From Verrucomicrobiaceae bacterium (GTDB lineage Bacteria; Verrucomicrobiota; Verrucomicrobiia; Verrucomicrobiales; Verrucomicrobiaceae): 64,000 nt of DNA. This document shows, piece by piece, positions 1 to 64,000 of the stretch. Made by a program: the position numbers and the translations under genes. The DNA is taken from assembly GCA_947458455.1 (NCBI GenBank), contig CANGYJ010000003.1, positions 124,001-188,000 of the forward strand, written 5' to 3'. Position 1 is the first letter of the stretch. Each line of letters begins with the position of its first letter. The notes beneath the pieces are model-generated. The model was not told the origin of the DNA, made no database searches, and saw only the letters and a list, made by a program, of their open reading frames with translations.

Positions 1-180
1 GCCTTCCGCATGCTTTTGAAGCCCACCATCCCGCTCATCGGCGTCGGCGGCATCGTCGAAGGTTCACATGCGGCGGAGAAGATCCAGCATGGAGCTGAGC
101 TTGTGCAGATTTACAGCGGCCTCGTCTTCCGTGGCCCCACCCTCATCCGCGAATCCCTCGCCGCGCTTTCCACGAAATAA
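1..180 (+). CDS. pyrD: Dihydroorotate dehydrogenase, C-terminal end (partial)
   Basis: The window opens inside this gene; the last 59 codons and a TAA stop are visible. The segment [11 protein letters not shown] followed by a [16 protein letters not shown] stretch is the phosphate/FMN-binding end of the class 2 (quinone-linked) dihydroorotate dehydrogenase barrel. That enzyme oxidises dihydroorotate to orotate in pyrimidine synthesis and passes electrons to quinone at the inner membrane. The class 2 assignment rests on this short C-terminal piece only; the N-terminal membrane helix and catalytic serine lie outside the window. The next gene starts 5 bases after the stop, so the two are probably cotranscribed. 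Confidence 0.85.
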
Positions 181-185
181 AAGCC

Positions 186-605
186 ATGCATACGCCCACG
201 ATTGAAACCCGCGAGGAGATCATGTTCTTCGACACCGACTGCGGTGGCGTCGTCCACAACATCGCCTACCTGCGCATGATCGAGACCGCCCGCACCCGCC
301 TGGCCGCGAAGCTCGGCATGAAACTGCGTGAGATGTCCGAGACGCAGATTTACCCCGTCGTCGTTCGCACGGAGATCGATTACAAACGCCCTGCCAAGCT
401 CGGCGATGAGATCGTCATTCACGGACGACTCGAAACCGTCGAGCGCGTCCGCTTCTGGTGCGCCTTTGAGGTTCGCCGCCCCGCCGATGACTCGCTGCTC
501 ATCACCTGCCGCCAATCCCTCGCCCTCGTCCAGATGCCGCAAGGCCGCCCGATGCGCCTGCCGGATGACTGGAGCGAAAAGTATGCGCACCTGATGAAGA
601 AGTGA
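186..605 (+). CDS. Acyl-CoA thioesterase, YbgC/4-hydroxybenzoyl-CoA thioesterase family (hotdog fold)
   Basis: This 139-residue protein has the family's usual length. Residues 17-28 read FFDTDCGGVVHN, which matches the catalytic signature of YbgC/FadM-type thioesterases (E/F-DTDxxGVVxHxxY), with the aspartate as catalytic residue. It should hydrolyse short-chain or aromatic acyl-CoA thioesters in the cytoplasm. The true substrate cannot be told from the sequence, and no tol-pal genes lie next to it. It follows pyrD after 5 bases, so it is probably in the same transcript. A strong palindrome directly after the stop (612-674) probably ends or stabilises that transcript. Confidence 0.85.
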   Translation: MHTPTIETREEIMFFDTDCGGVVHNIAYLRMIETARTRLAAKLGMKLREMSETQIYPVVVRTEIDYKRPAKLGDEIVIHGRLETVERVRFWCAFEVRRPADDSLLITCRQSLALVQMPQGRPMRLPDDWSEKYAHLMKK

Positions 606-611
606 GTCTGT

Positions 612-674
612 TTGTAGTTCGGGCTTCAGCCCGTTCTGCGGAACTCCAAAGACGGGCTGAAGCCCGAACTACAA
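612..674. repeat. Palindromic intergenic repeat (REP-like hairpin)
   Basis: Two perfect 23-base arms, 612-634 and 652-674, are separated by a 17-base loop; the core is TTCGGGCTTCAGCCCG. It lies between convergent genes (thioesterase ending at 605, esterase ending at 694). It is likely to act as a transcript end or RNA-stabilising hairpin. The shorter element at 62502-62517 has a related core. It has no T-tract, so it is not a classic intrinsic terminator. Confidence 0.8.
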
Positions 675-693
675 GCGAAGAACCGTCCACCGC

Positions 694-2817
694 TCACTGC
701 TTCGAGGCTGGCTCGCGGAGCTGGAGTTGTTTCTCCTTGCCGAGATTCTTCAAAAGCGTCGCCGGCCATTCCCACGAGGTTTTGTCCTTCGTGTAGATGA
801 CCACGCGCGTCTTGTCCGCGGCCATGGCGACGGCTTGGGGCAGGTCGAGGGTTTTGAGCACGTTGAGCAAAGCCGGGGCAGGGGAGACCTCGCCGTCCAC
901 GGTGCCATTGTGAGTCGTGGGAAGGTCGTGGAGGTCGAGGCGCTTGATGCCATCGGTGAAGAGGCTGGCATAGACGGCGTCGGCCGCCATATCGCGATGT
1001 GCCTGAATCCATAGCGGCGTGTCGTTGAGCCCCGAGATGCCGCGGATCGTCGCCACGGCCCGATGGATGTCCCACACGCGCATGCCATCCACGGTCTGCC
1101 CGAGGAGGTAAAAGCGACGCAGCCGCTGCGTCTGCGCTTTTTCGCTGCCCGACCATGCTGTCGGCCCCACGCCACGCGGGCACACATAGGCCATGCCCCA
1201 TTTGTTGGAGGTGAACATCTGCTTCTCCTGCTCGAAGGCCTTCTCATCGTCCGGCAGGCCGGGGAAGGCCTCCATGAGCTTGCCAAAGCGTTTGTGGTAG
1301 GTGGCGCAGAATGCGTCCCAACCTTCCTCATCGAGCACATTCAGCGCCACGAGCTCCAGATCCTCCGGACGCAACCCATCGCGATGCGTGATGAAGATGC
1401 GCAGGCGGTAGCCGGACTGTGGCTCGAAGTCGAAGGCGGACATCTCGATGCCATCCCGCACCATGCTGCCCTCCTGCGCCGCATTCACGCCGCCTGCATC
1501 CTGCGGCCAGCCGCGAAAGGTCTTTTCACTCAGCGACTTCAACCAGCCATCCTTCACCTGCTGCCAGTCCTTCTCATTCGTTGGCGGCGTGGGAGCCTTG
1601 GCCATCGGCACAAAGGTTTCGTCGATCTTGGTGTTTCGTTCGTCCTTCGGCAGGTCGGTAAAAACACGCAGCGCCTCAGGTTCCAGCCTCTTTTTCGCGC
1701 CTTCGTCGATCACCTGCATCGGGTCCGCGCCTTTGAGATGACGCTCCATCCAATGAAACGCGCCCATGTTCAGCGGCTGCAAATCTTTGTGCGGTCCCTC
1801 GGCCACTTGCAGGCCCAGATTTCCTTCCACACCGAGCATCTCATACACTCGCCGCACGTCCTGATAGAGGCGGAAAACACCGTCGATGGGGAAGATCGTG
1901 TCCTTATCTGTGTTCACCACCAGCAGCGGACGCGGCGCGGCGAGGGCCACGAGGCGTGAAAAGTCCCAGCGGTAGGTGTTCACGAAAAACATGCAGTCGC
2001 AGTGGCCCTCGACGCAGCCGTCGATCACCTGGTTTTGCAGATCGGTCACGCCCGCCGTGGGAGCGCTCGCCTTGATGCGCTCATCCAGCGCTGTGATCCA
2101 CCATGAGTAAGCTCCGCCGCCGCTGCGACCGGTCACGCCGAACTTCGTCTTGTCCACCTCGCTCCGTGTTTCGAGGTAATCCAGCGCTCGCATGCAGCTC
2201 CACGCTTCCAGCCCGGCGGGCGAGTAGCCACGCGAATACCACCACCAGCGGCCTTTGCTGTAGGTGCCGTGATGCTCGCCGCGAATCTCACCGAGCTGCA
2301 CCGTATCGATGATCAGGCAGGCATAGCCATGACGGGCAAACCAGGCACCATGATGCTCGTAGCCCGTTTTGTTTCCGAAGCTGATGCCGCCCTTCACCTT
2401 CAGCGCATGGCCGCAGACATACAGAATGGTCGGTAGCGGCTTCTCCACCTTCTCCGGCAGGTACAAATTCGCCGTCACATAAAGACCCGGCATAGATTGA
2501 AAGTGCAGTTTCTCCACGAGGTAACCCTCGCCCTTCACCTCGCCGGTTTTCACGGCGTTCAAAGGCGTGCGTTCCGGCATCGGATCGAGCCCCAGCATCT
2601 CCGCGAGCTGGCGGCGATACTCCGGCGCTTTGTTTTTCCAATCGTCTGCGTCTTTGATGTCCGCCACGCCGCCGTTTTGTGCCTGCTGCCGCGTCTCGCT
2701 GGCGAAGTAAGCGTTCAGCATGCGGTTCCCCGGCGTGTCCGGCGTTTTCTCCGGGTAAGGAGATTTCGCGCAGAGCGTGGCGGCGGCAAAAAGAAAAGCG
2801 GAGAACGTGAATCGCAT
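694..2817 (-). CDS. Secreted acetyl xylan esterase-like alpha/beta hydrolase (two-part, 707 aa)
   Basis: I start the protein at the ATG at 2817 because it gives a clean signal peptide (MRFTFSAFLFAAATLCA); the frame stays open 25 codons further upstream but that part has no signal-like character. Residues about 85-370 form an alpha/beta hydrolase of the acetyl-xylan-esterase/dienelactone-hydrolase type. The nucleophile elbow is GRSGGG (Ser 232), the acid is in NTDKD (304 or 306), and the likely histidine is 343 in GPHKD. The C-terminal half (about 380-707) does not match anything I recognise. The protein is probably exported and removes ester groups from plant or algal polysaccharide. It is monocistronic and convergent with the upstream thioesterase. 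Confidence 0.8.
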   Translation of the reverse strand: MRFTFSAFLFAAATLCAKSPYPEKTPDTPGNRMLNAYFASETRQQAQNGGVADIKDADDWKNKAPEYRRQLAEMLGLDPMPERTPLNAVKTGEVKGEGYLVEKLHFQSMPGLYVTANLYLPEKVEKPLPTILYVCGHALKVKGGISFGNKTGYEHHGAWFARHGYACLIIDTVQLGEIRGEHHGTYSKGRWWWYSRGYSPAGLEAWSCMRALDYLETRSEVDKTKFGVTGRSGGGAYSWWITALDERIKASAPTAGVTDLQNQVIDGCVEGHCDCMFFVNTYRWDFSRLVALAAPRPLLVVNTDKDTIFPIDGVFRLYQDVRRVYEMLGVEGNLGLQVAEGPHKDLQPLNMGAFHWMERHLKGADPMQVIDEGAKKRLEPEALRVFTDLPKDERNTKIDETFVPMAKAPTPPTNEKDWQQVKDGWLKSLSEKTFRGWPQDAGGVNAAQEGSMVRDGIEMSAFDFEPQSGYRLRIFITHRDGLRPEDLELVALNVLDEEGWDAFCATYHKRFGKLMEAFPGLPDDEKAFEQEKQMFTSNKWGMAYVCPRGVGPTAWSGSEKAQTQRLRRFYLLGQTVDGMRVWDIHRAVATIRGISGLNDTPLWIQAHRDMAADAVYASLFTDGIKRLDLHDLPTTHNGTVDGEVSPAPALLNVLKTLDLPQAVAMAADKTRVVIYTKDKTSWEWPATLLKNLGKEKQLQLREPASKQ

Positions 2818-2932
2818 GGCTGGACTCAAACGGTCGGCGCGGCTGGCTATTGCCTTCGCCAAAACTCGGCAACAAATGCCTTGCATCCACACTCAACTGG
2901 CTATGATCCGCGCCCTGCAAATCGCAGACCCT

Positions 2933-3017
2933 GCTCGGGTGGCGGAATTGGTATACGCGCAAGACTAAGGATCTTGTGCCGAAAGGCTTAAGGGTTCGAG
3001 TCCCTTCCCGAGCACCA
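2933..3017 (+). tRNA. tRNA-Leu (anticodon AAG), CCA encoded
   Basis: The acceptor arms GCTCGGG (2933-2939) and CCCGAGC (3007-3013) pair perfectly, the discriminator is A, and CCA is encoded at 3015-3017. The anticodon stem CAAGA/TCTTG encloses the loop CTAAGGA, giving anticodon AAG at 2967-2969. The long variable arm (tgccgaaaggctt) and the D-arm GGTATACG support a class II leucine tRNA. AAG is uncommon in bacteria, where GAG normally reads CUC and CUU; A34 would need conversion to inosine to read both codons. Confidence 0.93.
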
Positions 3018-3122
3018 CTACTCTTCACAGAGGAGTGGCCTTTGCCCGTCGCTTTCACGCAATGAGGCTCGCACTGAAAGATGACGGTGCCTCACCGCGA
3101 CTCCTGAGCTCGTTTTCCAACC

Positions 3123-4562
3123 ATGAAATCATCGCTCTCCCTGCTCTTCGCTCTGGCCACGGTCTCCGTGGGCTTGGCGACCGATAACAACACCCCGCCG
3201 GAGGGCTTCACCGCCCTCTTCAACGGCAAGGACCTCTCCGGCTGGTATGGCTGGGGCACGCAAGATCCCACCGACCTGTGGAAAATGACGCCCGACGAAC
3301 AGGCGGCCTACAAAAAGAAATCCATCGAAGGCGGCCTCACCGATGCCAAGGGCAACGACAAGGGCGATCACCTCAACGCCCACTGGAAAGTCGAAAACGG
3401 CGAGCTCGTGAACGACGGCAAAGGCCTCTACCTCACCACCGACAAGGACTACGGCGATTTTGAGCTATGGGTCGATTACAAGATGCTTCCTCTCGGCGAT
3501 AGTGGCATCTACCTGCGCGGCATCCCGCAGGTGCAGATTTGGGACTTCACCGAGAAGGACGAGAAAGCCGTCTCGCTCGGCAAGCCCTTCGGCTCCGGCG
3601 GTCTTTGGAACAACAAGAACCCCGAAGGCAAGAACCCGCTCAAGCTCATGGACAAGCCGCTGGGCGAGTGGAACCGCTTCCACGTCAAAATGATCGGCGA
3701 GCGTGCCACGATCACCTTCAATGGCGAAGTCGTCGTGAAGAACGCCGTGCTCGAAAACTTCTTCGCCAACCGCAAAGCCGGTTACCAGGCCTATGGCAAG
3801 GTGGAGGCCAAGGACGCCGGTGCGAAGAAGCCGAACGGATGGATGGTCGATCCCGCCTTTTCCAAAGGCCCCATCCAGCTCCAAACGCACGGCAGCGAGA
3901 TCCGCTGGCGCAATGTCTTCATCCGCGAAATCCCCGGTGAAGAGGTGAACAAGGAACTCGATGCCCGCTGGGCCGAGGATGGCTTCGTCGAGCACATCAA
4001 CGGCAAGGACTTGAGCAACTGGCAGGGGGCCGTGGACAGCTACGAAGTCGTGGACGGTGCCATCACCTGCAAGCCCGGCAAAGGCGGCGATCTCCTCACG
4101 ATGGATGAATTCGAAAACGGCATCATCCGCGTCGAGTTCAAGCTGCCGAAGGCCGGCAACAACGGCATCGCGCTTCGCACACCTCTCGGCGGTCACTCCG
4201 CCGCCGATGGGCTCGAACTCCAGGTGATCGACAGCGATGGCTACAACGAAAAACAGGCCGCCGCTGGCAAGAAGGGCCTCGAACCTTATCAATACCACGG
4301 CTCCATCTACCACTGCGTCGGCGCGAAGCACGGCTACCTCCGCCCCGTCGGCGAGTGGAACTTCCAGGAGATCGAAATCCAAGGCCAAAAGATCAAAGTG
4401 ACCCTCAACGGCACCAAGATCCTCGATGCCGACATCGCCACCTTTGACCGCAGCCAGATCAAACACCCCCCGAAAGGCCTCGACCGCACCCGCGGCCACA
4501 TCGGCTTCGCCGGTCACAGTGATCCGGTCGTCTTCCGCAGCTTCAAAGTGAAGAAGATGTGA
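3123..4562 (+). CDS. Secreted two-domain DUF1080 protein (3-keto-disaccharide hydrolase-like)
   Basis: The 479-residue protein starts with a signal peptide (MKSSLSLLFALATVSVGLA) and carries two copies of the DUF1080 concanavalin-like fold. The first spans about residues 28-240 (opening FTALFNGKDLSGWYGWG) and the second about 288-478 (opening FVEHINGKDLSNWQGA). DUF1080 proteins include 3-keto-glycoside hydrolases and many uncharacterised exported proteins of Verrucomicrobiota and Planctomycetota. The role here is probably periplasmic or extracellular glycan breakdown, but the substrate is unknown. A strong bidirectional terminator follows at 4575-4612. Confidence 0.88.
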   Translation: MKSSLSLLFALATVSVGLATDNNTPPEGFTALFNGKDLSGWYGWGTQDPTDLWKMTPDEQAAYKKKSIEGGLTDAKGNDKGDHLNAHWKVENGELVNDGKGLYLTTDKDYGDFELWVDYKMLPLGDSGIYLRGIPQVQIWDFTEKDEKAVSLGKPFGSGGLWNNKNPEGKNPLKLMDKPLGEWNRFHVKMIGERATITFNGEVVVKNAVLENFFANRKAGYQAYGKVEAKDAGAKKPNGWMVDPAFSKGPIQLQTHGSEIRWRNVFIREIPGEEVNKELDARWAEDGFVEHINGKDLSNWQGAVDSYEVVDGAITCKPGKGGDLLTMDEFENGIIRVEFKLPKAGNNGIALRTPLGGHSAADGLELQVIDSDGYNEKQAAAGKKGLEPYQYHGSIYHCVGAKHGYLRPVGEWNFQEIEIQGQKIKVTLNGTKILDADIATFDRSQIKHPPKGLDRTRGHIGFAGHSDPVVFRSFKVKKM

Positions 4563-4574
4563 GGTGAATGAATC

Positions 4575-4612
4575 ACAAAAAAGGCCGGGAGGAGACTCCC
4601 GGCCTTTTTTGT
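4575..4612. terminator. Bidirectional intrinsic terminator
   Basis: The hairpin arms CCGGGAG (4585-4591) and CTCCCGG (4596-4602), extended by GG/CC, are flanked by an A-tract on the left and a T-tract on the right. It can therefore end transcription from both sides. It sits between the convergent DUF1080 gene and the kinase-like gene ending at 4621. Confidence 0.92.
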
Positions 4613-4620
4613 GGCGGCGT

Positions 4621-5301
4621 TCAATCCGGCATCGGCCAGACGATGAGGTCGATGGGGTAGAGCTGGCCGTCAGCGCTGCTTTTGATGAAGTTGGTGTCAT
4701 TCGCATCGAAGGCTCCGATGCCATCACGCTGCCAGGCATGGTCACGCAGCGTCACGACGACTTCGCGGTGCTCACGCAGCGGCTCCCAGCCGTTGCGCAG
4801 CATCCAGTCACGGATCTCCGCGTCCGTCGGCGTGGTGCCAGCGATGAAACGCTGCGCCAGCAGCATACCCACACCCTCACCGATGAGCGATTCGACTGTG
4901 CAGCCAAATCCCAAATGCTCCCAACTCAGCCGCTCACGCTCCACCGCCTGCTCCATGGTTCCTGGGCCATAGTCGATCATGCCGCGGGGATTTCGGACGA
5001 GGATGCATCCGAAGCCCGCCGTGCCATAGCCATTCTCCTCGCGGCCACGGAGTTTGATGATGTTAGCGGGATGCAGGCGGTCATCGAATAGAACAGCCTC
5101 TCCCCGGCTGCCGATCACCGAAAATCGGGAGCCAGCCGGTCCGAGTGATTCCCAATCCACGGTGCCATTGATCCTGCGACTGAGGATTTGCGCCACATCG
5201 AGCCAGCCTCCGCGTTTTTTGGCCAGCCGTTCGATTTCACGCTCCGCCGCCGGACCATCAAGCAACTGTGCGAAGTCGCGCTGGCTGAGCATGGGTGCCA
5301 T
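4621..5301 (-). CDS. Kinase-like protein of the polyvalent-protein kinase type (copy A)
   Basis: The product is a 226-residue cytoplasmic protein of unknown function. Its C-terminal half aligns by eye with two other proteins of this window (inside nspC near 22000, and 53849-54541). Shared landmarks are an early G-x-E-x-V strand leading to a lysine (IIKLRG), a LLAQRFIAG strand, T-D-A-E-I then a WM-RNGW helix, and a final FDANDTNFI followed by GQLYPIDL. The last two resemble the catalytic loop (D-x4-N) and metal-binding aspartate of protein-kinase-like folds seen in mobile-element polyvalent proteins. The kinase reading is inference; the mutual similarity is seen directly. The start at 5301 lies inside the 3' end of an upstream 70-codon frame (5258-5470), which suggests translational coupling. 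In this frame a stop lies just upstream of 5301. Confidence 0.6.
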   Translation of the reverse strand: MAPMLSQRDFAQLLDGPAAEREIERLAKKRGGWLDVAQILSRRINGTVDWESLGPAGSRFSVIGSRGEAVLFDDRLHPANIIKLRGREENGYGTAGFGCILVRNPRGMIDYGPGTMEQAVERERLSWEHLGFGCTVESLIGEGVGMLLAQRFIAGTTPTDAEIRDWMLRNGWEPLREHREVVVTLRDHAWQRDGIGAFDANDTNFIKSSADGQLYPIDLIVWPMPD

Positions 5302-5470
5302 GGAGCTGGGCTTTCATTTGAACGGACATATCGCCTTCCTCATCATCCCGCAGATGGCGGCGCACTTGCTGATACTTTTCCTCATAACTTAGCTCCCGCT
5401 CATTCGGTGGCGGGAGGCGCAGCTTCGCTCCGGGGGGGGGAAGCTGAATGTTGGAAAGGTCGGTAGGCAT
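5258..5470 (-). CDS. Small hypothetical protein overlapping the kinase-like gene
   Basis: This 70-codon frame starts at 5470 and overlaps the 5' end of the kinase-like gene by 44 bases in another frame. The first 50 residues look protein-like (MPTDLSNIQLPPPGAKLRLP, then a charged ELSYEEKYQQVRRHLRDDEE helix); the end, where it overlaps, is low in character. I do not recognise a family. The position, directly before and overlapping the kinase-like start, resembles a two-gene module. It could also be a chance frame. Confidence 0.4.
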   Translation of the reverse strand: MPTDLSNIQLPPPGAKLRLPPPNERELSYEEKYQQVRRHLRDDEEGDMSVQMKAQLHGTHAQPARLRTVA

Positions 5471-5519
5471 GCGCAGATGCTAACTCCCGAGATCGGAAAC
5501 GCAACCCGTGATCCAGCCC

Positions 5520-7166
5520 TCACGCCCTCCGCGTCTCCTTCGCCAAGTCTCTGAACTTCACCGCCTCGGCGCTCAGCTCGGCTTTCTCACGCATCTGCGG
5601 CGTCGAATACGGGAAGCGGGTGCGCCAGTTGGCATCGCTGACGACGCCGGGGACGTTGAAGCGGTCGGTCATGCTGAAGAGATCGGTGATCATGATGGCG
5701 GCATAGCGGCTGGCGCTGGCGAGGAGGCCGCGCATGAGCTGCCATTTGATCGTGTCGTTGTAGGCCGGGTAATCATTCATGGGCAGCATGCTGGCGAATT
5801 CGGCCAGCAGGCGCATCTCGCGGCCGGCTTTCATGCGGTCTTCGTGCTCGGGGGCGTGGTGCATGTGGTGGCGGCAGCCATCCCAGATCGCGGCCATGGG
5901 CGGGTGATCGTGCGTGGCGTAGGTGGTGAAGCTGCACTCGTCGTAGGTGAGGCCGGAGATAGCCTTGTCATCGGGCGTGACCTCCCACTGCGGCACTTTG
6001 AAGCCGGGAATGCCGCGCTCCAGCAGATGCGGGCGCACGTAGTCCGGCACCGCGCCGAGATCCTCTCCCACGACTTCGGCCCCCTGGGCGGCGTCCTGGA
6101 TCATGCGCAGGTATTTGTCGCCCGCGGCACGATTGGCGGCGCAGTGCTCCGGGGTGTCGTCGGCGTGCTCGATGTAATGCGGCAGTGGGCCGCCGGTGCG
6201 GGCCCTAGCTTCTTCTTCGGTGAGCGGGAGGAATTCGGCATTCCGCTGCGGACGCCAGGGGAAGCCATAGATGCGGTAAAAGCCCAGCACGTGATCGATG
6301 CGGAAGATGTGGAAGACATCGGTGAGCTTCGCGATGCGCTGACGCCACCACGCGAAGCCATCCGCCTCCATCACCTCCCAGCGATAGAGCGGGATGCCCC
6401 AGTTCTGACCCCATTTTTGGACGAAGAGATCGTCTTTGAAGATCTTCTCCGGCGGAGCGCCGCCGCTCCAGCCGAGGTTGAAGAGGTGCGGATTGGCGAA
6501 GACATCGGCGCTGTAGTAGTTCACGCCGATGGGGATGTCCCCCATGAGGCGCACGCCGATTTTCGTGCCGTATTGGTTCAGCTCACGCCACTGCGTGAAG
6601 GCGATCCACTGCACCCACGCATGGTACGTGGCCTCCGGTCCGTCGGGATCGACGCGGCTGCGGGCATCGGCGGGCCAGTGATCCCAGAGTTCGTTGCCGT
6701 GCTGGTCGATGAGCGTGCGGAAGATGGTGTAGTCCTTCAGCCACGCAGCCTCGGCCTCGCAGAAGGTGGCAAAGGCCTTCGCGCGGGTTTTGTTTTTGCC
6801 AAAGCGGGAGAAGGCGAGCTGGAGCAGCTTGGTCTTCACGCGGCGGGCGGCGGGGAAGTTCACCAGATCGCCGCTGAAGTCCTCGCCCGCCTTCGCGGTG
6901 GCGATGTCGGCGGTGGTCAGCTCTGGCAGCGTGTAAAGGGAGATCTCCAGTAGCACCGGATCGAGCGCCACGGAGCTGATGGCATTGTAAGGGCTGTTGT
7001 CGGGGCCGGTCTCGTTGATGGGCAGCAGTTGGACAAAGCCGATGCCATGCTCCGCCGCCCAGTCCATGAGCTGGCGCAGTGCCCGGGTATCGCCAATGCC
7101 AAAGTCATGGTCATGGCGGAGGGCAAAAACAGGCGCGAGGATGCCAGCGGAGCGTTGGGGAGTCAT
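5520..7166 (-). CDS. malQ: 4-alpha-glucanotransferase (amylomaltase, GH77)
   Basis: The 548-residue protein has the family length and motifs. The N-terminal substrate-binding part reads PVFALRHDHDFGIGD. The catalytic nucleophile is in FRIDHVLGFYR, the acid/base is in GEDLGAVP, and the transition-state aspartate is in THDHPP. It transfers alpha-1,4-glucan segments between maltodextrins and works with glycogen metabolism in the cytoplasm. It is monocistronic. Its 5' end, about 46 codons plus about 75 bases of upstream DNA, is duplicated at 13160-13371. Confidence 0.95.
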   Translation of the reverse strand: MTPQRSAGILAPVFALRHDHDFGIGDTRALRQLMDWAAEHGIGFVQLLPINETGPDNSPYNAISSVALDPVLLEISLYTLPELTTADIATAKAGEDFSGDLVNFPAARRVKTKLLQLAFSRFGKNKTRAKAFATFCEAEAAWLKDYTIFRTLIDQHGNELWDHWPADARSRVDPDGPEATYHAWVQWIAFTQWRELNQYGTKIGVRLMGDIPIGVNYYSADVFANPHLFNLGWSGGAPPEKIFKDDLFVQKWGQNWGIPLYRWEVMEADGFAWWRQRIAKLTDVFHIFRIDHVLGFYRIYGFPWRPQRNAEFLPLTEEEARARTGGPLPHYIEHADDTPEHCAANRAAGDKYLRMIQDAAQGAEVVGEDLGAVPDYVRPHLLERGIPGFKVPQWEVTPDDKAISGLTYDECSFTTYATHDHPPMAAIWDGCRHHMHHAPEHEDRMKAGREMRLLAEFASMLPMNDYPAYNDTIKWQLMRGLLASASRYAAIMITDLFSMTDRFNVPGVVSDANWRTRFPYSTPQMREKAELSAEAVKFRDLAKETRRA

Positions 7167-7320
7167 AAAAGAACCGCGAGGATGCGGCGGCCAGTCACGA
7201 GATGCAAATGGCGTGCCGGGTGTCAGGTAAATTGGAGAAGGTGATCGGCCTGCGCGGCACGGCGGGCAGCTGGCAACAGGTCAAGGCGATGAAGCAGCCG
7301 GGAACAGGCCGGCAAAAAAG

Positions 7321-7346
7321 AACCCGTGCTGCTGGCAGCACGGGTT
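7321..7346 (-). terminator. Intrinsic terminator of the outer-membrane protein gene
   Basis: Perfect 11-base arms at 7321-7331 and 7336-7346 enclose a CTGG loop. Read on the minus strand the hairpin is followed by a T-rich run (A-tract at 7314-7320 on the plus strand). It lies 66 bases past the stop of the gene at 7412-8236. The rest of 7167-7411 shows no gene. Confidence 0.85.
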
Positions 7347-7411
7347 GGGTTTGAGGGACATCTGAGAGCGATCCAGCGCACAGAACACACGGGTCGCGAT
7401 GCATGCCAAAA

Positions 7412-8236
7412 TCAGGTGGGTGGCAGGGGGGCGGGTGCCGGCGTCTGGGCCCGTGGGCCGGAGATAGCGGCTCCGCCCGTGCCGGAGAAGATGCTCGTGA
7501 TGTTTTCCGGGTCATCCTGACGGTGACGTGCCTTGAGGGGCTTATCGCCGCCAAAGTAGATGCGCAGACCGCCGGTCAACTGGCGGAAATCATTGTCCCC
7601 AAGGCCACCGTCCACAAACACGCTCATTCCGCGCACCGGCGTCTGATATTCCAGGCCCACGATGCAGAAGTTCTTGCCAAAGCGGTTCTGCCACTCAGCG
7701 GAGATCATCAGATTGTCGATGGGGTAGGCCGCCGCGTAAACACGTGCCGCCACAAAATCACGTGAGGTATTCACTCGCGGGGCAAAGGCGGAGGGCACCC
7801 GCGTATCAAAGTTGTTGTAGCCGGCGAAAGCCCCCAACGTGAAGTGCTTGAAATAGAGTTCCCCTTCCACGCCCACGAGCACGTCGTTGAAGTCCGTGCT
7901 TTGAATCGCTCCAGCAGCCAGGCCGAGCAGGTATTTCGAAGGATCGCGGCGGAAGAAGTGGGCACCGTAGCCATAGATGTCGGTCTCAAAGCCGCGGGCA
8001 TACAGGCCGTCGAGCTGCAGGCCGTAATTTTGGCCAACAGGCAAGGAGAGGGCGGCGTTCGTGCCCCGGATGTAGCTGCGGTTCACCGCACCATAAAAGG
8101 AGTCCACCTTGCCATTGAGGCCGGAGACAGCGGGCTGATCCGCGGCAGCGGCGATCGTGGGGGCGGACGGGGTGCCGGCATGGGAGACGACAACCAAAGC
8201 CAAGGAGGACAGGAAAGTGAGCAGCGTGTTCTTCAT
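7412..8236 (-). CDS. Probable outer-membrane beta-barrel protein
   Basis: I start at the ATG at 8236, which gives a signal peptide (MKNTLLTFLSSLALVVVSHA); the frame is open 21 codons further upstream. The mature part of the 274-residue protein alternates hydrophobic and polar residues with many G-Y/F pairs (YGLQLDGLYARGFE, YLLGLAAGAIQ, FTLGAFAGYNNF, GLRIYFGGD). That is the pattern of short amphipathic strands in outer-membrane barrels. The last 40 residues are a disordered, proline/alanine-rich tail. Function is unknown. The gene is divergent from the secreted-protein gene at 8444. Confidence 0.7.
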   Translation of the reverse strand: MKNTLLTFLSSLALVVVSHAGTPSAPTIAAAADQPAVSGLNGKVDSFYGAVNRSYIRGTNAALSLPVGQNYGLQLDGLYARGFETDIYGYGAHFFRRDPSKYLLGLAAGAIQSTDFNDVLVGVEGELYFKHFTLGAFAGYNNFDTRVPSAFAPRVNTSRDFVAARVYAAAYPIDNLMISAEWQNRFGKNFCIVGLEYQTPVRGMSVFVDGGLGDNDFRQLTGGLRIYFGGDKPLKARHRQDDPENITSIFSGTGGAAISGPRAQTPAPAPLPPT

Positions 8237-8352
8237 GAGGAGGCAGCGTCTACACGCCCACCCCGGCTCATGCAAAATGAATTTGGGGCAACCCACCAAA
8301 AAACAAGCCGGCAGCCAGGGTGGGTGGGGAGGCGAAAAAAGTTTTCAGATTC

Positions 8353-8365
8353 GGCACAAGTTCCG
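8353..8365 (+). promoter_or_regulatory. Shared upstream motif GGCACAAGTTCCG
   Basis: This motif lies 79 bases before the start of the secreted-protein gene at 8444. A near-identical motif (TGCACAAGTTCCG, 11866-11878) precedes the secreted-protein gene at 11937, and both are followed by a C/G-rich stretch ending GGCATC or TGCATC. It may be part of a promoter or an activator site. The role is inference. Confidence 0.35.
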
Positions 8366-8443
8366 GACCGGGGCGGCATCCGAAGGGGGTAAGCGCGCTA
8401 AAGCCGCTTCAAACCATCATCCAAACATCCACTCCCCTCCGCC

Positions 8444-9526
8444 ATGAAACGCCGTCATCTCCTCCTCACCCTCACCGCCGCCGCCAGCCTGCTGGCCGCC
8501 TCCGCCAGCTCCGCCTGCGCCCAGAGCCTCCGCCTGCTCACGCAGATCTCCGGGCTCATCCCCAGCGAGGCCTCCGCGGGGCAAACCATCACCGTGAAGC
8601 TCACCCGGAATGATCTGGCATTGAGCTCCATGCTGGGAAATCTCCGCCCGGTTCCGCTGCCGAATTTGGCCGGCCGCTTCCCCGGCCTGGCGGGTGCCCA
8701 GACGACCAAGATCTTCTTCACCGGTGCCTCTGCGGGCTCTTTCGTCGAGGCGCAGAATCTCATGCGCCTCAATGATGAGACCTACACCGTCCGCGTGCCG
8801 GCTGGAGCGCGCAGCGGGCCGATGCGCCTGCAAATGGGCGCGGCCACCAGCCTTTCCCAGGTGAACTTCACGCTGACCTCCGTGGGGTTCTCGTTTGCCA
8901 ATGAAAGCCAGTTCAACCTAGTGAGCGTCAAGATCGACAACGTGGAACGCTTGGCTCCAGGCCAGATCGTGGCGGCGGTGCCCTCCACAGCGGCCAATGT
9001 GAACTGGTTCGACGTCGGCACCACCGCGGGCAGCCACCTGGTTCAGATCACCCTCGGGCTCGATGCCGCCCGCCCGATCCTGGTTGTCCCGTTTGGCACG
9101 CTCCAAGCCAGCACCTTCATCGGCCCGAATCAGGGCTTCAATAATCCCATTCCGCTGCGCCTCATGCTGGGCGGCCAATACCTCGCCTCCTCCCCCAATC
9201 TCGTTGCCGTCAGCGGTGCCTCCCGCACCGTGAGCTGGCAGGCGGTAGAGGTTCAGGCCACGGGCGGTGTGGTGATTCACGGCTTCGATTTCACCTTCAA
9301 CGCCACCACCGGCGCCACCACCTTCAAGCACTGGATCGGCGACCGCAACCGCATCACGGGCCAGGGCACCGTGGTGGAGCCCAGCGCCGCCCAGTGGGGC
9401 AACAACTTCCCCGCGGTGAACCTCCCGCTACGCCTCGCCAATGGCAGCCCCTTCGCCACCCTCACCGTCAATCTGCTCAACGCCAGCCTGACCGCCTCCG
9501 ATGGCCTGACCTACGACATGCAGTGA
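8444..9526 (+). CDS. Secreted hypothetical protein, 360 aa
   Basis: A signal peptide (MKRRHLLLTLTAAASLLAAS, cut near ACAQS) is followed by a beta-rich domain opening LTQISGLIPSEASAGQTITV. That opening resembles IPT/TIG or other Ig-like folds that begin P-x-x-G/A-x-x-T/V. The rest, rich in T, V, N and G, looks like further beta-sandwich. No catalytic motif is visible. The protein is probably cell-surface or extracellular. A perfect 26-base palindrome follows the stop. The upstream motif at 8353-8365 is shared with the gene at 11937, suggesting common control. Confidence 0.7.
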   Translation: MKRRHLLLTLTAAASLLAASASSACAQSLRLLTQISGLIPSEASAGQTITVKLTRNDLALSSMLGNLRPVPLPNLAGRFPGLAGAQTTKIFFTGASAGSFVEAQNLMRLNDETYTVRVPAGARSGPMRLQMGAATSLSQVNFTLTSVGFSFANESQFNLVSVKIDNVERLAPGQIVAAVPSTAANVNWFDVGTTAGSHLVQITLGLDAARPILVVPFGTLQASTFIGPNQGFNNPIPLRLMLGGQYLASSPNLVAVSGASRTVSWQAVEVQATGGVVIHGFDFTFNATTGATTFKHWIGDRNRITGQGTVVEPSAAQWGNNFPAVNLPLRLANGSPFATLTVNLLNASLTASDGLTYDMQ

Positions 9527-9570
9527 ACCGCTGCCGCCGCCCCCGGCCCATCATCACCCACGCCCGCCCA

Positions 9571-9596
9571 CCGGCCATGCATCGATGCATGGCCGG
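9571..9596 (+). terminator. Perfect palindrome followed by a T-rich stretch
   Basis: The 26-base perfect palindrome runs CCGGCCATGCATC then its reverse complement, followed by TTTGGCGTTTTCT. It lies 45 bases after the stop of the gene at 8444-9526 and is likely its terminator. A palindrome with no loop could also be a protein-binding site. Confidence 0.6.
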
Positions 9597-9639
9597 TTTG
9601 GCGTTTTCTACCTGGGTCGGGGGCAGCCCTCCTTCCGCC

Positions 9640-9766
9640 CGCATGTGGCCTGGGAACCACCGCGGTTCCCATACCAAACCAGCCATGCGATGAAACACCC
9701 CTCAGCACCTCCTCGCCACGCTGCTTTCCAGCCTCACCTTCACCACCGCGCTGACCGCCGCCGAGG
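9640..9766 (+). pseudogene. Decayed copy of the leader and signal-peptide region of the gene at 11937
   Basis: The stretch resembles 11893-12008. Shared blocks are GAACCACC-CGGTTCC, then AGCCAT-C-ATGAAACAC, and a long block covering CCTCCTCGCCACGCTGCTTT and the CCAGCCTCACC-TCACCACCGCG continuation. Small indels put the start codon and the downstream codons in different frames, and similarity ends after about 20 codons. It is therefore a dead fragment of a secreted-protein gene. The intergenic stretch 9527-9843 otherwise holds two hairpins and no gene. Confidence 0.7.
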
Positions 9767-9798
9767 CGACCGTTTTTACCTCATCATGCATTAAAAAA

Positions 9799-9824
9799 GG
9801 AGCGGCCGGCGAACCGGCCGCTCC
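9799..9824. terminator. Intrinsic terminator, bidirectional
   Basis: Perfect 11-base arms (9799-9809 and 9814-9824) enclose a CGAA loop, with an A-tract on the left and CTATTTTTC on the right. It serves the haloperoxidase gene (minus strand, ending at 9844) and could also stop transcription from the left. Confidence 0.88.
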
Positions 9825-9843
9825 CTATTTTTCTCCCACCGGA

Positions 9844-11529
9844 TCAGATGATCACGGTGCTGCCGTTAAAGCGGGTGAGGCTGAAGCCGGTGAAACTTTC
9901 GTTGTTCAGCAGCTTGTGATCACGCAGCAGCTGGATGGCCACTTCCTCACCGAGTTTCATGCCCTCGATGCCATCGGCGCGCCAGTGGACGCCGCCCGAG
10001 TCACGCCCGAGGGAAAGGTTCGAAGCGAGTTTGTTGAGTTCGTTCCCGACGGTGAGTGCGCCTGCGAATGGCAGAAGATGGAGCCCTTCCGCGTCGGACT
10101 GGACGGGGGACGGGATCACGAAGGATTCTTTGAAGAAGGCCTTCAACACGGTCACACAGGCACCCGCGATGGTGGCATGGCCCGCCGGGTAGGCCGGATG
10201 GGTCGGACAGCCTTCCGGGTAGGCCATGGGCAGCAGGCTGGACCCGTAAACCCCCTGAAGGAGGGGAAGAACGGCGGAATTCAGCACGTCCGCATGAAGC
10301 GGATAGCTTTGGGCACCGGTGACGTGATTGTGAACCAGACCAGCGTAGGCCTCCGGACGGAGACGGCGGTGAACCTGCCACTTTTGATACCAGGCGGCCT
10401 TGAGACCGGCAATGCCCGCACGCGCCACGAGGTCGAGGATCATCGGGCCGCCGAAAGTGACGAAATTCCCCTGGTTGGCGATGGCTTTGTAGGGGTTGTT
10501 GTCATCGAGTGCTCCGCCGCCGAAGCCCAGAAGGATGAGCGCGGCGCTCTGGAAAGCCTGGTAGGACCAATCGACATGGACATACTCGGCGAGATCCCGC
10601 CCATTGGCGATGTAGCGCGGCGTGGGATCGAGAGTGGCAGACGTGGGGGCGGGGGAACCGTTTTGGACGGCCAGCCAGTGAGCAAAGCTCGTCATGTGAT
10701 TGTTGCCCGTCACGGTGGTGCGGTAGCGTTGCACGATCGTGGTGGCCCCAAACGGAATGTCTTTGTAGAGGAACTGGGAGATCATCGGCCCCGTCAGGTC
10801 GCCTGAGGTCGGCCCACGGAAGATTGTGTCGGCTGTGACCCAGGCCCCGGCTTTGGGCGCTCGCAGGTCGCTGAGGCCGCTGAGATCTTCTGCGGCCGCG
10901 GCGATGTGCATGTCACTGGCGTAGTTGATGAAAGGAATGTCGCGGGTCCAGGCGCGCCAGTACACCTCGGTCATTTCCCCCGCACAACAGGCGCTGCTGA
11001 GCGCCGGCGCGGCCGGTATGCCGTGGTAATGGGAGTCCGCACCTTCGAGCGTGTAGGAGAAGGCCGCCTGCGGATTGGCGAGCTTGACCGTCCCACCGAG
11101 GGGGATCGCATTGAAACTGGCCTGCGTCCCATTACTGATCGCTTTGCGCAGCGCGTGGTAGGCTGAGGGAATCACTTCGCCGAGGGCATTGTGCGGAAGC
11201 GCCTTGGTGAAGGAGCCGATGAAGTTGGGGTAGATCGTGTCGTCCGAGGTGGAGGGATGGGCCTGGAAGTCGAGGTCCATCTGTGCTTTGGCAGCTTCAA
11301 TCCTCAGCTTGTAGGCGTTGGCACGGCGCTTGTCCTCGTCCAAAGGGCCGATCTCCAAGGCGGAGGCGGTCGAAGGAGTGAGACTCAGGCCCGCGGCTCC
11401 CGCCGCCATGGCACCGAGGCCACTGACGGAGCGTAGGAAGGAGCGGCGATCACTGGAGGATGCTTGGGGCGATGCAGCAGATGGGTGGGTCATGGTGTCG
11501 GCGGTTGAACAATTCATTTCATTAAACAC
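9844..11529 (-). CDS. Vanadium-dependent haloperoxidase/PAP2-type protein, Tat-exported
   Basis: The 561-residue protein has a twin-arginine signal (DRRSFLRSVSGLGAMAAGAA, from about residue 27). Its C-terminal half carries the vanadate/phosphate-binding set of the haloperoxidase/PAP2 superfamily: KWQVHRRLRPE, PAGHA near residue 450, and GRDSGGVHWRADG with Arg near 509 and the apical His near 515. Such enzymes oxidise halides with hydrogen peroxide, or act as acid phosphatases; sequence alone does not decide. A start at 11493 (MTHPSAAS) is an equally good choice and leaves the Tat motif nearer the N-terminus. The gene is monocistronic and followed by a strong terminator. Confidence 0.85.
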   Translation of the reverse strand: MFNEMNCSTADTMTHPSAASPQASSSDRRSFLRSVSGLGAMAAGAAGLSLTPSTASALEIGPLDEDKRRANAYKLRIEAAKAQMDLDFQAHPSTSDDTIYPNFIGSFTKALPHNALGEVIPSAYHALRKAISNGTQASFNAIPLGGTVKLANPQAAFSYTLEGADSHYHGIPAAPALSSACCAGEMTEVYWRAWTRDIPFINYASDMHIAAAAEDLSGLSDLRAPKAGAWVTADTIFRGPTSGDLTGPMISQFLYKDIPFGATTIVQRYRTTVTGNNHMTSFAHWLAVQNGSPAPTSATLDPTPRYIANGRDLAEYVHVDWSYQAFQSAALILLGFGGGALDDNNPYKAIANQGNFVTFGGPMILDLVARAGIAGLKAAWYQKWQVHRRLRPEAYAGLVHNHVTGAQSYPLHADVLNSAVLPLLQGVYGSSLLPMAYPEGCPTHPAYPAGHATIAGACVTVLKAFFKESFVIPSPVQSDAEGLHLLPFAGALTVGNELNKLASNLSLGRDSGGVHWRADGIEGMKLGEEVAIQLLRDHKLLNNESFTGFSLTRFNGSTVII

Positions 11530-11720
11530 AAACGGCCCGCTTTATGCCGGACGCGGCAGATCGATGCACCCGGATGGATGTAAAAAGTTTGTCCTCCGGG
11601 GAGGCAGCCATGGCTTTCGGATCTGAACCTTTGTCGAGCAGGCCGGGCCAAAACGAGGAGAGCCAAACAGCGGGGCGATCCGCTGTTTCATTCCCGGGCA
11701 TCCCCTGCCCGCCCCTCCTG

Positions 11721-11767
11721 CATGCCAAGGCCTGCCAAGCATCCCTAGCGGGGCTTCATGGTGCCAG
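11721..11767. repeat. Flanking repeat, left copy
   Basis: This shares the block GCATCCCT-GCGGGGCTTCAT with GTGCCAG/GTGTCAG after it, and CATG-CAAG before it, with 13100-13145. The right copy forms the terminator of the gene at 11937; this left copy has lost part of the stem. It is probably the terminator of a lost upstream paralogue. Confidence 0.6.
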
Positions 11768-11865
11768 ATTGCCAGCCAACCGCCGCAGGGACCCGGCTGG
11801 CCGCGTTCGGCGGCAGGTTCAGCGCCCGACGCCAGACGATTGGCAGGGCAAAAAAATCCACTTTC

Positions 11866-11878
11866 TGCACAAGTTCCG
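11866..11878 (+). promoter_or_regulatory. Shared upstream motif TGCACAAGTTCCG
   Basis: Partner of the motif at 8353-8365, found 59 bases before the start at 11937 and preceded by an A-tract in both cases. It is a possible promoter element or operator. Confidence 0.35.
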
Positions 11879-11936
11879 CCGCGGGCTGCATCTGCCCTGT
11901 GAACCACCCCGGTTCCACTTCCAAATCAGCCATCCT

Positions 11937-13079
11937 ATGAAACACCATCCCCACCTCCTCGCCACGCTGCTTTCCAGCCTCACCCTCACCACCGCGCTGA
12001 CCGCCGCCACACTCCCGCAGATCAAGCCGGTACCTTCGAAAGCGCCCGCCGCCCTTCGGATCGTGAAGATCCCGCCAGCCGCCCAAGCCCCCAAGGCACC
12101 GAAGGTTCCCACGCTGGTCAAGGCCCCGGTCATCCCCAAGGTGGCCGCGGTCCTCAGGCCGGGCCCCTCGCCCAAAGCAGCCCTCCCCATGGCTTCCTGT
12201 GGCCCCAAGCCTAGCAGCATCATGAAGCCCCACCTGATCGCCAGCCCCAAGATCGCCCCCGCCAAAGTGCCTCCCGTGGCCGCGGCTCCAAAAGTCGCGT
12301 CAGGCACGAGCCTCAATCCCCAGCGCCTCAACCAGCTGAAGCAGAAGATCCAGATCGATCCCAGCAAGTTGACCCAGACCGGGGGCGCGGGCAGCCGTTT
12401 CTTGAGCGGTACCACAGGCACCGCCCCCGCCACCCAGCGCCCGGGCAGCCTCCTCGGCACCCTGAAGGAGGGCGCTGCCAAGCACGACCGCAATCCCCTC
12501 TCCAACGATCCCACCGCAGGCATGCGCGGGGACCGCAACAGCCTCGTCAGTGACGCTGGCAAGGGCGGCACTGATGCCTCCAAGCCCTCACGGAACCACG
12601 ATTTCACCACCACCGTCAAAAACAAGGACGGCAGCGAATCCACCCATTACACGGATGGCACCGAACTGCGGTTCTATCCCAACGGCACGGCCGTCTATGT
12701 CGATGAAAAGGGCAAAGAACATGTGATGCCCGGCATGTCAGTCGCCGCGCCCTTTGTCCCCAACAAGCCGCTCACCAGCCCTTCCGGCGGTTCTACCAAG
12801 ACCCCCACCCCCGAGGGTGAATCCAGCGGTGGCAGCGCCGTCATCACCCGGGATACCCTGCGCGGCATCCAGGCCAAAAAGAACCAGGCCTCCGAGCCCG
12901 CTCAGGACGAGACCAGCGGCACCGGCGGCTCCCTGAATGCCGGCGCTACCGGCACCGGCAGGCACGGCAGCCTCTCCCAGCCCGTGCAGGATGCCGCCGG
13001 CAAGGAGACCGTCACCCTCGGCACCGCCCTCGAAACCCTCCGCGTGAAGGTGGAATCCCGCATCAACAACGGCCGCTGA
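11937..13079 (+). CDS. Secreted proline/lysine-rich hypothetical protein, 380 aa
   Basis: I use the ATG at 11937 because it begins a signal peptide (MKHHPHLLATLLSSLTLTTA). Residues about 28-125 are a low-complexity P/A/K stretch with repeated K-x-P and P-K units. Residues about 205-260 form a small hydrophilic domain (HDFTTTVKNKDGSESTHYTD through TELRFYPNGTAVYVDEKGKE) with YD/RHS-like or MORN-like repeats of G-S-x-x-x-Y. The rest is a G/S/T linker. No enzyme motif is seen. It could be a cell-surface or matrix protein. Similar leader sequence upstream (9640-9766) and flanking repeats suggest it arose by local duplication. Confidence 0.65.
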   Translation: MKHHPHLLATLLSSLTLTTALTAATLPQIKPVPSKAPAALRIVKIPPAAQAPKAPKVPTLVKAPVIPKVAAVLRPGPSPKAALPMASCGPKPSSIMKPHLIASPKIAPAKVPPVAAAPKVASGTSLNPQRLNQLKQKIQIDPSKLTQTGGAGSRFLSGTTGTAPATQRPGSLLGTLKEGAAKHDRNPLSNDPTAGMRGDRNSLVSDAGKGGTDASKPSRNHDFTTTVKNKDGSESTHYTDGTELRFYPNGTAVYVDEKGKEHVMPGMSVAAPFVPNKPLTSPSGGSTKTPTPEGESSGGSAVITRDTLRGIQAKKNQASEPAQDETSGTGGSLNAGATGTGRHGSLSQPVQDAAGKETVTLGTALETLRVKVESRINNGR

Positions 13080-13099
13080 GCCACCGCCAGCGTCTCCAG

Positions 13100-13145
13100 C
13101 ATGACAAGCCCCCCAGGCATCCCTGGCGGGGCTTCATCGTGTCAG
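13100..13145 (+). terminator. Terminator-like hairpin, right copy of the flanking repeat
   Basis: AAGCCCC-CCAGG (13106-13117) pairs with CCTGG-CGGGGCTT (13122-13134) around a CATC loop, with a small bulge and no strong T-tract. It lies 27 bases after the stop at 13079. The same block occurs at 11721-11767. Confidence 0.6.
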
Positions 13146-13159
13146 GCAGCGCTCCCCAG

Positions 13160-13371
13160 GTGGACAATTCCGATACCATGCTCCACCGCCCAGTCCATGA
13201 GCTGGCGCAGTGCCCGGATATCGCCAATGCCAAAGTCATGGTCATAGCGGAGGGCAAAAACAGGCGCGAGGATGCCAGCGGAGCGTTGGGCAGTCATGAA
13301 AGAACCGCGATGATGCGGTGGACGGCCTCAGATGCAAATGGCGTGCCGGGTGTTTGGTGATTTGGAGAAGG
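13160..13371 (-). pseudogene. malQ: Fragment of malQ (5' end plus upstream DNA)
   Basis: About 212 bases resemble 7030-7241 at roughly 90% by eye. They include the malQ start (ATG at 13297 here, 7166 in the intact gene), about 46 codons, and about 75 bases of upstream sequence. The match stops abruptly at both ends. The orientation is the same as the intact gene. It cannot encode a functional enzyme and records a local duplication. Confidence 0.85.
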
Positions 13372-13475
13372 GCGGGGGCGGAGAGCGGAGGGCAAAGGGC
13401 GGAGAGCAATTTGCCTGAAATCAGCGCTTGGTTTTCAAATCATCGGACAATTTGTTTGAGAGCCGTTTTCAGATC

Positions 13476-13544
13476 CTCTGCGGAACTTTGCGACCTCTGC
13501 GGTGAGTCCAAAACTAACCGCGGAGGGCGCAGAGTTCCGCAGAG
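13476..13544. repeat. Imperfect inverted repeat of the ctctgcgg type
   Basis: Arms 13476-13503 and 13517-13544 (28 bases each, about 4 mismatches) carry the unit CTCTGCGGAACT. The same kind of unit occurs at 15328-15364 and 15457-15492. Together with the G/A-rich stretch at 13372-13410 and the malQ fragment, it fills the 610-base gap 13080-13689, which has no intact gene. Confidence 0.7.
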
Positions 13545-13689
13545 TCTCCAAAACTGATTGTTGACGGTTTTCAACCGGCTCATCGCGGTGGGTGTCAGGC
13601 CCATGTTTCCGCTTTAGGGAACTAAAACCTCTTCCTGACCCAAGATCTGACCCGTCTTGAGATCGCGGAGAATGCGTCGGCAGTGACCC

Positions 13690-14176
13690 ATGACATGGAA
13701 ATGCAAGGTTTGTGATTCGCTACACGACGAGCTGCCAACGTGCTTTGGCTGCGAAGCTCCGTGGAGAGAACTCGTGGAGTCTGAGCACGAGTTTGAGCAG
13801 AGAGTCGAACTCACCCGCGACCGATGAAAAACACTTCTTCATTCGAGGGCATTTGGAGATTCCCATTTTGGGACACTCTGAAACTCTGGCGTTGGCAGTT
13901 TGGTCATCTCTCAGCGAAACGAGTTTCTTGCACATGACGGACCGGTGGAATGACGCGGACAGGCAAAACGATCCACCCTATTTCGGATGGCTCAGCTCAC
14001 GACTGCCTTTTTATCCTGACACTGTGAATCTGAAACTTTCGGTGCAAAGCCAGGCGCCTGGATGGGTTCCCCTTTTCACCACGGAACCCATAAATCATCC
14101 ACTCTCGGTCGATCAACATCAGGGCATCACCATCGAGCGGTGGCATGAACTCGCCCACACCTTCATGGGGCATTAG
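13690..14176 (+). pseudogene. DUF2199 protein gene, frameshifted
   Basis: From the ATG at 13690 the frame reads MTWKCKVCDS with CxxC...CxxC zinc-ribbon-like pairs, then ELTRDR and a TGA at 13825. In the next frame the protein continues directly with DEKHFFIRGHLEIPI, then DPPYFGWLSSRLPFYPDTVN and ITIERWHELAHTF, which are DUF2199 hallmarks. The family normally has about four extra residues (of the type C-V-I) at this join. A short deletion, 11 bases if it ran between two CGATG repeats, would explain both the missing residues and the frame change. Product function is unknown even when intact. Confidence 0.8.
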
Positions 14177-14190
14177 TCTTTCGTTCATCT

Positions 14191-15183
14191 CTACACCCCG
14201 CCCGCAAACAGCGTCCGTAACTCCTCCAGCGCTTCACCCTCCGCGCAGACCTCGGTGAGGTTGGCCATGGCGGCGGGGATGTGCTGCTCGAAGTGGGGTT
14301 TGCCGAGATTGCGGCTGAGGTTGGCGTAGGCTCCAAGGGCCTGCATGAGGCGCTGGGCGGCGCAGAGATAAAAGACCTCGCGCAGCTCGGTGGGGTCGAG
14401 GCCGCGATGGGTAGCGTAGAAGCTGAGGAGCTGGTTGCGCTCGGTGCGGGTGAGGGTGACGTAAGGATCGTAGAGCAGGCTGGCGAGGTCGTATTCGGCC
14501 AGTCCGAGGCGGAGGCCCTGGTAATCGACGAACCAGGCCTGCTCGCCGCGAATCAGGACGTTCTGACTTTGAAAATCGCGATGCACGAGGCAGCGCGGCA
14601 GCCGGGCCAGCCGACGGCGGAGACGGCGCAGCGTCTCGTGCGCGGCGTCGTATGCCTTGTCGAGGAACTCGCGACCAAGGAAGCCACGGACGTAGTGATC
14701 GAGGAAGTAGTTTTGCTCCCACTGGTAGAGCGCCTCATCGAATTCCGGCTCCAGCTCCGCGTGATCGGTGCGAGAGAGGGCATCTTCGGTGACGCCGTGG
14801 ATCTTTGCCGCCTCGCGGAGCGTGGCCTCATACAGCGGCTGGCGGTCGCTCCAGGGGCGCTCGCGGAAGCTGTGCAGATCCACGCGGCCGAGATCATCGA
14901 GCCACACGCAGAGGCGCTGCTCGTCAAAAGCCTGGATGCCGGGGACCTGCACGCCGAGCTTGGCCAGGCGACGCGTGGCGGGGACGAATTTCGGATTGTC
15001 CCGCCGGGCCAGGGTATAAACCATGAGGATCATCGGCGCGTGGGCGTCGTTGGCCCAGTTCAGCCGGTAAAAATGCCGGTCCGAGCCGCCTTTGACGATG
15101 GGCTCGACCTCGCATGCGAAGTCGCGAAGCGCGGGAAATTGCTCGCGGGTGAGGATGAGGAGCGCTTCGTGTTCGGGAGGCAT
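14191..15183 (-). CDS. Phosphotransferase of the APH/AmgK family
   Basis: The 330-residue protein carries the aminoglycoside-phosphotransferase fold. The nucleotide-binding N-lobe includes IVKGGSDRHFYRL, the catalytic loop is LVHRDFQSQNVLI, and the metal site is FVDYQGLRLG followed by YDLASLLYDPYV. The last block matches AmgK-type kinases that phosphorylate N-acetylmuramate/N-acetylglucosamine at C1 for peptidoglycan recycling (known for the family). That is more likely than antibiotic resistance. No murU-like nucleotidyltransferase is adjacent. The gene is monocistronic. Confidence 0.75.
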   Translation of the reverse strand: MPPEHEALLILTREQFPALRDFACEVEPIVKGGSDRHFYRLNWANDAHAPMILMVYTLARRDNPKFVPATRRLAKLGVQVPGIQAFDEQRLCVWLDDLGRVDLHSFRERPWSDRQPLYEATLREAAKIHGVTEDALSRTDHAELEPEFDEALYQWEQNYFLDHYVRGFLGREFLDKAYDAAHETLRRLRRRLARLPRCLVHRDFQSQNVLIRGEQAWFVDYQGLRLGLAEYDLASLLYDPYVTLTRTERNQLLSFYATHRGLDPTELREVFYLCAAQRLMQALGAYANLSRNLGKPHFEQHIPAAMANLTEVCAEGEALEELRTLFAGGV

Positions 15184-15227
15184 GATGGGAAATGACGAAT
15201 GAGGAAATCAGAAGGACGAAAGGCGGG

Positions 15228-15562
15228 GAGTTTCAGGTTTTAGGTTCCAAGTTTCAAGGAAGGAGTGAGGCGGCACGTGAAGAAAGAGCGAGTTGTCCAC
15301 CTAACCTGCATTTCTCACACTCGTCTTTGCCGCAGAGGGGCAAAGAGGCAGAGGACGCAGAGGGTTCCTTCTGTTTTCATCCCCTGCCTAGCGGCTGGCT
15401 GTTCGGGGGCTGAGTTTATGCCACCGAGAACATAGAGAATATCCCATTTCTGACCTCTGCGGCCTCTGCTCCTCAGCCCCTCTGCGGCAAACACATTGGA
15501 ACGTGCAGCGTATATCTGTGAGAAATGCGAGCTAAGGTTGGGAGCAGCCTCAACCTGAAACC
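15228..15562. repeat. Large imperfect inverted repeat, about 335 bases
   Basis: Matching arms run outside-in: TTTCAGGTTTTAGG near 15230 against CAACCTGAAACC near 15550; CACCTAACCTGCATTTCTCAC (15299-15319) against its near-complement at 15519-15543; and TTGCCGCAGAGGGGC (15328-15342) against GCCCCTCTGCGGCAA near 15476-15490. It fills the 386-base gap 15184-15569. No gene is visible in it. It looks like a non-coding mobile or structural element. Confidence 0.65.
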
Positions 15563-15569
15563 TGGACCC

Positions 15570-18500
15570 TCAAAGCCCTTCGATGAAGCTCAGTAAGTTC
15601 GCCATGTCCTCCACGGTCATGCCGGTTTCGAGGCCTTCGGGCATGAGGCTCTGGCCGCTGGAGCTGCTGCCTTTGATCTCCGAGCGCTGGAGGGTTTTTT
15701 CCATGCCGCCGGGCATTTTCAGAGTCATGCTGTTGGCGGTGTCGTTGCTGATCACGCCGGCAAAGGTCTGCCCGTCCTTCGTGTTCACCGTGTAGGCGAT
15801 AAATTGCGAGGCGACCTCCTTGTGTGGCATCAAAATGGCCTCCAGCAGCGCCTCGCGGCCCTTCGTCTTCACCGTGATCAAATCCGGGCCCACTGTGAAA
15901 CCATTCGCACCGGCCTTGTGGCAGATCATGCAGCGGGCCATGAACTGCAATTGTCCCTTCGTGGCATCCCCCTTGGTCGCCACCGCCGGTTTGAACTTCG
16001 CTGCCATCTCCTCGCGTGACGGCGGAATGACCGAAGCGAGCGCCGTCTTCGCTGCCGCAGCCACTTTAGGTGACTTATGCTTGAGCAGTGCCTGCACCTG
16101 CGCCGCCGAGAACGCCTCCGGTTTGACGACATTCGCTTCGAGCAAAGCCACCGCCCGGTCATCGCGAGCTAAAAGTGCTTCCATAGCGACACTTTGAGCC
16201 TTCTGGCCGAAATAGGGCCAATTGCCGATTAAGGCCGTTGTGATGGCTGCTGAGCCATTTGAAGCCAAAACACGAATCGAGGCAGATTGGATGGCTTCGG
16301 GCTGTTTTTCGCCGAGGCAGGCGATGAGAGCCGCCTGAGCTTCTTTGGACGAACTCACGCCGAGGAGCTCAATCGCATCGAGGCGGTCGGATGGGGTTGC
16401 TTGAGTGCTGGCAGCGGTTTGCGCGGCCTTGGTGAGGATCGCGGCCAGTTTGCCGTCATTGTCGGCTTTGCTGAGGCTGGAGCCCGTGCGACGCAAACCA
16501 TCGCCGAGAGCCTTCACCCAGCTTGCTTGGACAGGTTCCTGAGTCACCGCCGCGATCAATGAAGCCGTCTCCTTGGTTTCAGCCGCGGTGAGCATGATCA
16601 GCGATTCAGCGAAAGCTGGCTCCAGCTTGACGAGATCACTGCGAAGCTGCTCAAACAATCCGGTTCCAGCATCTCCGAGCACGGCGGCGCTCATCCACTT
16701 CCCGCTTACACCTTCACGAGCCATCTTGGCGAGCCACTCATCGCGTGAAGCACTCTTCGGAGCGGCCAAGGCTGTTTGGAAACGCACTCGCAGTGAAGCA
16801 TCGGCCGCCAGTGACGCCAGTGTTGCATCATCCAGCTTGGAAACACGGCGAAGAGCCGCCTCACGAACCTGAGCATCGGCATCCATTGCAGCGGTGATGA
16901 CATGCGCAGCCGTCAAAGCACCAAGCGACTCCAAAACATTCATCGCATGCAGCTTCGCCAGCGCAGGTATCGGGGACATTCCTGTCCCCTCTTTGCTGGG
17001 GGCAGGAATGCCCCCATTACTGAGCACCTTCTTCAGCATCGGCACGGCAGCTTTGTCCTGACGCTCAAAGAGCAGGCGCTGCGCGGTATCACGGTGCCAG
17101 CCGTTCGGATGGCTGAGGAGCTTCACGAGTTCTTCCGTGCTCGCTCCGGCGATGTTTCCTCTTCGCTCTTCGCCCTTCGCTCTTTGCCAGCCTTCCGGTA
17201 CAATGCGGTAGATGCGCCCACGGTCATTGCCGTTGTTCAGATCAATGTGCTTCTTGATCTCGTCCGGAATGCTCCAGGGATGCTCGATGACCTCGCGATA
17301 CATGTCGCAGATGTGCAGGCAGCCGTCGGGGGCGTTGGCGAAGTTCACCACGCGCACCCAGGTGTCTTTGGAAGCGGCGAATTCGAAGCCGTGTTCGTCG
17401 GCGGGGCGTTCGCCGATCAAGGAGATGCCGTCGGCGCTGGGTTTGATGATCTTGCGATGCACGAGCTGGCCACCCGCATCGCCGGTGAAGCTGTTGTTTA
17501 CGAAGTCGGGGCCGTAGGCATCACCGCGATAGATGGTGGTACCGGTGGCACCGGTGAAGTAACCGCTGACGCGTCCGCCACCCTCAACCGCGCCTTTCAC
17601 CACGCCAGCGATGCGCCAGCGCGTGCGGATGATGCGCCAGGGTTCGTCCGGGCTCAGGCGGAAGACCTCCGCCGCGCCGCCATCGACGGCGATACTCTGT
17701 CTCGCGGGCGGCATCTGGTAGTCGGGATTGCGGTTGGCGTATTGGTCGTCGTAAACCCAGTATTGGAGGTGGTCGCTGTTCGAGCAGGCGAACTTGCGAC
17801 CGTAGTTGTCGAAGCTCATGCCGTATTGCGCCCCGCCGCCTTCGAGGCCGAATTCGAGCGTGCGTGGATCAAACCAGAAGTCTTTGCCCCCAAGCTCGAT
17901 GCCCTTCAAATCGCCACGCTTCGGCGAGGTGATCACGCCGCGATTGCCACCGCCGGCGAGGACGTGAACGCGGTTGTCCTGTCCCCACTGAAAGCTGTTC
18001 ATGAGGCCCTGCACGTTGAGGATTTTCAGTCCGGTGCCGAAGCCGGTGAAGACCTTCTCGCGCACCTCGGCCTTGCCGTCGTCGTCCTTGTCCTCAAAGC
18101 GCCAGATGTCCGGCGTGGCTCCGACAAAGAGGCCGCCATTGGCCCATATGAGGCCGGTGGGCCAGGGAAGGTCGTCGGCGAAGACTTGGCTGGTCTCGTA
18201 GTAGCCGTCGTCGTCCTTGTCTTGCAGCATCGAGATGCGGCCGAGGTGCGGGGTGACATCGCGCAGCTCGCTGTAATCGATCATTTCGCAGACAAACATG
18301 CGTCCACGCTCGTCGAAGCAGATGGCGATGGGGCTGCGCACCTGCGGCTCATGCGCGGCGAGTTGGAGCTTGAAGCCCTTTTTCACCTGCCAGGTGCCGA
18401 TGGCGTCCTTCGGCTCCACGGCGGGATAACGCGGCAGATCCTTACCGGGATCGACGGCGACAGCGTTTTTGGTTTCGCCGTAGGCCTTGGCGTAGGTGGT

Positions 18501-18575
18501 CTTCGTTTGAATGCCGTCTTTTTGGGCAAAGAGCGAAGGGCAAAGGGCGAAGAGGAAGAAGGCGAGCCGTTTCAT
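15570..18575 (-). CDS. PVC-type membrane-bound dehydrogenase/haem-binding protein
   Basis: The ATG at 18575 gives a 1001-residue protein with a signal peptide (MKRLAFFLFALCPSLFAQ). Residues about 50-450 form a sorbosone/glucose-dehydrogenase-like beta-propeller (FKLQLAAHEPQVRSPIAICF, SMLQDKDDDGYYE). Residues about 480-850 are HEAT-like helical repeats. The C-terminus holds a single c-type haem site CMICH in a domain typical of Planctomycetota and Verrucomicrobiota (TIGR02603/TIGR02604 type). It is probably a periplasmic oxidoreductase for sugars. Two repeat sequences interrupt the helical part in frame: 16972-17015 and 17153-17187. Confidence 0.88.
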   Translation of the reverse strand: MKRLAFFLFALCPSLFAQKDGIQTKTTYAKAYGETKNAVAVDPGKDLPRYPAVEPKDAIGTWQVKKGFKLQLAAHEPQVRSPIAICFDERGRMFVCEMIDYSELRDVTPHLGRISMLQDKDDDGYYETSQVFADDLPWPTGLIWANGGLFVGATPDIWRFEDKDDDGKAEVREKVFTGFGTGLKILNVQGLMNSFQWGQDNRVHVLAGGGNRGVITSPKRGDLKGIELGGKDFWFDPRTLEFGLEGGGAQYGMSFDNYGRKFACSNSDHLQYWVYDDQYANRNPDYQMPPARQSIAVDGGAAEVFRLSPDEPWRIIRTRWRIAGVVKGAVEGGGRVSGYFTGATGTTIYRGDAYGPDFVNNSFTGDAGGQLVHRKIIKPSADGISLIGERPADEHGFEFAASKDTWVRVVNFANAPDGCLHICDMYREVIEHPWSIPDEIKKHIDLNNGNDRGRIYRIVPEGWQRAKGEERRGNIAGASTEELVKLLSHPNGWHRDTAQRLLFERQDKAAVPMLKKVLSNGGIPAPSKEGTGMSPIPALAKLHAMNVLESLGALTAAHVITAAMDADAQVREAALRRVSKLDDATLASLAADASLRVRFQTALAAPKSASRDEWLAKMAREGVSGKWMSAAVLGDAGTGLFEQLRSDLVKLEPAFAESLIMLTAAETKETASLIAAVTQEPVQASWVKALGDGLRRTGSSLSKADNDGKLAAILTKAAQTAASTQATPSDRLDAIELLGVSSSKEAQAALIACLGEKQPEAIQSASIRVLASNGSAAITTALIGNWPYFGQKAQSVAMEALLARDDRAVALLEANVVKPEAFSAAQVQALLKHKSPKVAAAAKTALASVIPPSREEMAAKFKPAVATKGDATKGQLQFMARCMICHKAGANGFTVGPDLITVKTKGREALLEAILMPHKEVASQFIAYTVNTKDGQTFAGVISNDTANSMTLKMPGGMEKTLQRSEIKGSSSSGQSLMPEGLETGMTVEDMANLLSFIEGL
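16972..17015. repeat. Palindromic repeat inside the coding sequence of the PVC dehydrogenase
   Basis: Two small perfect hairpins (GGGGACA-TTCC-TGTCCCC at 16972-16989 and GGGGGCA-GGAA-TGCCCCC at 16998-17015) are also near-complements of each other. They are read in frame as part of NGGIPAPSKEGTGMSPIP, between helical repeats of the host protein. Confidence 0.75.
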
Positions 18576-18707
18576 GAGAACAGAATACGGGCAGAGCGGC
18601 GAGGCGTGAAGCGCGGAAAGTTTCCGGTCGTGGTATTCTTGTGCTGGGCGGAGAAAATCCACCTTGGAATGAAACGCGGGTGCGGCATGCTCTTGTTGCC
18701 CTTCATG

Positions 18708-19490
18708 ATGAACGTCCGCCGTCTTCTTTTCATCGCATCCCTGCTTCTGGCAGGCCTTTGCGCTGCTCACGCGGCGGATCATCGCCATGGGCCGACGGGC
18801 ACTTACACCGATTGGAACTGGCTGGCACTGCCGGTGAATGACGATGGCAAGGAGGGCTTCCTCAGCTTTGAGCATACGCGGGTCATCGAATTGGAGCCTG
18901 AAGTTGCCGTGGGCTATTTTTGGTCGCATCAGGTAACGCTGAAAAAGGGTGAGACGGCCTACTTGGGCCTGCAAACACTCGGCAGACGCCCCGATGGCAG
19001 CGAGGGCAAGGTGGCGATCTTTTCGATTTGGAATGCGCTGGGGGCTCGTGGGCCGGGTCTCGCGAAAAAATTCGGCGGGGAAGGGGAGGTCCGTCAGACC
19101 ATGATGCCCTACGACTGGCAGGTGGGGCGACGTTACCGGCTGCGGCTTTTCAAAAGCGGTAGCAGCCGCAAAGGCACCGAGTGGAGCGCGGAGGTGATCG
19201 ACGAGGCCACGGATGAAGTCTCCCACATCGGCACCATCACCGTCTCCAAAAAATGGGCTTACCTCGACAACGGGTCCGTCATGTGGCCGAAGCGCTACAA
19301 GGGGAAGGAAATCCAGGATTGCTCGGATGTGGAGCACTCCAAGGTCTGGTTCGAGACGCCGACGGCCAATGGCGACCGTGTGAAGCCGGAGAACCATCGC
19401 CATTACACCACCGAACCGGCCAACTTCCCCAATTCCCGCGTCCGCGACAAAGGCAACGGCGTCCGTCAGGAAATGGGCGTGCCGCGATAA
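18708..19490 (+). CDS. Secreted DUF3472-like protein
   Basis: The protein is 260 residues from the ATG at 18708; a start at 18687 would add seven residues before the signal peptide (MNVRRLLFIASLLLAGLCAA). The mature part contains VNDDGKEGFLSFEHTRVI, GYFWSHQVTLKKGETAYLGL and VAIFSIWNALGA. These resemble DUF3472 proteins, a jelly-roll-like domain of unknown function common in this phylum. No catalytic motif can be named. The gene is divergent from the PVC dehydrogenase, and PPK2 follows 18 bases after its stop, so the two may be cotranscribed. Confidence 0.65.
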   Translation: MNVRRLLFIASLLLAGLCAAHAADHRHGPTGTYTDWNWLALPVNDDGKEGFLSFEHTRVIELEPEVAVGYFWSHQVTLKKGETAYLGLQTLGRRPDGSEGKVAIFSIWNALGARGPGLAKKFGGEGEVRQTMMPYDWQVGRRYRLRLFKSGSSRKGTEWSAEVIDEATDEVSHIGTITVSKKWAYLDNGSVMWPKRYKGKEIQDCSDVEHSKVWFETPTANGDRVKPENHRHYTTEPANFPNSRVRDKGNGVRQEMGVPR

Positions 19491-19508
19491 CCCGAACCAA
19501 CCCCTTTC

Positions 19509-20396
19509 ATGAAGCTCAAACTCGACCTCGACGATTTCCGGGTGCCGGATGGCAAGCCCTTCCGCATCAAGAAGGCCAAAACCAAGGTGAAGGACCTGTA
19601 TCAAAATGATGCGCACTATGAATCACTCATCGCGGAGTTCCGTGTCGAGATCGACGAACTCCAGCAGAAGATGTATGCGCAGAACCACCAGGGGCTGCTG
19701 CTCATTTTCCAGGCCATGGATGCCGCCGGGAAGGACAGCACGATCAAGCATGTGATGAGCGGCGTGAACACGCAGGGCGTGGAATGCCACGCCTTTAAAC
19801 GCCCGACCGAGGCTGAGCTGGACCACGACTTTCTTTGGAGAACGAACCGCGTCATGCCGCCGCGTGGCCGCATCGGCATTTTCAACCGCAGCTACTACGA
19901 GGAGGTGCTCGTCTGTCGCGTGCATCCCGAGATCGTCACGAAAATCCAGCGCCTGCCGGACAAGACCGTGAAGAACATCCCCAAGCTCTTCGACGACCGC
20001 TTGAAGGACATCCGCAACTTTGAAACCTACAGCCACCGCAACGGCATCCGCATCGTGAAGTTCTTCCTGCACGTCTCCAAGGACGAGCAAAAGAAGCGCT
20101 TCCTGGCCCGCATCGACACGCCGAGCAAAAACTGGAAGTTTGAGGAGGCCGACGTGCGTGAGCGTGCCCACTGGAAGGAGTACATGCACGCCTACGAGGA
20201 TGCCATCCGCACCACCGGCACGGAAGACTGCCCCTGGTATGTCGTCCCGGCCGATGACAAGAAAAACATGCGTCTCATCGTCAGCTCCGCCATCCTCCAT
20301 GAGATGCAGCGAATGAAACTCGCATGGCCGAAGCTGCCCGCCGATAAGCTCGGCGGCCTCGCCCACTGCAAGAAGCTCCTGCTGGCGGAAAAGTGA
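19509..20396 (+). CDS. ppk2: Polyphosphate kinase 2 family protein
   Basis: The 295-residue protein has the PPK2 P-loop layout: AMDAAGKDSTIK (Walker A, residues 69-80), the lid-containing FKRPTEAELDHDFLWR (97-111), and RIGIFNRSYYEEVLV (Walker B, 121-135). Such enzymes move phosphate between polyphosphate and nucleoside mono- or diphosphates in the cytoplasm. The basic N-terminal KIKKAKTK-like segment suits a polyphosphate:AMP/ADP phosphotransferase. The exact class (I, II or III) is not settled. Confidence 0.92.
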   Translation: MKLKLDLDDFRVPDGKPFRIKKAKTKVKDLYQNDAHYESLIAEFRVEIDELQQKMYAQNHQGLLLIFQAMDAAGKDSTIKHVMSGVNTQGVECHAFKRPTEAELDHDFLWRTNRVMPPRGRIGIFNRSYYEEVLVCRVHPEIVTKIQRLPDKTVKNIPKLFDDRLKDIRNFETYSHRNGIRIVKFFLHVSKDEQKKRFLARIDTPSKNWKFEEADVRERAHWKEYMHAYEDAIRTTGTEDCPWYVVPADDKKNMRLIVSSAILHEMQRMKLAWPKLPADKLGGLAHCKKLLLAEK

Positions 20397-20499
20397 GTCT
20401 TGCGCGGCTGCTTTCACCTTCCTCAAACTTCCTTCAAATCGAGGGTTGCATTCCCGTCCGGCACCGTCATAATCGCCGCCCTTCCGCAAGGAAGGAGAT

Positions 20500-20585
20500 G
20501 GGTAGGTGCCCGAGCGGTTAAAGGGGGCAGACTGTAAATCTGCTGGCTTACGCCTACGCTGGTTCGAACCCAGCCCTACCCACCA
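20500..20585 (+). tRNA. tRNA-Tyr (anticodon GTA), CCA encoded
   Basis: Acceptor arms GGGTAGG (20500-20506) and CCTACCC (20575-20581), discriminator A, CCA at 20583-20585. The anticodon stem GCAGA/TCTGC encloses CTGTAAA, giving GTA at 20534-20536. A class II variable arm (TGGCTTACGCCTAC) fits tyrosine tRNA. Confidence 0.95.
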
Positions 20586-20608
20586 TCTCCACCCACGAGG
20601 ACACTGGA

Positions 20609-20851
20609 ATGCCGCTCATCGATCCCTATGCCTTCCAGCTCGCCGGTTTCAGCGAGCATGATGTCGAGGAAATCCTCGCTGATCTCGATTACCTGCATCA
20701 AAACTCCCGCTGGACGCACCGCCGCGATCTCATTGAGCGGATGATCGTCGAGTCGCCTGTCATCCTGATGGATTTTCTTCGTAGCGTGAGCCCGGATGTG
20801 GTGCGCAATGCCATGATCCCGCGCCGGGTGAAGGATCTCGTGCTCCGCTGA
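20609..20851 (+). CDS. Small hypothetical protein, 80 aa
   Basis: An acidic-to-basic helical protein (IDPYAFQLAGFSEHDVEEIL, then RRDLIERMIVESPVILMDFL) without a signal peptide or recognised domain. The compact length, the charge pattern and the position 59 bases before nspC support a real gene. It starts 23 bases after tRNA-Tyr and could share its transcript. Confidence 0.6.
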   Translation: MPLIDPYAFQLAGFSEHDVEEILADLDYLHQNSRWTHRRDLIERMIVESPVILMDFLRSVSPDVVRNAMIPRRVKDLVLR

Positions 20852-20910
20852 GAGCACGGGACGCAATCGTCATTCGACATTCCCGCCGGGCCATTCACTA
20901 TCCGCAGCCC

Positions 20911-22830
20911 ATGTTCACTCCTCCGCACGTCTTTGACCAGCCCGCCCCGGCCTTTGACATCCATCGCATCGAGACCCCGGCCTTCGTCGTCGATCTCGGA
21001 TTGCTGCGCCAAAATCTGGAACGTCTCGCCCTCGTGCAGCGTGAGGCCGGTGTGAAGGTGTTGCTGGCTTTGAAGGGCTTTTCGATGTTCAGCACCTTCG
21101 ATCTGGTGCGTCAGTATCTGAGCGGCTGCTGTGCCAGCGGACTGAATGAGGCGCTTCTGGCCTATCACGAATTTGGCAAAGAAGTCCACGTCTATGCCCC
21201 GGCCTTCAAGCCCAAGGAAATGGAGCAGATCCTGCCCATCGCCAACCACATCAGCTTCAACTCCCTGGCCCAGTGGCGCAAATTTCGCCCGATGATCGAG
21301 GCGGCCCGTGCTGCGGGCCAAAACGCTCCCAGCCCCGGCATCCGCGTGAACCCGGAACACAGCGAGGTGGAGGTCTCCCTCTACGATCCGTGCTCGCCCG
21401 GCTGCCGTCTCGGCATTCGGGCGGATTCTCTCGAAGGCGAGGACCTCAGCGGCATTGAGGGCCTGCACTTTCATGCGCTTTGCGAGCAGGGCAGCGATGT
21501 GCTCGAACGCGTCGTGGGTGCCGTGGAGAAGCGCTTTCCGAAGCTCATCGAGCAGGTGGATTGGATCAACATGGGCGGTGGCCATCACATCTCTCGCAGC
21601 GATTACGATCTCGAGCGCCTCATCCGCGTGCTGAAGACCTTCAAAGCCCGCTGGGGCAAAGAACACGTCTATCTCGAGCCCGGCGAGGCTGTCGGCCTCA
21701 ACACTGGTTACCTCATCGCCGAGGTGCAGGATATTGTCGGTGCCCGCAAAACCTCCGTTGCCATTTCCAAACCTCACAACACATTCGCCCATGCCCAAAG
21801 CCCAGCCCATTCTTTCACCTATCGCACGGCAGACGATGCAAGAAGCCTTGCGCAGGAACTCTATCGCCGTCTCCGAGATGACACTCGACGAAATGATCGA
21901 GCAGATGCGGCGGAACGGTTCTTTGCCGAGACCGAATCGATTCTTGCGTGGGCGGAAGATCGCAAATGCCTCATCTCGCCCACAGTCTTCGAAGTTGGGA
22001 CTGCTTTCTTCGGAGAACTCGAAGGTGGCAATGAACACGAAGTCCTAGTCGATTCGGAATCTGGCAGGGTTCTTAAACTCACACGTCCACCTAATTTTGG
22101 TGCCAGAGGTGAAGCGGTTGCCTACTTGGAGAACCTCCTTGCTTATGATGTGCTGCTTGGATTTGAATGGCATTTCGAGGGTATTGTGATTGAACCTGAC
22201 GGTATCGGCATCTTGACCAGCCAGCCCTATGTCAAAGGTGAAGAAGCTACGGATGAACAGATTGAAGCCTATTTCAGCGGCCTTGGGTTCACCAAAAAGC
22301 GCCAGCATACCTTCTTCCGTTCGATTGACGGCATTACACTGGTCGATGCTCGACCAGCGAATATTCTCCGCGATTCGGAAGGTTTCATGTTCCCCATCGA
22401 TATCCACATCTTGGGGGTAGGCGCCGAGGATATACTCACGCCAGAGTCCGAAGACGACCAGAGTGCCTGCGACATCCTTCCCACCGTCATCCTCGATCTC
22501 TCCGCCAGCGCCCACATGCCGGATACGATGGAGATGCCTTACCGTCCGCACATTTTCGGCGGCGGCATGCCGGGTGAATTCGCCCATGAATACAAAATGG
22601 GCGGCATGACCTGCCTCGCCGGCGATGTCCTGAGCGGCTTCTCCTTCCCTCAGCCGCTCGAAATCGGCCAGCGCCTCGTCTTCGCGGACATGGCGCATTA
22701 CACGATGGTCAAAACGACGACCTTCAACGGCGTGCATCATCCCGACATCGCCATCTACGATCCGGCGAAGAAGGAATACCGCGTCGTCCGCCGCTTCCGC
22801 TACGAGGATTTCCGCGACAAGCTCTCGTGA
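20911..22830 (+). CDS. nspC: Carboxynorspermidine decarboxylase with a large in-frame insertion
   Basis: The two ends are a normal NspC. Residues 1-282 carry the PLP-barrel with LLALKGFSMFSTF (PLP lysine) and LEPGEAVGLNTGYL. The last 115 residues carry LDLSASAHMPDTMEMPYRP and GGMTCLAGD with the catalytic cysteine. Joined directly they give about 396 residues, the family's usual size, reading DIVGARKTSVILD across the join. Between them sit 729 bases (21759-22487, 243 codons, no stop) encoding a kinase-like protein. The product makes norspermidine or related polyamines from the carboxylated precursor. Whether the 639-residue fusion folds is unknown. The insert appears lower in G+C than its surroundings. 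Confidence 0.85.
   Translation: MFTPPHVFDQPAPAFDIHRIETPAFVVDLGLLRQNLERLALVQREAGVKVLLALKGFSMFSTFDLVRQYLSGCCASGLNEALLAYHEFGKEVHVYAPAFKPKEMEQILPIANHISFNSLAQWRKFRPMIEAARAAGQNAPSPGIRVNPEHSEVEVSLYDPCSPGCRLGIRADSLEGEDLSGIEGLHFHALCEQGSDVLERVVGAVEKRFPKLIEQVDWINMGGGHHISRSDYDLERLIRVLKTFKARWGKEHVYLEPGEAVGLNTGYLIAEVQDIVGARKTSVAISKPHNTFAHAQSPAHSFTYRTADDARSLAQELYRRLRDDTRRNDRADAAERFFAETESILAWAEDRKCLISPTVFEVGTAFFGELEGGNEHEVLVDSESGRVLKLTRPPNFGARGEAVAYLENLLAYDVLLGFEWHFEGIVIEPDGIGILTSQPYVKGEEATDEQIEAYFSGLGFTKKRQHTFFRSIDGITLVDARPANILRDSEGFMFPIDIHILGVGAEDILTPESEDDQSACDILPTVILDLSASAHMPDTMEMPYRPHIFGGGMPGEFAHEYKMGGMTCLAGDVLSGFSFPQPLEIGQRLVFADMAHYTMVKTTTFNGVHHPDIAIYDPAKKEYRVVRRFRYEDFRDKLS
21759..22487 (+). mobile_element. 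729-bp insertion carrying a kinase-like cassette (copy B) inside nspC
   Basis: The boundaries were placed by restoring the NspC reading: CCGT occurs at both edges (21755-21758 and 22484-22487), as microhomology or a short target duplication. No terminal inverted repeats or transposase are visible. The frame shared with nspC encodes, from about 21860, AAERFFAETESILAWAEDRK, then GNEHEVLVDSESGRVLKL, LTSQPYVKGEEATDEQIEAY, and VDARPANILRDSEG followed by FPID. These correspond block by block to the kinase-like genes at 4621 and 53849. The kinase-like frame has no start codon of its own in the first third, so it is either read as part of NspC, re-initiated late, or reached by recoding from the small frame at 21791. 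Confidence 0.75.
21791..22048 (+). CDS. Small open frame at the 5' end of the nspC insertion
   Basis: This 85-codon frame lies one base out of phase with nspC and overlaps the beginning of the kinase-like frame. It starts with an ATG and its first 50 residues look protein-like (MPKAQPILSPIARQTMQEAL, ALRRNSIAVSEMTLDEMIEQ, MRRNGSLPRPNRFLRGRK). The remainder is low in character. It may be a small partner protein or the true N-terminal part of the kinase-like gene before a frameshift. No clear ribosome-binding site precedes it. Confidence 0.4.
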   Translation: MPKAQPILSPIARQTMQEALRRNSIAVSEMTLDEMIEQMRRNGSLPRPNRFLRGRKIANASSRPQSSKLGLLSSENSKVAMNTKS

Positions 22831-22899
22831 GCGCATGAACCAGGGATTGCCTCTTGTGCAAAACCGAGCCTCCCGCTACTCTCGGCTCCCTTCAATCGA

Positions 22900-23592
22900 A
22901 TGGAAACTGCTGTGTCTCTGCGCCGTCTGGGAGCCTGCCTGCTGCTTGGCGCGGGCCTGGCTGCCACGGCGTGCGCGCAGGACGTGGCGGCGTTGAGGCT
23001 GAACTTTGAGCGGTCGTGGATCGCGGCCACGCTGGGACCGGTGAAGCGACAGATGTCGGAACTAGCGACGCTGGAAAAAAAACTCGCTGCGGCGAGCGAT
23101 TACGATGGAGCTGTTCGTGCCCGCGAGGAGAGGCTGAAGCTTCAACATGAGATCGAGCGGCTGGACAAGGAACTGCTGCTGCTGCAATCCCGCGAGCTTT
23201 CAATGAAATCCGCTCAACTCGGCGAGAAGATCACGCTCTCCATCGACTCCGCCGTGCTCAAGGACGTGAAACGCGAGGGCGGAGCCATCACGGGATGGTC
23301 ACGGCCCGGTGCCTCGGCGGAGTGGAAACTTCCCACGCTGCCTCCCGGTGGCTACGAGGTGGTGCTGCGCTATCGCTGCGGCCCGTTGGAAGGCGGCAGC
23401 CTCACGGCGAAGGAAGCTCGCTTCACGCTCACCGGCCCCATCGAGACCACGCTGAAGGGGCCGGAGGAACGTAATCTCGGCACGCTGAAGCTCAGCGAAG
23501 GTGCCACGACGCTCACGCTCACCGCCGCGACCCTTTTTAAAGACAATCTCATGCAACTCCTCGGCGTGACGCTCGTGCCAGCCTCCCGTTGA
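22900..23592 (+). CDS. Secreted coiled-coil plus beta-domain protein (first of three)
   Basis: The 230-residue protein has a signal peptide (METAVSLRRLGACLLLGAGL) ending near TACAQ. Residues about 45-105 are a coiled coil (MSELATLEKKLAAASDYDGA, then EERLKLQHEIERLDKELLLL). A C-terminal beta-domain (about 115-230) has the block GGYEVVLRYRCG. The same layout recurs in the next two genes. The beta-domain looks like a CBM6-like or ligand-binding sandwich. Function is unknown. It is the first gene of an operon running to about 27103. Confidence 0.6.
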   Translation: METAVSLRRLGACLLLGAGLAATACAQDVAALRLNFERSWIAATLGPVKRQMSELATLEKKLAAASDYDGAVRAREERLKLQHEIERLDKELLLLQSRELSMKSAQLGEKITLSIDSAVLKDVKREGGAITGWSRPGASAEWKLPTLPPGGYEVVLRYRCGPLEGGSLTAKEARFTLTGPIETTLKGPEERNLGTLKLSEGATTLTLTAATLFKDNLMQLLGVTLVPASR

Positions 23593-23603
23593 ACCTTCCT
23601 CTC

Positions 23604-25064
23604 ATGCGTTTGCTGCTCTCCAGTGTTCTTCTAGCTCTCCTTGCTGCCTCCAGCGTCGCGGCGCAGGAGCCTGCGGATTTGGCGGAGGCTCGCCAGGTTT
23701 TGCTGACCAAGGCGCTCGCGGATTCGCAGAAGGTCACGGAGCAGTATCTGCTGGCTCTTGCGGCTCGTGAGACGGCGCTGGCTGCGGCGGGGGATTATGA
23801 GCAGGCGAAGCAGTTTCAGCAGCGTCGCCAGCAGCTCGCGACCATTTACGAAGGAGCAGAAAGCACGAACGCGGTGCCACTTTCGCTCGTTGGCACGCGC
23901 ATGATGGGTTCCGTGCAGGCTTCGGGCGAATCGCTGGGGAATTTTCGGTCGAGTGGCAGCGGCGTGGAGTGGTCTCTCTTCCGGCTCACACCGGGTAAGT
24001 ATCGTTTCGAGTTTGAGGCAAATATGGCCGATGCGCCGGTGGCTTTTGCTTCCGCCAAATTGCAGCCGCAGGACAAGGCGGTCTTCGAGTTTGGCGAGGT
24101 GACAGGCCTCACGAGTGCGGCGAACAATCGTGCGAGCATCGAGATCACGAAGAGCACGGATGAGACCACCTTCGTGAAGGTGCAAAGCGCAGAGATGACC
24201 TTCACTCGCTCCCCCACCACACTGCGTCTCGTGGCCGCCAATGGCTATCCCGCGAACATCATCCGCCTCCGAGGTCTCAAACTCGTTCCGGTAACGGAAA
24301 CAGCTCCGCTGGCCCCAGTGGAGCCGGTGGATGCCAAAGCGACGCTGGAGGCCATTCGCTCGACTTTGGCCAGCGAACTCGCCATGGCGCAAAAAGCCGT
24401 CGTGGAGGCTTATCGCAATGATTTGGAGCGTGTGGATGCCAAAGATAAAAACGAGGTGAAGGCGGAGATGAATCGTCTGGAGCGTTTGGCAGAGAAAAAG
24501 AATGAGAAGCCGCGCTTCTCGCCGCCGCGTTCGCTGGCGGATACGGCAGGGAATCTCGATGGCTTCGATGAGGTCATTGAGGCCACATTGGCCGAGGGGC
24601 CTCCGGAAACCGGAGATCGCTTCAAGGTGCAGCACGAAGGCCGCGAGCTGAAGGTTCGCCTGCTCTGGGTGGTATGCGCTCCGGTGAAAAGCGAGGATAA
24701 GATCCTCAACACGATGGCGGCAAGGTTTCGCATCGACACGGAGGATGCGCTGGCGGTCGGGCGAGCCGCGCAAGAGTTCACCGCAGGTTATCTGCGTGGC
24801 AAGAAACTGCGCCTCGTGGCCCGGCCAATGCGTGAAGGCGCGGACGAACTGGAGGCGTTGGTATTTTTGCCGGATGTGGGCCTGTTTCAGAATGTGCTGC
24901 TCGATCAGGGGCTGGCGGCGTTGTATGTGCCGATAAACAAAAAAACCAGCGTGGGTGAGAACACCTTGTTGGAATCCCTCTTCGCCCGCGAGCAGGCGGC
25001 GAAAACGCGTGTGCCGCCTTCCGGGGCCTGGGCGTTGAGCCACGACAACAACTCCAAGAAATGA
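23604..25064 (+). CDS. Secreted protein with coiled coil, beta-domain and a nuclease-like C-terminal domain
   Basis: The ATG at 23604 gives 486 residues with a signal peptide (MRLLLSSVLLALLAASSVAA). After a coiled-coil part comes a beta-domain (GKYRFEFEANMA ... LRGLKLVPV) like the one in the gene before. A second helical part follows, then a C-terminal domain of about 165 residues resembling staphylococcal-nuclease folds: VRLLWVVCAP, ALAVGRAAQEFTAGYL, LLDQGLAALYVP, LLESLFAREQAAK. The usual arginine/aspartate catalytic set of active thermonucleases is not evident, so it may bind rather than cut. Its stop overlaps the next start (ATGA at 25061). Confidence 0.6.
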   Translation: MRLLLSSVLLALLAASSVAAQEPADLAEARQVLLTKALADSQKVTEQYLLALAARETALAAAGDYEQAKQFQQRRQQLATIYEGAESTNAVPLSLVGTRMMGSVQASGESLGNFRSSGSGVEWSLFRLTPGKYRFEFEANMADAPVAFASAKLQPQDKAVFEFGEVTGLTSAANNRASIEITKSTDETTFVKVQSAEMTFTRSPTTLRLVAANGYPANIIRLRGLKLVPVTETAPLAPVEPVDAKATLEAIRSTLASELAMAQKAVVEAYRNDLERVDAKDKNEVKAEMNRLERLAEKKNEKPRFSPPRSLADTAGNLDGFDEVIEATLAEGPPETGDRFKVQHEGRELKVRLLWVVCAPVKSEDKILNTMAARFRIDTEDALAVGRAAQEFTAGYLRGKKLRLVARPMREGADELEALVFLPDVGLFQNVLLDQGLAALYVPINKKTSVGENTLLESLFAREQAAKTRVPPSGAWALSHDNNSKK

Positions 25065-25768
25065 TCCGCTCCGCATTCATTCTGCTCATCGCCGTCACCG
25101 CCTTGCAGGCGCAGACGGTCGCACCTGCGACGCTGGAGCAGATGGAGGCTATTTATCAGCGGGAGCTGAGCACGCGGCACATTCCGCTCATCAGTCAGTA
25201 TTTGATCTTCCTGCAAAAAGGGGCCGTGAGTACCACGGCCAATGCTTCCTATCTCGCCGAGATCGCCCGTGTGCAGGAACTGCTGAAACGCGGCGGCGTG
25301 ATCGACCTCGCCGCCGCTCGTGCTCCACAACCTGCCATGCCGATGCCGATGCCCATGCCGGAAGCGCCAGCGAAGCCCAAAGAAGCCGAGCAGGCCGTCA
25401 TCGCCCTCTCGCCCGCGCTTTCAAAAGGCAGCGTGTCCGTCGAAGCGACCGCGAAGATCGGCGAGATGGAGTGGCGCGTGGAATTCATGGCTGCGGGTAG
25501 TTACGAGCTGCACCTCGAGTATGCGTGCCCAGTGCTTTCCGCACCGCTGAAGCTCATGGCAGACCTTGCAGGCCAGCAGATCGAGATGGAGCTGCCGGTG
25601 GAAAAGATCACGAAGGATGCCGAGACCTTCCGCGTGCTGCGCCTGGGCCGTGTGACGCTGCCGGCCGATCTTCGTGGCCGTGATCTGCGCATCACGGCGG
25701 GTGACAAATCGAGTTCCAGCCTCATCTTGCGCCATCTGTTGATCACCCCGGCCAAACCGGCCTCGTAG
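25061..25768 (+). CDS. Secreted beta-domain protein (third of three)
   Basis: The 235-residue protein starts inside the stop of the previous gene. It has a signal peptide (MIRSAFILLIAVTALQAQ), a helical part, a P/M-rich linker (PAMPMPMPMPEAP) and a beta-domain with GSYELHLEYACPV and LRHLLITP. These match in place and spacing GGYEVVLRYRCG ... LLGVTLVP and GKYRFEFEANMA ... LRGLKLVP of its two upstream neighbours. It is translationally coupled with them. Role unknown; possibly an envelope assembly of three related subunits. Confidence 0.6.
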   Translation: MIRSAFILLIAVTALQAQTVAPATLEQMEAIYQRELSTRHIPLISQYLIFLQKGAVSTTANASYLAEIARVQELLKRGGVIDLAAARAPQPAMPMPMPMPEAPAKPKEAEQAVIALSPALSKGSVSVEATAKIGEMEWRVEFMAAGSYELHLEYACPVLSAPLKLMADLAGQQIEMELPVEKITKDAETFRVLRLGRVTLPADLRGRDLRITAGDKSSSSLILRHLLITPAKPAS

Positions 25769-25780
25769 CCTTCCTCTTGC

Positions 25781-27103
25781 ATGCATCGCCTCACGCTTTC
25801 ACTTTTTGCCCTGCTGTCCCTTGCGGCCTTGCCCGCATGCAAGCGCATCCAGGACAAGCTGGAGCGTCTCGCGGAAAAAAGCGGTGCGCTGCCTCCCAAA
25901 CCCGCGCCGAAGCCCGCCGAGCCGCAGCTCACACCCGAGCAGGAGCTCATCGAAAAGAAGCTGAAGGACTCCGCCATGCTCGAAGCGGCCGCCCCGGAGC
26001 CGGTGATCCCCGCCGCTCCCGCCTTTGAGCTGAACAAATCCGCCAACGTGGCCGTCCTCGGCTACCACGACGTGCGTGACCGTGGCGGCAGCCCGATGCT
26101 CATCGCGGGATCAAAGTTCCGCGAGCAGATGCAGGTCATCAAAGACTCGCAGATCCCCGTCGTGTCGCTCGCCGATGTGATGGCCTGGAAGAAGGGCGAA
26201 AAGAACATCCCGCAAGAGTCCATCGTCATCACCTTCGACGACGGCTGGGAAGGCGTTTACACCTATGCCTATCCCGTGCTGAAGGAGTTTGGCTTCCCAT
26301 TCACCGTCTATCTTTACAAGAAGTATGTGAACATCGGTGGTCGCTCGATGAACTGGGACCAAATCAAGGAGATGATGCAGCACGGCTGCGAGATCGGCAG
26401 CCACAGCGTCTCCCACGAGAGCCTCAAAAAGAAGCCGAAGGGGAAGATGTCCGATGCGGACTTTCAGCAGTGGGTTCTCTCCGAGTTGAAGGATTCTCGT
26501 GAGTTCCTCGAGCAGAACCTCAAAGTGAAGATCCCCTCCTTTGCCTATCCATACGGCATCTTTGACGATGCGATCATGGAGACCGGTCTTCAAATCGGTT
26601 ACGAAAGCCTCGTCACGGTGAACGGTCAGAAGGTCGGCTGGGAGACGCCGAATGGAAAACTCGGCCGCTACATCATCCACGGGGATAGCGATACGAACTT
26701 CAAGCTCGCCACCAGCTTCCGTGGGCGTGGTGATGTCGCCTCAAACAAATTCCTCCTCGCCGATGCAAAGGACGAGAGCGGGAAATTGATCGTCGAGCTC
26801 ACCCCGAAGCCTGATGCCACCATCACGGATCGCCGCCCGATGATCGAGGCTAGCCTCGCCAACGTCGGTGCCGTGCTCCCCGAGAGCGTGAAGCTCCGCA
26901 TCGGCGGCCTCGGCACCGTGCCCGCCCTTTATGACGAGGCCTCGAAAAGCGTGCGCTACCAGTTTCCTTACCGCATTCGCCGCGAGGAAGTTGTGGCCTC
27001 ATTGACCTTCCAACGCCAAGACGCCACGCAAGCCGAGATCATCAACTGGCGTTTCAAAGTCGATCTCGCCGCCTCCTACACGCCCGTGTCGGCGGAAAAG
27101 TGA
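25781..27103 (+). CDS. Polysaccharide deacetylase lipoprotein (NodB domain)
   Basis: The 440-residue protein has a lipobox (LAALPAC, Cys 20), so it is probably a lipoprotein. After a charged/P-rich stretch, the NodB domain (about 88-330) carries AVLGYHDVRD, ITFDDGWEGVYTYAYPVL (metal-binding aspartate pair) and GSHSVSHESL (zinc histidines), like PgaB-type deacetylases. A C-terminal beta part follows. It removes N-acetyl or O-acetyl groups from a cell-surface glycan. It lies 12 bases after the gene at 25061, so it closes the operon that starts at 22900. Confidence 0.85.
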   Translation: MHRLTLSLFALLSLAALPACKRIQDKLERLAEKSGALPPKPAPKPAEPQLTPEQELIEKKLKDSAMLEAAAPEPVIPAAPAFELNKSANVAVLGYHDVRDRGGSPMLIAGSKFREQMQVIKDSQIPVVSLADVMAWKKGEKNIPQESIVITFDDGWEGVYTYAYPVLKEFGFPFTVYLYKKYVNIGGRSMNWDQIKEMMQHGCEIGSHSVSHESLKKKPKGKMSDADFQQWVLSELKDSREFLEQNLKVKIPSFAYPYGIFDDAIMETGLQIGYESLVTVNGQKVGWETPNGKLGRYIIHGDSDTNFKLATSFRGRGDVASNKFLLADAKDESGKLIVELTPKPDATITDRRPMIEASLANVGAVLPESVKLRIGGLGTVPALYDEASKSVRYQFPYRIRREEVVASLTFQRQDATQAEIINWRFKVDLAASYTPVSAEK

Positions 27104-27116
27104 GGAGTTAAAATCC

Positions 27117-28154
27117 TCACTTCGTCACATCATACCCGATCTTGTCATCGAGCCAGGCGCGGAGCTTGTCGAGGCCTTGGCCGGTCTGGGCTGAGATGGG
27201 ATGGATTTTGACGCGTTTGAAGCGCTCTTTGAGATTGGCGAGATGCGGTTCGGCTTCGAGGAGATCGCATTTGTTGGCAAGGATGCACCAGGGGCGCTTC
27301 GAGAGTTCCTTCGAGTAGAGCGATACCTCGGCGCGGACGGTTTCTAGATCGGCCACGGGATCGCGGCCCTCAGTGCCAGCGGTATCGACGACGAAAAGCA
27401 GCACGCGGCAGCGCATGATATGGCGCAGGAAATCATGGCCGAGGCCGATGTTTTGATGCGCCCCTTCAATAAGCCCCGGAATGTCGGCCAGCGTGCCACG
27501 GCGGAAGGGGGCAAACTCAATGACCCCCACCATCGGCTGGAGCGTGGTGAAGGGGTAGTTCGCGATCTTCGGCTTCGCGGCGCTCAGCTTGGAGAGCAGC
27601 GTGGATTTGCCCGCGTTCGGCGCCCCCACGAGGCCTGCCTCGGCGATGCTGCGCAGCTCAAAGTGGAAGCTGCCTTCATCACCTGGCGTGCCAGGGGTGA
27701 ATTCACGCGGTGCCTGGTGTGTGCTCGTTTTGAAATGCATGTTTCCTTTGCCGCCCTTGCCGCCTTTGCAGAGCACAAAATGCGATCCCACCTCGACGAG
27801 ATCCGCCACGGGCTCAAAGCGGAGGATCGGCTCGCCGGTTTCGGCATCCTCTTCTTCAATGATGCGGCTCACGACGGTGCCCGGCGGCACTTTGTAGACT
27901 TTATCGACGGCGCTGCGCCCGGTGCATTGCCTGCCCAGGCCGCCCTGGCCATCCTCAGCGATGAGCTTGCCGTTGAAGACATAATTTCGCAGGCTGTCCG
28001 TGCTGGGATCGACTTCGAGGATGACGCTGCCACCACGGCCACCATCGCCTCCGTCGGGACCGCCCTTGGGACGGAACTTGCCACGGTGAAAATGCACGGA
28101 CCCATCGCCACCTTTACCGGCGCGGGCATAAACTTTGATCTGATCGACAAACAT
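27117..28154 (-). CDS. obg: GTPase Obg
   Basis: From the ATG at 28154 the protein has 345 residues: a glycine-rich Obg fold (1-158, GKGGDGSVHFHRGKFRPKGG) and a G domain with GAPNAGKST (G1, 177-185), DIPGLIEGAH (G3) and NKCD (G4). It works in large-subunit ribosome maturation and stress control in the cytoplasm. The usual neighbours rplU/rpmA are absent. It is convergent with the operon ending at 27103 and divergent from gap. Confidence 0.96.
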   Translation of the reverse strand: MFVDQIKVYARAGKGGDGSVHFHRGKFRPKGGPDGGDGGRGGSVILEVDPSTDSLRNYVFNGKLIAEDGQGGLGRQCTGRSAVDKVYKVPPGTVVSRIIEEEDAETGEPILRFEPVADLVEVGSHFVLCKGGKGGKGNMHFKTSTHQAPREFTPGTPGDEGSFHFELRSIAEAGLVGAPNAGKSTLLSKLSAAKPKIANYPFTTLQPMVGVIEFAPFRRGTLADIPGLIEGAHQNIGLGHDFLRHIMRCRVLLFVVDTAGTEGRDPVADLETVRAEVSLYSKELSKRPWCILANKCDLLEAEPHLANLKERFKRVKIHPISAQTGQGLDKLRAWLDDKIGYDVTK

Positions 28155-28273
28155 GAGTTGGGCGAAGACGTAGCGCCTAAGCGGAGCGGGGCAATGGCGA
28201 AAGTCCGGTGATTGGCAGACGGTGTGCTGCGGCTGCAAGCCTCCACGGTTGACATGACCCCCTGCCGGGCTAG

Positions 28274-29365
<1,092 letters not shown>

Positions 29366-29400
29366 TCCGCAACGAACACAGCAACCTTCCAAGCCTTCAA

Positions 29401-29433
29401 CGGGCCGGCTCACATGAGCCGGCCCGTTTTTTT
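29401..29433 (+). terminator. Intrinsic terminator of gap
   Basis: Perfect 12-base arms (CGGGCCGGCTCA at 29401-29412 and its complement at 29415-29426) are followed by seven T. It lies 35 bases after the gap stop. Confidence 0.95.
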
Positions 29434-29437
29434 ATCC

Positions 29438-29515
29438 TACTCATACTCCTCCTCCCCGCATGGGAATGTCGTTAAACGTTCCATTCGAGAGGAAGAGGAG
29501 GAGTAGGAGGAAGAG
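29438..29515. repeat. Inverted repeat with actcctcctcc arms
   Basis: TCCTACTCATACTCCTCCTC on the left pairs imperfectly with GAGGAAGAGGAGGAGTAGGA on the right, around a unit containing GTCGTTAAACG. It lies between the gap terminator and the MFS relic. Confidence 0.55.
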
Positions 29516-29527
29516 AAAGATTCCGCG

Positions 29528-29908
29528 ATGCCTCTTCTCCAACAGCTCAAACTCCTGCCCAGACCCTTCTGGGTTCTCGTAGGCGCTACTTTCGTCAATC
29601 GGTTCGGTGTTTTCGTCGTGCCGTTCCTGGCCCTGTTCATCACACGAAACGGAAACACCGCAGCTCAGGCTGGCTATGCCATCGCCGCTTACTAGGTGGG
29701 TAGTTTTGGAGCCGCATGGCTCGGTGGCTGGCTGGCGGATCGTCTAGGCCGGAACATCACGATGGCCCTCTCCGCCTTTGCGGGAGCGGTCTGCATGCCG
29801 CTCTACGATCATCGTCCCGATTTGCTTTGGGGCATCAATGCCGCTCTCGGCGTGCTGGCTGCCGTGCTGATCCTTTCGAAGCGCGGCCACGCTGTCACCA
29901 TCACATGA
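29528..29908 (+). pseudogene. Major facilitator superfamily transporter relic
   Basis: From the ATG at 29528 the frame reads PFWVLVGATFVNRFGVFVVP, then AGYAIAAY and a TAG stop (29693-29695), then GSFGAAWLGGWLADRLGRNI, the first-loop signature of MFS transporters (G-x-L-a-D-r-x-G-R). After AFAGAVCMPLY it jumps to what looks like a final helix (LLWGINAALGVLAAVLIL) and stops. An intact transporter has about 400 residues, so most internal helices are missing. Both lesions mark it as dead. Confidence 0.8.
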
Positions 29909-30749
29909 AGCGGCGCACGCGTTCACGCACATCGTCTTCGAGTCGGCGCACAAAGCGGGTGGCGAACTGCTCCATGTCAAGCTGGTCGTCCTCAATGAGC
30001 GGCGTCATGTCCATGGCGAAGTTCAGCGACTCTGCCCCATCCGTGGTGTGCGAGTCAAAGTAGGTCGCGTTGGCGTGGCGCAGGCCTTCTTCGGCGAGAT
30101 CGTAGCGCTTGCCGCCGGCGATCTGGCTATCGAAGACACCGAGGAGCGGGCGCAGCAGATGCGGATGCTTGTCCACGCTGAGCATGACTTTGTCCGCCGC
30201 GAGCAGCCAGTCGAGCTTCCGCCAGACCTCGCAGCCATAGACTTTCTTGGGGCGCATCTCTTTGGGGAGATCACGCAGGGCCTCGATGCAGCGGAGAAAG
30301 GTGGCCACATGCGTGTCATGGCGGTCGCAGGGATTGTGAAGATACAAAATCTCCGGTTGGGCATGCTCCAGGATGAATTTCAAATCGGCGATGCAAGGCT
30401 CATGGCGCGGGCGCTTCACCTCCTCGCTCGGGTAACCGAGCTGAATTTGAATGCTGTACTCGCCCACGAAGGCGGCTTTGCGCTGCTCCAGAAGACGCTC
30501 TTTTTGCATCTCCTCATCGGTGTAGCTCGCATAGGCCCCTTTGCGCGGGCTGCCGGCTCCATCGCTGACGACGACACCGCCGAACCACTTGGTCTTGTCG
30601 TGAAAACATTCCGTGATGCCGTGGTAAGCGGCGATCTCGAGGTCGTCCTGATGCGAAACGATGCCGAGATGTGTCACGCGACGCAGCGCGGTCCAGGGAT
30701 CGGTATTGTCCGGAATGAATACGTCGTGCTTGGGATGGCGAAACTGCAT
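29901..30749 (-). CDS. PIG-L family deacetylase
   Basis: The 282-residue protein carries the metal site of PIG-L/LmbE deacetylases: HQDDLEI near residue 33 (variant of PHPDDE) and HNPCDRHDTH near 137. Such zinc enzymes remove N-acetyl groups from sugar conjugates. There is no signal peptide. It overlaps the end of the convergent MFS relic by 8 bases. Confidence 0.85.
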   Translation of the reverse strand: MQFRHPKHDVFIPDNTDPWTALRRVTHLGIVSHQDDLEIAAYHGITECFHDKTKWFGGVVVSDGAGSPRKGAYASYTDEEMQKERLLEQRKAAFVGEYSIQIQLGYPSEEVKRPRHEPCIADLKFILEHAQPEILYLHNPCDRHDTHVATFLRCIEALRDLPKEMRPKKVYGCEVWRKLDWLLAADKVMLSVDKHPHLLRPLLGVFDSQIAGGKRYDLAEEGLRHANATYFDSHTTDGAESLNFAMDMTPLIEDDQLDMEQFATRFVRRLEDDVRERVRRFM

Positions 30750-30912
30750 GGCTGGGGTGGCGCATGATGTCGTGCTGGTCGGGCAAATCCAATGATCGTT
30801 TCAATGCGGGGGGAGTACTGGAGAGATGGAGTGCTGCTTTTGTCGCAGACCATCACTCCACGACTCCATCACTCCAGGTGCTTCTAATCAGTATCATCTC
30901 TCGTGAGGGAGA

Positions 30913-30987
30913 TGGTGCGCGGTACAGGGTTCGAACCTGTGACCCCTACCATGTCAAGGTAATGCTCTACCACTGAGCTAACCGCGC
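30913..30987 (-). tRNA. tRNA-Val (anticodon GAC), CCA encoded
   Basis: On the minus strand GCGCGGT pairs with ACCGCGC, followed by discriminator A and CCA (30913-30915). The anticodon loop TTGACAT gives GAC (plus-strand 30953-30955). TTCGAAC is present in the T-loop. Confidence 0.95.
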
Positions 30988-31104
30988 GAAGTCGTTGGGG
31001 TAAGGTCTATAGGCGGCTGGTAAAGGTGAATCAACCGGTTTTCTGGCCGATTTGAGACTGCCTCTGGGGCGGCAATACCGGCCATCGGGCGGCGTAGAAG
31101 GTTC

Positions 31105-32415
31105 ATGCTACCTCGAATCCTCCTTGCTGCCCTTCTTTGCGCCTCAACCCTGCTCGCCGCGCCTCCGGGAGCCACGCCGTTGTCACCTCCGGCACCGGCG
31201 AAGTCGCTCGCGCCACATGTTCCGGCGAACTGGAAGGCCGGGGCGGCCACGCTGAAGGTCACGCCGCAAAAAATGTTGTGGATGGCCGGCTATGCGGCGA
31301 GGAAAAAACCGGCCGAGGGGAAAGTACAGGAGCTTTTTGCGAAGGCGCTGGCTATTCAGGACGAGCAGGGGAACAAGCTCGTTTTCGTCACGCTGGATCT
31401 CATCGGCGTGCCGCAGCTCATGCGCCGTGCGGTGGCTTCGGTGGCGGAAAAGCAATTCAAGCTCCCGCAGGCCAATCTGGTGATGAACGCCTCGCACACG
31501 CACAGCGGGCCGTCTTTGCGCACCACGCCGCTCACGGAAAAGGATGACCAGCGTGCTCGCGATGCCTGGGAATACACGCAGAAGCTGCAAAGCGACCTCG
31601 TGGCCCTCATCGGCAAAGCTTTGACGGACATGCAACCGGCCCGCCTCACCTGGAACAAGGCCCGCTGTGGCTTCGCGATGAATCGCCGTCGTGACTATAC
31701 GCTGCCACCGGATCATCCGAACGCCAACAAGGCTCCGAATCCGAACGGTCCGGTCGATCATGAGGTGCCTGCGCTGCGGGTCGAAGCTCCGGACGGCACG
31801 CTGAAGGCCACGCTCTTCGGCTACGCCTGCCACAACACCTCCCTCGGCTTCTACAACTGGTGCGGCGACTACGCGGGCTTTGCGCAAGAATACCTTCAGG
31901 AGCATCGCCCGGGCTTCACCGCCTTGTTTTTGATGGGCTGCGGTGGTGATCAAAACCCGTATCCACGCCGCAGCGATGTCGTTCCGGGTGTCACCGATCT
32001 GGAACTCTCCATGCAGCATGGTCGCTCGCTCTCGAATGCTGTCGAGATGGCGCTCAGCGTGAATCCGCGTGCCGTCGCCGGGCCGATCCGTGCCGCGTAC
32101 GAGGAGATCAAACTCAGCTACGCGAACAACAAGCGTGCCGATCACGATTATCCCGTGCAGGTGATCAAGATCGGCGAAGATCTGACCTTCATCACGCTCG
32201 GCAGCGAGGTGGTGGTGGATTACTCATTGCGCTTCAAACTCGAGTTTGCAGGTGAGGCAGGCGTGTGGGTGGCCGGTTACTCGAACGACTACACCGGCTA
32301 CATGCCCAGCCTCCGTGTGCTCAAGGAGGGTGGCTACGAAGCCGCTGCCGGATGGGCCGAGGACGTCGAAGACCGCATCGCGAAGAAGGTCCACGAGATG
32401 CACGACAAGCTGTAG
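31105..32415 (+). CDS. Secreted neutral/alkaline ceramidase-like hydrolase
   Basis: The 436-residue protein has a signal peptide (MLPRILLAALLCASTLLAAP). It contains GAATLKVTPQKMLWMAGYAAR at the start of the domain and NASHTHSGPS (zinc histidines, residues 131-133), both hallmarks of the neutral ceramidase N-terminal domain as found widely in Planctomycetota and Verrucomicrobiota. These homologues are shorter than true ceramidases, which add a C-terminal domain, so the substrate is open. The stop codon lies inside an inverted repeat (32412-32464). Confidence 0.8.
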   Translation: MLPRILLAALLCASTLLAAPPGATPLSPPAPAKSLAPHVPANWKAGAATLKVTPQKMLWMAGYAARKKPAEGKVQELFAKALAIQDEQGNKLVFVTLDLIGVPQLMRRAVASVAEKQFKLPQANLVMNASHTHSGPSLRTTPLTEKDDQRARDAWEYTQKLQSDLVALIGKALTDMQPARLTWNKARCGFAMNRRRDYTLPPDHPNANKAPNPNGPVDHEVPALRVEAPDGTLKATLFGYACHNTSLGFYNWCGDYAGFAQEYLQEHRPGFTALFLMGCGGDQNPYPRRSDVVPGVTDLELSMQHGRSLSNAVEMALSVNPRAVAGPIRAAYEEIKLSYANNKRADHDYPVQVIKIGEDLTFITLGSEVVVDYSLRFKLEFAGEAGVWVAGYSNDYTGYMPSLRVLKEGGYEAAAGWAEDVEDRIAKKVHEMHDKL

Positions 32416-32464
32416 GCGTATTCGCCAGAATGCGGGAACCCCTCGTTCTGGCGAACGAGCCTAC
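32412..32464. repeat. Inverted repeat that supplies the stop codons of both convergent genes
   Basis: Arms 32412-32430 and 32446-32464 (19 bases, three mismatches) carry GTAGGC ... TTCGCCAGAA. The TAG in the left arm ends the ceramidase-like gene (32413-32415) and the TAG in the complementary right arm ends the GH10-like gene (32461-32463). It probably doubles as the transcript end. Confidence 0.85.
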
Positions 32465-34176
32465 TCTGTCCTCGCCAAACTCGTGCGGCCTTGCGAGGTG
32501 ACTTCATACCATCCAGGAAATCCACGCCACGAGACCTTACCTTTCGTATCCGTCTTCAACGTGACCTCCGTGTGCCACTTCCGGCCGATCCATTCTTCCA
32601 AAACCTCGCCGCGAGGGCGGATGGACCAGTCTTTGGACCATGAAGCGGCCTCCGCCTTCCAGTGCGAGCCTTCCCAGAAACCCCACAGCAGAAAACTCGT
32701 ATAAGCCGGATGGCTGAAGACGGCGATGAGCGCATCCCGCGTGTAGTCGGCGGCCAGTTTTTCGTCTTCGGTGGTCACGATGTCGTATTCGGTGATGGAT
32801 TGATGCGGAACGATCTTCGCAAACTGATCCGTCACGGCTAGCAGATGTTCAGGAGACGGCAGGTAGCTCTCGTGGAAGTGCGCCTGATTGCCGAGGCCCG
32901 CGACCTTGAAGCCATCGGCGTTTAACTTCTCGATGTAGGTGAAGGTGTCATCGCACTGCGGGCCGGGACGGAAGACCTGATCTTCATTGACGAAGAAGGG
33001 CAGTTTCGTGAGCGAGCGGGCCAACGTGAAGACCTCGCGGTCGAGGGTTTCGAGACCGGGACGCTTGTTCAGCATGTCCGCGCCGCCCCAGGCGATGGGA
33101 TGATTGATCACATCCCACTCGATGACGCGATCTTGCACAAAGGCCATGCGCTCATTTACGCTGTCGAGCGTGCGTTGGCGGATCTCAGTGCTGTCCTTGA
33201 TCTTGTGCAGATTGAAGGGCGCGGCCACCTGCATGAGGTAATGACCGCGCACGTCAATGTGCCGCTCCGCGAGCCATTGGAAGGCGGTGTCGATCTCTGT
33301 GTTGCGTTTGGCTTTTCTGCCTTCGTTGAAATTCGGTGCCCAGTTGCCGTCTTTGAGATCGTTTTCGAAAACGACGATGCTGAAGAGCTTTTCCACGATC
33401 TCGCGGTAACGGCGATCATCCTCGCTTTCGCTGCTGAAACGCTTCGCCACCACCGCAGAGCCGAAACCGAAGGCATGACGCTTCAATGAGAGTTTGACCT
33501 CCGTTTCCGCCAGCGGCTGGCCGCCGTCGCCCTTCACGATCATCGCCAAATCCTTCTTTCGATGCTGTTCGATGCGTTCCAGCGCCGCTTTGCGCCACGG
33601 CGCATCGGGTTCGCGGCCCGCGTAAGTGCGTTTGATGAGTTTCGCCTTTGGAAACAAGGCCACGTCCATCGTCGCGGGATACTTCAGCACGCGGATGCTC
33701 TCCACCTCGATGCTTTGCTCCTTGTGCCCGCACAGCAGCACGACTGCCGCCTTGTCCGCAGGCACCGCATCCTCCGCCACAAACACCACCGGTTGCTCCG
33801 TCCACTCGCGATGAATGCCCACGCCAATCGTCGGCCCCAAGGCGGTGTAAGGCGCACCTTTGAGCTGAAGCTTCGCCAGCACCTCACCCGACTCCGCCGT
33901 GCCCACGACGCGCGCTTTGATGATCGCCATCACACGCTCTTTCTTCGTGATCTCAGCCTCAACCGGAGCCCTGAACTGCGCCGAGTAAGCCTTCGCCGGG
34001 TCCGCCTTCGTGATCGTGATGCGTTTCCCGATCTCCAGCGATTCCACCTTACCCACCGCCGCCGACACACTTGCCTGCAAAGCCGCATTGCCACGCACAT
34101 CCACGCCTCCCGGTGGCAGGTCGAGCGCATGAGCGGATGCGAAAGTGAGGAAGAGCAGAGCTGAACAGAACTTCAT
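32461..34176 (-). CDS. GH10-like secreted protein lacking the usual acid/base glutamate
   Basis: The ATG at 34176 gives 571 residues with a signal peptide (MKFCSALLFLTFASAHA). An N-terminal beta part (about 20-200) is carbohydrate-binding-like. The C-terminal barrel shows GH10 xylanase blocks in order: FENDLKDGNW, RGHYLMQV, WDVINHPIAW, GLGNQAHF, ITEYDI and LWGFWEG. GH10 enzymes normally read WDVVNE, where E is the acid/base; here it is His. The nucleophile E in ITEYDI is kept. It may use another acid or only bind glycan. The C-terminal tail ends in the repeat at 32446-32464. Confidence 0.75.
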   Translation of the reverse strand: MKFCSALLFLTFASAHALDLPPGGVDVRGNAALQASVSAAVGKVESLEIGKRITITKADPAKAYSAQFRAPVEAEITKKERVMAIIKARVVGTAESGEVLAKLQLKGAPYTALGPTIGVGIHREWTEQPVVFVAEDAVPADKAAVVLLCGHKEQSIEVESIRVLKYPATMDVALFPKAKLIKRTYAGREPDAPWRKAALERIEQHRKKDLAMIVKGDGGQPLAETEVKLSLKRHAFGFGSAVVAKRFSSESEDDRRYREIVEKLFSIVVFENDLKDGNWAPNFNEGRKAKRNTEIDTAFQWLAERHIDVRGHYLMQVAAPFNLHKIKDSTEIRQRTLDSVNERMAFVQDRVIEWDVINHPIAWGGADMLNKRPGLETLDREVFTLARSLTKLPFFVNEDQVFRPGPQCDDTFTYIEKLNADGFKVAGLGNQAHFHESYLPSPEHLLAVTDQFAKIVPHQSITEYDIVTTEDEKLAADYTRDALIAVFSHPAYTSFLLWGFWEGSHWKAEAASWSKDWSIRPRGEVLEEWIGRKWHTEVTLKTDTKGKVSWRGFPGWYEVTSQGRTSLARTE

Positions 34177-34281
34177 GGAGACATCCATTTTGTCCCCGCC
34201 ATCGCCGACACGCAATTATTCCATCGAGATGCGAAAGACACCCTGACTCAAGGCATCCATTTTGGTGAAACGGGCTTTTTC

Positions 34282-34351
34282 TCCAGCAGATTCACGGAGG
34301 CCAGCAGATGAGGGCAAAGAGAAATCTGCGGGCCTCCGTGAATCTGCTGGA
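34282..34351. repeat. Inverted repeat with perfect 21-base arms
   Basis: Arms 34282-34302 and 34331-34351 carry CAGCAGATTCACGGAGGCC. It lies in the 375-base gap 34177-34551, which holds no gene; the only other structure there is the palindrome at 34503-34539. Confidence 0.8.
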
Positions 34352-34502
34352 AATCATCCATCAAGATGACGCTGAGCATGGTGGCGTTTGAGCGAATGTG
34401 CTGCCAAGCTGGCAAGCCACTCGCCACTGCCACCGCTGTAGGCCTGACCACGAACGAGTTCACGTCGGGGATCGACGTGGGGCCGATAGCCTAACGTATT
34501 AA

Positions 34503-34539
34503 CCATGAAAAATGAAAATGACATTTTCGTTTTTCATGG
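34503..34539. promoter_or_regulatory. Near-perfect AT-rich palindrome before the AAA ATPase gene
   Basis: CCATGAAAAATGAAAATG (34503-34520) and its near-complement (34522-34539, one mismatch) flank a single A. It ends 12 bases before the GTG start of the ATPase and would place a hairpin over the ribosome-binding region. An operator for autoregulation or an RNA structure are both possible. Confidence 0.5.
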
Positions 34540-34551
34540 CAATTTCCGAGC

Positions 34552-35700
34552 GTGATCACCCGAGCCAATCTCGCCAACCGCATCCAAACAGCCCTCAAGC
34601 GCAGCCGGATCGTAGCACTCGTCGGGCCGCGCCAATGCGGCAAGACCACGCTGGCCAGGGAACTGCTAAAGCCGGAGTCGCCTGCGTATTTTGACCTGGA
34701 AGACCCGGTGAGCCTCGCCCGCCTGGAGCAGCCCAAGACCACGCTGGAAAGCCTGAGCGGACTCGTGGTCATCGACGAAGTCCAGCGTCGGCCGGACCTG
34801 TTTCCGGTGCTGCGAGTGCTGGCGGATCGCCAGCCGCTGCCAGCCAAGTTCCTCATCCTCGGCAGCGCCAGCCCTGAGTTGCTGCGGCAGTCCTCCGAGT
34901 CCCTCGCAGGGCGCATGGAGGTCATTGAGATCAGCGGATTCTCGCTGGCTGAAGTCGGCGCGGCCCAGCAGTCTGCCCATTGGTTTCGTGGTGGCTTCCC
35001 ACTCAGCTTTCTGGCTGAAGATGACACCGACAGTCACGCCTGGCGGCAAAACTTCGTCCGTCGCTTCGTCGAGCGAGATCTGGCCACCTTTGGACTGAAC
35101 ATGCCCGCACCTGCGATGATGCGATTTTGGACCATGCTGGCCCACTATCATGGACAGACCTGGAATGCGTCCTCCATGGCTGCAAGTCTGGGCGTCTCGG
35201 CTCCCACCTGCCGGACCTACCTGGATGCGCTCAGCGGTGTCTTCATGGTGCGTCAGCTCCAGCCTTGGCATGAAAATCTGGGCAAACGCCAAGTGAAGGC
35301 CCCGAAGATTTACTTCCGTGACAGCGGACTCTTCCACACGCTCAGCCACATCCGCAGCTCTGATGAACTGCTCACTCACCCGAAGCTCGGAGCCTCCTGG
35401 GAAGGCTACGCCATCGAGGAAGCCATCCGCCACCATGCCCCCGATGAGGCCTATTTCTGGGCCACCCACAACCACGCCGAGCTGGACCTGCTCCTGATGA
35501 AGGATGGCAAACGCATCGGCATCGAATGCAAACGAGCCGACGCCCCCATGCTAACGCCTTCCATGCGCATCGCCCAGGAAGACCTCAAGCTCGACCACCT
35601 CTGCGTCTATTACCCCGGCAGCCAACGCTACGCCCTCAGCGAAAACGTGACCGTGGAGCCTTTGATCTCTCTTGGTGACGAAACAAGCAGGCCTCATTGA
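34552..35700 (+). CDS. AAA ATPase with DUF4143 C-terminal domain
   Basis: The 382-residue protein starts at a GTG. It has a P-loop GPRQCGKTT (25-33), a Walker B LVVIDEVQ (71-78), and a C-terminal DUF4143 part with YFRDSGLFHTL and AELDLLLMKDGKRIGIECK. The last block (D ... E-x-K) resembles a PD-(D/E)xK nuclease core, as known for this family. These ATPases are common in accessory DNA of bacteria and archaea, and their role is unknown. A broken mazE gene follows 30 bases downstream, and a palindrome precedes it. Confidence 0.85.
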   Translation: MITRANLANRIQTALKRSRIVALVGPRQCGKTTLARELLKPESPAYFDLEDPVSLARLEQPKTTLESLSGLVVIDEVQRRPDLFPVLRVLADRQPLPAKFLILGSASPELLRQSSESLAGRMEVIEISGFSLAEVGAAQQSAHWFRGGFPLSFLAEDDTDSHAWRQNFVRRFVERDLATFGLNMPAPAMMRFWTMLAHYHGQTWNASSMAASLGVSAPTCRTYLDALSGVFMVRQLQPWHENLGKRQVKAPKIYFRDSGLFHTLSHIRSSDELLTHPKLGASWEGYAIEEAIRHHAPDEAYFWATHNHAELDLLLMKDGKRIGIECKRADAPMLTPSMRIAQEDLKLDHLCVYYPGSQRYALSENVTVEPLISLGDETSRPH

Positions 35701-35730
35701 CAAGCTTTCTGGGTGGCTTCCTCTAGAAAG

Positions 35731-35963
35731 ATGACAGCCACGATTCAAAAATGGGGGGCAGCCTCGCAATCCGCATCCCGCATGTCGTCGCCAAGCAGAT
35801 TCACGTTAAAGCTGGCGATTCTGTGGCACTCAAAGTCGGTGTTTCTGGGCTTATTGTGAATGCTACTCGGAAGGAGATCATTCTTGATGACCTGCTTGAT
35901 CAAGTGACGCCCAAAAACCTCCACGCCGCGACCGACTGGGGCTTGGTCGTTGACGTTCTCTGA
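35731..35963 (+). pseudogene. mazE: MazE/AbrB-type antitoxin gene, frameshifted
   Basis: From the ATG at 35731 the frame reads MTATIQKWG. It continues in another frame with GSLAIRIPHVVAKQIHVKAG, DSVALKV and ITP-like VTPKNLHAATDWG, the typical MazE swapped-hairpin domain. One base is missing in the G run at 35753-35758. No mazF toxin follows. The loss could be real or a homopolymer error; without a toxin the antitoxin is an orphan either way. Confidence 0.7.
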
Positions 35964-36090
35964 CCCGATTAAACCGAAGGAATTGAAGCAAACCACCTCA
36001 GGAAAACCTTCTGCTAACACCTCGCATGAGACACACTCCAAAATCAGGTCCGCAAAGAAATATCTGACGTGTGGTTTGGCCGAAGCCTGA

Positions 36091-37230
36091 CGGAGGTTCC
36101 GTGACACGCCCAAATCGCCGTGGTCCAAACAGATCGACACGCTGCGCATCGACCAGGCCAAGGATGCTATCAGCGGCAGCGGCGCCGAGATCTGGAACCT
36201 CCTTGAATCGCGAAACATCGACAACGTCATCCTCATGGGCGTGCACTTGAATATGTGCGTGAGCGGTCGCCCCTTTGGCCTGCGGCAGATGGCGAAGAAC
36301 GGGAAGCATGTCGTGCTCATGCGTGACATGGCCGACACGATGTACAACCCCGCACGCTGGCCTTTCGTGAGCCACACACGCGGCACGGAGCTTTTCACGC
36401 AGCATGTGGAGCGTCTCATCTGCCCAACGATCACTTCGGATCAGCTCATTGGCGGCAAAACCTTTGCCTTCAGCGAGGCCACGGCGGGCAAAAAACGCCT
36501 CCAGATCGTCCTCCTCGGGGACAGCACCACCGAGGCGAGCATCCCGAAGAAGTTCGCGCCCGATGAGCCGCAGTTCGAGGACATGCTCCGCGTCAAACTC
36601 GCCACCGAGGGCGATCTGCCGCCCTGTGATGTTTACAACGAAGGCGTCAGCGGCGAGTTTATCCGCCGTCTGCTCGATACCCGCTACGACAAAGCGGTGA
36701 AGACGAAGGCGCAGGCCGATTTCATCTTCATCCGCCACGGGCTCAATGATGCCGCGAAGGTCAAAGACTTCAAAACCGCCTTCCCGAAGGATTTTCGGGA
36801 GTTGCTCGCTCGCCTGCGTCAAGACCACCCCAAGGCCATGCTCATCCCGATGACGGCCATTCCCTATGCGCTCGATAATCTGCACGAGGACCTCAACGCC
36901 CTCATCCAACAGATCGCCGCCGAGGAAAAGCTCACGCTCTTCGACATCGCCCCGCGCTACCTCGCCGAGCTGAAAAAGAATACGGATGGCCTGAACTACC
37001 GCCGTTTCTCGCTTTCGAAGATCCCCGGAAATCTGCGCCCGCTCGCCACGCCCTACGTTGTGCATGAGGGCACCGAGCCGAAGGTCGTCGTGCTCGACAA
37101 CTGTCTCGATGGCCTCTTCGGCCATCTGCCCGGCTGGGCCGGTGACCGCCATCCGAATCTGGCTGGTTACAACGTCATTGTCGATGATACCGCGAAGTGG
37201 CTGGCCCCGGTGATTCGAGGCGCACGCTGA
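36091..37230 (+). pseudogene. 5'-truncated isochorismatase-like plus SGNH hydrolase fusion gene
   Basis: The open part starts after a stop at 36088-36090 and reads PWSKQIDTLRIDQAKDAI, then NVILMGVHLNMCVSGRPFGL, where C is the isochorismatase-superfamily nucleophile. It then passes through CPTITSDQLIGG into an SGNH/GDSL hydrolase (IVLLGDSTTEAS, GLNDAAK, DRHPN). The N-terminal half of the hydrolase domain, including the first catalytic aspartate, is missing. The first usable ATG (36235) lies inside the domain. The SGNH part looks intact and could still be made from 36235 (331 residues). The upstream ATPase/mazE segment probably replaced the lost half. Confidence 0.7.
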
Positions 37231-37236
37231 GCGTCA

Positions 37237-38262
37237 TCAAAGCTTGGCTTTGAGTTCAGCGAAGATGAGGCGGCCTGCGGTGGTGTTGTGGGCACCGCAG
37301 ACGACGACCTGCACCGTTTGGCCGAGGAGGGCGGCGGCTTGGTTCACGACGATCATGGTGCCGTTGTCGAGGTATCCGACGGCCTGATGTTTGTCTTTGC
37401 CGGTTTTGGTGAGGGCGAGCGTGAGTTCATCTCCCACGCCGAGTTCGACCGTGAGGGCGGTGGTGAGCTCAGGAAAGCTCAGCACGGTGATGCCGCGAAG
37501 GCGGGCGACCTTCGCGAGGCCTTCATCATTGGTGAGGAGGCGGGCATTCACCTCGCGGGCGAGCGAGACGAGTCGTGCATCGACGGCCAGATCGGCTCCA
37601 CCGGCATTCTCATGCACCGAAACACGTGCATCGGGCATCCCACGGAGCTTTTCGATCATTTCCAGGCCTCGATGACCTTTGTGCGAGGTGATGGGGTCCT
37701 CGGATTCGGACAGGCGTTGAAGTTCATCGAGCACAAACCGTGGCACCACGACGGTGCCGCTGAGGAAACCCGTGCTGAGAAGGCGCAGCACGCGGCTGTC
37801 ACCAGCCACGCTGAGATCGAGCACGACGGGTTCACCTTCGGAGCCTTCGCGGCGAAAGCGCACGAAAGGGATGAGGAAGGCAAAGTGATCACGATCACTG
37901 CGCAGCGCAAAGCTGATGCCGAGAAAGGCCAGCGAGCCGTAGATGCAGACCTCCACGATGGTGCGCAGCATCTCGGCATTGGGCTGATTTTGAAAGTAAG
38001 CGAGCTGGAAGACGCCGATGCGGGTGACCAGCCAGGCGCAAAACAGCCCGATGGCGAGGCCCACCGTAGCGTGGGAGAAATCACGCAGCGAAAAGCGTGC
38101 AAAGACGATGTCGAGCCCGATGAGGATGCCCATGTAGGCAAGCCCCAGCAAAGCGCCCACCCAGGCTGGCTCCCCCATGCCGAGCGCGATGGCGATACCG
38201 ACGAAGACGGACAACGCAAAAAATAGCGAACGGACGAGGCGGATGGACCAGGAGGGTTTCAT
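37237..38262 (-). CDS. PIN-TRAM membrane protein, YacL family
   Basis: The 341-residue protein has four predicted membrane helices in the first 125 residues, a PIN nuclease domain (about 145-265, VVLDLSVAGDSRVL, DELQRL, LLTNDEGLAKVA) and a C-terminal TRAM-like RNA-binding part (about 275-335). The first PIN acidic residue is in LDLSVAGDS. YacL-type proteins are conserved but their RNA target is uncertain. It ends 6 bases from the convergent SGNH gene, and the pentapeptide gene lies just upstream on the same strand. Confidence 0.85.
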   Translation of the reverse strand: MKPSWSIRLVRSLFFALSVFVGIAIALGMGEPAWVGALLGLAYMGILIGLDIVFARFSLRDFSHATVGLAIGLFCAWLVTRIGVFQLAYFQNQPNAEMLRTIVEVCIYGSLAFLGISFALRSDRDHFAFLIPFVRFRREGSEGEPVVLDLSVAGDSRVLRLLSTGFLSGTVVVPRFVLDELQRLSESEDPITSHKGHRGLEMIEKLRGMPDARVSVHENAGGADLAVDARLVSLAREVNARLLTNDEGLAKVARLRGITVLSFPELTTALTVELGVGDELTLALTKTGKDKHQAVGYLDNGTMIVVNQAAALLGQTVQVVVCGAHNTTAGRLIFAELKAKL

Positions 38263-38273
38263 GGCGCTCAGGC

Positions 38274-38744
38274 TCAGCCTCGCAGGCCGTGGGTGTCCGC
38301 CAGTTTGGCTCCGGTGATGATGAGACCGGTCTGCGTGGTGCGGTTGAGGTTCGTGGCGATGAGATCGGCCTCGGTGAAGTCCGCATCGGTGAGATTTGAG
38401 CCTTCGAGATTGGCCCCGGAGAGATCCGCATTGCGAAAGCTGGCTCCAGTGAGGTTCGCATTGCGCAGAGAGACGCCGCCTAGATCGGCCCCGGTGAGGT
38501 TTGCGCCAGCGAAATTGACGCTGTCGAGGTTCGCTCCGCTGAAATCGGCCTCGCTGAGGTTGGTGCCGGCTAAATTGGCCTTTGTCATCGTGGTGCCGAT
38601 GAAGTGCGCCTTGGCGAGGTTGAGGTCGTTGAGGACGGCTCCGGCCAGATTCATGCCGGTTTCATTGAGGCGGCGGCCGGTTTTGTTATCGCCATCGAGC
38701 CACTGGGTATGGGCGAGAAGTTTTTCGTTCGTGATGCTTGCCAT
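38274..38744 (-). CDS. Pentapeptide repeat protein
   Basis: From the ATG at 38744 the 156 residues are mostly A(D/N)LXX repeats (NLAGAVLNDLNLAKAHFIG, ANLDSVNFAGANLTGADLGG). They fold as a right-handed square helix. It has no signal peptide. Function unknown; some relatives mimic DNA. It lies 11 bases before the PIN-TRAM gene and is probably cotranscribed. Confidence 0.88.
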   Translation of the reverse strand: MASITNEKLLAHTQWLDGDNKTGRRLNETGMNLAGAVLNDLNLAKAHFIGTTMTKANLAGTNLSEADFSGANLDSVNFAGANLTGADLGGVSLRNANLTGASFRNADLSGANLEGSNLTDADFTEADLIATNLNRTTQTGLIITGAKLADTHGLRG

Positions 38745-38999
38745 GGGGTGAGGCACCATGGGAGGCGTGCGGGTGTGTGCAAATGGAGAAAGAGGGGGGG
38801 GATCCGAGCCTCGAAATCTGGTCATGCCGCAGTTTGAACTTCGACCATCAACAATCGATATTCAGCCATCAAAATTCCGAGCCATGCGGAAGGCATGAAC
38901 CGCAGATGGATGAACTCCGATTGCTGATTGTTGAAGTAAAAGAGCCTTTTGATTCAAGCTGGGGGGCATCAGCCGAAATCCGCCCGCAATTTTCGGATT

Positions 39000-40421
39000 T
39001 TAAATTTCCGCCTTCGACCTTCGCCGGTGGGTGCGGACCATGTTCATCTCCTTGAGCTTGCGCTGGAGGGTGCGGCGGCTCATGCCGAGGAGTTCGGCGG
39101 CCACGGTGCGGTTGTTGCCGCTGCGCTGAAGGGCGGTGAGGATGAGCTGGTGCTCCGCTTCCTCGACATCGAGATCGCTTTTGGACTGCGGAGCGGCCTC
39201 AGCAGGTGCTTCGATAGCGGGGGCTTTGCGCACCCAAAGGCCGCCGGGATTCAAAAGATAGGCGGGGAGGTGCTTGAGCATCACGCGGCTGCTGTTGCTC
39301 ATCACCACGCCATGCTCGATGGCGCTGCGCAGTTCGCGGATGTTCCCCGGCCAGTCGTATTTCATCATCGCGGGCAGGGCATCATCGCCGAGAGCTTTGT
39401 AGGTCTTGCCGTTGGCCTTGGCGAGTTCCTTCAAAAAGTGATCGGCCAGCACGGCGATGTCACTTTTGCGCTCTCGCAAGGGTGGCAGATGCAGTGTGAC
39501 GACACGGAGACGCCAGTAGAGGTCCTCGCGGAATTTGCCCTCTTCGACCATTTTGGCGAGGTTGCGGTTCGTGGCGGCGATGACGCGGACGTTGATAGAG
39601 ATGGGCTTGCTGCTGCCGACGCGTTCGATCGTTTGCTCGCCGAGGGCGCGGAGAAGTTTTACCTGCGTGCTGGCGTCGATTTCGCCGATCTCATCGAGGA
39701 AGAGCGTGCCGCCATTGGCCTGCTCGAAGCGTCCGATTCGGCGCTCCTGGGCTCCGGTGAAGGAGCCTTTCTCATGGCCGAAGAGTTCGCTTTCGAGGAT
39801 CTGCGGAGAAAGGGCGGCGCAATGCACGGCCACGATGCTGGCCTTGGGGCGGCCGCTGAGGTTGTGGATGGCTCGGGCCACGAGTTCCTTGCCGGTGCCG
39901 CTTTCGCCTTCGATGAGCACCGTGGCGCGGGAGGGGGCCACCTGCTGGATGGTATCCATGATGGGCTTCATGACCTCCGCCTGGCCTAAAATGCCCTCGA
40001 TGGAGAATTTTCGCTCCACCTGCTGCTTCAGCGCCACGTTTTCGTGCTCCAGCGTGCGGCTGCGGAGGGCTCTTTTGATCAAAAGCTCCACCTCGTCGAG
40101 GTTCAGCGGCTTGGTGACAAAGTGGTAGGCCCCCCGGCGCATGGCTTCCACGGCGGTATCCACGCTGCCGTAAGCGGTCATCATGATGCAGACCGGCGGC
40201 TTAGGCAGGGCGAGAGCGGCTTCGAGGAGCTTCATGCCATCGTCTTCGCCAAGGCGGAGATCGGTGAGCATCACGTCGATGCGGTCGTTGCGGAGGTACT
40301 CCATGGCCTCAGCCGCGTTGGAGGCGACGTAGCAGTCGAAATCATCCTCCAACGACAGGCGCAGGCCATCTCGGGTGTGCTTTTCATCATCGACGATGAG
40401 AACGGTAGCTTGGTCGTCCAT
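39000..40421 (-). CDS. Sigma-54-dependent response regulator (NtrC family)
   Basis: The ATG at 40421 gives 473 residues. The receiver domain (1-120) has Asp 54 as the phospho-acceptor and Lys 104. The AAA+ domain (about 140-375) has GESGTGKE (172-179) and the sigma-54 contact loop as GSFTGA (219-224) rather than GAFTGA. A Fis-type helix-turn-helix ends the protein (NRTVAAELLGMSRRTLQRKL). No histidine kinase lies beside it. It is divergent from the metalloprotease gene. Confidence 0.93.
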   Translation of the reverse strand: MDDQATVLIVDDEKHTRDGLRLSLEDDFDCYVASNAAEAMEYLRNDRIDVMLTDLRLGEDDGMKLLEAALALPKPPVCIMMTAYGSVDTAVEAMRRGAYHFVTKPLNLDEVELLIKRALRSRTLEHENVALKQQVERKFSIEGILGQAEVMKPIMDTIQQVAPSRATVLIEGESGTGKELVARAIHNLSGRPKASIVAVHCAALSPQILESELFGHEKGSFTGAQERRIGRFEQANGGTLFLDEIGEIDASTQVKLLRALGEQTIERVGSSKPISINVRVIAATNRNLAKMVEEGKFREDLYWRLRVVTLHLPPLRERKSDIAVLADHFLKELAKANGKTYKALGDDALPAMMKYDWPGNIRELRSAIEHGVVMSNSSRVMLKHLPAYLLNPGGLWVRKAPAIEAPAEAAPQSKSDLDVEEAEHQLILTALQRSGNNRTVAAELLGMSRRTLQRKLKEMNMVRTHRRRSKAEI

Positions 40422-40559
40422 AAGTGAAGGAATGGCACACTTAGGCGAAGCGATCCGCTTTCGGCAACGACGGGTTGAAGGGAATTTCGGGCAGGGCAGG
40501 GGGGGGAGGCCGATGCCCCTCGTTCGGGTGAAGGCTGATGAAAGCATTGACGCCGAATG

Positions 40560-40590
40560 TTGTTTTGTGATAATTATATAATAATTGGGT
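40560..40590 (+). promoter_or_regulatory. AT-rich promoter region
   Basis: The stretch with TGATAATTATATAATAATTG is the most AT-rich part of the neighbourhood and contains TATAAT, a consensus -10 box, about 35 bases before the metalloprotease start. No clear -35 box is seen. Confidence 0.4.
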
Positions 40591-40608
40591 AAAAAAACCC
40601 TTCCCACC

Positions 40609-42609
40609 ATGCGCCTCATCACCCTCACTCATACGATCGGACTGGCGGCTGCCTTGTTCGCCTCCGCTACTCTCCAGGCCCAGACCAACCGCCGCGGGGA
40701 AGACTTCCCACAGCAGCATCTGTCCCGCAATGGGCGTGCGCAGGAGATCCCCGCGCTACTCGGGGCGAAGCTCACCCAGGTCGCCGCTTGGTATGATCGC
40801 AGCGCCGCCGATTTCGTGAAGCTCTGCGCCCAGGAAAAAACCCTTTGCTCCGACAAGCAGGGCCGCCTGCACTTTGTCTGCGAAGGCTTGCTTCCTTTGC
40901 AAAACGCCATCGCTCAGGCCACCACCGCCTCCGGCAGCGGCACGGCTGCCGCTTTGACCCCCACCGAGACCTTTGCCCTGCACAGCAAGCCCGGTGCTAC
41001 GAAGGTCATCTACCTCGATTTCGATGGTCACACGACTTCCGGCACCTCATGGAACTCCGCTTTCACGGCCGGAGCGAACATCGTGACGCCGCCCTATTCC
41101 AATGATGCCACGGTGAGCACGGCTTTCGCTCAGGCGGAACTCGACAATATCTATTCCATCTGGCAGCGCGTGGCGGAAGACTACGCCCCCTTCGATGTGA
41201 ATGTGACCACGCAGGACCCCGGTGTGGAGGCACTACGCAAAACGACTAGCACCGATGCGCAGTTCGGCGTCCGCGTGTGCATCGGCGGCAGCAGCTACGA
41301 CTGGTATGGAGCCGGTGCCGGCGGCGTGGCCTATTTGAATTCCTTCACTTGGAACTCCGACACGCCTTGCTTCGTCTTCACCGCCCAGCTCGGCAATGGC
41401 AACGCCAAATACACTGCCGAAGCCGTTAGCCATGAGGCCGGCCACACCTTCAATCTCAGCCACGATGGGCAAGTGGCGAGTGGTACCACAGCAGCTGTCG
41501 GCTACTACACCGGCCATGCCAACTGGGCACCCATCATGGGCGTGGGTTACTACCAGGAAGTTAGCCAATGGAGCAAAGGCGATTATCCTCTGGCAAACAA
41601 CCTTCAGGACGATACCGCCATCATCGCGGGCATCACCGGTTACCGCACCGATGCGCATGGAGACAGCATCGTGAACGCCACGCCGCTCACCGGCACCTCG
41701 CTGAGCGCCAGCGGCATCATTGAGCGCCGTGCGGATGCGGATCTCTTCGCTTTCACCACTGGAGCCGGTCCGGTGAGCTTCTCGGCCGTGCCCGCCGCGC
41801 CCTCGCCGAATCTCGACCTTCAGCTCGCCCTTTACGACGGCTTTGGCAACCTCGTCACCTCCGCCAATCCAGCCACGCTCGATGCTTCGCTCAGCACCAC
41901 GCTCACGCAGGGCACCTACTACCTCGCCGTGGATGGAGTGGGCACCGGCAGCCCGCTTACCGCTTACGATGACTATGGCAGCCTCGGGCAGTTCAGCCTC
42001 ACCGGCAGCGTGGTCCCCTTCACGGGCGTGGCTCCCATCGCCGTCGCAGATGCCTCCGCGCCCACCACGGGTGCCGCGCCGCTCGCGGTCAGCTTTTCCA
42101 GCACGGGCAGCTACGATCCCGATGGCACCATCGCCGCCTACGATTGGGACTTTGGCGATGGCACCACGTCCACCGTCGCCAATCCGGTGAAAAGCTACGC
42201 TGCTCCCGGCACCTACACCGCGTCCCTCGTCGTGGTGGATAATTCCGGCCTCTCCTCTGTGGCCGATACCGTCGTCATCGTCGTGCAGAGCAACAATGTC
42301 GTCTATGTGGGTAACCTCACCATGACGCTCAGCAGCACCCGTCAGGGCTATGCCGCCACCGCCGCCGTCACCGTGCGGAATCAAAACGGTGCCCTCGTGC
42401 GCAACGCCGTGGTCACCGGGACTTGGAGCGGCCTCGCGAGCGGGACCGTTTCCGGCACAACGAGTCGTAGTGGCACCATCTCCTTTGCCTCCGCACGCAC
42501 TAGGAATCGTGGCAGCTTCACCTTCACTGTCACCGGCATCACCCTTTCCGGGTACACCTATGCGCCTGCGCAGAATGTGAGGACCAGTGCCAGCATTGCC
42601 ACGCCATGA
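40609..42609 (+). CDS. Secreted zinc metalloprotease with a PKD domain
   Basis: I start at the ATG at 40609, giving 666 residues and a signal peptide (LITLTHTIGLAAALFASATL). The catalytic domain carries the metzincin-type zinc site SHEAGHTFNLSHD. It is followed by a pre-peptidase C-terminal-like domain (about 385-475, ERRADADLFAFTTGAGPVS) and a PKD domain (about 480-570, FSSTGSYDPDGTIAAYDWDF). The C-terminal part is a Ser/Thr-rich beta domain. An extracellular protease for scavenging protein is the likely role. Confidence 0.85.
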   Translation: MRLITLTHTIGLAAALFASATLQAQTNRRGEDFPQQHLSRNGRAQEIPALLGAKLTQVAAWYDRSAADFVKLCAQEKTLCSDKQGRLHFVCEGLLPLQNAIAQATTASGSGTAAALTPTETFALHSKPGATKVIYLDFDGHTTSGTSWNSAFTAGANIVTPPYSNDATVSTAFAQAELDNIYSIWQRVAEDYAPFDVNVTTQDPGVEALRKTTSTDAQFGVRVCIGGSSYDWYGAGAGGVAYLNSFTWNSDTPCFVFTAQLGNGNAKYTAEAVSHEAGHTFNLSHDGQVASGTTAAVGYYTGHANWAPIMGVGYYQEVSQWSKGDYPLANNLQDDTAIIAGITGYRTDAHGDSIVNATPLTGTSLSASGIIERRADADLFAFTTGAGPVSFSAVPAAPSPNLDLQLALYDGFGNLVTSANPATLDASLSTTLTQGTYYLAVDGVGTGSPLTAYDDYGSLGQFSLTGSVVPFTGVAPIAVADASAPTTGAAPLAVSFSSTGSYDPDGTIAAYDWDFGDGTTSTVANPVKSYAAPGTYTASLVVVDNSGLSSVADTVVIVVQSNNVVYVGNLTMTLSSTRQGYAATAAVTVRNQNGALVRNAVVTGTWSGLASGTVSGTTSRSGTISFASARTRNRGSFTFTVTGITLSGYTYAPAQNVRTSASIATP

Positions 42610-42621
42610 TGTTGCGTGGCG

Positions 42622-43104
42622 TTACTTGGCCGCCGGAATGGACATAAGGCGCTCGTCGATGATCTCGAAGGCCTCCTCACTGACGCTGAACTCCCCGCGA
42701 AAAGGGTAATCCATCGCGGCGATCAGGAAAACGTGCAGACCGATGAGCGAGGCCAGGCATCCTTGATGGTGTAGCGCACCTACCCCTTCATCAGCCCCTT
42801 GAGTTCGTGCGAGTGCGGCGCTGTATCCGGCTGATGTCCATGCAGCAGGCAGAGATGGCCGAGGCCTCCTGGGAGACGGTGGCCTCCACCGAGCTGAAGC
42901 TCTCCCCCGTCGCCACGGCGATGAGGCCGATCGTCAGACCATAAAACACACCGAAAGCGGAGAGGAAAAAGCTCACCAAGCCATGGCTCTCATCGTTGTC
43001 CTTCAGCAGGCGGTGCATGTAAGGCCTCGTCACCAGCAGAACGAGGATGGAGAACCCGGTGAAAAACGCCAGGGTGATGAGGCAAAAGAGCCAGTTGGGA
43101 ATAA
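42622..43104 (-). pseudogene. DUF4239 (bestrophin-like) membrane protein gene, broken
   Basis: On the minus strand the frame reads NWLFCLITLAFFTGFSILVL, then SHGLVSFFLSAFGVFYGLTI and SSVEATVSQEASAISA, the DUF4239 signature. After MDISR a frameshift brings it to a stop. The next frame gives HELKGLMKG, a TAG, VRYTIKDAW, and a third frame gives LIGLHVFLIAAMDYPFRGEF to a TAA at 42622. At least three lesions and no start codon mark it as dead. Confidence 0.8.
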
Positions 43105-43238
43105 CTTAAATCCAGAACATGCTCCTAGGCGGGCCGGGGTTTACCGGAGTCCTGCCACAGCGCCATCGCCAAATTGGCTCTCTTCCCGCATGCTCCGCCC
43201 TTGCAGCCTCCGCCGCATTCGGCACTGTGGCCGCCCTC

Positions 43239-44765
43239 ATGGCAAAAAAGACTCCTTCCACTGGCATTTGTTATCTCGTCGGCGCGGGTCCGGGCGATCC
43301 CGGGCTGCTCACGATTAAAGGGAAGGAGTGCATCGCCGCAGCGGACGTGCTCGTTTACGACTACCTCGTGAACATCGATATCCTCCGCCATGGAAAGCCC
43401 AATGTGGAGCGCATCTACGTGGGCAAAAAAGCCGGCGATCACACCCTCCCTCAGGAGGAAATCAACAAACTCATCGTCAAGCTCACCCGCGAGGGCAAGA
43501 CCGTCACCCGCCTCAAAGGCGGTGATCCCGTGCTCTTCGGCCGTGGCGCCGAGGAGGCAGCCGAGCTGGCTGAAGCGGGCGTGCGCTTTGAAATCGTCCC
43601 TGGCATCACCTCCGCCATCGCCGGGCCTGCCTATGCCGGCATTCCCATCACCCATCGCTCCCACGCCTCCCAGTTGACCATCTTCACTGGTCACGAGGAC
43701 CCCACCAAGAGTGAAACCTCCCTCAACTACGCCAAACTCGCCCAGGCAGAAGGCACCAAGGTCTTCCTCATGGGCGTCGAGCGCATGGAAGAGATCACCG
43801 GCGAACTCATCAAGCACGGTGCCAAGGCCGAAACACCCATGGCCCTCGTCCGCTGGGCCACCACCGGCCGCCAGCAGACCCTCACCGCCACGCTCGGCAC
43901 CATGGCACAGAAGGTCAAGGAAACCGGTTTCAAGGCACCCGCCGTCGCTGTCGTCGGCGATGTCGTCACCGAGCGTGACAACATCAACTGGTTCGAAAAC
44001 CGCCCGCTCTTTGGCAAGCGCATCGTCGTCACCCGCACCCGACAGCAGGCCGGCGTGCTTAGCCGCCAGCTCGCCGATCTCGGCGCGGATGTCATCGAGC
44101 TGCCCACCATCCGCATTGAGGAGCCGAACGACCTGCTCAGCTTTGGCGAGCTCGTCCAGGACTGCCACAAATACGACTGGATCGTCTTCACCAGCCCGAA
44201 CGGCGTCGATGCCTTCTTCACCATGTTCGACAAGCTCTACAACGATGCCCGCAGCATCGGCGGTGCCCGCATCGCCTGCATCGGACCCGGCACCGCCGAA
44301 AAGATCAAAGCACGCCATCTCGCCGTCGATCTTATGCCGGAGAAAGATTTCGTCGCCGAAGGCCTTGTCAAAGCCTTCAAAGACCACCACGACATCGAAA
44401 ACCAGACCATCCTTTGGGTCAAAGCCGAGGAGACGCGTGAAGTCATCGCCAATGGACTCACCGGCCTGCGAGCCATCGTCGATGAAGCCGTCGCCTACCG
44501 CACCGTCGCCGAGCGTGAGGACAATCTCGAAGCCCTCGCCCGCCTCAAGAACGAAGGTGCTGACATGATCACCTTCACCAGCGCCGCCACCGTCGATCAC
44601 TTCCTTGAGCTTGGCGTGGCGCTCCCCGAAAACTGCCAAATCGCCAGCATCGGCCCCGTCACCAGCAAAGCGCTCCAAAAGCACAAGCTACCCATCGCCG
44701 TCGAAGCCAAGTCCTACACCATCCCCGGCCTCGTCGAAGCCATCCGCAAGCACTTCGCCAAGTAA
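43239..44765 (+). CDS. cobA-hemD: Uroporphyrinogen-III C-methyltransferase fused to uroporphyrinogen-III synthase
   Basis: The ATG at 43239 gives 508 residues. The N-terminal half is SUMT/CobA (YLVGAGPGDPGLLTIKG, TRLKGGDPVLFGRG, GITSAIAGPAYAGIPITHR). From about residue 258 the HemD part begins (FGKRIVVTRTRQQAGVLSRQ, WIVFTSPNGVDAFF). The fusion makes uroporphyrinogen III and then precorrin-2 for sirohaem or cobalamin. Such fusions are common in bacteria. It has no neighbour in the pathway here. Confidence 0.95.
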   Translation: MAKKTPSTGICYLVGAGPGDPGLLTIKGKECIAAADVLVYDYLVNIDILRHGKPNVERIYVGKKAGDHTLPQEEINKLIVKLTREGKTVTRLKGGDPVLFGRGAEEAAELAEAGVRFEIVPGITSAIAGPAYAGIPITHRSHASQLTIFTGHEDPTKSETSLNYAKLAQAEGTKVFLMGVERMEEITGELIKHGAKAETPMALVRWATTGRQQTLTATLGTMAQKVKETGFKAPAVAVVGDVVTERDNINWFENRPLFGKRIVVTRTRQQAGVLSRQLADLGADVIELPTIRIEEPNDLLSFGELVQDCHKYDWIVFTSPNGVDAFFTMFDKLYNDARSIGGARIACIGPGTAEKIKARHLAVDLMPEKDFVAEGLVKAFKDHHDIENQTILWVKAEETREVIANGLTGLRAIVDEAVAYRTVAEREDNLEALARLKNEGADMITFTSAATVDHFLELGVALPENCQIASIGPVTSKALQKHKLPIAVEAKSYTIPGLVEAIRKHFAK

Positions 44766-44796
44766 GCCCCACGGTTCGCTGAGCATCAGGGGGCAG

Positions 44797-44830
44797 AAGA
44801 ATGGCTTGATTCTTTTGTCCCCATTCTCCT
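44797..44830. repeat. Palindromic repeat ending in gtccccattc
   Basis: GGGGCAGAAGAAT pairs with ATTCTTTTGTCCCC around GGCTTG (mismatch and bulge). It sits in the 205-base gap 44766-44970. The same gap contains a 22-codon minus-strand frame (44873-44941, MNAEVIYDPNPLQAVMFVLF) just after the propeller gene, too short to support. Confidence 0.6.
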
Positions 44831-44970
44831 GTCGAAGCGGGTCTCCGGCCTTCCGGTTCCTTCCTCCCTTCATCAGGCCTCAAAAAGCACGAACATCACC
44901 GCTTGGAGTGGGTTCGGATCGTAGATCACCTCCGCGTTCATGGGAGACTTTCCTGCGATTCCAGATGAGA

Positions 44971-46224
44971 TCACTTCCTGATGCACCAGAGGCTCTGGTA
45001 GCTGCGGATGAAGAGATGGCCGTCACTCACGGCGATGGAGGCGATGATTTTTTCACCGAGCGTGTTGGTGGCGAGCATCTCATACTTCGGGGCGGCTTTG
45101 AAGACGAAGCAGTCGCCGCCTTGGTTGGCCGCGTAGAGCTTTCCATCGGCGCTGAGCACGAGGGAGGACCAGTTTTGGCCGGCGGGGCCGGGGCCTTTGA
45201 CGCGTTCGTTGAAGACGAGTTTGCCCGTCTGGATGTCACGGCATTCGAGGATGCCGCCATCGGTGAGGATGTAGTGATGGCCTTGATACACGACGCCGCT
45301 GCCAATGCGCTGCTGAACCTTAGGCTCATACCACAGGCGGTTTTTCTCTGTCACATCGCCGCTGCCGCCGGGCTTGATCGCCATCGCCGAGCCGCCATAA
45401 CCGCACATGGCAATCATGAGGCCATCGGCAAACACGGGCGAGTTGTACACCAGCTTCGTGAGGCCGCCGCAGGTCCACCGTTCCTTGCCATTCATCGGGT
45501 CAAAGGCGCAGGCACGGCCAGGGTAGGACATCAGCAGCTCCTCATGATCACCGATCTTCCGCAGCAACGGGTCACTCCAGGAACCAAGCCAGTTTTTATT
45601 GCCCGACACACCGGAATCACCGCCGGGCTCGTGGTGTTCCCAAAGCGTTTTGCCGGTCTTTTTATCGAAAGCATACAAAACGGTCTTCGCGCCGGGACCA
45701 AAGTTCAGGAAGACGCGATCCTCCGCGATGACGGGCGAGGTGCCATTCCCCCAAATGTGATGCTGCTTGCCCAGATCCGTGCGCTTCCACAGCTCTTTGC
45801 CATTCATGTCGTAGCAAAAAACACCGGCGGAGGCATGAAACACGATCACCCGCTCGCCATCGGTCGCCGGTGAAGCGGCGCAGTAAGGGTTCGTGGCATG
45901 GGTGAGCTCCTTCTCGCGGTAGATTGTGCCCGAGTCCCAGAGCTGCTTGCCAGTTTTCTTGTCAAAGCACAGCAGCAGGCGCTTCCCTTCCTTCTCGATG
46001 GCCTGGGTGAGGAAGAGCCTCTCGCCCCAGATCACCGGCGTGGAATTGCCCCGATCCGGCAGCTTCACCTTCCAGGCCACGTTTTCCGCAGCGCTCCACG
46101 TTTCTGGCAGGTTCGATTCGGTGCAGGTGCCATCGCCCTTCGCCCCGCGCCACATGGGCCAGTGATCCGCAAAAACGGCCAGGGTGAAGCCGAGCAGGGC
46201 GGTGAGAGTCAGGATCGTCTTCAT
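44971..46224 (-). CDS. Secreted PQQ-like beta-propeller protein
   Basis: The ATG at 46224 gives 417 residues with a signal peptide (MKTILTLTALLGFTLAVFA). The mature protein starts HWPMWRGAKGDGTCTESNLP, the usual opening of exported PQQ-like propellers in this phylum. Repeated blades follow (LLCFDKKTGKQLWDSG, LYAFDKKTGKTLWEH, ECRDIQTGKLVF). It lacks a clear cofactor site, so it may be structural or an orphan dehydrogenase. It is divergent from the HlyD adaptor. Confidence 0.88.
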   Translation of the reverse strand: MKTILTLTALLGFTLAVFADHWPMWRGAKGDGTCTESNLPETWSAAENVAWKVKLPDRGNSTPVIWGERLFLTQAIEKEGKRLLLCFDKKTGKQLWDSGTIYREKELTHATNPYCAASPATDGERVIVFHASAGVFCYDMNGKELWKRTDLGKQHHIWGNGTSPVIAEDRVFLNFGPGAKTVLYAFDKKTGKTLWEHHEPGGDSGVSGNKNWLGSWSDPLLRKIGDHEELLMSYPGRACAFDPMNGKERWTCGGLTKLVYNSPVFADGLMIAMCGYGGSAMAIKPGGSGDVTEKNRLWYEPKVQQRIGSGVVYQGHHYILTDGGILECRDIQTGKLVFNERVKGPGPAGQNWSSLVLSADGKLYAANQGGDCFVFKAAPKYEMLATNTLGEKIIASIAVSDGHLFIRSYQSLWCIRK

Positions 46225-46345
46225 GGTGAGGGAGCCAGAACGAGCCGCGCCGCGCTGGAATGTCATTTCACGCTCAAAAGGCTCGTCGAAGCCGAAGAAA
46301 TCGCCTGCGCATTCATCGGCCACGCGCATGATGCAGCACCTCCGA

Positions 46346-47608
46346 ATGTCCGAACCGCCCCACGCCCGTCCCACCGCCAACGGCAAGCCGCCGTGGGAGG
46401 CCAAGCGCCCACCACGCGGCCGCGGCCTACTGCGCCGCCTCATTACCTTGCTCATCGTGGCCGGATTGATCGCCCTCGTCGTGCAGGCCATGCGCCCACG
46501 GCCCGTCGAGGTGGAGGTAGGTGTGGTCAAACCGGGGCCGCTGACCGTTTTCGTGAGCGAGGAAGGTAAGACGCGCATTCGCAATCGCTACATCGTCGCC
46601 GCACCGGTGGGCGGCAGCATGCAGCGGGTGAGTTTGAAGCCCGGTGATGCCGTGAAAGCAGGTGAAACCATTCTCACCCGCATCGAGCCAGGCATGGCAC
46701 CGCTGCTCGATACCCGCAGCAAAGCGCAGGCCCAGGCTCGCGTGGATGCCGCCACGGCCAGCCGCAGCCGGGCGCAGGAAGCTCTCGAAATGGCCCGCAC
46801 CGGCCTCAAATACGCCCAATCGAATTGGGACCGCATCAAGACCAACACGGACAAAGGCACCATCAGCGAGACGGACCGCGATACCTTTGAGCGAGAGGCG
46901 GAAATGAAATCTCGCGAGGTCCGCGCCTCCGAATTCGCCCTGCAAGTGGCGGACTTCGAACTCGTCCAGACCAAGGCCGCCCTGCTCCAACTCGAAAAAC
47001 CCTCCGAAAGCGGTGCCGTGATCGAATTGAAAGCGCCCGTCACGGGCCTCATCCTCCGCGTCCAGCAGGAGAGCGCCACCATCATCGCCCCAGGTGCTGC
47101 CATTCTCGAAATCGGAGATCCGACGGATCTCGAAATCGAAGCCGAGATCCTCTCCCGCGATGCCGTGAATATCCAACTCAATGCCGAAGTGACCATCGAG
47201 CAATGGGGTGGAGCCCCCGCGCCTGGCCGTGTGCGCCGCATCGAGCCTGCCGCCTTCACCAAAGTCTCCGCCCTCGGCGTCGAGGAACAGCGCGTGCTCG
47301 TGCTCAGCGACTTCAAAGAGCAAACGCCCGCCCTCAAAGCGCTCGGGGATCGTTACCGCGTCGAGGTCCGCGTGGCCGTGTGGAAAAGCGATGAGACGCT
47401 GCTCGTGCCTGCGGGTGCTCTTTTCCGCGTCGGCAGTGAGTGGAAGGCCTTTCTCTTCCATGCAGGCAAGGCCAAGACCGTCACCGTCGAGGCTGGCCGC
47501 ACCGATGGAAAACTCACGCAGGTGCTCAGGGGTCTCGAATCCGGCGATGAGGTTCTTCTCCATCCACCGGATAGCGTCGCAGATGGCAGCGAAGTAGTGA
47601 AACGGTAG
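46346..47608 (+). CDS. HlyD/RND-type periplasmic adaptor protein
   Basis: The 420-residue protein has one membrane helix (LLRRLITLLIVAGLIALVVQ), then an adaptor fold. The split biotinyl/lipoyl halves are APVGGSMQRVSLKPGDAVKA and ELKAPVTGLILRVQQES, joined by a long coiled coil with SRSRAQEALEMARTGLKYAQ. Starts at 46328 and 46331 are also possible; I choose MSEPP as the last before the basic stretch. The adaptor would couple an ABC or RND pump to an outer-membrane channel, but no pump gene follows it. Confidence 0.85.
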   Translation: MSEPPHARPTANGKPPWEAKRPPRGRGLLRRLITLLIVAGLIALVVQAMRPRPVEVEVGVVKPGPLTVFVSEEGKTRIRNRYIVAAPVGGSMQRVSLKPGDAVKAGETILTRIEPGMAPLLDTRSKAQAQARVDAATASRSRAQEALEMARTGLKYAQSNWDRIKTNTDKGTISETDRDTFEREAEMKSREVRASEFALQVADFELVQTKAALLQLEKPSESGAVIELKAPVTGLILRVQQESATIIAPGAAILEIGDPTDLEIEAEILSRDAVNIQLNAEVTIEQWGGAPAPGRVRRIEPAAFTKVSALGVEEQRVLVLSDFKEQTPALKALGDRYRVEVRVAVWKSDETLLVPAGALFRVGSEWKAFLFHAGKAKTVTVEAGRTDGKLTQVLRGLESGDEVLLHPPDSVADGSEVVKR

Positions 47609-47675
47609 GCTGGAACCCCACGCGACAGCTTTTCCTCTCGACACAACGCGGCCCGGCGTGGACGATTCCCACCTC

Positions 47676-48632
47676 ATGCGCCTCTCACTCCGCACGCTCC
47701 TCCCCCTCGCCGCCATCCTGCTTTCGGCATCCTTTGCCATCGCCCAAACGGCCGATGGCACCGATAAACCTGATGCTGAGGCCGCCAGCGCGGCCAAAGA
47801 GGCGCTGCAAAAGCTCTTCGCCCCGTCGAACTCCGCCGAACAACTCGCCGAGCTCGCCAAAGAGGCCAACAAGCTCGGCATCCCTCGCCAGCAAATCATC
47901 GAGGCGAGACTCGTCTGGGGCCTGCGGAATCAAGACACGGCGTATTTGGCGAAACTCCTGCCCGAGGTGGAAGTGCTCGCGGCGAACTTTGATCCCGCTC
48001 AAGCCGCCGCGATGCCAAACGCCGAAGCCGTCCAGTCCTTTGCCTCCTACATCCGGGCGTTGAAGGCGCAGGACGACAAGGATGCCGAGGGTTTCAAAAA
48101 GCACATTTTGGAGGCCATTTGGCTCCAGCCCGGCCAGGCCACTGTCTTCATCCAAGCCATTGAAACCATACGCCGCGCCGAAATGATGGCCGCCCTCACC
48201 GTCGATATGAAGCTGCCCATCACGGATTCCATGGGCGAAGCCACCACGCTCGGCGATGTCGTCGCCGGTAAAAAAGCCATCCTCATCGACTTCTGGGCCT
48301 CCTGGTGCGGCCCCTGCATGCAGCTCATGCCCTCGCTCAAGAAGAAGGGCGAATCGCTTCCCGCCCATGGCATCGTTGTGGCCGCGATGAACAAGGACGA
48401 TGAAAACGCCCTCGGCATCGCTGAACGCATCCGCAAGGAGCAGGACATGAAAATCCCCTGGCTCATCGAGCCCGCCGAGCGGCCCTTCACCAAGCTCTTC
48501 GAGATCGATAGCATCCCCCGCATGATCCTCATCAGCCCCGAAGGCAAAGTCCTCTTCAACGGCCACCCCGAAGACCCCGCTCTCTGGGCCGCCCTGAAGA
48601 AGGTCGATGCCAGCATCGAAGAGGCCCATTGA
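47676..48632 (+). CDS. Secreted TlpA-like thiol-disulfide oxidoreductase
   Basis: The ATG at 47676 gives 318 residues with a signal peptide (MRLSLRTLLPLAAILLSASF). Residues 28-180 are helical and resemble nothing known. The thioredoxin domain (about 190-318) has LIDFWASWCGPCMQLMPSLK with a CGPC active site and the cis-proline IPRMILISPEG. It probably reduces disulfides in the periplasm or in cytochrome c maturation. Confidence 0.85.
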   Translation: MRLSLRTLLPLAAILLSASFAIAQTADGTDKPDAEAASAAKEALQKLFAPSNSAEQLAELAKEANKLGIPRQQIIEARLVWGLRNQDTAYLAKLLPEVEVLAANFDPAQAAAMPNAEAVQSFASYIRALKAQDDKDAEGFKKHILEAIWLQPGQATVFIQAIETIRRAEMMAALTVDMKLPITDSMGEATTLGDVVAGKKAILIDFWASWCGPCMQLMPSLKKKGESLPAHGIVVAAMNKDDENALGIAERIRKEQDMKIPWLIEPAERPFTKLFEIDSIPRMILISPEGKVLFNGHPEDPALWAALKKVDASIEEAH

Positions 48633-48811
48633 GACGGCCTCCCGGCACTCGAAACTCGGAACTTCTACCACCTTCCGGAAAGCCTCGGCTCCTCCGGTCG
48701 TATGTTTGCGGCCCCAGACGCACCAAAAGGGTTGCCTAGAAATTGGCTCCCGCTAAACTGCGCCGCTTTACCCGTCACCGGGCACCCAACCACCGACACT
48801 CGACCCCGACA

Positions 48812-50872
48812 ATGCCTCTCGCCTTCCTGCTCCAAAATGGACTCATCCTCTCCATCGCCCTCGCTGCGGTGGGCCTCGTTGTGGCCCTGATCCTCATCCG
48901 CCAAATCCTCGCCTCCTCGCCGGGGAATGCCAAAATGCAGGAAATCGGCGGTGCCGTGCAGGCCGGTGCCAAAGCCTACCTCAACCGCCAGATCGTGGCC
49001 ATCGTGCCCATCGCTCTCGTCATCCTCGCGGCCATTTGGTATCTGCGGGATGCCGTGACCGCCGTCGGATTCATCGTCGGGGCCGTCTGCTCCCTCGCCG
49101 CCGGTTACATCGGCATGATGATCGCCGTGCGTGCCAACGTCCGCACCGCTCAGGCCGCCTCCGTAAGCAGCCACTCGGCTCTCAAAGTGGCCTTCAATGG
49201 CGGCGCGGTCACCGGTTTGCTCGTCGTGGCGCTCGGCCTGCTCTCCGTCGGCGTTTTCTACATGGTGGTCAAAAGCATGCACCCGGAAGGCAAGCATGCC
49301 ATCGACTCGCTGATCGGCCTTGCCCTCGGCAGCTCGCTCATCTCCGTCTTCGCCCGTCTCGGTGGCGGCATTTACACCAAGGCCGCTGACGTGGGCGCTG
49401 ACCTCGTGGGCAAAATCGAGCAAAACCTCAACGAAGACGATCCTCGCAACCCCGCCACCATCGCCGACAACGTGGGCGACAACGTGGGCGACTGCGCCGG
49501 CATGGCCGCAGACGTTTTCGAAACCTACGCGGTGTCTCTCATCGGCGGCGTGCTCGTCGGTGCCCTCACCGCCGGTGCGGAATCGGCCAACGCGGCCGTC
49601 ATTTATCCCTTCGTGCTCTGCGGACTCTCCATCATCTCTTCCATCATCGGCATCGGTTGGGTGAATATCGTCAAGCAAAGCCCCACCACCTCCCTCGTCT
49701 GCGGCGTGGTTGTTTCCGCCCTCATCAGCGCCGGACTCTTCTGGTGGGCCACCAGCTCTGTCTTTGGAGCCACTGTCATGCTCAACGGTGTCAGCGTTAC
49801 CAGCAGCGCCCTTTTCCAATGCACGCTCATCGGGCTCGTCCTAACGCTGCTCGTGGTGTGGATCACCAATTACTACACCAGCACGCACCACAAGCCCGTG
49901 CGGCTCATCGCCAAGGCTTCTGAAACCGGCCCTGCCACGAATATCATCGCCGGCATCAGCGTCGGACACCACGCCACGCTGCTGCCCGTGCTGGCCATCG
50001 CCGCGTCCATCTGGTGCTGCTTTGAACTCGCAGGTCTCTACGGCATCGCCATCGCCGTCGTCTCCATGCTTTCCCTCTCCGGCATCATCATCTCTCTCGA
50101 TGCCTTCGGCCCCATCACCGACAACGCGGGCGGCATCGCCGTCATGAGCGGTCTGCCAGAAGATGTGCGTAAAATCACCGACGAGCTCGACGCCGTGGGC
50201 AACACCATGAAAGCCGTCACCAAAGGCTATGCCATCGCCAGTGCCGGACTCGCCGCCATGGTGCTCTTCGGCAGCTATGTGGAAGATTTGCAGGCCTTTA
50301 TCGGCCACAAGGTCGCCTTTGACCTCACCAACCATGAAGTCATCATCGGCATGTTCATCGGAGGTCTGCTGCCCTTCCTCTTCACCGCCTTCTGCATGAG
50401 TGCCGTCGGTAGCGCCGCCGGAGCCGTCGTGATCGAAGTCCGCCGCCAGATCGCCGCCAAGCCCGGCATCCTCAACGGCACTGAAATACCCGACTACGCT
50501 CAGTGCGTCGGCATCGTCACCAGCGCCGCCTTGAAGCAGATGATCCTCCCCGCGCTGCTGCCGCTGATCTTCGTCATCGGCATGGCCTTCGTCGGCTACC
50601 AGGCGCTCGGTGGCGTGCTCATCGGCACCATCGTCACCGGTCTCTTCGTCGGCATCTCCATGACCGGAGCCGGTGGAGCCTGGGACAACGCGAAGAAATA
50701 CATCGAAGAAGGCAATCACGGCGGCAAAGGCAGCTTCGCCCACGCCGCCGCTGTCACGGGCGATACCGTCGGCGATCCTTACAAAGACACCGCCGGCCCG
50801 GCCGTGAACCCCATGATCAAGGTGGTGAACATCCTCGCCATCCTCATCATCCCCATCATCTTCAAGAAGTAA
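48812..50872 (+). CDS. hppA: Membrane-bound proton-translocating pyrophosphatase
   Basis: The 686-residue integral membrane protein (ATG at 48812) has about 16 helices and the substrate loops GAD(L)[25 protein letters not shown] and [12 protein letters not shown]. It hydrolyses pyrophosphate and pumps H+ or Na+. The position that separates subfamilies reads [10 protein letters not shown]: lysine where K+-dependent enzymes have alanine, so it is expected to be K+-independent. Monocistronic, with a strong terminator after it. Confidence 0.95.
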
Positions 50873-50890
50873 CCTTCACAGGCACTTTCC

Positions 50891-50921
50891 AAGCGGCGGG
50901 AGCAATCCCGCCGCTTTTTTG
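50891..50921 (+). terminator. Intrinsic terminator of hppA
   Basis: Arms AAGCGGCGGGA (50891-50901) and TCCCGCCGCTT (50906-50916) enclose GCAA and are followed by T4. It lies between hppA and the convergent hsdR. Confidence 0.92.
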
Positions 50922-50964
50922 TGCCCTTCGTCAACAAACGACACCACACAGATCGGTTGTCGCT

Positions 50965-53832
50965 TCACGCCGCGATGCCTTTGATGAAAGTCGCCACATA
51001 GTCCACGACGCGGTCAAAGACACGCTTCTTGGAGGGGCCGCGCTCCATGAGCTTCATGGGTTTCAGGATGATCTCGGCAATGTCGGGATCAGGCAGAGGT
51101 GCCTGGCCGGTATAGACATAACGGTCGATCACCTTCTTGAGCTTGTCGGCATCGAGGTCTTCCTCAGCCACCAGTTGGTCAAAGGCAGCCACGCGCTCCT
51201 TTTCCCAGAAGGCCTCAAAGCTGTCGGGGATCTCCGCCTCGCTGCCGAGTTGGGGCAGATTGTCCTCGATGAATTTCTCGATCAGCTTGGCCTTGCTGCG
51301 CAGTTCCACGTCGCCGGTTACGCTGTCGAGGATCAGCTTGCGGAGCTTCGGAGCCTCTTCGGCATCGGCGTTATAAAGCCGGGCCAGCAGTTGCAGGATG
51401 TACTGCACGTTGATGATGTCGCGGTGGAGCAGTTCCAGCTCGAAATCCACGTCATGAAGGATGCTGGCCTTCTCCACGGTGTTTTCGGACTTCACCTTGT
51501 CGTAAAGATCGAGGTAAGCGCTGCGGTAGTCGGCAAAGCGCTGGGCAGGCAGGGACAAATCGTTGTCGTCAAACTCGGAGAAGCTCTCTAGGATGTTCCG
51601 CAGGCGCATCAGCTCGCGGAAGATCTTCACGAAGGCCATCTCGGCCTCTTCGTCTTTCAAATCCTTCACGCTTTTGACAGTGGGCGTCAGCTTCAGCAGC
51701 TCCATCGCCACCTCGTTGAACTTCGAGACGTAGTCCTCGTAAGGCGGCACGAAGACGGTCTCTTTCGCGTTCACATCGGCGAAGAGCGCCAACGCATCGT
51801 CCGTGCGCTTCTTGAGGTTGCGGAAGACCACGATGTTCCCCTGGCTCTTCACCTCGTTGAGGATGCGATTCGTGCGGGAGTAGGCCTGGATGAGGCCGTG
51901 GTGCTTCAGGTTCTTGTCCACCCACAGCGTGTTCAGCGTCTTGCTGTCGAATCCGGTGAGGAACATGTTCACCACGAGCAGCAGGTCCACTTTCCGCTCC
52001 TTCACCTTCTTGGCGATGTCCTGGTAGTAGCCGTAAAAGCTCTGCGTGTCCTTCGTGGAGAAGGCGGTGCCAAACATCGCATTGTAGTCGCCGATATACT
52101 TCTCCAGCTTCTCCCGCGTGTGCGGATCACCGCCCTCGCCGCCGATGATTTCGCCGCCTTCATCGAGAATGCCGTCTGCGTCCTTGTCCTCCTCGTTGCT
52201 GGTGTAGCTGAAGATCGTCGCCACGCGCAGCTTGTGCTTTCCGGCAGCTTTGCGGGCGGCGAACAGCTCATAATACTTCGTCAGCACGTCCACGCTGCTC
52301 ACGCACATCATCGCGGTGAATTCCTTGTTCCGTGTTTTCACCGCGTGATGCTCGACCACATAGTCCACGATCTTCTCCAGGCGTTGGGGCGAGTCCATCA
52401 ACTCCTTGGTGTCGATCCCCTCGACCTCGATGTCCACGTTCGTGGCGCTGCCTGGCTTCTTCTGGTAGCGGCCCACGTACTCCACGGCAAAACGCAGCAC
52501 GTTCTCGTCCTTGATCGCGTCCGTGATGACGTAGCTGTGCAGCTTCTGGTGAAAGAGATCCTTCGTGGTGTGCTTCTTGCCGTCCTTCGTCACTGCGTTC
52601 TCAGCAAAGATCGGCGTGCCGGTGAAGCCGAACATCTGGTGGTTCGTGAAGAACTCCGTGATGCGCCGGTGCGTGTCGCCGAACTGGCTGCGGTGGCACT
52701 CGTCGAAGATGAAGATAATCCGCTCGCCCTTCAGCTTCTCCATCTGCTTGAGGTGCTGCGCCTTGCTGATGGCCGTGTTCAGCTTTTGCAAGGTGGTCAC
52801 GATCAGCTTCGTCTCATCGCTGAACTGCTGCACCAGCTTCTTCGTGTCGTTCGTGCTGTCCACGCTGTCCTTCTGGAAGGCGTTGAACTCCTTGATCGTC
52901 TGGTAATCCAGGTCCTTCCGGTCCACGCAGAAGACCACCTTGGCGATCCCTGGCAGAGCGGTGAGGATCTGCGCCGCCTTGAAGCTCGTCAGCGTCTTCC
53001 CGCTGCCCGTTGTGTGCCAGATGTAGCCGTTCGGGTTTTCGGCAGGCGGATTCAGCACCCGCTCCACGATCCGCTCCACCGCGTAGTATTGATACGGGCG
53101 CAGCACCATGAGCACCTTGTCCGTCTCGTTGAGAACGATGTATTTGCCGATCATCGCGCCCAGGTGCTCGCGATTCAGGAAGGCGGAGGTGAAGGCTGGC
53201 AGCTCGCGGATGGTCTTGTTGTCCTCCGCCGCCCAGTAAAAGGTCTGCTTGAAGCTCTGCCGCCGGGCATTGGCGTAATACTTCGTGTTCACGCCGTTCG
53301 AGATCACGAAGAGCTGCACGAACTGAAACAAGCCCTGCCCGCTCCAGAAACTGTGCTTCTGGTAGCGCTGGATCTGGTTGAAGGCCTCCTTCATCTCCAG
53401 TCCGCGACGCTTTAGCTCGATCTGCACCAGCGGCAGACCGTTGACGAGGATGGTCACGTCATAGCGGTTCTTGAAGGTGCCTTCCGCCGTCACCTGCTGT
53501 GTCACTTGGTAGCGATTCTTGAGCGGGTTCGCGCTGTCAAAGAAGCTGATCCACACCGTGCTGCCATCATCGCGCTTCAGTTGCATCCGGTCCCGCAGCG
53601 TCTTCGCCTTGGCAAAGACACCCGCCGCGCGGTTCAGGTGGTTCAAGACTTTGCTAAACTCCACCTCGGACAGTTGCAGCCCGTTGAAGGCTCCCAGCTC
53701 CGCTTTCAGGTTCGCCAGCATCGTCGGCTCATCATTCACCGCCGCCTTGGTGAAGCCCAGACCCACGAGCTGCGCCACCAGCTCGTTTTCGAGGACCTGC
53801 TCTGGCTGGGTGAATGGGAGGACGGCTGGCAT
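50965..53832 (-). CDS. hsdR: Type I restriction endonuclease, R subunit
   Basis: The 955-residue protein has the nuclease core D125 ... QIELKRRG (E139, K141), the P-loop HTTGSGKT (273-281), the DECHRSQ box (377-383), GFTGTP (402-407) and an HsdR C-terminal helical part. Together with HsdM and HsdS it cuts unmodified DNA at a distance after ATP-driven translocation. The start at 53832 is 16 bases after the kinase-like gene stop at 53849, so they are coupled. It ends the restriction operon; hppA is convergent with a terminator between. Confidence 0.96.
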   Translation of the reverse strand: MPAVLPFTQPEQVLENELVAQLVGLGFTKAAVNDEPTMLANLKAELGAFNGLQLSEVEFSKVLNHLNRAAGVFAKAKTLRDRMQLKRDDGSTVWISFFDSANPLKNRYQVTQQVTAEGTFKNRYDVTILVNGLPLVQIELKRRGLEMKEAFNQIQRYQKHSFWSGQGLFQFVQLFVISNGVNTKYYANARRQSFKQTFYWAAEDNKTIRELPAFTSAFLNREHLGAMIGKYIVLNETDKVLMVLRPYQYYAVERIVERVLNPPAENPNGYIWHTTGSGKTLTSFKAAQILTALPGIAKVVFCVDRKDLDYQTIKEFNAFQKDSVDSTNDTKKLVQQFSDETKLIVTTLQKLNTAISKAQHLKQMEKLKGERIIFIFDECHRSQFGDTHRRITEFFTNHQMFGFTGTPIFAENAVTKDGKKHTTKDLFHQKLHSYVITDAIKDENVLRFAVEYVGRYQKKPGSATNVDIEVEGIDTKELMDSPQRLEKIVDYVVEHHAVKTRNKEFTAMMCVSSVDVLTKYYELFAARKAAGKHKLRVATIFSYTSNEEDKDADGILDEGGEIIGGEGGDPHTREKLEKYIGDYNAMFGTAFSTKDTQSFYGYYQDIAKKVKERKVDLLLVVNMFLTGFDSKTLNTLWVDKNLKHHGLIQAYSRTNRILNEVKSQGNIVVFRNLKKRTDDALALFADVNAKETVFVPPYEDYVSKFNEVAMELLKLTPTVKSVKDLKDEEAEMAFVKIFRELMRLRNILESFSEFDDNDLSLPAQRFADYRSAYLDLYDKVKSENTVEKASILHDVDFELELLHRDIINVQYILQLLARLYNADAEEAPKLRKLILDSVTGDVELRSKAKLIEKFIEDNLPQLGSEAEIPDSFEAFWEKERVAAFDQLVAEEDLDADKLKKVIDRYVYTGQAPLPDPDIAEIILKPMKLMERGPSKKRVFDRVVDYVATFIKGIAA

Positions 53833-53848
53833 GAAGGTAGAAGTTGAA

Positions 53849-54541
53849 TCACGACCGGCAGGCTTTCACCACATAATCTAGCAGGGCGCCGGAAAGGGGC
53901 TGCACTCGGAGGTCGATGGGAGCCAGCAAACCGCCTTCCATGAGGATCAGGTTTCCCCGGTGCGTGTCGGAGATCGCCACCTGGCGTTCGGGATCAAAGT
54001 AGGCCACCTCGCCACCGGCGGTGAAGCGCTTCCAGCCGTTGCTGGTGAAGAAGTCGTTGATTTGAGCCAGCGTGGCCGGTTCTCCCGCGATGGCCTGCTG
54101 CTGAATCACCAGCCGCAGCCTACCATCTTCCTCCATCGCGCCGAGAAAGCGCACATTGTCCCCGAACAGGTCATTGTGCAGGTGCCAGCGCTCCAGGTAG
54201 GCGATGGGCGAGGCCCGCTCCTCCTCGTCCTGCCGGTAGAGGACCAGCATGCCAAAGAAGTCCGGCCATGTCACCTTCAGGTAGGTGTTTGTCTCCGGCT
54301 GGAACCACACTTGATGCTCATTGCCCTCGTCGTCAGGGGCACGGCTTAGCTCTGGGAACGCACTTGGTAAACCACAGAGTCCTCTTTCAGCCGCATAGGC
54401 TCGGAAGATTCGGACTTCTTCGAGGTAATGGGTAGCACAGCCTTGAAGACGCGCAGTTGCTTCACAGCGGCGTCGTAGCTCTTCAACGTGTGTTTGGAGC
54501 GGGATTCCCGCAGTTGTTCCGAAAGACTCATGGGCTGACAT
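53849..54541 (-). CDS. Kinase-like protein of the polyvalent-protein kinase type (copy C), in the restriction operon
   Basis: The 230-residue protein aligns by eye with copies A (4621) and B (inside nspC). It has EGNEHQVWFQPETNTYLKVT (lysine), LVIQQQAIAGEPATLAQIND with FFTSNGW, and AISDTHRGNLILMEGGLLAP followed by ID, equivalent to a catalytic D-x4-N and a later metal aspartate. It is probably a kinase-like regulator, toxin or anti-phage effector; the activity is not proven. It sits between the PIN gene and hsdR and is translated with them. A 61-codon frame (54346-54531) overlaps its start in another phase. Confidence 0.6.
   Translation of the reverse strand: MSAHESFGTTAGIPLQTHVEELRRRCEATARLQGCATHYLEEVRIFRAYAAERGLCGLPSAFPELSRAPDDEGNEHQVWFQPETNTYLKVTWPDFFGMLVLYRQDEEERASPIAYLERWHLHNDLFGDNVRFLGAMEEDGRLRLVIQQQAIAGEPATLAQINDFFTSNGWKRFTAGGEVAYFDPERQVAISDTHRGNLILMEGGLLAPIDLRVQPLSGALLDYVVKACRS
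54346..54531 (-). CDS. Small open frame overlapping the kinase-like gene in the restriction operon
   Basis: It begins 10 bases downstream of the kinase-like start in the next phase and runs 61 codons: MSLSEQLRESRSKHTLKSYD, AVKQLRVFKAVLPITSKKSE. The composition is protein-like (S/K-rich amphipathic helix). The overlap means that at most one phase is fully constrained. Copies A and B have comparable small frames. It could be a second product, an N-terminal extension reached by frameshift, or chance. Confidence 0.35.
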   Translation of the reverse strand: MSLSEQLRESRSKHTLKSYDAAVKQLRVFKAVLPITSKKSESSEPMRLKEDSVVYQVRSQS

Positions 54542-54597
54542 TCAGGGTGGAGGGTTTAAAGTTCAAGCGTCAAGGCACCACCCACTGGCAGCGCGGG

Positions 54598-55184
54598 TCA
54601 AAAACTAACCGGAGCCTCGCGACCAAACAACCTCTTAAACGCCTTCTTCCAGTCGCGGTGCGGGATGTCGTTTTCATACATCCACTGCTCCACCACTTGA
54701 TCCACCTTCTCGTCGTCAATGTGCCCAGCCTCCAGCATCAGCTTCATCACGCCGAGGCTTGAGATGGTTTTCACGTCGAACTCCTTTGCCAGCTCGATCA
54801 TGTCCCGGTCATCGGTGAGCACAGCAATGCCTAGCACATGCGCCGTCGCCACGATCCGGGTGTCGATGGGCGAGGGGCCTTTGCCGTAGGGCCTAAGGAA
54901 GGCATCTTGAACATGCTCCCACATGAAATCATAGGTCGCTTCGATCTCAGCTTTCTGCTCCAGAGTGAGGCTGATGGAGCGGCTGCGGTTTTCGGCATAC
55001 TTCGTCTCCACCACCCAGTGGAATTTGTTCTTTAGCAGTGGGCTACGCCGAAACTCGTCATTGAGTTCCGCATGGATGTAGAGGGTGAGATCCTCTTTCC
55101 CGAATGGCTGGCAAAGCAGGGGATGGATGTTCTGTGCCAGTCTGAAGTAGCTGTTGGAATCGACGATGATTCTTTTTGTGCCAT
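54598..55184 (-). pseudogene. PIN-domain nuclease gene with a one-base frameshift near the start
   Basis: From about 55170 downwards one frame reads RIIVDSNSYFRLAQNIHPLL, then LTLYIHAELNDEFRR, IDTRIVATAHVLGIAVLTDD and DMIELAKEFDVKTISSLGVM, a PIN domain with acidic residues in order. That frame has no start codon. An ATG at 55184 sits one base out of phase, separated by a run of five A; a sixth A would restore MAQKRIIVDSNSYFR. So the gene is frameshifted, or the assembly is wrong there. As sequenced, translation could restart at 55014 without the first PIN aspartate. It follows the XRE-ImmA gene by 27 bases. Confidence 0.7.
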
Positions 55185-55211
55185 GCCACTTCGTGCCTCC
55201 GCATCCTTGGG

Positions 55212-56357
55212 TTAGTTTGAAAGAGCCTCCAGATAGGCTCTCGCATCCATCGGACTCACATCCAGGATGGTGGCGATCACTCCCGGTCCGGCCTCTTTTT
55301 CCCGGACGTATTTGCCAAGCACTCCGTAAACTTCTGTTCCGAAACTCTCCTGCGCCACGCGCATGAAATGATCCGCCGTCGGCTGAGTGCCATCAAAAAG
55401 CTCGGTGCTCAGCGTCTTGTAGCCTTTGTTGAAGGCAGCGATGGCAGGGAAGAGCGTCTTGGACTCAATGGTTACGAACGAACCCTTCGTCTCTCGTGCC
55501 CGCTTCTCGATCTCCAGATAGACCGAGTTCGGGGAGATGGTGTGCTCCTTCGCCCATTTCTCCAGTACCTTCAGGCGTCCCTGGTCGGTCTTTGCCCGCT
55601 CATAGTCGGCCAGAGCAGCCTCGGCCAGAGGCGCAGGAAAAAGCAGCGCTCCGGCAAAGGCATCGGCGAAGTCTTCCGCCTCCTGGTCTTTGCCTTCGCG
55701 CAGCAGATCGACCGTCAGCACGTGCCCCAGCTCGTGCGCCATCCAGAATTTAAAATCGTGAATCTCCACGTCGAGGTTCAGGTAGATCCAGGTGGTTCGC
55801 GATTCCGGCAGATGGATGTGCAGGGCGTTCTCGTGCTTGGTTTTGTGCCCCCACAGGGTCGGGATGATCACTGCCTGATACTTCTGGAAGAGCTGGATCA
55901 GGCTTTTGAAGTCAAACGGAGCCGTTTCGGCGATGTCAGCCTCCCGGCGGATGCGGGCCGCCAGATCTTGAAGGTAGCGGTAATCGCACGACGGGCTCTT
56001 CAGGCTCGGTGGTCCCAGAAACTCATCCACGCTCAGGTAACCGGCCAGAGGCTTCAAGAAGCGGCCCATGTTCTGGGCGCGGGCGATGTGCTCCTCCGTC
56101 GTTTTGCAGGACGCACGCTTGCGGAAGGCCACCAATGGCTGGTCCTTCGGCACGAGACGTTCCACCAGTTCATCATGCCGCAGCTTCAGCAGGCGTCCCA
56201 GCGCCAGCAGCTCGGCAGGACGGGGGAAGGACTTGCCCTTCCACCATTTCGACACCGAGGCACGCGTCACACCCAGCCCCTTGGCAATGCCGGACTGGTT
56301 GAGTCCCTTCGACTCGGCCGCCTCCTGCAGCTTGGTCATGTTGAGTCGTTTCTCCAT
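55212..56357 (-). CDS. XRE-type regulator with ImmA/IrrE metallopeptidase domain
   Basis: From MEKRL at 56357 the protein has 381 residues (MTKLQ at 56339 is an alternative). Residues 8-65 are a helix-turn-helix (GLNQSGIAKGLGVTRASVSK) and the C-terminal part carries the zinc site MAHELGHVL (208-212). COG2856 proteins of this type control defence, phage and toxin-antitoxin loci, cutting their own or a partner repressor. It comes directly before the PIN gene, a common toxin-type pairing. Its promoter at 56391-56415 has tandem TTGACAA sites. Confidence 0.85.
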   Translation of the reverse strand: MEKRLNMTKLQEAAESKGLNQSGIAKGLGVTRASVSKWWKGKSFPRPAELLALGRLLKLRHDELVERLVPKDQPLVAFRKRASCKTTEEHIARAQNMGRFLKPLAGYLSVDEFLGPPSLKSPSCDYRYLQDLAARIRREADIAETAPFDFKSLIQLFQKYQAVIIPTLWGHKTKHENALHIHLPESRTTWIYLNLDVEIHDFKFWMAHELGHVLTVDLLREGKDQEAEDFADAFAGALLFPAPLAEAALADYERAKTDQGRLKVLEKWAKEHTISPNSVYLEIEKRARETKGSFVTIESKTLFPAIAAFNKGYKTLSTELFDGTQPTADHFMRVAQESFGTEVYGVLGKYVREKEAGPGVIATILDVSPMDARAYLEALSN

Positions 56358-56390
56358 TTTTTTAAATTGCGGCCTGTTGTGCCCGAAAAC

Positions 56391-56415
56391 GTCACAATTG
56401 TCAACTTTTGTCAAC
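56391..56415 (-). promoter_or_regulatory. Tandem TTGACAA sites before the XRE-ImmA gene
   Basis: On the minus strand the sequence reads GTTGACAAAAGTTGACAATT then GTGAC: two TTGACA -35-like boxes nine bases apart and a semi-palindromic ACAATTGT. This is likely the promoter and its operator, perhaps bound by the XRE protein itself. Confidence 0.45.
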
Positions 56416-56473
56416 GAAACGAACCTTATCAATCGGTGGGTTAGAGCGGCCATCTCGAGACCAGCACTTTTTA

Positions 56474-56551
56474 AACCGCTAATGAGACGCTGACATGACG
56501 CTAATCCAGAAAGCTCTTCATTAGCGGCTGATTAGCGTCCTATCAGCGGTT
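56474..56551. repeat. Imperfect hairpin after hsdS
   Basis: AACCGCTAATGAGACGCT and following bases pair imperfectly with the complement up to CAGCGGTT. It lies between the end of hsdS (56566) and the XRE promoter, so it may terminate or attenuate hsdMS transcription. Confidence 0.55.
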
Positions 56552-56565
56552 CAAAATCAGCCGCC

Positions 56566-57723
56566 TCACACAAACATCTGCTGCAGCAGCCCCTTCTTCC
56601 AGGCCTGCGTCTGCCTCATCTGCTCTCCCACCGCCGCGATCTTTCCGTCCAACGCGCTCAGGAAGCCCGCGATCTTGGTTTGTTCGGGCAGGCCGGGAAC
56701 GAGTAGCTTCAGTTTTTCGAGCTTGTTTACGGCCAGTCCAGGCTGAGCTGATGACTCGGACAAACGATTCAGCTTCATGTGATCCAGACGATGCTCTAGC
56801 CAGTCAGTCGAGGCGAGATGATTGCCAGCTATGGCGATTGCATGTTCGGAGATGTAAGACTTACCGGATGCTCGGTTGATGTTTCCGCACAGCGCTCCTT
56901 GTCGGCCAATCAGCACAAACTCACCCTCGTGGGTGAAACGATCTGTGTAGCCCCGCAGGCCGTTGCCTCCATAAACAGGATAAATGCCCGAATCTTGTAT
57001 CTCATCCGCCGTGATGCCGTTCCCGCTTTTAAAGGTCGAGCAGATGCTTTTCAGCGTCTTCTCCTCCCAATCGGGGAAGTCGTGGCCGTGGTCGTCTTGG
57101 AAGCGGAGGGTCTGGGTGAAGAGCTGTTGCATCACGCCCTTCTTGGTGGCCTCCAGCAGGGCTTTCTTCCGGCTCAGTTGCTCGATCCGCCCATCCACCG
57201 CCGTCAGGAACGCCGCGATCTTTTGCTGCTCGGGGAGCGTGGGAACGTGAACTCGAATCGCTCCAACATCAGATGCATTGTAGGATGGCAGGGCTCCCAC
57301 TTGGGCATAAGCTGACAAGCGAACAGTATCGAGAAGGTGCTTGGCGAAGTCGATGGACAACCAAGATGGCAAGAAAGCCATCATGTTATTATCCATCAAA
57401 AACTCGGAGGCGATTCGCTTACGCTCTTGAAAAATGGCAGCTCCAACCTTCGCGAACAGTATAGCCGTAGATCGGATTGGTTTGAATCCATTTCGACGGA
57501 TTTGCTCCTCGTTTACATAATGATTGGCTGTGCGCATTACCCGCTCGTTTCCAGGCAGGTTCATGTCTGAGACTTTGAAGAACGGCACCCCAACTTTGCC
57601 CCCCTGCTCATTCTCTGAGAAGCCAACTCCAGATTTGAAGGTGCCTAGTTCACACAAGCGATGTGAACTCCACTTCTCGTCCTGAGAGAACTTGAGAGAT
57701 GGCGTATGGATCGTCGTGCTCAC
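56566..57723 (-). CDS. hsdS: Type I restriction enzyme specificity subunit
   Basis: The 385-residue protein has two target-recognition domains separated by conserved helices with LPEQQKIAAFLTAVDGRIEQ and LPEQTKIAGFLSALDGKIAA. The order TRD1 - helix - TRD2 - helix is the normal one. It chooses the DNA site for methylation and cutting. The repeat element at 57798-57871 lies between it and hsdM. Confidence 0.95.
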   Translation of the reverse strand: MSTTIHTPSLKFSQDEKWSSHRLCELGTFKSGVGFSENEQGGKVGVPFFKVSDMNLPGNERVMRTANHYVNEEQIRRNGFKPIRSTAILFAKVGAAIFQERKRIASEFLMDNNMMAFLPSWLSIDFAKHLLDTVRLSAYAQVGALPSYNASDVGAIRVHVPTLPEQQKIAAFLTAVDGRIEQLSRKKALLEATKKGVMQQLFTQTLRFQDDHGHDFPDWEEKTLKSICSTFKSGNGITADEIQDSGIYPVYGGNGLRGYTDRFTHEGEFVLIGRQGALCGNINRASGKSYISEHAIAIAGNHLASTDWLEHRLDHMKLNRLSESSAQPGLAVNKLEKLKLLVPGLPEQTKIAGFLSALDGKIAAVGEQMRQTQAWKKGLLQQMFV

Positions 57724-57797
57724 GCGGATACCTCCCGAGCGATCCTGGACACGGCCGAGAGACTCCGTGCTCGTGGTTCCTGGAAGACATCAGAAGG

Positions 57798-57871
57798 CTC
57801 ACGCAAAGGCGCAAAGGCGCAAAGGTTCCCAGAAGCCTTCAGGCCTTTGCGCCTTTGCGCCTTTGCGTGAG
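57798..57871. repeat. Perfect 28-base-arm inverted repeat of the gcaaaggc type
   Basis: Arms 57798-57825 and 57844-57871 are perfect complements and contain three GCAAAGGC units each. It forms a very stable hairpin in the 179 bases between hsdM and hsdS. Confidence 0.9.
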
Positions 57872-57902
57872 ATAAAATACAGCCCTCGTGGATCATCATG
57901 GC

Positions 57903-59470
57903 TCAAAAAGGGGATTGGATGCCGAGTTCCCGGCAAAAAGCGGCGATTTGCTCATTCGTGGCGGCCATATCGCCCTCCAGGGTGCGGAGCTGGGTGGCGA
58001 CGGCGTCGAGGTCGATGGGCGACTCCTCATCGAAGGTATCGACGTAGCGGGGGATGTTGAGGTTGAACTCGTTTTCCTGCACCTGGCTGAGGTCGGCCAC
58101 GTGGCTGAACTTTTCGTGGCTCTCCCGCTGCCGGTAGGTGGTGACGATGCGCTCGATGTGCTCGGGGCGCAGGTAGTTCTGGTTCCCCACCTTTTCAAAG
58201 CCCTGGCTGGCGTCGATGAAGAGGATGTCGTCTGGGTGCTCGCGGCCTTTTTTCAGGACGAGGATGCAGGTGGGGATGCCGGTGCCGTAAAAGATATTGG
58301 CGGGCAGGCCGATGACGGCGTCGAGGTAGTTGCAGGTGTCGATGAGGTAGCGGCGGATGTGCTCCTCCGCCCCGCCCCGGAACAGCACGCCATGCGGCAG
58401 CACGCAGGCCATGGTGGCCCCGTGGTCGAGGTGGTGGACCATGTGCTGCACAAAGGCGAAGTCTGCCTTCGACGAGGGGGCCAGCTTGCCATAAGCGCTG
58501 AAGCGGTCGTCGCCCTTCAGCACCTCGCTGGCGGACCAGTTCGCGGAGAAGGGCGGATTCGCCACGATGGCCTCAAAGCGCAGGTCGGCATGCTCGGGGG
58601 CGGGATGCTCCAGGGTGTCCTCGTTCCGCAGGTCGAAGCGCTGATAATGCACGCCGTGCAGGATCATGTTCATGCGGGCGAGGTTGTAGGTCGTCGGGTT
58701 CATCTCCTGCCCGTAGAAGTGGCCCACGTTTTCCACCTCCTTCGCCACCCGCAGCAGCAGGGAGCCGGAGCCGCAGGTGGGGTCATAGACGCTTTTCAGG
58801 CTCTTGCGTCCGGTGGTGACGATCTTCGCCAAAATGGTGCTGACCTCCTGCGGGGTGTAGAACTCCCCGGCCTTCTTCCCCGCGCCGCTGGCGAACTGGC
58901 CGATGAGATACTCATAGGCATCCCCCAGCACGTCCGCCTCGGTATCGGCGAGGCGGAAGTCGATCTTGTCCAGATGCACGAGCACCTTGGCGATGAGTTC
59001 GTTCTTCTGGTTCTCGGTCTTGCCGAGCTTCGACGAGCCGAGGTCGAGGTCCTCAAACAGCCCCTCGAAGTCCTCCTCGCTGTCATGCCCCATGGTGCTG
59101 GACTCGATGTGCTTCAGGATGGCGGCGAGGTCCTCCAAAATGAAGTTGTCCTCCTTCCGTGCGCCTTTTTCCGCCACGCGGTGAAACAGCTCGGCGGGCT
59201 TTAAAAAATAGCCCAGGCGGTCCACGGCCTCCTTTTCGATGGCCTCCAGCATCTCCGGTGCTCCGCCTTGGCCTCATCCAGCTCGGCAAAGGTCACGCCG
59301 TCGTGCTTCAGGATGTCATCGGCGAAGAGGTGGATGCGCTCGGAGAGGTATTTGTAGAAGATGAAGCCCAGGATGTAGTCCCGGAACTCATCCGCCCCCA
59401 TCTTCCCACGCAGCGTGTTGGCGATGTTCCAGAGCTGGGTGTGGAGGGTCTGTTTTGCGTCGTCGGCCAT
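57903..59470 (-). pseudogene. hsdM: Type I restriction methyltransferase subunit, with a one-base frameshift
   Basis: The N-terminal frame starts at 59470 (MADDAKQTLHTQLWNIANTL) and runs to ELDEAKAEH. The next frame continues EMLEAIEKEAVDRLGYF to the end at 57903, with DPTCGSGSLLL (SAM binding) and NPPFSANW (catalytic). Joined they give about 522 residues, the normal HsdM size. One C is missing at about 59257, where GAG CAC CCG GAG ATG would keep the frame. So it is either inactivated or a sequencing error. As sequenced, translation could restart at 59252, giving a protein without its first 72 residues. Confidence 0.85.
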
Positions 59471-59665
59471 GAGGGAGGTGTTTTATCCAAGCAGTAGATG
59501 GCCTGCATAGCAAGAATTCGGGACGTGGCCGGGGGAAGGCTGCATCAGGCTGATCCCATCCTGAGAAGTTTGAAGCCTTCATGAACTGGTTGAGCCTTTT
59601 TTACTCAGAGTGATGGCGGTGTGAAGGTTCAGTGCTCCTATCCGGCTCCACCTCTCCCTTTTTTC

Positions 59666-60259
59666 ATGACCCTCCAAATCCCCGATTACCCCTTCAAAGC
59701 CTTCATCTTCGACTGCGATGGCACTTTGGTCGATTCGATGCCGCTGCATTACATCGCGTGGTGTGAGGCACTGAAAGCGCATGGGGCGGCATTTGAGTTC
59801 ACGGAAGAGTTTTTCTACGGTCACGCCGGTGTGAAGGAGCAGGATGTGGTGCGCATCCTCAATGAGATGCACGGCACGAGCATCGATCCCGTGGCCGTGG
59901 ATGAGACGAAGGCGGAGATTTTTCATCGCCGCATCCCCGAGGTGCTGCCAGTGGAGCCGGTGGCGGCCTTCGCGAGATCGGTGGCGGGGCGTTTCCCCAT
60001 CGCCGTGGCTTCCGGCAGCGCGGAGGACACCGTGCGGGGCTGTTTGACGGCCACCGGGCTGATTGACCTCTTCGAGATCATCATCACGCCGAAGGATGTG
60101 CGGCTGGGGAAACCGGCACCAGATATGTTTTTGCTCGCAGCCGAGCGCATGGGCATCGCCCCGGTGGATTGCCTCGTGTTGGAAGATGGAAACAGCGGCC
60201 TGAAGGCGGCGGAAGCAGCTGGGATGCAGGCCTTATTTATTCCACGCACGCTGCGCTGA
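59666..60259 (+). CDS. HAD-superfamily phosphatase, beta-phosphoglucomutase-like
   Basis: From the ATG at 59666 the 197-residue protein has FIFDCDGTLVDS (nucleophile and acid aspartates), VASGSAEDTV (motif II), and KPAPDMFLLAAER with VLEDGNSGLKAAEAAGM (motifs III and IV). It resembles YqaB/beta-phosphoglucomutase-type enzymes that act on small sugar phosphates. The 196 bases between it and hsdM hold no gene. Confidence 0.88.
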   Translation: MTLQIPDYPFKAFIFDCDGTLVDSMPLHYIAWCEALKAHGAAFEFTEEFFYGHAGVKEQDVVRILNEMHGTSIDPVAVDETKAEIFHRRIPEVLPVEPVAAFARSVAGRFPIAVASGSAEDTVRGCLTATGLIDLFEIIITPKDVRLGKPAPDMFLLAAERMGIAPVDCLVLEDGNSGLKAAEAAGMQALFIPRTLR

Positions 60260-60328
60260 GAAAAGCTGGACGTTTTGGCACGCAGCGTGGTCTGATGGAG
60301 CCCTCAACCCAACAGCCCATCCATCCTG

Positions 60329-60751
60329 ATGCTCAAAGAATTCAAACAGTTCATCCTCAAAGGCAATGTCGTCGATCTCTCCACCGGTGTGATCATCGGC
60401 GCAGCCTTTGGCACTATCGTCACCGCCTTCACCAAGGGGATCGTTGAGCCCATTCTTCGGCTGCCCGGCGGCGGTGGTGACATGGGAAAAGGCCTGGCTT
60501 GGAAGATCGGCACTTACGTCGATGAAAAAGGAGCCACCGTGGCAAACAACATCGACGTCGGGATCATCATCAATGCCTTTATCGGCTTTTTGATCACGGC
60601 AGCGGTGATCTTCTTTGTGATCGTGAAGCCCGCCAACAAGCTCATGGCTCTGAAGAAGAAGGAGGAGGAGGAGGCCGCCGCGCCGCCTCCTCCTGCTCCA
60701 GCCGCGGACATTGTCCTCCTCACCGAGATCCGCGATCTGCTGAAAAAGTAG
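60329..60751 (+). CDS. mscL: Large-conductance mechanosensitive channel
   Basis: 140 residues with two membrane helices (VVDLSTGVIIGAAFGTIVTA, GIIINAFIGFLITAAVIFFV) and the typical start MLKEFKQFILKGNVVDL. The C-terminal end has an unusual E/A/P-rich linker before the final amphipathic helix. It releases solutes under hypo-osmotic shock. Confidence 0.96.
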   Translation: MLKEFKQFILKGNVVDLSTGVIIGAAFGTIVTAFTKGIVEPILRLPGGGGDMGKGLAWKIGTYVDEKGATVANNIDVGIIINAFIGFLITAAVIFFVIVKPANKLMALKKKEEEEAAAPPPPAPAADIVLLTEIRDLLKK

Positions 60752-60830
60752 CTCGTTGGTCCATCCGACCTCTCTCCGCCGATGTCGGCGCTTGATCTCG
60801 CCCCTGTCCTGATTCAGACCTGCATTCACC

Positions 60831-61643
60831 ATGTGGACCCCCATCAAAACCTTCACCGACATCAAGCTGGAAAAAACCAGCGACGGCATCGCCAAGATCA
60901 CCATCAACCGGCCGGAGGTGCGCAATGCCTTCCGGCCGCTGACCGTTCGAGAGATGCTGGAGGCCTTTGACATCGTGCATGAGGACCGTGATGTCGGCGT
61001 CATCATCCTCTGCGGTGAAGGCCCCCTGGCCTTCTGCAGCGGTGGCGATCAAAAAGTGCGTGGAGAGGCCGGCTATGTGGGCGATGACGGTGTGCCACGC
61101 CTCAACATCCTCGATGTGCAGCGGAAGATCCGCACGCTGCCGAAGCCCGTCGTGGCCATGGTGGCAGGCTATGCCATCGGTGGCGGGCATGTGCTGCATG
61201 TCGTGTGTGATCTCAGCATCGCCGCGGATAACGCGAAGTTTGGCCAGACCGGCCCCAAAGTCGGCAGCTTCGATGGTGGCCTTGGCTCCAGCTACCTAGC
61301 CCGTATCGTGGGGCAAAAGAAGGCGCGGGAGATTTGGTATCTCTGCCGCCAATATGATGCCCAGCAGGCGCTGGACATGGGCCTCGTCAACAAGGTCGTC
61401 CCACTCGCCGAGCTGGAGACGGAGACGATTCAATGGTGCCGTGAGATGCTCCAGCACTCCCCCATGGCTCTGCGCTGCCTCAAAGCCTGCCTCAACGCCG
61501 ATTGCGATGGTCAGATGGGCCTGCTCGATCTCGCCGGCAATGCCACGCTCCTTTATTACATGAGCGAAGAAGCCCAGGAGGGCAAAAAAGCCTTCGTCGA
61601 GAAACGAAAGCCGGACTTCTCGCAGTTCCCGCGTTATCCGTGA
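60831..61643 (+). CDS. menB: 1,4-dihydroxy-2-naphthoyl-CoA synthase
   Basis: The 270-residue crotonase-fold protein has the MenB features [48 protein letters not shown] and a C-terminal [19 protein letters not shown]. It closes the naphthoquinone ring in menaquinone synthesis. The next gene overlaps its stop (TGATG at 61641). Confidence 0.95.
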
Positions 61644-62347
61644 TGACCATGCGCTCCTCGTTTCTAATCCTGCTGGGCTTTTGGAACTTTGTGAGCGTGG
61701 GCCTCGCTAGCACGCTGGACGCCATCACCTTTGCCACCGTTCCAGGCAAGCTCTTCATGCCCGTCCATGAAGCCATCGATGAACTCGACTGGGAAATCGT
61801 CCGGGATGCACAATGCCACGTCACCCGCTTAAATACCCTGGAACTACGCCCCGGCATGCTTCGGCAGTTGGTGGATGGCACGGAACTGGTCAGCACCGAG
61901 CAACTCGCCACCGCAGGGGCCGTCGTCGCGGCTATGAACGCCGAAGGGGAGGTGAAAGTAGGTGGCTTCTTTCATGGCTTCACGCTGCGCGCCGGAGCGC
62001 AACGGGTGGAGGTGAGCCTGAAAAACCAGCGCCTCAAAGGCTGGCAGGGAGAGCGCCTCGTGCTCGAAACGAAAATCAGCTCCGGACGCAACGGTGCCAC
62101 CCCCGCCGGGAAATTCCACGCCGGCCCCTACCGCTCCAAGCTGCATTTTTCCAGCCTCTACAACAACGCCCCCATGCCCTGGAGCGTGCAGCTCCACCGC
62201 CACATCTTCATCCACGGCTTCAGCAGCGTGCCGGACTATCCCGCCTCCCACGGCTGCATCCGCATGCCCCTCACCAGCGGCAATCCAGCCCGCTTCTTCT
62301 ATGAATGGGTGCTCTCCGGCACGCCCGTGAGTGTGACGAAGGATTGA
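61643..62347 (+). CDS. Secreted L,D-transpeptidase
   Basis: 234 residues with a signal peptide ([20 protein letters not shown]) and a YkuD domain with the catalytic set IHGFSSVPDYPASHGCIRMP (His and Cys). It forms 3-3 cross-links or attaches proteins to peptidoglycan. The start overlaps the menB stop, so the two are coupled. Confidence 0.88.
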   Translation: MTMRSSFLILLGFWNFVSVGLASTLDAITFATVPGKLFMPVHEAIDELDWEIVRDAQCHVTRLNTLELRPGMLRQLVDGTELVSTEQLATAGAVVAAMNAEGEVKVGGFFHGFTLRAGAQRVEVSLKNQRLKGWQGERLVLETKISSGRNGATPAGKFHAGPYRSKLHFSSLYNNAPMPWSVQLHRHIFIHGFSSVPDYPASHGCIRMPLTSGNPARFFYEWVLSGTPVSVTKD

Positions 62348-62775
62348 TGCCAAGCCACCCTCTGAGCTGCTTTTGTTGCCTCATTCTCAACACACCGACC
62401 ACCGTGTGTGCAGTCTGAACCACGAAGATAATGGCCCGTGGGTTGGAGTGTTCGAAAAGTTAGGAAGAGCTGATCCGCCGGGTTTGCAGACCGTGAAGTA
62501 ACGGGCTACGAAGCCCGCATCATGCCATGGAAAACATCGAATCCTCCCGGCGGTGAAAGGGACCTTTACGCGTGCTCCCTCTACCCGGCGAGGCGTGGTC
62601 GAAGGGTTTTCGAGCTGTTCCGGGGAGAGGGCTGGGGTGAGGGGCTACGCCGAGTTTGCAAACACGGCCAAGGCAGCGGCGAACCTCGAATGCCATGCGC
62701 CTCGCCCGTTCTGTCTCATGGCATCTACCCGCCGCCCGATCGTAACGTCTTTCGATCACCAAACCAGGCATTGCA
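62348..62775. other. Gene-free stretch with short repeats
   Basis: 428 bases without a supported gene. It holds a small hairpin CGGGCT-ACGA-AGCCCG (62502-62517) and the block GGGGAGAGGGCTGGGGTGAG (62620-62641), a motif common in dispersed bacterial repeats. Nothing else is recognised. Confidence 0.5.
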
Positions 62776-64000
62776 TCATTTGATCTGATACATCGTCGGA
62801 CGCCCCGGGAACGTTGAGCTGCTTTTGGTGAGTGTCCGCACGAGACGGGACACCTGACGCCCGGCGAGGTCATACGCCTGAATTTCACAGATAAAGCTGC
62901 TGAGCAGGCCATGCCGCACGCCGGCGGCGGTGCTGGTTTCGTTGGACCACGCTCCATCTTGCCGAACGATGGCGGTTCCGAGCACCTCACGTCTAGGCGT
63001 CATGATTTTAACCTGGAAGCCCGGCTGACCTGTGCCCAGAAACTGGGGGAACAATCCTTGGGAATGGACCCACGCGTTGGTCAGCTTCAAAGCGGCGGGG
63101 GTAGGGCGGGCGTCGATCTGGTAGTACACGGCATCCGAAGAGTTGCCCAGGGTGTCTGTGGCGGTGATTTTCCACAGCTCGGGGTTGTAAAAATTCCAGG
63201 CAAAGGGCGCGGTGATAAACTGCCAGCTTCCACTATTCGAAGCCTGTACCGATCCTTTAAAATTGCCAGCGTCATCCGTCAGGGTCACGATGGCACGCGG
63301 CTCCGTGCTTCCGCGCAGAAGTTTTCCTCCGCCGGCCTCCCAGTCTTGCGAGATTCCCCCGACGACTGGAGGCGTCCGTTCGACGCGGAGAGTGACGCTG
63401 GTGCTGGCCACGCCGTAACAGTTGTCCGTGACGAAATAGCCCTCCACCCTGTTTTCATTCCCGCCGTAGGGTGGTTTTTCTCCCAACGGGATGACACGGC
63501 AATAGATTCGGTTGGGATACTCCCCATCCGCGCCCGCGCCAACCCAGTCCCCGGGCAGATTGAGGGTAAGCTCCCCGAGGTTACTTTGTTCTTTGGACAC
63601 GACGATCTTCAGCGTGGGGGCGATCCACGATGGATAATAAATACCCGGCAGGGTTCTGGCTCCCGTGGGGAAAAGGTAAATCTCCTCCCCTTCATCGAAG
63701 GGCTTGCCACGGCTGGACAGCGATAGTCTGACCTGCCCATTTTTGACGAGAACAGCGGCTCCATCAGGCCGCTGAGACGATAAGATGTAGTTTCCAATCG
63801 CGACCAAGCCCAGCTTTTGCATGGCGCAAACCGGTGATTTCTGAAGAAGGTCGGCAAATCTTCGAGCGTCGTTGTAGGCCGCTTCATCTTGGATGATGCC
63901 AATGAAAAGCGAGACCGCCGATACAAAGGTTCCGATGACGGAGAAGGCCATGGCACCGATCGAAAACACTGCCGAGATGCCCAGGGCGATGCCAACGGTC
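62776..64000 (-). CDS. Ig-like-domain surface protein, partial (5' end outside the window)
   Basis: The frame is open to the window edge. The visible 408 residues start with TVGIALGISAVFSIGAMAFS, part of a hydrophobic segment, then a beta-rich part with bacterial Ig-like blocks (VTLRVERTPPVVGGISQDW, GSTEPRAIVTLTDDAGNFKG, WKITATDTLGNSSDAVYYQI). The repeated theme of 'D-x-x-G-N' and 'A-x-D' fits cadherin/Ig-like folds of surface proteins. Role unknown. Confidence 0.6.
   Translation of the reverse strand, partial: TVGIALGISAVFSIGAMAFSVIGTFVSAVSLFIGIIQDEAAYNDARRFADLLQKSPVCAMQKLGLVAIGNYILSSQRPDGAAVLVKNGQVRLSLSSRGKPFDEGEEIYLFPTGARTLPGIYYPSWIAPTLKIVVSKEQSNLGELTLNLPGDWVGAGADGEYPNRIYCRVIPLGEKPPYGGNENRVEGYFVTDNCYGVASTSVTLRVERTPPVVGGISQDWEAGGGKLLRGSTEPRAIVTLTDDAGNFKGSVQASNSGSWQFITAPFAWNFYNPELWKITATDTLGNSSDAVYYQIDARPTPAALKLTNAWVHSQGLFPQFLGTGQPGFQVKIMTPRREVLGTAIVRQDGAWSNETSTAAGVRHGLLSSFICEIQAYDLAGRQVSRLVRTLTKSSSTFPGRPTMYQIK

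Follow-up and report, generated by a model that had tools for sequence, protein, structure and literature searches.

Three adjacent genes of Verrucomicrobiaceae encode apparently exported proteins with related beta-domains

We analysed a window of 64,000 nucleotides from a Verrucomicrobiaceae bacterium. Four genes, called A to D here, follow one another on its forward strand, and their positions and parts are listed in Table 1. Genes A and B are 11 bases apart, when B is read from its ATG. An in-frame TTG, at position 23589, is an alternative start for B and would overlap A. Genes B and C share four bases (ATGA, positions 25061-25064) and 12 bases separate C from D. These distances agree with a preliminary description of the locus, which had the genes overlapping or nearly touching. 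Judged by eye, A, B and C each begin with a signal-peptide-like stretch and D begins with a lipobox-like one. The starts of A, B and C suggest that the three proteins are apparently exported, and so periplasmic or extracellular.

No Pfam or NCBIfam model matched A, B or C at its cut-off (best E-values 0.041 and 0.098, respectively). Promoter and terminator scans at the locus gave no signal above shuffled sequence. A role in anti-phage defence was considered, and dropped, since no PADLOC family matched any of A to D at E-values up to 0.1. In the literature on DUF5077, on secreted, nuclease or carbohydrate-binding proteins of Prosthecobacter, and on loss of catalysis in staphylococcal nuclease (SNase) domains, we found no description of this gene set.

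Table 1. Positions, in the window, of genes A to D and of the parts assigned to them.
Feature	Position	Strand	Description and basis
Gene A	22900..23592	+	230 aa; signal-peptide-like start, hp1, beta-domain
A residues 27-104	22978..23211	+	Helical hairpin type 1 (hp1); hhalign to B hp1, helices assigned from homology
A residues 105-230	23212..23589	+	Putative beta-domain, DUF5077/CBM35-like; hhalign to B, C and DUF5077
Gene B	23604..25064	+	486 aa from ATG; signal-peptide-like start, hp1, beta-domain, hp2, pseudo-SNase
B residues 22-87	23667..23864	+	hp1; hhalign, model helices 24-61 and 65-81
B residues 88-232	23865..24299	+	Beta-domain; hhalign, model strands with pLDDT 75-95 per ten-residue block
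B residues 240-302	24321..24509	+	Helical hairpin type 2 (hp2); hhalign to C hairpin, model helices 244-276 and 279-300
B residues 316-480	24549..25043	+	SNase-fold domain without Glu43 and Arg87 equivalents; VIA fold match to 1ihz, residue columns
B, RLLWVVCAP	24657..24683	+	Former catalytic segment, Arg35 kept, Asp40 replaced by Val, Glu43 by Pro; sequence alignment to stand-alone homologues
Gene C	25061..25768	+	235 aa; signal-peptide-like start, hp2, low-confidence linker, beta-domain
C residues 18-85	25112..25315	+	hp2; model helices 25-57 and 61-76, hhalign
C residues 110-235	25388..25765	+	CBM6/CBM35-like beta-domain; pLDDT about 90, VIA fold matches
Gene D	25781..27103	+	440 aa; polysaccharide deacetylase, lipobox-like start

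Beta-domains and helical hairpins

By BLASTP of single sequences, the likeness between A, B and C would be called marginal. The pair A/B gave an E-value of 0.001, A/C matched over 20 residues (E = 6e-4), and the best E-value for B/C was 0.22. Profiles were made from alignments A4 (32 rows of B), A5 (31 rows of C) and A6 (26 rows of A). Alignments A1 to A3 (20, 15 and 16 rows) were drawn from part of the loci. Note that locus L126, with an in-frame stop in B and a truncated C, was left out of A4 and A5, and that the DUF5077 alignment used 13 of 15 loci (all but L206 and L207). For comparison of the cut-out domains, rows covering less than 60% of a domain were dropped. Each pair was controlled with 20 column-shuffled profiles.

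For the beta-domains, hhalign returned 96.7% for A against B (score 61.1, shuffled maximum 20.5) and 94.2% for A against C (score 46.9 over 46 columns only, shuffled maximum 15.7). The weakest pair was B against C (63.6%, score 33.0, shuffled maximum 20.6). Compared with DUF5077, the values were 91.6%, 75.6% and 92.2% for A, B and C. All of these scores, including those with DUF5077, are above their shuffled maxima (14.0 to 20.6). Scores of the beta-domains against the SNase part of B were 10.5 to 12.6. Because the profile scores exceed the column-shuffled controls, the likeness of the three beta-domains goes beyond chance. The preliminary description had named three adjacent secreted proteins with a common beta-domain, from sequence blocks that we locate at residues 150-161 and 220-227 of A, 131-142 and 222-229 of B, and 146-158 and 223-230 of C. 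The profile scores bear this out; secretion is suggested by the signal-like starts.

DUF5077 (PF16871) was not among the Pfam matches of A, B and C at E-values up to 10, nor among those of members of A4, A5 and A6 at E-values up to 1. Hence, the three proteins fall outside the family by the Pfam cut-off and are linked to it by profile-profile likeness. Among PDB sequences, the A and C profiles shared their best match, 2vzp, the CBM35 of exo-chitosanase CsxA, with marginal E-values of 0.31 and 0.0078, respectively. The best match of the B profile, a coiled-coil chimera, was also marginal (E = 0.0021) and lay on the second hairpin; phmmer with B found nothing in the PDB sequences. We conclude that the beta-domain is DUF5077/CBM35-like and is not a new fold. 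In the known DUF5077, CBM35 and CBM6 modules, which A, B and C resemble by profile similarity to DUF5077, and C by predicted fold, the domain is carried by a carbohydrate enzyme. Here, its carriers are instead the helical hairpins of three proteins encoded side by side.

Several observations bear on the label given to this domain. Matches to the Ig-like Pfam model Big_3_5 were obtained for 3 of the 31 C members (best E = 8.8e-6) and for 5 of the 26 A members (best E = 0.047). Two C members each are matched by CBM_35_2 (best E = 0.15) and by Golvesin_C (best E = 0.062). That Big_3_5 has a better E-value in C than CBM_35_2 counts against a clean CBM label. In one relative (L098), a sulfatase carries a similar beta-domain at its C-terminus. 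Within the source genome, the A6 profile found only A at E-values up to 0.1, and the single A sequence found one DUF5077 protein (E = 2.4e-4). A literature search for DUF5077 in Verrucomicrobia found nothing, and what was found for DUF5077 alone concerned centipede venom. According to PMC5615132, freshwater Verrucomicrobia have carbohydrate-binding modules close to sulfatase genes and inside genes with cytochrome domains; the accessible part of that paper does not mention the trio.

The AlphaFold2 model of C has a mean pLDDT of 74.5, with higher values in the beta-domain. Its top VIA row was 6ueh, which comes from the N-terminus of a GH26 mannanase (Z 11.8, rmsd 2.5, 114 residues), and 5fui, a CBM6 (Z 11.7), and 2w47, a CBM35 (Z 11.4), were also matched. 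The predicted fold is hence that of the CBM6/CBM35 jelly-rolls, for C only. Insecticidal Cry proteins were also matched (Z 10.9 and below). This is due to the common beta-sandwich fold and makes no statement on toxicity. For B, the beta-domain fold rests on homology, because all VIA rows listed belong to the SNase part, and the arrangement of the domains is unreliable because pTM is 0.40. The preliminary description expected the three predicted folds to agree. The models support a CBM6/CBM35-like domain in C and an SNase fold at the C-terminus of B; for A and B, a common beta fold is suggested by the profiles.

Each beta-domain is preceded by a hairpin, and the hairpins fall into two types. 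The hairpin of A matches the first of B (94.5%, score 40.6, shuffled maximum 13.8) and the second of B matches that of C (94.9%, score 39.7, shuffled maximum 11.5). The four cross comparisons scored 12.2 to 14.5, within their shuffles. Written as formulae, A is hp1-beta, B is hp1-beta-hp2-SNase and C is hp2-beta. Because the hairpin of A pairs with hp1 of B, and that of C with hp2 of B, we view B as a putative bridge between the other two.

Nuclease-fold domain of B

Residues 317-477 of the B model align to staphylococcal nuclease 1ihz (VIA Z 15.4, rmsd 2.5, 131 residues), and the best Foldseek E-value is 7.1e-7. The predicted fold is hence the SNase OB-fold, as the preliminary description had proposed for the C-terminus of the middle gene. 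No Pfam SNase (PF00565) match to B of the window was listed at E-values up to 10, so the gathering cut-off was not reached. The model does match 16 of 32 B members at E-values up to 1 (best 6.9e-4).

We take the catalytic set of SNase to be Arg35, Glu43 and Arg87, with Asp21 and Asp40 binding calcium. Columns equivalent to these residues were located by sequence alignment to 21 stand-alone homologues. One B protein (L132), truncated before Arg87, was left out of the counts, leaving 31. The Glu43 position is Pro in 30 of these and Ser in the other, and is Glu in none. The Arg87 equivalent is kept once (L142, beside a gap), Asp40 in 13 of 31 and Arg35 in 30 of 31. The Asp21 position is always acidic (Asp in 18, Glu in 13). 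Seven further B rows, one of them a duplicate (L101 is L137), have Glu43 in none and Arg87 in one (L099). A look for missing catalytic residues had been suggested in the preliminary description, and they are indeed missing. By its residues, then, B would have neither the catalytic set of an active SNase, with Glu43 and Arg87 lost, nor the Asp21/Asp40 set for calcium. The domain is, to judge from sequence, catalytically dead.

The stand-alone verrucomicrobial SNase proteins (for example, L110, which scores over the Pfam SNase cut-off, and G000:C7) are homologues of this domain encoded elsewhere in the genomes, outside the trio. They differ from B in keeping Glu43 in 20 of 21, Arg87 in 19, Asp40 in 20, Arg35 in 20 and Asp21 in all 21. 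B resembles the staphylococcal nuclease family (PF00565) at large in fold, in Arg35 and in the acidic residue at Asp21, and differs from it in the loss of Glu43 and Arg87. Tudor-SN (SND1) is a eukaryotic, intracellular protein whose nuclease-fold domains are arranged in tandem, unlike that of B. As in B, these domains have mostly lost their catalytic residues (PMC5900569).

The domain is not decaying. In comparisons with three close relatives, the SNase domain gave dN/dS values of 0.12, 0.08 and 0.06, and the whole of B gave 0.13, 0.14 and 0.13; note that dS was high (0.87, 1.16 and 2.33), making the last values rough. The values for the domain are similar to, or below, those for whole B, yet are not below those of every other part of B. 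We conclude that the SNase domain of B is under purifying selection.

Conservation of the gene set

Searches with single sequences in 47 genomes of the genus, the source genome included, recovered A from 44 of them, B from 45 and C from 46. Genes B and C are adjacent in all 44 genomes having both. Genes A and B are adjacent in 32 of 42. Among the 45 genomes with B, A is present in 42, and in 10 of these 42 it is on another contig of a draft assembly. In Brevifollis gellanilyticus (L137) the split between A and B looks real, because a different ORF lies immediately upstream of B. Two genomes gave no single-sequence match to B; in one (G046), the profile finds a B relative (L106) in which a beta-domain is not detectable. 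A contig search returned 32 loci. All of them have B; at more than 100 bits, A was found in 25 of them and C in 31. Locus titles include Prosthecobacter and Brevifollis gellanilyticus. The genome and contig sets overlap and so are not independent (L101 and L137, and L104 and L142, are from the same contigs). The trio also occurs in three more genera of the same family (g15, g16 and g17; L185-L187). Hence, the gene order, which the preliminary description proposed to follow in Verrucomicrobiaceae, is conserved.

In a sample of 288 genomes from the phylum (E-values up to 1e-10), B is matched over its whole length in seven genomes of family f1, among the matches listed. In another 25 genomes the match is confined to B from position 267 on, which covers the SNase part and at most some of the preceding hairpin. 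In nine genomes of family f2, of 2.3-3.2 Mb, none of A, B and C is found at E-values up to 0.001. Related sets are found in sister families. In four loci of family f4, which belongs to the same taxonomic order (L092, L093, L095 and L096), three consecutive hairpin-plus-beta genes are in the same order; in a fifth (L097), only A and the B relative, B', are seen. B' has two beta-domains and lacks an SNase match in all five. Its second hairpin is matched in three of the five (L092, L093 and L097), by hp1 rather than hp2. In family f3 (L094), the B relative that comes after an A relative is shorter, has a single beta-domain and gives no SNase match. The B of family f5 (L099) does include the SNase part and is followed by a C-like gene. 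We conclude that the SNase domain of B occupies the place of the second beta-domain of f4. Because the second hairpin of B', where matched, is of type hp1, the bridge topology may be particular to the lineage studied here.

Gene D encodes a deacetylase domain, with PF01522 (Polysacc_deac_1) matched over its cut-off (E = 2.4e-25, 89.3 bits). The match to TIGR03938 (PgaB) is partial, over residues 90-306, and at 100.2 bits stays below the equivalog cut-off of 321.9. Among the 32 loci, 18 have D after C and 14 do not. In 11 of these 14, the sequence continues for at least 2 kb beyond C; the other 3 end too early to decide. D is thus a neighbour in a sub-lineage, resembling the PgaB/IcaB polysaccharide N-deacetylases yet outside the conserved trio, and its absence from the 11 loci led us to reject it as a core, family-wide part. 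The trio does precede a putative lipoprotein deacetylase here, as the preliminary description noted, and that link is not part of the conserved unit. When window ORFs between 10 and 36 kb were compared with 47 loci, many having short flanks, those found in at least three loci were A to D, antisense or overlapping ORFs, and one other. The latter (27117-28313, minus strand) recurs, with its antisense ORF, in three loci. Flanking genes otherwise vary between the loci compared.

Interpretation

We propose, with a probability of roughly 40%, that A, B and C form an exported, non-enzymatic, heteromeric assembly that binds glycans and is bridged by B. Each protein would present a CBM35/DUF5077-like beta-sandwich on a helical hairpin, and fold and family suggest that these sandwiches may bind sugar. 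A would dock at one end of B through hp1, and C at the other end through hp2. The nuclease-fold domain, with catalysis lost, may add a further binding surface, not for sugar but for nucleic acid, protein or another polymer. This reading is favoured because A and B have hp1 in common, and B and C hp2, because the beta-domains are akin to DUF5077 and that of C to CBM6/CBM35, because the L098 sulfatase carries a similar domain, and because gene order is kept and the SNase domain, its Glu43 equivalent lost, is under purifying selection. Against it are the pTM of B, the Big_3_5 matches, the location of A on a separate contig from B in 10 of the 42 genomes, the hp1-type second hairpin of f4 B' and the L106 protein.

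The beta-domains might instead make protein-protein contacts and bind no sugar, the trio being a structural complex of the envelope that serves as a scaffold or as part of the surface. Two observations fit: the dead SNase is the only domain of enzymatic type recognised in the three proteins, and some A and C members have weak Ig-like Pfam matches. However, the sequence and fold are DUF5077/CBM35-like and a similar domain is fused to a sulfatase, and we think a purely structural role possible but on the unlikely side. It is quite unlikely, in our estimate, that the trio acts jointly with D on a deacetylated exopolysaccharide, with a PgaB/IcaB-like D deacetylating it and A, B and C binding it. 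The position of D in the window and in 18 of 32 loci, its PF01522 domain and its resemblance to PgaB point that way, but D was not found in the 11 loci with sufficient downstream sequence. Likewise, no other exopolysaccharide gene was noticed around eight loci, although this is weak evidence, as ORF starts were skimmed by eye.

Could B still act as a nuclease, or take an active part in the turnover of nucleic acids, through a rearranged active site? Arg35 is retained in 30 of 31 and the acidic residue at Asp21 in all 31, and some degenerate SN domains of Tudor-SN stay active (PMC5900569). Conversely, Glu43 is lost in 31 of 31 and Arg87 in 30 of 31, and Asp40 remains in 13 of 31. The losses at Glu43 and Arg87 disfavour an active nuclease, which we regard as unlikely. 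Finally, A, B and C could be unrelated neighbours, alike through chance or composition. While the single-sequence BLASTP scores are as weak as this would predict, the profile scores surpass their shuffles and the order is kept (44 of 44 for B-C, 32 of 42 for A-B, and across genera). Hence, we reject chance similarity as extremely improbable.

The glycan-binding assembly bridged by B makes a prediction: A and B should pair through hp1, and B and C through hp2. Although related genera retain the trio, Pfam and NCBIfam models remain below cut-off on A, B and C. A bolder possibility, which we rate as rather unlikely, is that Verrucomicrobiaceae-type bacteria have, in the trio, a surface machine that is as yet undescribed. 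In such a machine, the central subunit of a three-subunit glycan-binder would carry a captured, dead nuclease in the place of the second, sugar-binding-like module of f4. The assembly could thereby hold a second polymer, such as extracellular DNA, and cross-link it to polysaccharide. A dead nuclease under purifying selection, at the place of a beta-domain in f4, would, if true, be a clear reuse of an enzyme fold as an extracellular binding or structural part.

An interrupted decarboxylase-like gene upstream of A

Upstream of the gene trio for the apparently exported proteins A, B and C is a decarboxylase-like reading frame, split by an in-frame insert of ~243 residues. The product resembles PLP decarboxylases of the NspC type. 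The Pfam domain Orn_DAP_Arg_deC is found at the C-terminus. Within the insert, residues 340-498 match the Kinase-PolyVal domain model PF18762 (E 6.9e-11).

Location of the interrupted gene
Feature	Position in window	Context	Evidence
PLP decarboxylase-like gene with in-frame insert	20911-22830	Upstream of A	Pfam matches

Full-length matches to this protein were detected in two genomes, G029 and G043. Comparison of the window with G029 (locus L210) gave identities of 97% and 94% for the host parts, but only 48-56% for the insert. Matches in G014 and G016 are confined to the two host parts and, in G016, the decarboxylase-like gene is uninterrupted. The insert may represent a gene that is mobile or has been exchanged. 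Further relatives of the insert are scattered through the same genomes, within open reading frames of 226-357 amino acids. Separately, at L217 (G016:C1:632500-635500), a protein judged by eye to be ABC transporter ATP-binding-like has a Kinase-PolyVal-like stretch fused C-terminally.

Related loci and variants of B

The A-B-C-D locus L118, where D is the polysaccharide deacetylase gene following C, is labelled Akkermansia muciniphila. It clusters with Prosthecobacter-type loci (B, 47% identity; D, 754 bits). L118 is probably from a mislabelled metagenome bin.

A staphylococcal-nuclease (SNase) domain with catalytic-type motifs occurs in a different family of the same phylum. Here, in a 1218-residue open frame (L190, G161:C5:41000-49000), it is followed by a long stretch that, by eye, is TPR-repeat-like.

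Two relatives of B depart from the usual form. The orthologue at L126 contains one in-frame stop codon, which reflects either disruption of the gene or a mistake in the assembly. At L106 (G046:C71), both helical hairpins (hp1 and hp2) and the SNase part are present, while the beta-domain was undetected; a relative of C follows. With respect to the beta-domain, this B relative is a natural loss variant.
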